A stretch of DNA of 6,755 nucleotides, from NCBI GenBank assembly GCA_021844725.1, contig JAKBSX010000158.1, positions 1 to 6,755 on the forward strand. The letters run 5' to 3'. The translations under genes were made by a program, and so were the position numbers. The DNA is from Actinomycetes bacterium. GTDB taxonomy: Bacteria > Actinomycetota > Acidimicrobiia > Acidimicrobiales > Acidimicrobiaceae. Positions 1 to 6,755 of this stretch are shown here, piece after piece (position 1 is the stretch's first letter; every line of letters begins with the position of its first letter). Below the pieces are notes generated by a model. It was not told where the DNA came from and ran no database searches. It saw only the letters and a list, made by a program, of their open reading frames with translations.

Positions 1-100
1 ATGATTCCGAAAAGGCCCGGGATCACGCTCGAGAGCTTTTGGCAGCTTCACGAAATTTATAGGCTAAGGAATCGACGGAGTAATAATGTTACTTACTGAC
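1..100. repeat. Left arm of a perfect 100-bp inverted repeat
   Basis: Bases 1-100 are the exact reverse complement of 1142-1241, checked ten bases at a time with no mismatch; base 101 no longer pairs with 1141. The arm holds the last codons of recN (plus strand here), the 26-bp recN-panD gap and the last codons of panD. It starts on base 1, so the repeat may extend further left than can be seen. It carries no transposon-like ends. The likeliest explanation is a fold-back chimera of amplification or assembly; a true chromosomal inverted duplication is the alternative. Confidence 0.97.
3..62 (+). pseudogene. recN: Duplicate 3' end of recN (19 codons plus stop)
   Basis: This stretch reads D-S-E-K-A-R-D-H and on to R-N-L-stop, ending with TAG at 60-62. 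It is identical in DNA and protein to the C-terminus of the full recN at 1180-2772, because it lies in the left arm of the 100-bp inverted repeat. It enters from the left edge with no start. If the junction at 1141/1142 is a chimera, this is not a second gene but the same recN tail in its native position, facing panD tail to tail. If the inversion is real, it is a duplicated gene remnant. Confidence 0.85.
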
Positions 101-445
101 AGGCCTGTTAGCTTCGTCTACATAAGTTACTAACGGATGGAAATTAGCGGCGGAATCTTCTGAAACCTGAGCAAACGAGGCGATTATCAGGAGGTCTCCA
201 ACTGCTGCAAGCCTGGCCGCAGCGCCATTTAACGAGATTGTGCCAGATCCGTGAGGAGCTTCTATGGCGTATGTAATGAATCTTTCGCCGTTATTTATGT
301 TGTAAATGTGGATCTGCTCATGGGAACGGATATCGGATGACTTCAGTAGCGCTGCATCGATTGCGCACGACCCTTCGTAATTCAATTCAGTAGCAGTTAC
401 TCTGACTCGGTGTAGCTTGCCTTTGAGCATAGTAATGTAGTTCAT
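89..445 (-). CDS. panD: Aspartate 1-decarboxylase proenzyme
   Basis: PanD removes the alpha-carboxyl group of L-aspartate to make beta-alanine, the precursor of pantothenate and so of coenzyme A, in the cytoplasm. The 118-residue protein is close to the usual length (about 115-140). It opens with the family pattern MLKGKLHR (residues 6-13; K10 and H12) and has the self-cleavage site YEGSC, where cutting between G25 and S26 makes the pyruvoyl group on S26. R55, Y59 and N73 (in SLNGAAA) correspond to E. coli active-site residues R54, Y58 and N72. The ATG at 445 is preferred over the ATG at residue 6 because GGAGG lies 7 nt upstream and because E. coli PanD starts at the equivalent place. It is convergent with the recN tail in the left repeat arm, 26 bp away, and divergent from pyrG. 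The last codons and the stop lie inside the repeat. Confidence 0.96.
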
Positions 446-452
446 CTCGGCG

Positions 453-457
453 CCTCC
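453..457 (-). promoter_or_regulatory. panD: Strong Shine-Dalgarno of panD
   Basis: GGAGG on the minus strand with a 7-nt spacer to the ATG at 445. It is the strongest ribosome binding site in the window and fixes the panD start upstream of the internal ATG at residue 6. Confidence 0.8.
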
Positions 458-525
458 GTATCGTAGTTAAAGCATAGGAGTGCAAACCCCTGGCGTTAGC
501 CATTTCAGGTCGATGCAAACCAGAA

Positions 526-542
526 TTCACGTTCGACGTGAA
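526..542. promoter_or_regulatory. 17-nt palindrome, possible operator
   Basis: TTCACGT-TCG-ACGTGAA has perfect 7-bp arms around a 3-nt centre. It sits about 80 bp upstream of panD and about 105 bp upstream of the short ORF at 648. Size and symmetry fit a binding site for a dimeric repressor. It does not match the actinobacterial SOS box and is not followed by a T run, so a terminator is unlikely. No regulator gene is in view. Confidence 0.35.
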
Positions 543-647
543 CTTGCACCAAAAACGCACCCTGCTCTATGTACAGTCTTCGATAACCTTTTGCAAACAA
601 GTTCATAGAAGTGTTCTGCTAAATATTCAAGATCAATCGGAGAAATC

Positions 648-758
648 ATGCCAATCAAAATCAACAAAATCAACAAATGGGCGGCTGAAATAGTCGACCT
701 TGATTGCGTGTCGATGACGCAGTCAACGAAACCGCTACGTCAGTCGCGATCTTCGTAG
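648..758 (+). CDS. Possible 36-residue leader peptide upstream of pyrG
   Basis: An ATG at 648 preceded by GGAGA (639-643, 4-nt spacer) opens a 36-codon frame ending with TAG at 756-758. The peptide begins MPIKINKINKWAAE, with the direct repeat AAAATCAAC behind KIN-KIN, and ends in a basic, Ser-rich tail. An extended -10-like TGCTAAATAT lies at 617-626 but no good -35 was found. The stop codon overlaps the first base of the left arm of an inverted repeat whose right arm covers the pyrG start, an arrangement seen in translational attenuators. I recognise no family. A chance frame is quite possible; the ribosome site and the position are the only support. Confidence 0.3.
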   Translation: MPIKINKINKWAAEIVDLDCVSMTQSTKPLRQSRSS

Positions 759-896
759 TGCTTAGCCACAGTTTCACGCCTTCGCATCTATCTAAAGCGA
801 TTCCTCGTTGACGTCTGGTGTAAACTCTCTCTTGGCATGCGTGTGACTGGAATTTAAATCGGGAGAGTTGGATAGTGGTGGACTTTGGCTAAGCAC
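758..896 (+). promoter_or_regulatory. 11-bp inverted repeat that could mask the pyrG start
   Basis: GTGCTTAGCCA at 758-768 is the exact reverse complement of TGGCTAAGCAC at 886-896. The right arm includes two bases of the TTG start codon (885-887) and codons 2-4. In a transcript starting upstream of 758 the arms could form an 11-bp stem closing a loop of about 117 nt and hide the start. A ribosome finishing the short ORF at 756-758 would cover the left arm and free it. A transcript starting near 865 would lack the left arm and escape. The repeat is seen; its function is inferred. Confidence 0.35.
832..859 (+). promoter_or_regulatory. Possible pyrG promoter
   Basis: TTGGCA (832-837), a 16-nt spacer and TTAAAT (854-859) resemble a housekeeping -35/-10 pair, with a good -35 and a mediocre -10 (4 of 6). 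The start of transcription would fall near 865, about 20 nt before the pyrG TTG. This is weak evidence by eye. Confidence 0.3.
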
Positions 897-1178
897 GTAT
901 TTGTAACAGGAGGGGTCGCCTCATCGTTGGGCAAGGGTCTGACCGCTTCCTCGCTCGGGAGACTCCTGAAATCTCGAGGCCTACGGGTCGTGATGCAAAA
1001 GCTCGATCCATATATAAATATCGACCCGGGTACGATGAATCCGTTCGAGCATGGAGAAGTGTTTGTCACAGACGACGGGTCTGAAACAGATTTAGACCTT
1101 GGCCACTATGAGCGTTTCGTCGATGTTAACCTTACCCGGCCGTCAGTAAGTAACATTATTACTCCGTCGATTCCTTAG
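885..1178 (+). CDS. pyrG: CTP synthase, N-terminal fragment cut at the repeat junction
   Basis: CTP synthase makes CTP from UTP, ATP and glutamine in the cytoplasm. Only the start of the N-terminal synthetase domain is here. [14 protein letters not shown] (residues 5-18) holds the ATP-binding P-loop, and [17 protein letters not shown] and [23 protein letters not shown] are near-invariant in the family. The sequence is family-like up to R85-P86; residues 87-97 are read from the 100-bp inverted repeat and are not CTP synthase, before a TAG at 1176-1178. A full enzyme has about 530-550 residues, so over 80% is missing, including the whole glutaminase domain. The TTG at 885 is the only usable start after an in-frame stop at 873. 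The ribosome site is weak (GGTGG at 877-881, 3-nt spacer). The break is probably an artefact, as the gene is generally essential. Confidence 0.93.
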
Positions 1179-1241
1179 CCTATAAATTTCGTGAAGCTGC
1201 CAAAAGCTCTCGAGCGTGATCCCGGGCCTTTTCGGAATCAT
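1142..1241. repeat. Right arm of the perfect 100-bp inverted repeat
   Basis: This is the exact reverse complement of 1-100. Here the sequence forms the 3' end of the full-length recN and 38 bp beyond its stop, joined at 1141/1142 to a pyrG gene broken inside codon 86. The bases before the join are similar in both contexts (CGGCC-GTCAG on the pyrG side, AGGCCT-GTCAG on the panD side). Such short shared sequence is expected where a polymerase switched template. Confidence 0.97.
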
Positions 1242-2772
1242 GATGTCCAGATAGCATTCGTGCTAGCTCAGAGACGCGCTCCTCACCCTCAACTAAGCTG
1301 CCGATAGTCGTGGATCTTCCATTATTGACCCGTTTTGTTATGGCAACCTGTTGGTTGGCGAATGCCGCAACTTGAGCTAAATGTGTGACGACAATGACTT
1401 GCTTAGTTCGGGATAGCTCCGCCAAAGCCTGTCCAACGCGCACAGCGGCGCGTCCTCCGATGCCAGCATCCACCTCGTCAAAGATCATGGTTGGGATATC
1501 CGTCGCAGAATTTAGACGAATAGCGAGCATCAAGCGGGATAGCTCACCTCCGGAGGCCACCTTTGAGACCGGGCCCATTCGTTCACCAGAACTTGACGAG
1601 AACATGAACTGAATGGGATCGCCAATGCCAGTCTCAGAGATTTCAATTTCGAAACGTGCCTGAGGCATTGCGAGAGATCCAAGTCGTTGAATTACGCCTT
1701 CAACAAGTTTTTCTGCGCCGCTGCGGCGGAGGTTACGTATCAGCCGTTCATGCGTTTCGATGTCAGCACGGAAGCCCTCGATCTTGCTTTCGAGATCACC
1801 TGCAATTGCCTCGAAAGATGATAGTTCCTCTATTCGCTGGAAAACTTGTTTCTGGTACTGCAACACCGCGCCAAGAGTGTCGCCGTATTTACGCTTTAGT
1901 TTAGTTAGCGCCAGCAGCCTTTGCTGGAGTTCTTCGAGCCTGCCCGGATCAGCTTCAAGTTTTTCGAGTTCACCATAGATCTCATGCCCAATATCGCGTA
2001 AGGTCTCAATTTGTGTGGAAATTCGATCCACGTGCTGCTGAAATCGATTTGAATTTGCCAGTAGTCGTCGTGCCTCTCCGAGGAGATCCATGGCGGTTGG
2101 CCGCTCTTCAGCGTCAATCAGGAGCGCGTGCACGTTTTGGAGTAACTCTTTGAAAGCCAGTGCATTTGCAACTAGATCGAGCTCTTCCTTGGCTTTATCC
2201 TCCTCGTCGAAACCTTGGATATTGGCTGACGCAATTTCATCGAACTCTGCTTGGCATAAATCCGCTTCTCGACGTCGCGAACGCTCATCGCCACCGAGTG
2301 ATTTCAGCCTCTTTCTATAACTGGCCAGCATGGACCTTGCTTCGGCGAGTGGAGAGAAATCGATACCGGAAATGTGGTCTAATGTAGCCGCTTGTGCGCT
2401 TTGAGATAGAAGTGCTTGCGCGTCATGCTGCCCGTAGATGTGAAAGAGGCTGGAGCTGATAGCCGATAGGTCGGCCACTCTGGCGATGGATCCATTAACA
2501 TAGGCTTTCGAGGGATCATTTGCGGCCAGGTATCGCGAAAGCACCAACTCCTCTGCCGCGGCAGTGTGAAACCTTGCTTCTATTTTTGCTCCCACGGCAC
2601 CAGTTCTTATAAGACCTAACGGCGCGCGCTGTCCACCAAGCATGGAAAGTGCGTCAACTATAAGTGTTTTCCCGGCCCCGGTTTCACCGCTAATCACAGT
2701 CATGCCGGGTTTGATCTCAATCGTCAGATCCTCAATGACTCCGAAATTGGCAACGTGTATTTCATCTAGCAC
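1180..2772 (-). CDS. recN: DNA repair protein RecN
   Basis: RecN is an SMC-like ATPase that gathers on DNA double-strand breaks and supports RecA-dependent recombination. The 530-residue protein is near family length (about 550-590). It shows Walker A GETGAGKT (29-36), the lid motif GQHDAQ (114-119), a long charged helical middle (about 140-350) fitting the coiled coil, the ABC signature ASGGELSR (406-413), Walker B TMIFDEVDAGIGG (428-440, E433 catalytic) and the switch histidine H464 in VVTHLAQ. The start is GTG at 2772, supported by the family opening MLDEIHVANFGVI. It follows nadK by 30 bp on the same strand, so co-transcription with tlyA and nadK is likely; no LexA-type box was found just upstream. 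Its last 20 codons (stop included) lie in the inverted repeat and are duplicated at 3-62. Confidence 0.97.
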   Translation of the reverse strand: MLDEIHVANFGVIEDLTIEIKPGMTVISGETGAGKTLIVDALSMLGGQRAPLGLIRTGAVGAKIEARFHTAAAEELVLSRYLAANDPSKAYVNGSIARVADLSAISSSLFHIYGQHDAQALLSQSAQAATLDHISGIDFSPLAEARSMLASYRKRLKSLGGDERSRRREADLCQAEFDEIASANIQGFDEEDKAKEELDLVANALAFKELLQNVHALLIDAEERPTAMDLLGEARRLLANSNRFQQHVDRISTQIETLRDIGHEIYGELEKLEADPGRLEELQQRLLALTKLKRKYGDTLGAVLQYQKQVFQRIEELSSFEAIAGDLESKIEGFRADIETHERLIRNLRRSGAEKLVEGVIQRLGSLAMPQARFEIEISETGIGDPIQFMFSSSSGERMGPVSKVASGGELSRLMLAIRLNSATDIPTMIFDEVDAGIGGRAAVRVGQALAELSRTKQVIVVTHLAQVAAFANQQVAITKRVNNGRSTTIGSLVEGEERVSELARMLSGHHDSEKARDHARELLAASRNL

Positions 2773-2802
2773 GCATGTTCCGCCATCCTGAAAGCGACAA
2801 AT

Positions 2803-3657
2803 TTACTCGCCCATTTCCTTCGAATGCAATCCAAACTTTTTTTTAAGAATCTCATGAAAATCACGTTCGGCAAAAGTAACCAGGCACGCTGGGGCCTCAT
2901 TGGCACTGCATCGTACCAGATCTCCGGGATCCAAAATCAGTTTCTGGGAACCGTCAATCATGACTGCTGCAGATGGCCCAGCCGCGAGCTTGAGTTCGAC
3001 TGTTTCTTTCGGCTCTAGTACCAAAGACCGGTCGAAAAGCATATGTGGGCTTATCGGCGTGAGAATCATGGCTCTTAGGCGCGGGGAGACAACGGGCCCC
3101 CGAGCAGAGAAGCTATACGCTGTCGATCCTGTAGGGGTGCTTACAATAAGGCCGTCGGCTTCGTAGGTTAGGAAATTCGAGCTTCCAAACACAACCCGCA
3201 CCCTAATTACGTGACCTGAATCTAACTTTTCCACAACGAGATCGTTTAAGGCAACAAAATGTCTTCGGAAAAAAGGCTGAATGTCGGGTGATTCCGAAAT
3301 AGCTTCATATTTCTCGACCTCCACTGATAGCGTCATGCGCTCTTCAACCCGATATTCACCCCTAAAAAACTTCTCAAGTGAGCCATAGAGGCCTTTGGGG
3401 TCAATTTGCGTAAGATACCCAAGTGAGCCGAAATTCACACCCAGCACAGGAATTGGAGATGGCAGGATTTTATCGATGGCTCGAAGCATCGTGCCGTCCC
3501 CACCCAAGGATACAACCAGGTCAAGTCCATCCTCAGACCAGCTTTCGCCCATATAAATTGCCCGGTGATCTCTTGAGTAAAGCCACCTTTCAAGTTCGTC
3601 TGCCTTGGCCCGAGCACTCTCTCGCTGCGGGTGGTATACGATACCTACGTTTGCCAT
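2803..3657 (-). CDS. nadK: NAD kinase
   Basis: NadK phosphorylates NAD to NADP using ATP or polyphosphate in the cytoplasm. The 284-residue protein has the full family set: LGGDGTML (51-58, with D54), NFGSLGYL (75-82), ALNDLVVEK (136-144) and the long motif YEADGLIVSTPTGSTAYSFS (165-184). The next stretch reads SARGP instead of the more common SAGGP, with Arg at 186; I believe some actinobacterial relatives share this, so loss of function is not implied. The start is ATG at 3657, 24 nt after the tlyA stop, with no clear Shine-Dalgarno, which suggests coupling to tlyA translation. Eight A residues near the 3' end form A AAA AAG in frame. The order tlyA-nadK-recN is conserved in many bacteria. 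Confidence 0.97.
   Translation of the reverse strand: MANVGIVYHPQRESARAKADELERWLYSRDHRAIYMGESWSEDGLDLVVSLGGDGTMLRAIDKILPSPIPVLGVNFGSLGYLTQIDPKGLYGSLEKFFRGEYRVEERMTLSVEVEKYEAISESPDIQPFFRRHFVALNDLVVEKLDSGHVIRVRVVFGSSNFLTYEADGLIVSTPTGSTAYSFSARGPVVSPRLRAMILTPISPHMLFDRSLVLEPKETVELKLAAGPSAAVMIDGSQKLILDPGDLVRCSANEAPACLVTFAERDFHEILKKKFGLHSKEMGE
2836..2842 (-). promoter_or_regulatory. Slippery heptamer A AAA AAG at the nadK 3' end
   Basis: On the minus strand nadK reads CTT AAA AAA AAG TTT (the K-K-K of residues about 272-274), giving A AAA AAG in the phase that supports -1 slippage in dnaX. Slipped ribosomes would skip the nadK stop, add 24 residues and end at TGA (2763-2765), which overlaps recN codons 3-4. 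That could couple the two genes. No stimulatory stem or upstream Shine-Dalgarno was established, so this is only a candidate. Confidence 0.25.
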
Positions 3658-3681
3658 TGGCTACAAACTAACAAATTGTGA

Positions 3682-4524
3682 TTAGGTTTCAAACTGATCA
3701 TCGTTGGAAACTCCTTGCGCCTGGAGTATTTCTCTCTCGATAGCTTTCTCTAAAGAATTCGAAATTTGGCGTATAGGCAATTTAGAGATGTAGAGAAAGA
3801 ACTCTGCGTTCCCTTGGGCTCCACGTATTTTTGAAAGTGCAACATCAATTACTGAGACATTGTATTGCGCGAATTCGTGAGCCGTGGTCAAGATCGCTGT
3901 CCTCCAAAGTGCCGGATCTCGGATCACCCCTTTTCCCTTCGATGCGTCCCTATGACCCACTTCAAATTGTGGCTTCACTAAGATGACAAGTTGACCATCA
4001 GAACGCGTCAAGTTAAGAAGATGCTTGGTCAGATGGCGAATCGAGGTGAAGGAGACATCGACAACCACGAGGTCGAATCCGGAACGCTCTGGATCAATGA
4101 AGTCTTTGATGTTAGTTTGCTCAAAACTTTTCACACGGGCATCAAAGCGAACCTTCTCGTGAAGCTGGTTCGTACCAACGTCCACCGCGCATACTGCTCG
4201 AGCTCCATTCTGGAGCAAGCAATCCGTAAATCCTCCGGTCGAACTCCCCACATCCAAAACGCGAAGTCCAGAAACGTCTATTGAAAATCGCTGCAACGAT
4301 GCCTCTAACTTGAGCCCGCCGCGCGAGACAAAGCGCGGCGGCATAGTGACTTCTATTCGGTCCCCTTTTCGGACTTGTCGTGCCGGCTTCAAGGCAACGG
4401 AACCGTTTACAAGCACCTTTCCCTCACGGGTTAAGTCGCAAGCAGCCTCCCGCGATCCCGCAAGGCGATGCATAACAAGGGCTGCGTCAAGACGCATCTG
4501 CAACATTACCGTAGCATCGCTCAT
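3682..4524 (-). CDS. tlyA: TlyA family rRNA (cytidine-2'-O)-methyltransferase
   Basis: TlyA-type enzymes use S-adenosylmethionine to 2'-O-methylate cytidines in 16S and 23S rRNA (the capreomycin-sensitivity sites in mycobacteria); the older name is hemolysin. The numbers here count from a TTG at 4548. An S4 RNA-binding domain (about 17-70) is followed by an FtsJ/RrmJ methyltransferase fold. The linker reads PRFVSRGGLKLE, the SAM-binding loop is DVGSSTGGFTDCLL (99-112), and the K-D-K-E set is K80, D164 (in VVVDVSF), K192 (in LVKPQFEVG) and E249 (in GNAEFFL). I prefer the ATG at 4524, codon 9 of the longest frame, giving 280 residues: it has AAGAG 8 nt upstream and family members begin close to the S4 domain. 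The start at 4548 is the alternative. It lies first or second in the run with nadK and recN. Confidence 0.94.
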   Translation of the reverse strand: MSDATVMLQMRLDAALVMHRLAGSREAACDLTREGKVLVNGSVALKPARQVRKGDRIEVTMPPRFVSRGGLKLEASLQRFSIDVSGLRVLDVGSSTGGFTDCLLQNGARAVCAVDVGTNQLHEKVRFDARVKSFEQTNIKDFIDPERSGFDLVVVDVSFTSIRHLTKHLLNLTRSDGQLVILVKPQFEVGHRDASKGKGVIRDPALWRTAILTTAHEFAQYNVSVIDVALSKIRGAQGNAEFFLYISKLPIRQISNSLEKAIEREILQAQGVSNDDQFET

Positions 4525-4629
4525 GTCATTAACTCTTGATTGAACCAATTTGCAAAACTTGGTATATCACTGTTCAGGTACCGACCCCATAGAAAATCGT
4601 TCCGTTACCAGAGTTGTCATCATGGGCTT

Positions 4630-5214
4630 CTAGCTTTTGCTGGATTTAGGGTTCGCCTTTAGGGCAGTTCCCTTCTTTTCCGGTACCTCAGCTGTCGTGG
4701 CCTTTGGTTTGGCGGGGGTCCTCGTTCTTGCAGCTCTTGGCTTTGGGGGATCGGCGTCGGCCATAGTAGCGGGCTTCTCGTCGCCACCTGTTCCAGATTT
4801 CTCGCCCCTGGGTTCCTCTGCCGTTGTCTCGGATTTTTGAATTAGGTGAACTAGAGAATTGACCATCTCTGTCAACTTGGTCAATTCGTCTCTGATCAAG
4901 GTAACCTTACCAATTTCCTGGCTCATGCTGGCAAGCCTCTCGGAGAATTTTCCTAGTTCTTCTTTCGATATGGTGTTTGCAGCGAGGATCTGCTTTTCGA
5001 TCTCCCTTCGAAAGCTCTTTATGAGGAGATCGGAGCTTTCTCGGCTTTTCTTCGCCGCATCCTCAAACATGTCTCGCATCTGGTTCCTCTGTGTTTCAGA
5101 GATGTGTGCCACATCGCGGAGGGCTTCCTCTGCCTTAGCTTGTGCAAGTTTGGCAACGGATAGGCCAGTCTCAACCAGCTTTCCAATTTTCTGAGTGCCA
5201 TCTTTCCCTGCCAT
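4630..5214 (-). CDS. Phasin-like helical protein with a basic Ala/Pro/Lys tail
   Basis: Residues 1-128 are rich in A, E, K, L and Q and look almost wholly helical. The pattern of an A-x-x-KAEE start, a central charged helix (SFRREIEKQIL), then ISKEELGKFSERLASMSQEI resembles the phasin-related family COG3937 (PHA synthesis regulator phasin). Residues 129-194 form a disordered tail of K, A, P, T and S, with repeats such as PAKPKATT, like histone-H1-type tails of PhaF-type phasins that bind DNA. There is no signal peptide or membrane segment. The ATG at 5214 has AAGGA with a 7-nt spacer (5222-5226). It is on the tlyA strand, 105 bp upstream of the tlyA ATG. No PHA synthase is in view, so a granule role is unproven; chromatin or envelope association is also possible. 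The family call is moderate. Confidence 0.6.
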   Translation of the reverse strand: MAGKDGTQKIGKLVETGLSVAKLAQAKAEEALRDVAHISETQRNQMRDMFEDAAKKSRESSDLLIKSFRREIEKQILAANTISKEELGKFSERLASMSQEIGKVTLIRDELTKLTEMVNSLVHLIQKSETTAEEPRGEKSGTGGDEKPATMADADPPKPRAARTRTPAKPKATTAEVPEKKGTALKANPKSSKS

Positions 5215-5316
5215 AATCCCATCCTTCCAGATAGACCTAGTCCCCAGAATACCATCTGTAGCTTCGGCATTTTAGGAGGTCTTTCATAGGCGAATTTCCG
5301 CTCCAAACGAGGTGAA

Positions 5317-5478
5317 ATGATAGTGCACCGAAATAACTGGAAAAGAGAAGAACCCCGACGCTTGGAACTCTACGATCCCCGATTGCAATCGCGTCCCCTA
5401 TTATTGCCAGACAACCAATTTGCAATCGAAAAATGCCGGCCCACTCGTAATTGTTACAACCGTCAGGAATACTATTAA
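5317..5478 (+). CDS. Possible small ORF (53 residues) upstream of dgt
   Basis: An ATG at 5317 closely preceded by GAGGTGAA opens a 53-codon frame ending TAA at 5476-5478, 25 bp before dgt. The product begins MIVHRNNWKREEPRRLE and is rich in Arg, Asn and Tyr with two Cys near the end. I recognise no family and see no membrane segment. The ribosome site is good in sequence but close to the start (4 nt after GAGG). It may simply be an open stretch in the dgt leader. An opposite-strand frame of 62 codons over the same bases has no better support. Confidence 0.2.
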   Translation: MIVHRNNWKREEPRRLELYDPRLQSRPLLLPDNQFAIEKCRPTRNCYNRQEYY

Positions 5479-5487
5479 AAAGTAGAA

Positions 5488-5502
5488 GCAGAGAGACCAG
5501 GC
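5488..5502. repeat. 15-nt inverted match to the right edge, arm 1
   Basis: GCAGAGAGACCAGGC, ending one base before the dgt ATG, is the exact reverse complement of 6741-6755, the last 15 bases of the window. It includes the purine-rich GAGAGA that is the best dgt ribosome-site candidate. See the partner arm for interpretation. Confidence 0.9.
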
Positions 5503-5503
5503 T

Positions 5504-6649
5504 ATGTCATTATCACCTCGCGCAAATAGATGGATTGAGACCTCAAGGGGATACGTCCTTGCCAACGGGACCGTGGCGGCCCACGAACATTTTGATGCTT
5601 CAAGGCTGCAACCGCTGCTAATTACAAGGGAACGGCGCGAAACCTTCGAACGAGAATATCTATCAAAGGGTGCAACGTTATCTTACGGGGCAGGAGACCG
5701 GAGAATTCCAGAGAAACCTGATCCGCTGCGCACGGCCTTCGAGCGTGACAGGGATAGGATCGTTCATTCGACATCGTTTCGACGGCTCGCGGGAAAGACC
5801 CAGGTCTTCATCTTTCCCACCGATCACCAAAGGACCCGCTTAACGCATGCCCTGGAAGTGGCGCAAGTTGCGACGGCTGTGTCCAGGGCGATTGGGCTGA
5901 ATGTTGCACTAACCGAAGCGATAGCGTTTGGGCATGATTGCGGGCATGGGCCTGGAGGGCACGCAAGCGAGGACGCTTTTTCAAAGTTTCTTCCAGAGGG
6001 ATTTGACCACGCAACGTGGGGTGCGGACCATACCCTTGTTGACCTAAACCTTTGTTCGGAGACACTAGACGGTATTCGCAACCACTCATGGTCACGGCCT
6101 CAGCCCAGAACCCCTGAGGGAACGGTTGTATCTTTTGCTGACCGCATCGCATATTGTGCGCACGATTTGGAGGATGCCATCAGGGCTGGAATAGTAAAGA
6201 GTGATGGTCTTCCATTGGCGGTTGTCGAGGTTGCTGGAGGTTCTCGGGATCAGCAGTTGAGCTACTTTATTTTGGACTTGGTAGAGACTGTAGTTCGAAC
6301 GGGCCAGGTGGCTTTATCGGAATTGGCCGCAGACTCTTTGGCTGAGCTAAGGGAATTCAATTACAAGTCCATCTACATGCGACCCGAATCAGTCGAGCAA
6401 TCACATTCCGTAATTCGCGTCTTGAGCTTGCTGGTGGAGTATTACGTCGAGAATCCTGGCGAAAATCCCATCTTCCCCGGAATTGAATCAGACGATGTAC
6501 AGCCCGGACGAATTGACGCTGCCGTAGGGTACGTGTCTGGAATGACCGATAGGTTTGCATTCTGGAAAGCCAACGAGAAACTTGGGCTTAGTCTAGAGGC
6601 ACTACCACTTGGAATTGATGTTTCTCAAATAGCATGGAGCCGTCGCTAA
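5504..6649 (+). CDS. dgt: HD-domain deoxyguanosinetriphosphate triphosphohydrolase-like protein
   Basis: Dgt-family enzymes cut dNTPs to a deoxynucleoside and triphosphate, helping to set dNTP pools in the cytoplasm. The family core begins at PLRTAFERDRDRIVHSTSFRRLAGKTQVF (split here as 74-87 and 88-102). The metal-binding HD set is H115 (RLTHALEVAQVA), H144-D145 (FGHDCGHGPGGHASEDAF) and D213 (FADRIAYCAHDLEDAI); RNHSWSR follows the HD loop as usual. At 381 residues it is the shorter dGTPase-like type, though it carries some 40 extra residues before RERRETFE. The start is ATG at 5504 with only a weak GAGAGA upstream. Its C-terminus ends 10 bp from the stop of the convergent EamA-like gene. Substrate preference cannot be read from the sequence. 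Confidence 0.95.
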   Translation: MSLSPRANRWIETSRGYVLANGTVAAHEHFDASRLQPLLITRERRETFEREYLSKGATLSYGAGDRRIPEKPDPLRTAFERDRDRIVHSTSFRRLAGKTQVFIFPTDHQRTRLTHALEVAQVATAVSRAIGLNVALTEAIAFGHDCGHGPGGHASEDAFSKFLPEGFDHATWGADHTLVDLNLCSETLDGIRNHSWSRPQPRTPEGTVVSFADRIAYCAHDLEDAIRAGIVKSDGLPLAVVEVAGGSRDQQLSYFILDLVETVVRTGQVALSELAADSLAELREFNYKSIYMRPESVEQSHSVIRVLSLLVEYYVENPGENPIFPGIESDDVQPGRIDAAVGYVSGMTDRFAFWKANEKLGLSLEALPLGIDVSQIAWSRR

Positions 6650-6659
6650 CCACTAGGTC

Positions 6660-6755
6660 TCAGATCACGTTCCCTTTGGTCGATTGAAGAAGAAAATGAC
6701 GTCCAAGAAGTATGACGCCAGCTCCGATAACGGCAACAATGCCTGGTCTCTCTGC
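6660..6755 (-). CDS. C-terminal end of an EamA/DMT-type membrane transporter (partial)
   Basis: The minus strand reads 31 codons in from the right edge to TGA at 6660-6662. The residues AERPGIVAVIGAGVILLGRH match the typical end of drug/metabolite transporter (EamA) proteins, where a GER-P turn is followed by a last membrane helix with IGA-x-x-ILLG, then a short polar tail (QSTKGNVI). Only the final helix is present, so the substrate is unknowable. The gene is convergent with dgt, 10 bp between stops, with no terminator hairpin visible. The first five codons overlap the 15-nt inverted match; they fit the family, which argues they are native here. Confidence 0.55.
   Translation of the reverse strand, partial: AERPGIVAVIGAGVILLGRHFLLQSTKGNVI
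6741..6755. repeat. 15-nt inverted match at the right edge, arm 2
   Basis: The last 15 bases are the exact reverse complement of 5488-5502; base 6740 no longer pairs. The match reaches the window edge, so its full length is unknown. One chosen 15-mer would find an exact partner in a window of this size by chance only about once in 100,000 times. It mirrors the left edge, where an inverted repeat also starts exactly at the boundary, and may mark a second fold-back junction. Confidence 0.85.

Follow-up and report, generated by a model that had tools for sequence, protein, structure and literature searches.

Does a pyrG gene that breaks off inside codon 86 and runs directly into a reversed copy of the panD/recN tail reflect a rearrangement in a living cell, or was the arrangement made in the laboratory? 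The question is raised by the stretch of DNA analysed here, 6,755 nucleotides in all, to which we refer as 'the window'. The protein cluster to which the window's recN protein belongs comprises three contigs, of which the longest measures 6,755 bases; the window is therefore likely to be an entire contig, beginning and ending where the contig does. From left to right it carries panD (minus strand), a dioxygenase remnant and the start of pyrG (plus strand), then recN, nadK, tlyA and a phasin-like gene (all minus), and finally dgt (plus). The panD gene, for aspartate 1-decarboxylase, is unbroken (89–445; TIGR00223, 139.6 bits against a cut-off of 106; PF02261). It is followed by the first 24 codons of a gene for what we take, from its sequence, to be a TauD-like dioxygenase (648–719, plus strand; 71% identical over 24 amino acids to the protein of the related locus L146), and by the start of pyrG, for CTP synthase, of which 85 whole codons precede the break (885–1141; PF06418, positions 1–84 of 265). 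The remaining genes are recN, for a DNA repair protein (1180–2772; TIGR00634, 403.9 bits, just below the cut-off of 407.85); nadK, for NAD kinase (2803–3657; PF01513 and PF20143); a tlyA-type rRNA methyltransferase gene (3682–4548; TIGR00478, 208.2 bits, cut-off 185.8); the phasin-like gene (4630–5214; PF05597, 27.8 bits, just below the cut-off of 28.8); and dgt, for a dGTP triphosphohydrolase-like protein (5504–6649), which scores above cut-off with PF01966 and PF13286 and, at 290.4 bits, under the cut-off of 393 for NF002327. The calls of panD, the pyrG N-terminus and recN made in a first-pass annotation of this DNA are thus upheld by profile matches.

That annotation had claimed that bases 1–100 equal the reverse complement of bases 1142–1241, and an exact string test bears this out: 100 of 100 bases agree, with zero mismatches. 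The left arm (1–100, plus strand) holds the 3' end of recN, whose stop codon is read on the plus strand at 60–62, a 26-bp gap, and the stop and last three codons of panD in antisense. The right arm (1142–1241, minus strand) holds the same bases reversed, and its right-hand neighbour is the body of recN, in native continuity. Between the arms lies a loop of 1,041 bases (101–1141, plus strand) with most of panD, the dioxygenase remnant and the pyrG start. The identity ends at base 100, since base 101 is an A where its counterpart, the complement of base 1141, is a G; on the other side the left arm is cut by the window start. An exact inverted repeat of this length cannot be due to chance. Among 151 related loci (1,655,898 nt, with bases in overlapping loci counted repeatedly; the middle is unique in 135 of the loci) there are no exact inverted repeats of 75 nt or more, the longest being one of 54 nt in L038. 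The last codons of panD run unbroken over 100/101 and align with those of six relatives, so the left copy also has its native right-hand neighbour. As read from the bases, then, the foreign contact is 1141/1142, and the right copy is the one that keeps the native recN body.

What the native order looks like can be judged from relatives. An alignment search with recN against genome contigs, from which the best 80 of 467 loci were kept, gave no relative more than 43% identical among those 80. A class-wide recN search of 395 genomes found matches in 359, one of them, in G368, much closer; and a search of the family around G368 (42 genomes, 39 with a recN match) yielded six relatives with recN 55–64% identical to that of the window (loci L146–L151). 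Their panD proteins are 82–86% identical to the window's, and their pyrG N-termini 96–98%. No closer relative emerged from a gene-order search of 99 genomes drawn from a larger group; viral contigs gave six loci with recN at only 29–34% identity, from which nothing was gained, and phage records gave no match.

In all six close relatives nadK and recN point toward panD, which faces them on the opposite strand, and pyrG follows farther on in the direction of recN. In five of the six, tlyA and, behind it, the phasin-like gene come before nadK; the contig of the sixth, L149, breaks off within nadK and thus short of both. dgt is absent from the L148 contig, and the L146 contig ends in it. Past the point that corresponds to the join, pyrG is uncut in 6/6, with the motif LTR[PT]SSVTTGSIYSS; in five it is open for 535 codons from the shared N-terminal motif to the stop, and in L150 for 349 codons, reaching the contig end. 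If the window is unfolded, by writing the reverse complement of 6755–1242 followed by 1–1141, it reproduces the relatives' order, minus the missing dioxygenase. A related genome with the printed arrangement had been named as one of the observations that would speak against an artefact; not one of the six close relatives shows it. In the wider sample, recN and pyrG lie on the same strand in each of the 75 loci with matches to both, and on opposite strands in none, overlapping loci of one genome being counted apart. In 49 of these 75 loci pyrG begins less than 500 bases behind recN, unlike in L146–L151, in which panD and recN converge and pyrG is preceded by a dioxygenase-like frame, a short one in L148. 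panD was matched, among the 151 loci, only in the loci of the six close relatives (13 loci).

The first-pass annotation had further claimed that a second copy of the recN end is joined to the inside of pyrG. It is: pyrG is cut at 1141/1142, after 85 whole codons. A search for proteins like the cut pyrG found none more than 94% identical among the best 120 of 7,992 matches, and so gave no sign of a second copy of the join. The result carries little weight, as candidates ranged from 0.55 to 1.75 times the query length and the window's own fragment is likewise not among the best 120. Nor could a same-species, uncut pyrG be told by its protein, so alike are PyrG N-termini between species: across the 86 compared residues, that of L146 is the same as the window's in all but the translated start residue.

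The same annotation saw a similar short sequence on both sides of the join as support for template switching. The similarity is real and slight. Eight of 14 aligned bases agree, a degree of likeness found in 1.2% of 20,000 position pairs drawn at random from the window. The joined flanks share the word GGCC, one base out of register and within the last six bases, which is matched by 3.5% of random pairs and so goes only modestly beyond chance. Beyond the join, to judge by the relatives' pyrG, the bases possibly shared number 0 to about 4: in 6/6 relatives the second and third bases after the position of 1141 are TC, and in 1/6 a matching G stands before the TC. The flanks may thus speak weakly for priming on a short word. 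The words used in assembly are usually far longer than four bases. Since the flanks share only a four-base word, a merge by the assembler is unlikely, and the join was likely already present in the DNA molecules or reads.

The finding on 1–1241 in the first-pass annotation makes no mention of the other end of the window, where a second inverted join, smaller than the first, likely lies, to judge from the bases and the proteins that they encode. Besides the 100-base arms, the window contains a single exact inverted repeat at least 13 nt long: the last 15 bases (6741–6755, minus strand) match exactly, in reverse, a native 15-mer that ends one base before the dgt start codon (5488–5502, plus strand), the loop between them being 1,238 nt. 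The join would fall at 6740/6741 or, if the GCC at 6741–6743 is shared, within that word. Translated on the minus strand, the right end reads AERPGIVAVIGAGVILLGR..., the C-terminus of what we presume, from its sequence, to be an MFS-type transporter. Its tail proper, IVAVIGAGVILLGR (6660–6740, minus strand), aligns with L147 and others, and the gene is convergent with dgt, as in seven relatives. A search of the family with the L147 transporter protein found matches in 38 of 42 genomes, and 15 loci were retrieved. In all seven with the transporter beside dgt the motif W-x-[VI]-N-G is kept, where the window has A-E-R-P-G. One of the seven is L157 (G426), where stop codons interrupt the transporter gene beside dgt at three internal positions. 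The other eight transporter loci are more distant (47–50% identical) and have no dgt match; none of them has W-x-[VI]-N at that place, so that the motif is binding only for close kin. Because the 15-mer encodes AERP against the kept motif, the last 12–15 bases are likely the reversed region upstream of dgt. None of 302 ends of other loci carries a 15-nt inverted copy of itself, many of these loci being cut-outs and not whole contigs. Flank similarity at the right join is at the level of chance (equalled by 26% of random pairs), apart from the possibly shared GCC.

Very probably, then, a chimeric molecule underlies the contig of the window, most plausibly one made during whole-genome amplification. 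The reading as a fold-back chimera, proposed in the first-pass annotation, draws its support from the unflipped gene order and the uncut pyrG of all six relatives and from the common strand of recN and pyrG in 75 of 75 loci. We infer strand-displacement amplification (MDA) as the cause. A growing strand would leave its template and continue on the opposite strand about one kilobase away. In one direction, a strand that had been copied through recN and panD and into pyrG as far as 1141 would prime at native position 100 of the opposite strand, and copying would then proceed back through the panD/recN border; in the other, the jump would be from the end of panD into pyrG. Both directions fit equally well. 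The join is likely a laboratory copying artefact of an ordinary kind, and not a feature of the living cell.

The length of the arm probably comes from the assembly. An assembler would end a contig one overlap length before a fork in its graph, which would account for an arm of 100 bases: the final word ahead of the split into a native and a chimeric continuation would be the arm itself. A k-mer overlap had been put forward as something that the 100-bp length might reflect instead of a chimera. Overlap likely does set the arm length, but it is no alternative to the chimera; in all likelihood it only fixes where the contig starts, and adds to the chimera without replacing it. A single assembler overlap length does not fit both ends of the window, as the arm at the right end is 15 nt and not 100.

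Joins of this kind have been documented. Lasken and Stockwell (2007; PMC1855051) sequenced the MDA product of one E. coli cell; by the figures given there, inverted joins made up 406 of the 475 chimeras, and in 337 of those 406 the segments lay less than 10 kb apart; complementary bases were present at 93.5% of inverted joins spanning less than 10 kb, and 2–21 complementary bases at more than 70% of all joins. The two inverted joins of the window, with loops of 1,041 and 1,238 bases inside 6.8 kb, resemble these published chimeras: the second segment is reversed with respect to the native orientation known from the six relatives, the segments come from one locus and lie well within 10 kb of one another at both the left and the right join, and the join may have a short complementary word close by. 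The window differs in that its shared word is not securely longer than chance, and in that amplification is here a deduction. A second precedent is the description, in the account of Pacasus (PMC6218980), of artificial palindromes that arise after whole-genome amplification and surface as inverted duplications in assemblies. The window, too, is an inverted duplication, likely artificial, that reached an assembly; unlike those palindromes, which are described for long reads, it has arms that are cut by contig ends.

A chimera could also have come from another laboratory step, such as snap-back during end repair, template switching in PCR, or a hairpin adapter missed in long reads. Such steps also yield inverted joins, and missed adapters are known to give palindromic long reads (PMC6218980). 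We nevertheless consider this origin unlikely. A chimera that arose once, as a rare event in library preparation, would not often come to dominate an assembly, loops of 1.0–1.2 kb at both ends would better fit amplified, branched DNA, and a missed hairpin adapter would be expected to leave no loop at all.

An inversion formed by folding back inside the cell, that is, an inverted duplication that sets a cut pyrG beside a reversed recN while an uncut pyrG persists elsewhere, would account for the exactness of the repeat as well, for a very recent duplication is also free of mismatches. We regard it as very unlikely. It would break a CTP synthase gene, it produces an order met in no close relative and an opposition of recN and pyrG met in none of the 75 loci, and it does not explain the inverted join at the far end of the window, where the loop is similar. 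There is just as little reason to credit the idea that single cells of this uncultivated actinobacterial lineage carry pyrG-cutting inverted duplications with kilobase loops, as signs of an ongoing template-switch rearrangement of the chromosome in vivo. A pure assembly error, in which the assembler joined two paths by way of a common word with no chimeric molecule behind them, is suggested by an arm of exactly 100 bases starting at base 1, much like an assembler overlap, but is extremely improbable, given that the overlap accounts for the arm and not for the join, and that the joined sequences share only a four-base word within their last six bases and, to judge by the relatives, 0 to about 4 beyond.

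With a laboratory chimera as the preferred reading, the value of the finding is one of quality control and curation only. Curators would do best to break the contig at 1141/1142 and to treat its last 15 bases with suspicion. The shortened pyrG should not be counted among pseudogenes, nor should synteny studies take up the apparent inversion of recN and pyrG. Both joins can be detected from the contig alone, through exact inverted copies of the contig ends.

Two minor features lie within the left loop. One is an imperfect inverted repeat (758–772 and 882–896; 14 of 15 bases), which we considered as a third fold-back and rejected: it has no extension, and its E value within the window is 0.086. 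Its 882–896 arm covers the start of pyrG, and the match is near chance level. The other is the gap in the dioxygenase gene. Between panD and pyrG (648–884) only the first 24 codons are present, the rest being absent, and the bases at 720–815 have no clear match in the relatives. The loss could be either natural decay or a further chimera, in direct orientation. In five of the six relatives the dioxygenase frame is open for at least 293 codons, counted from stop to stop, and in L148 it has 149.
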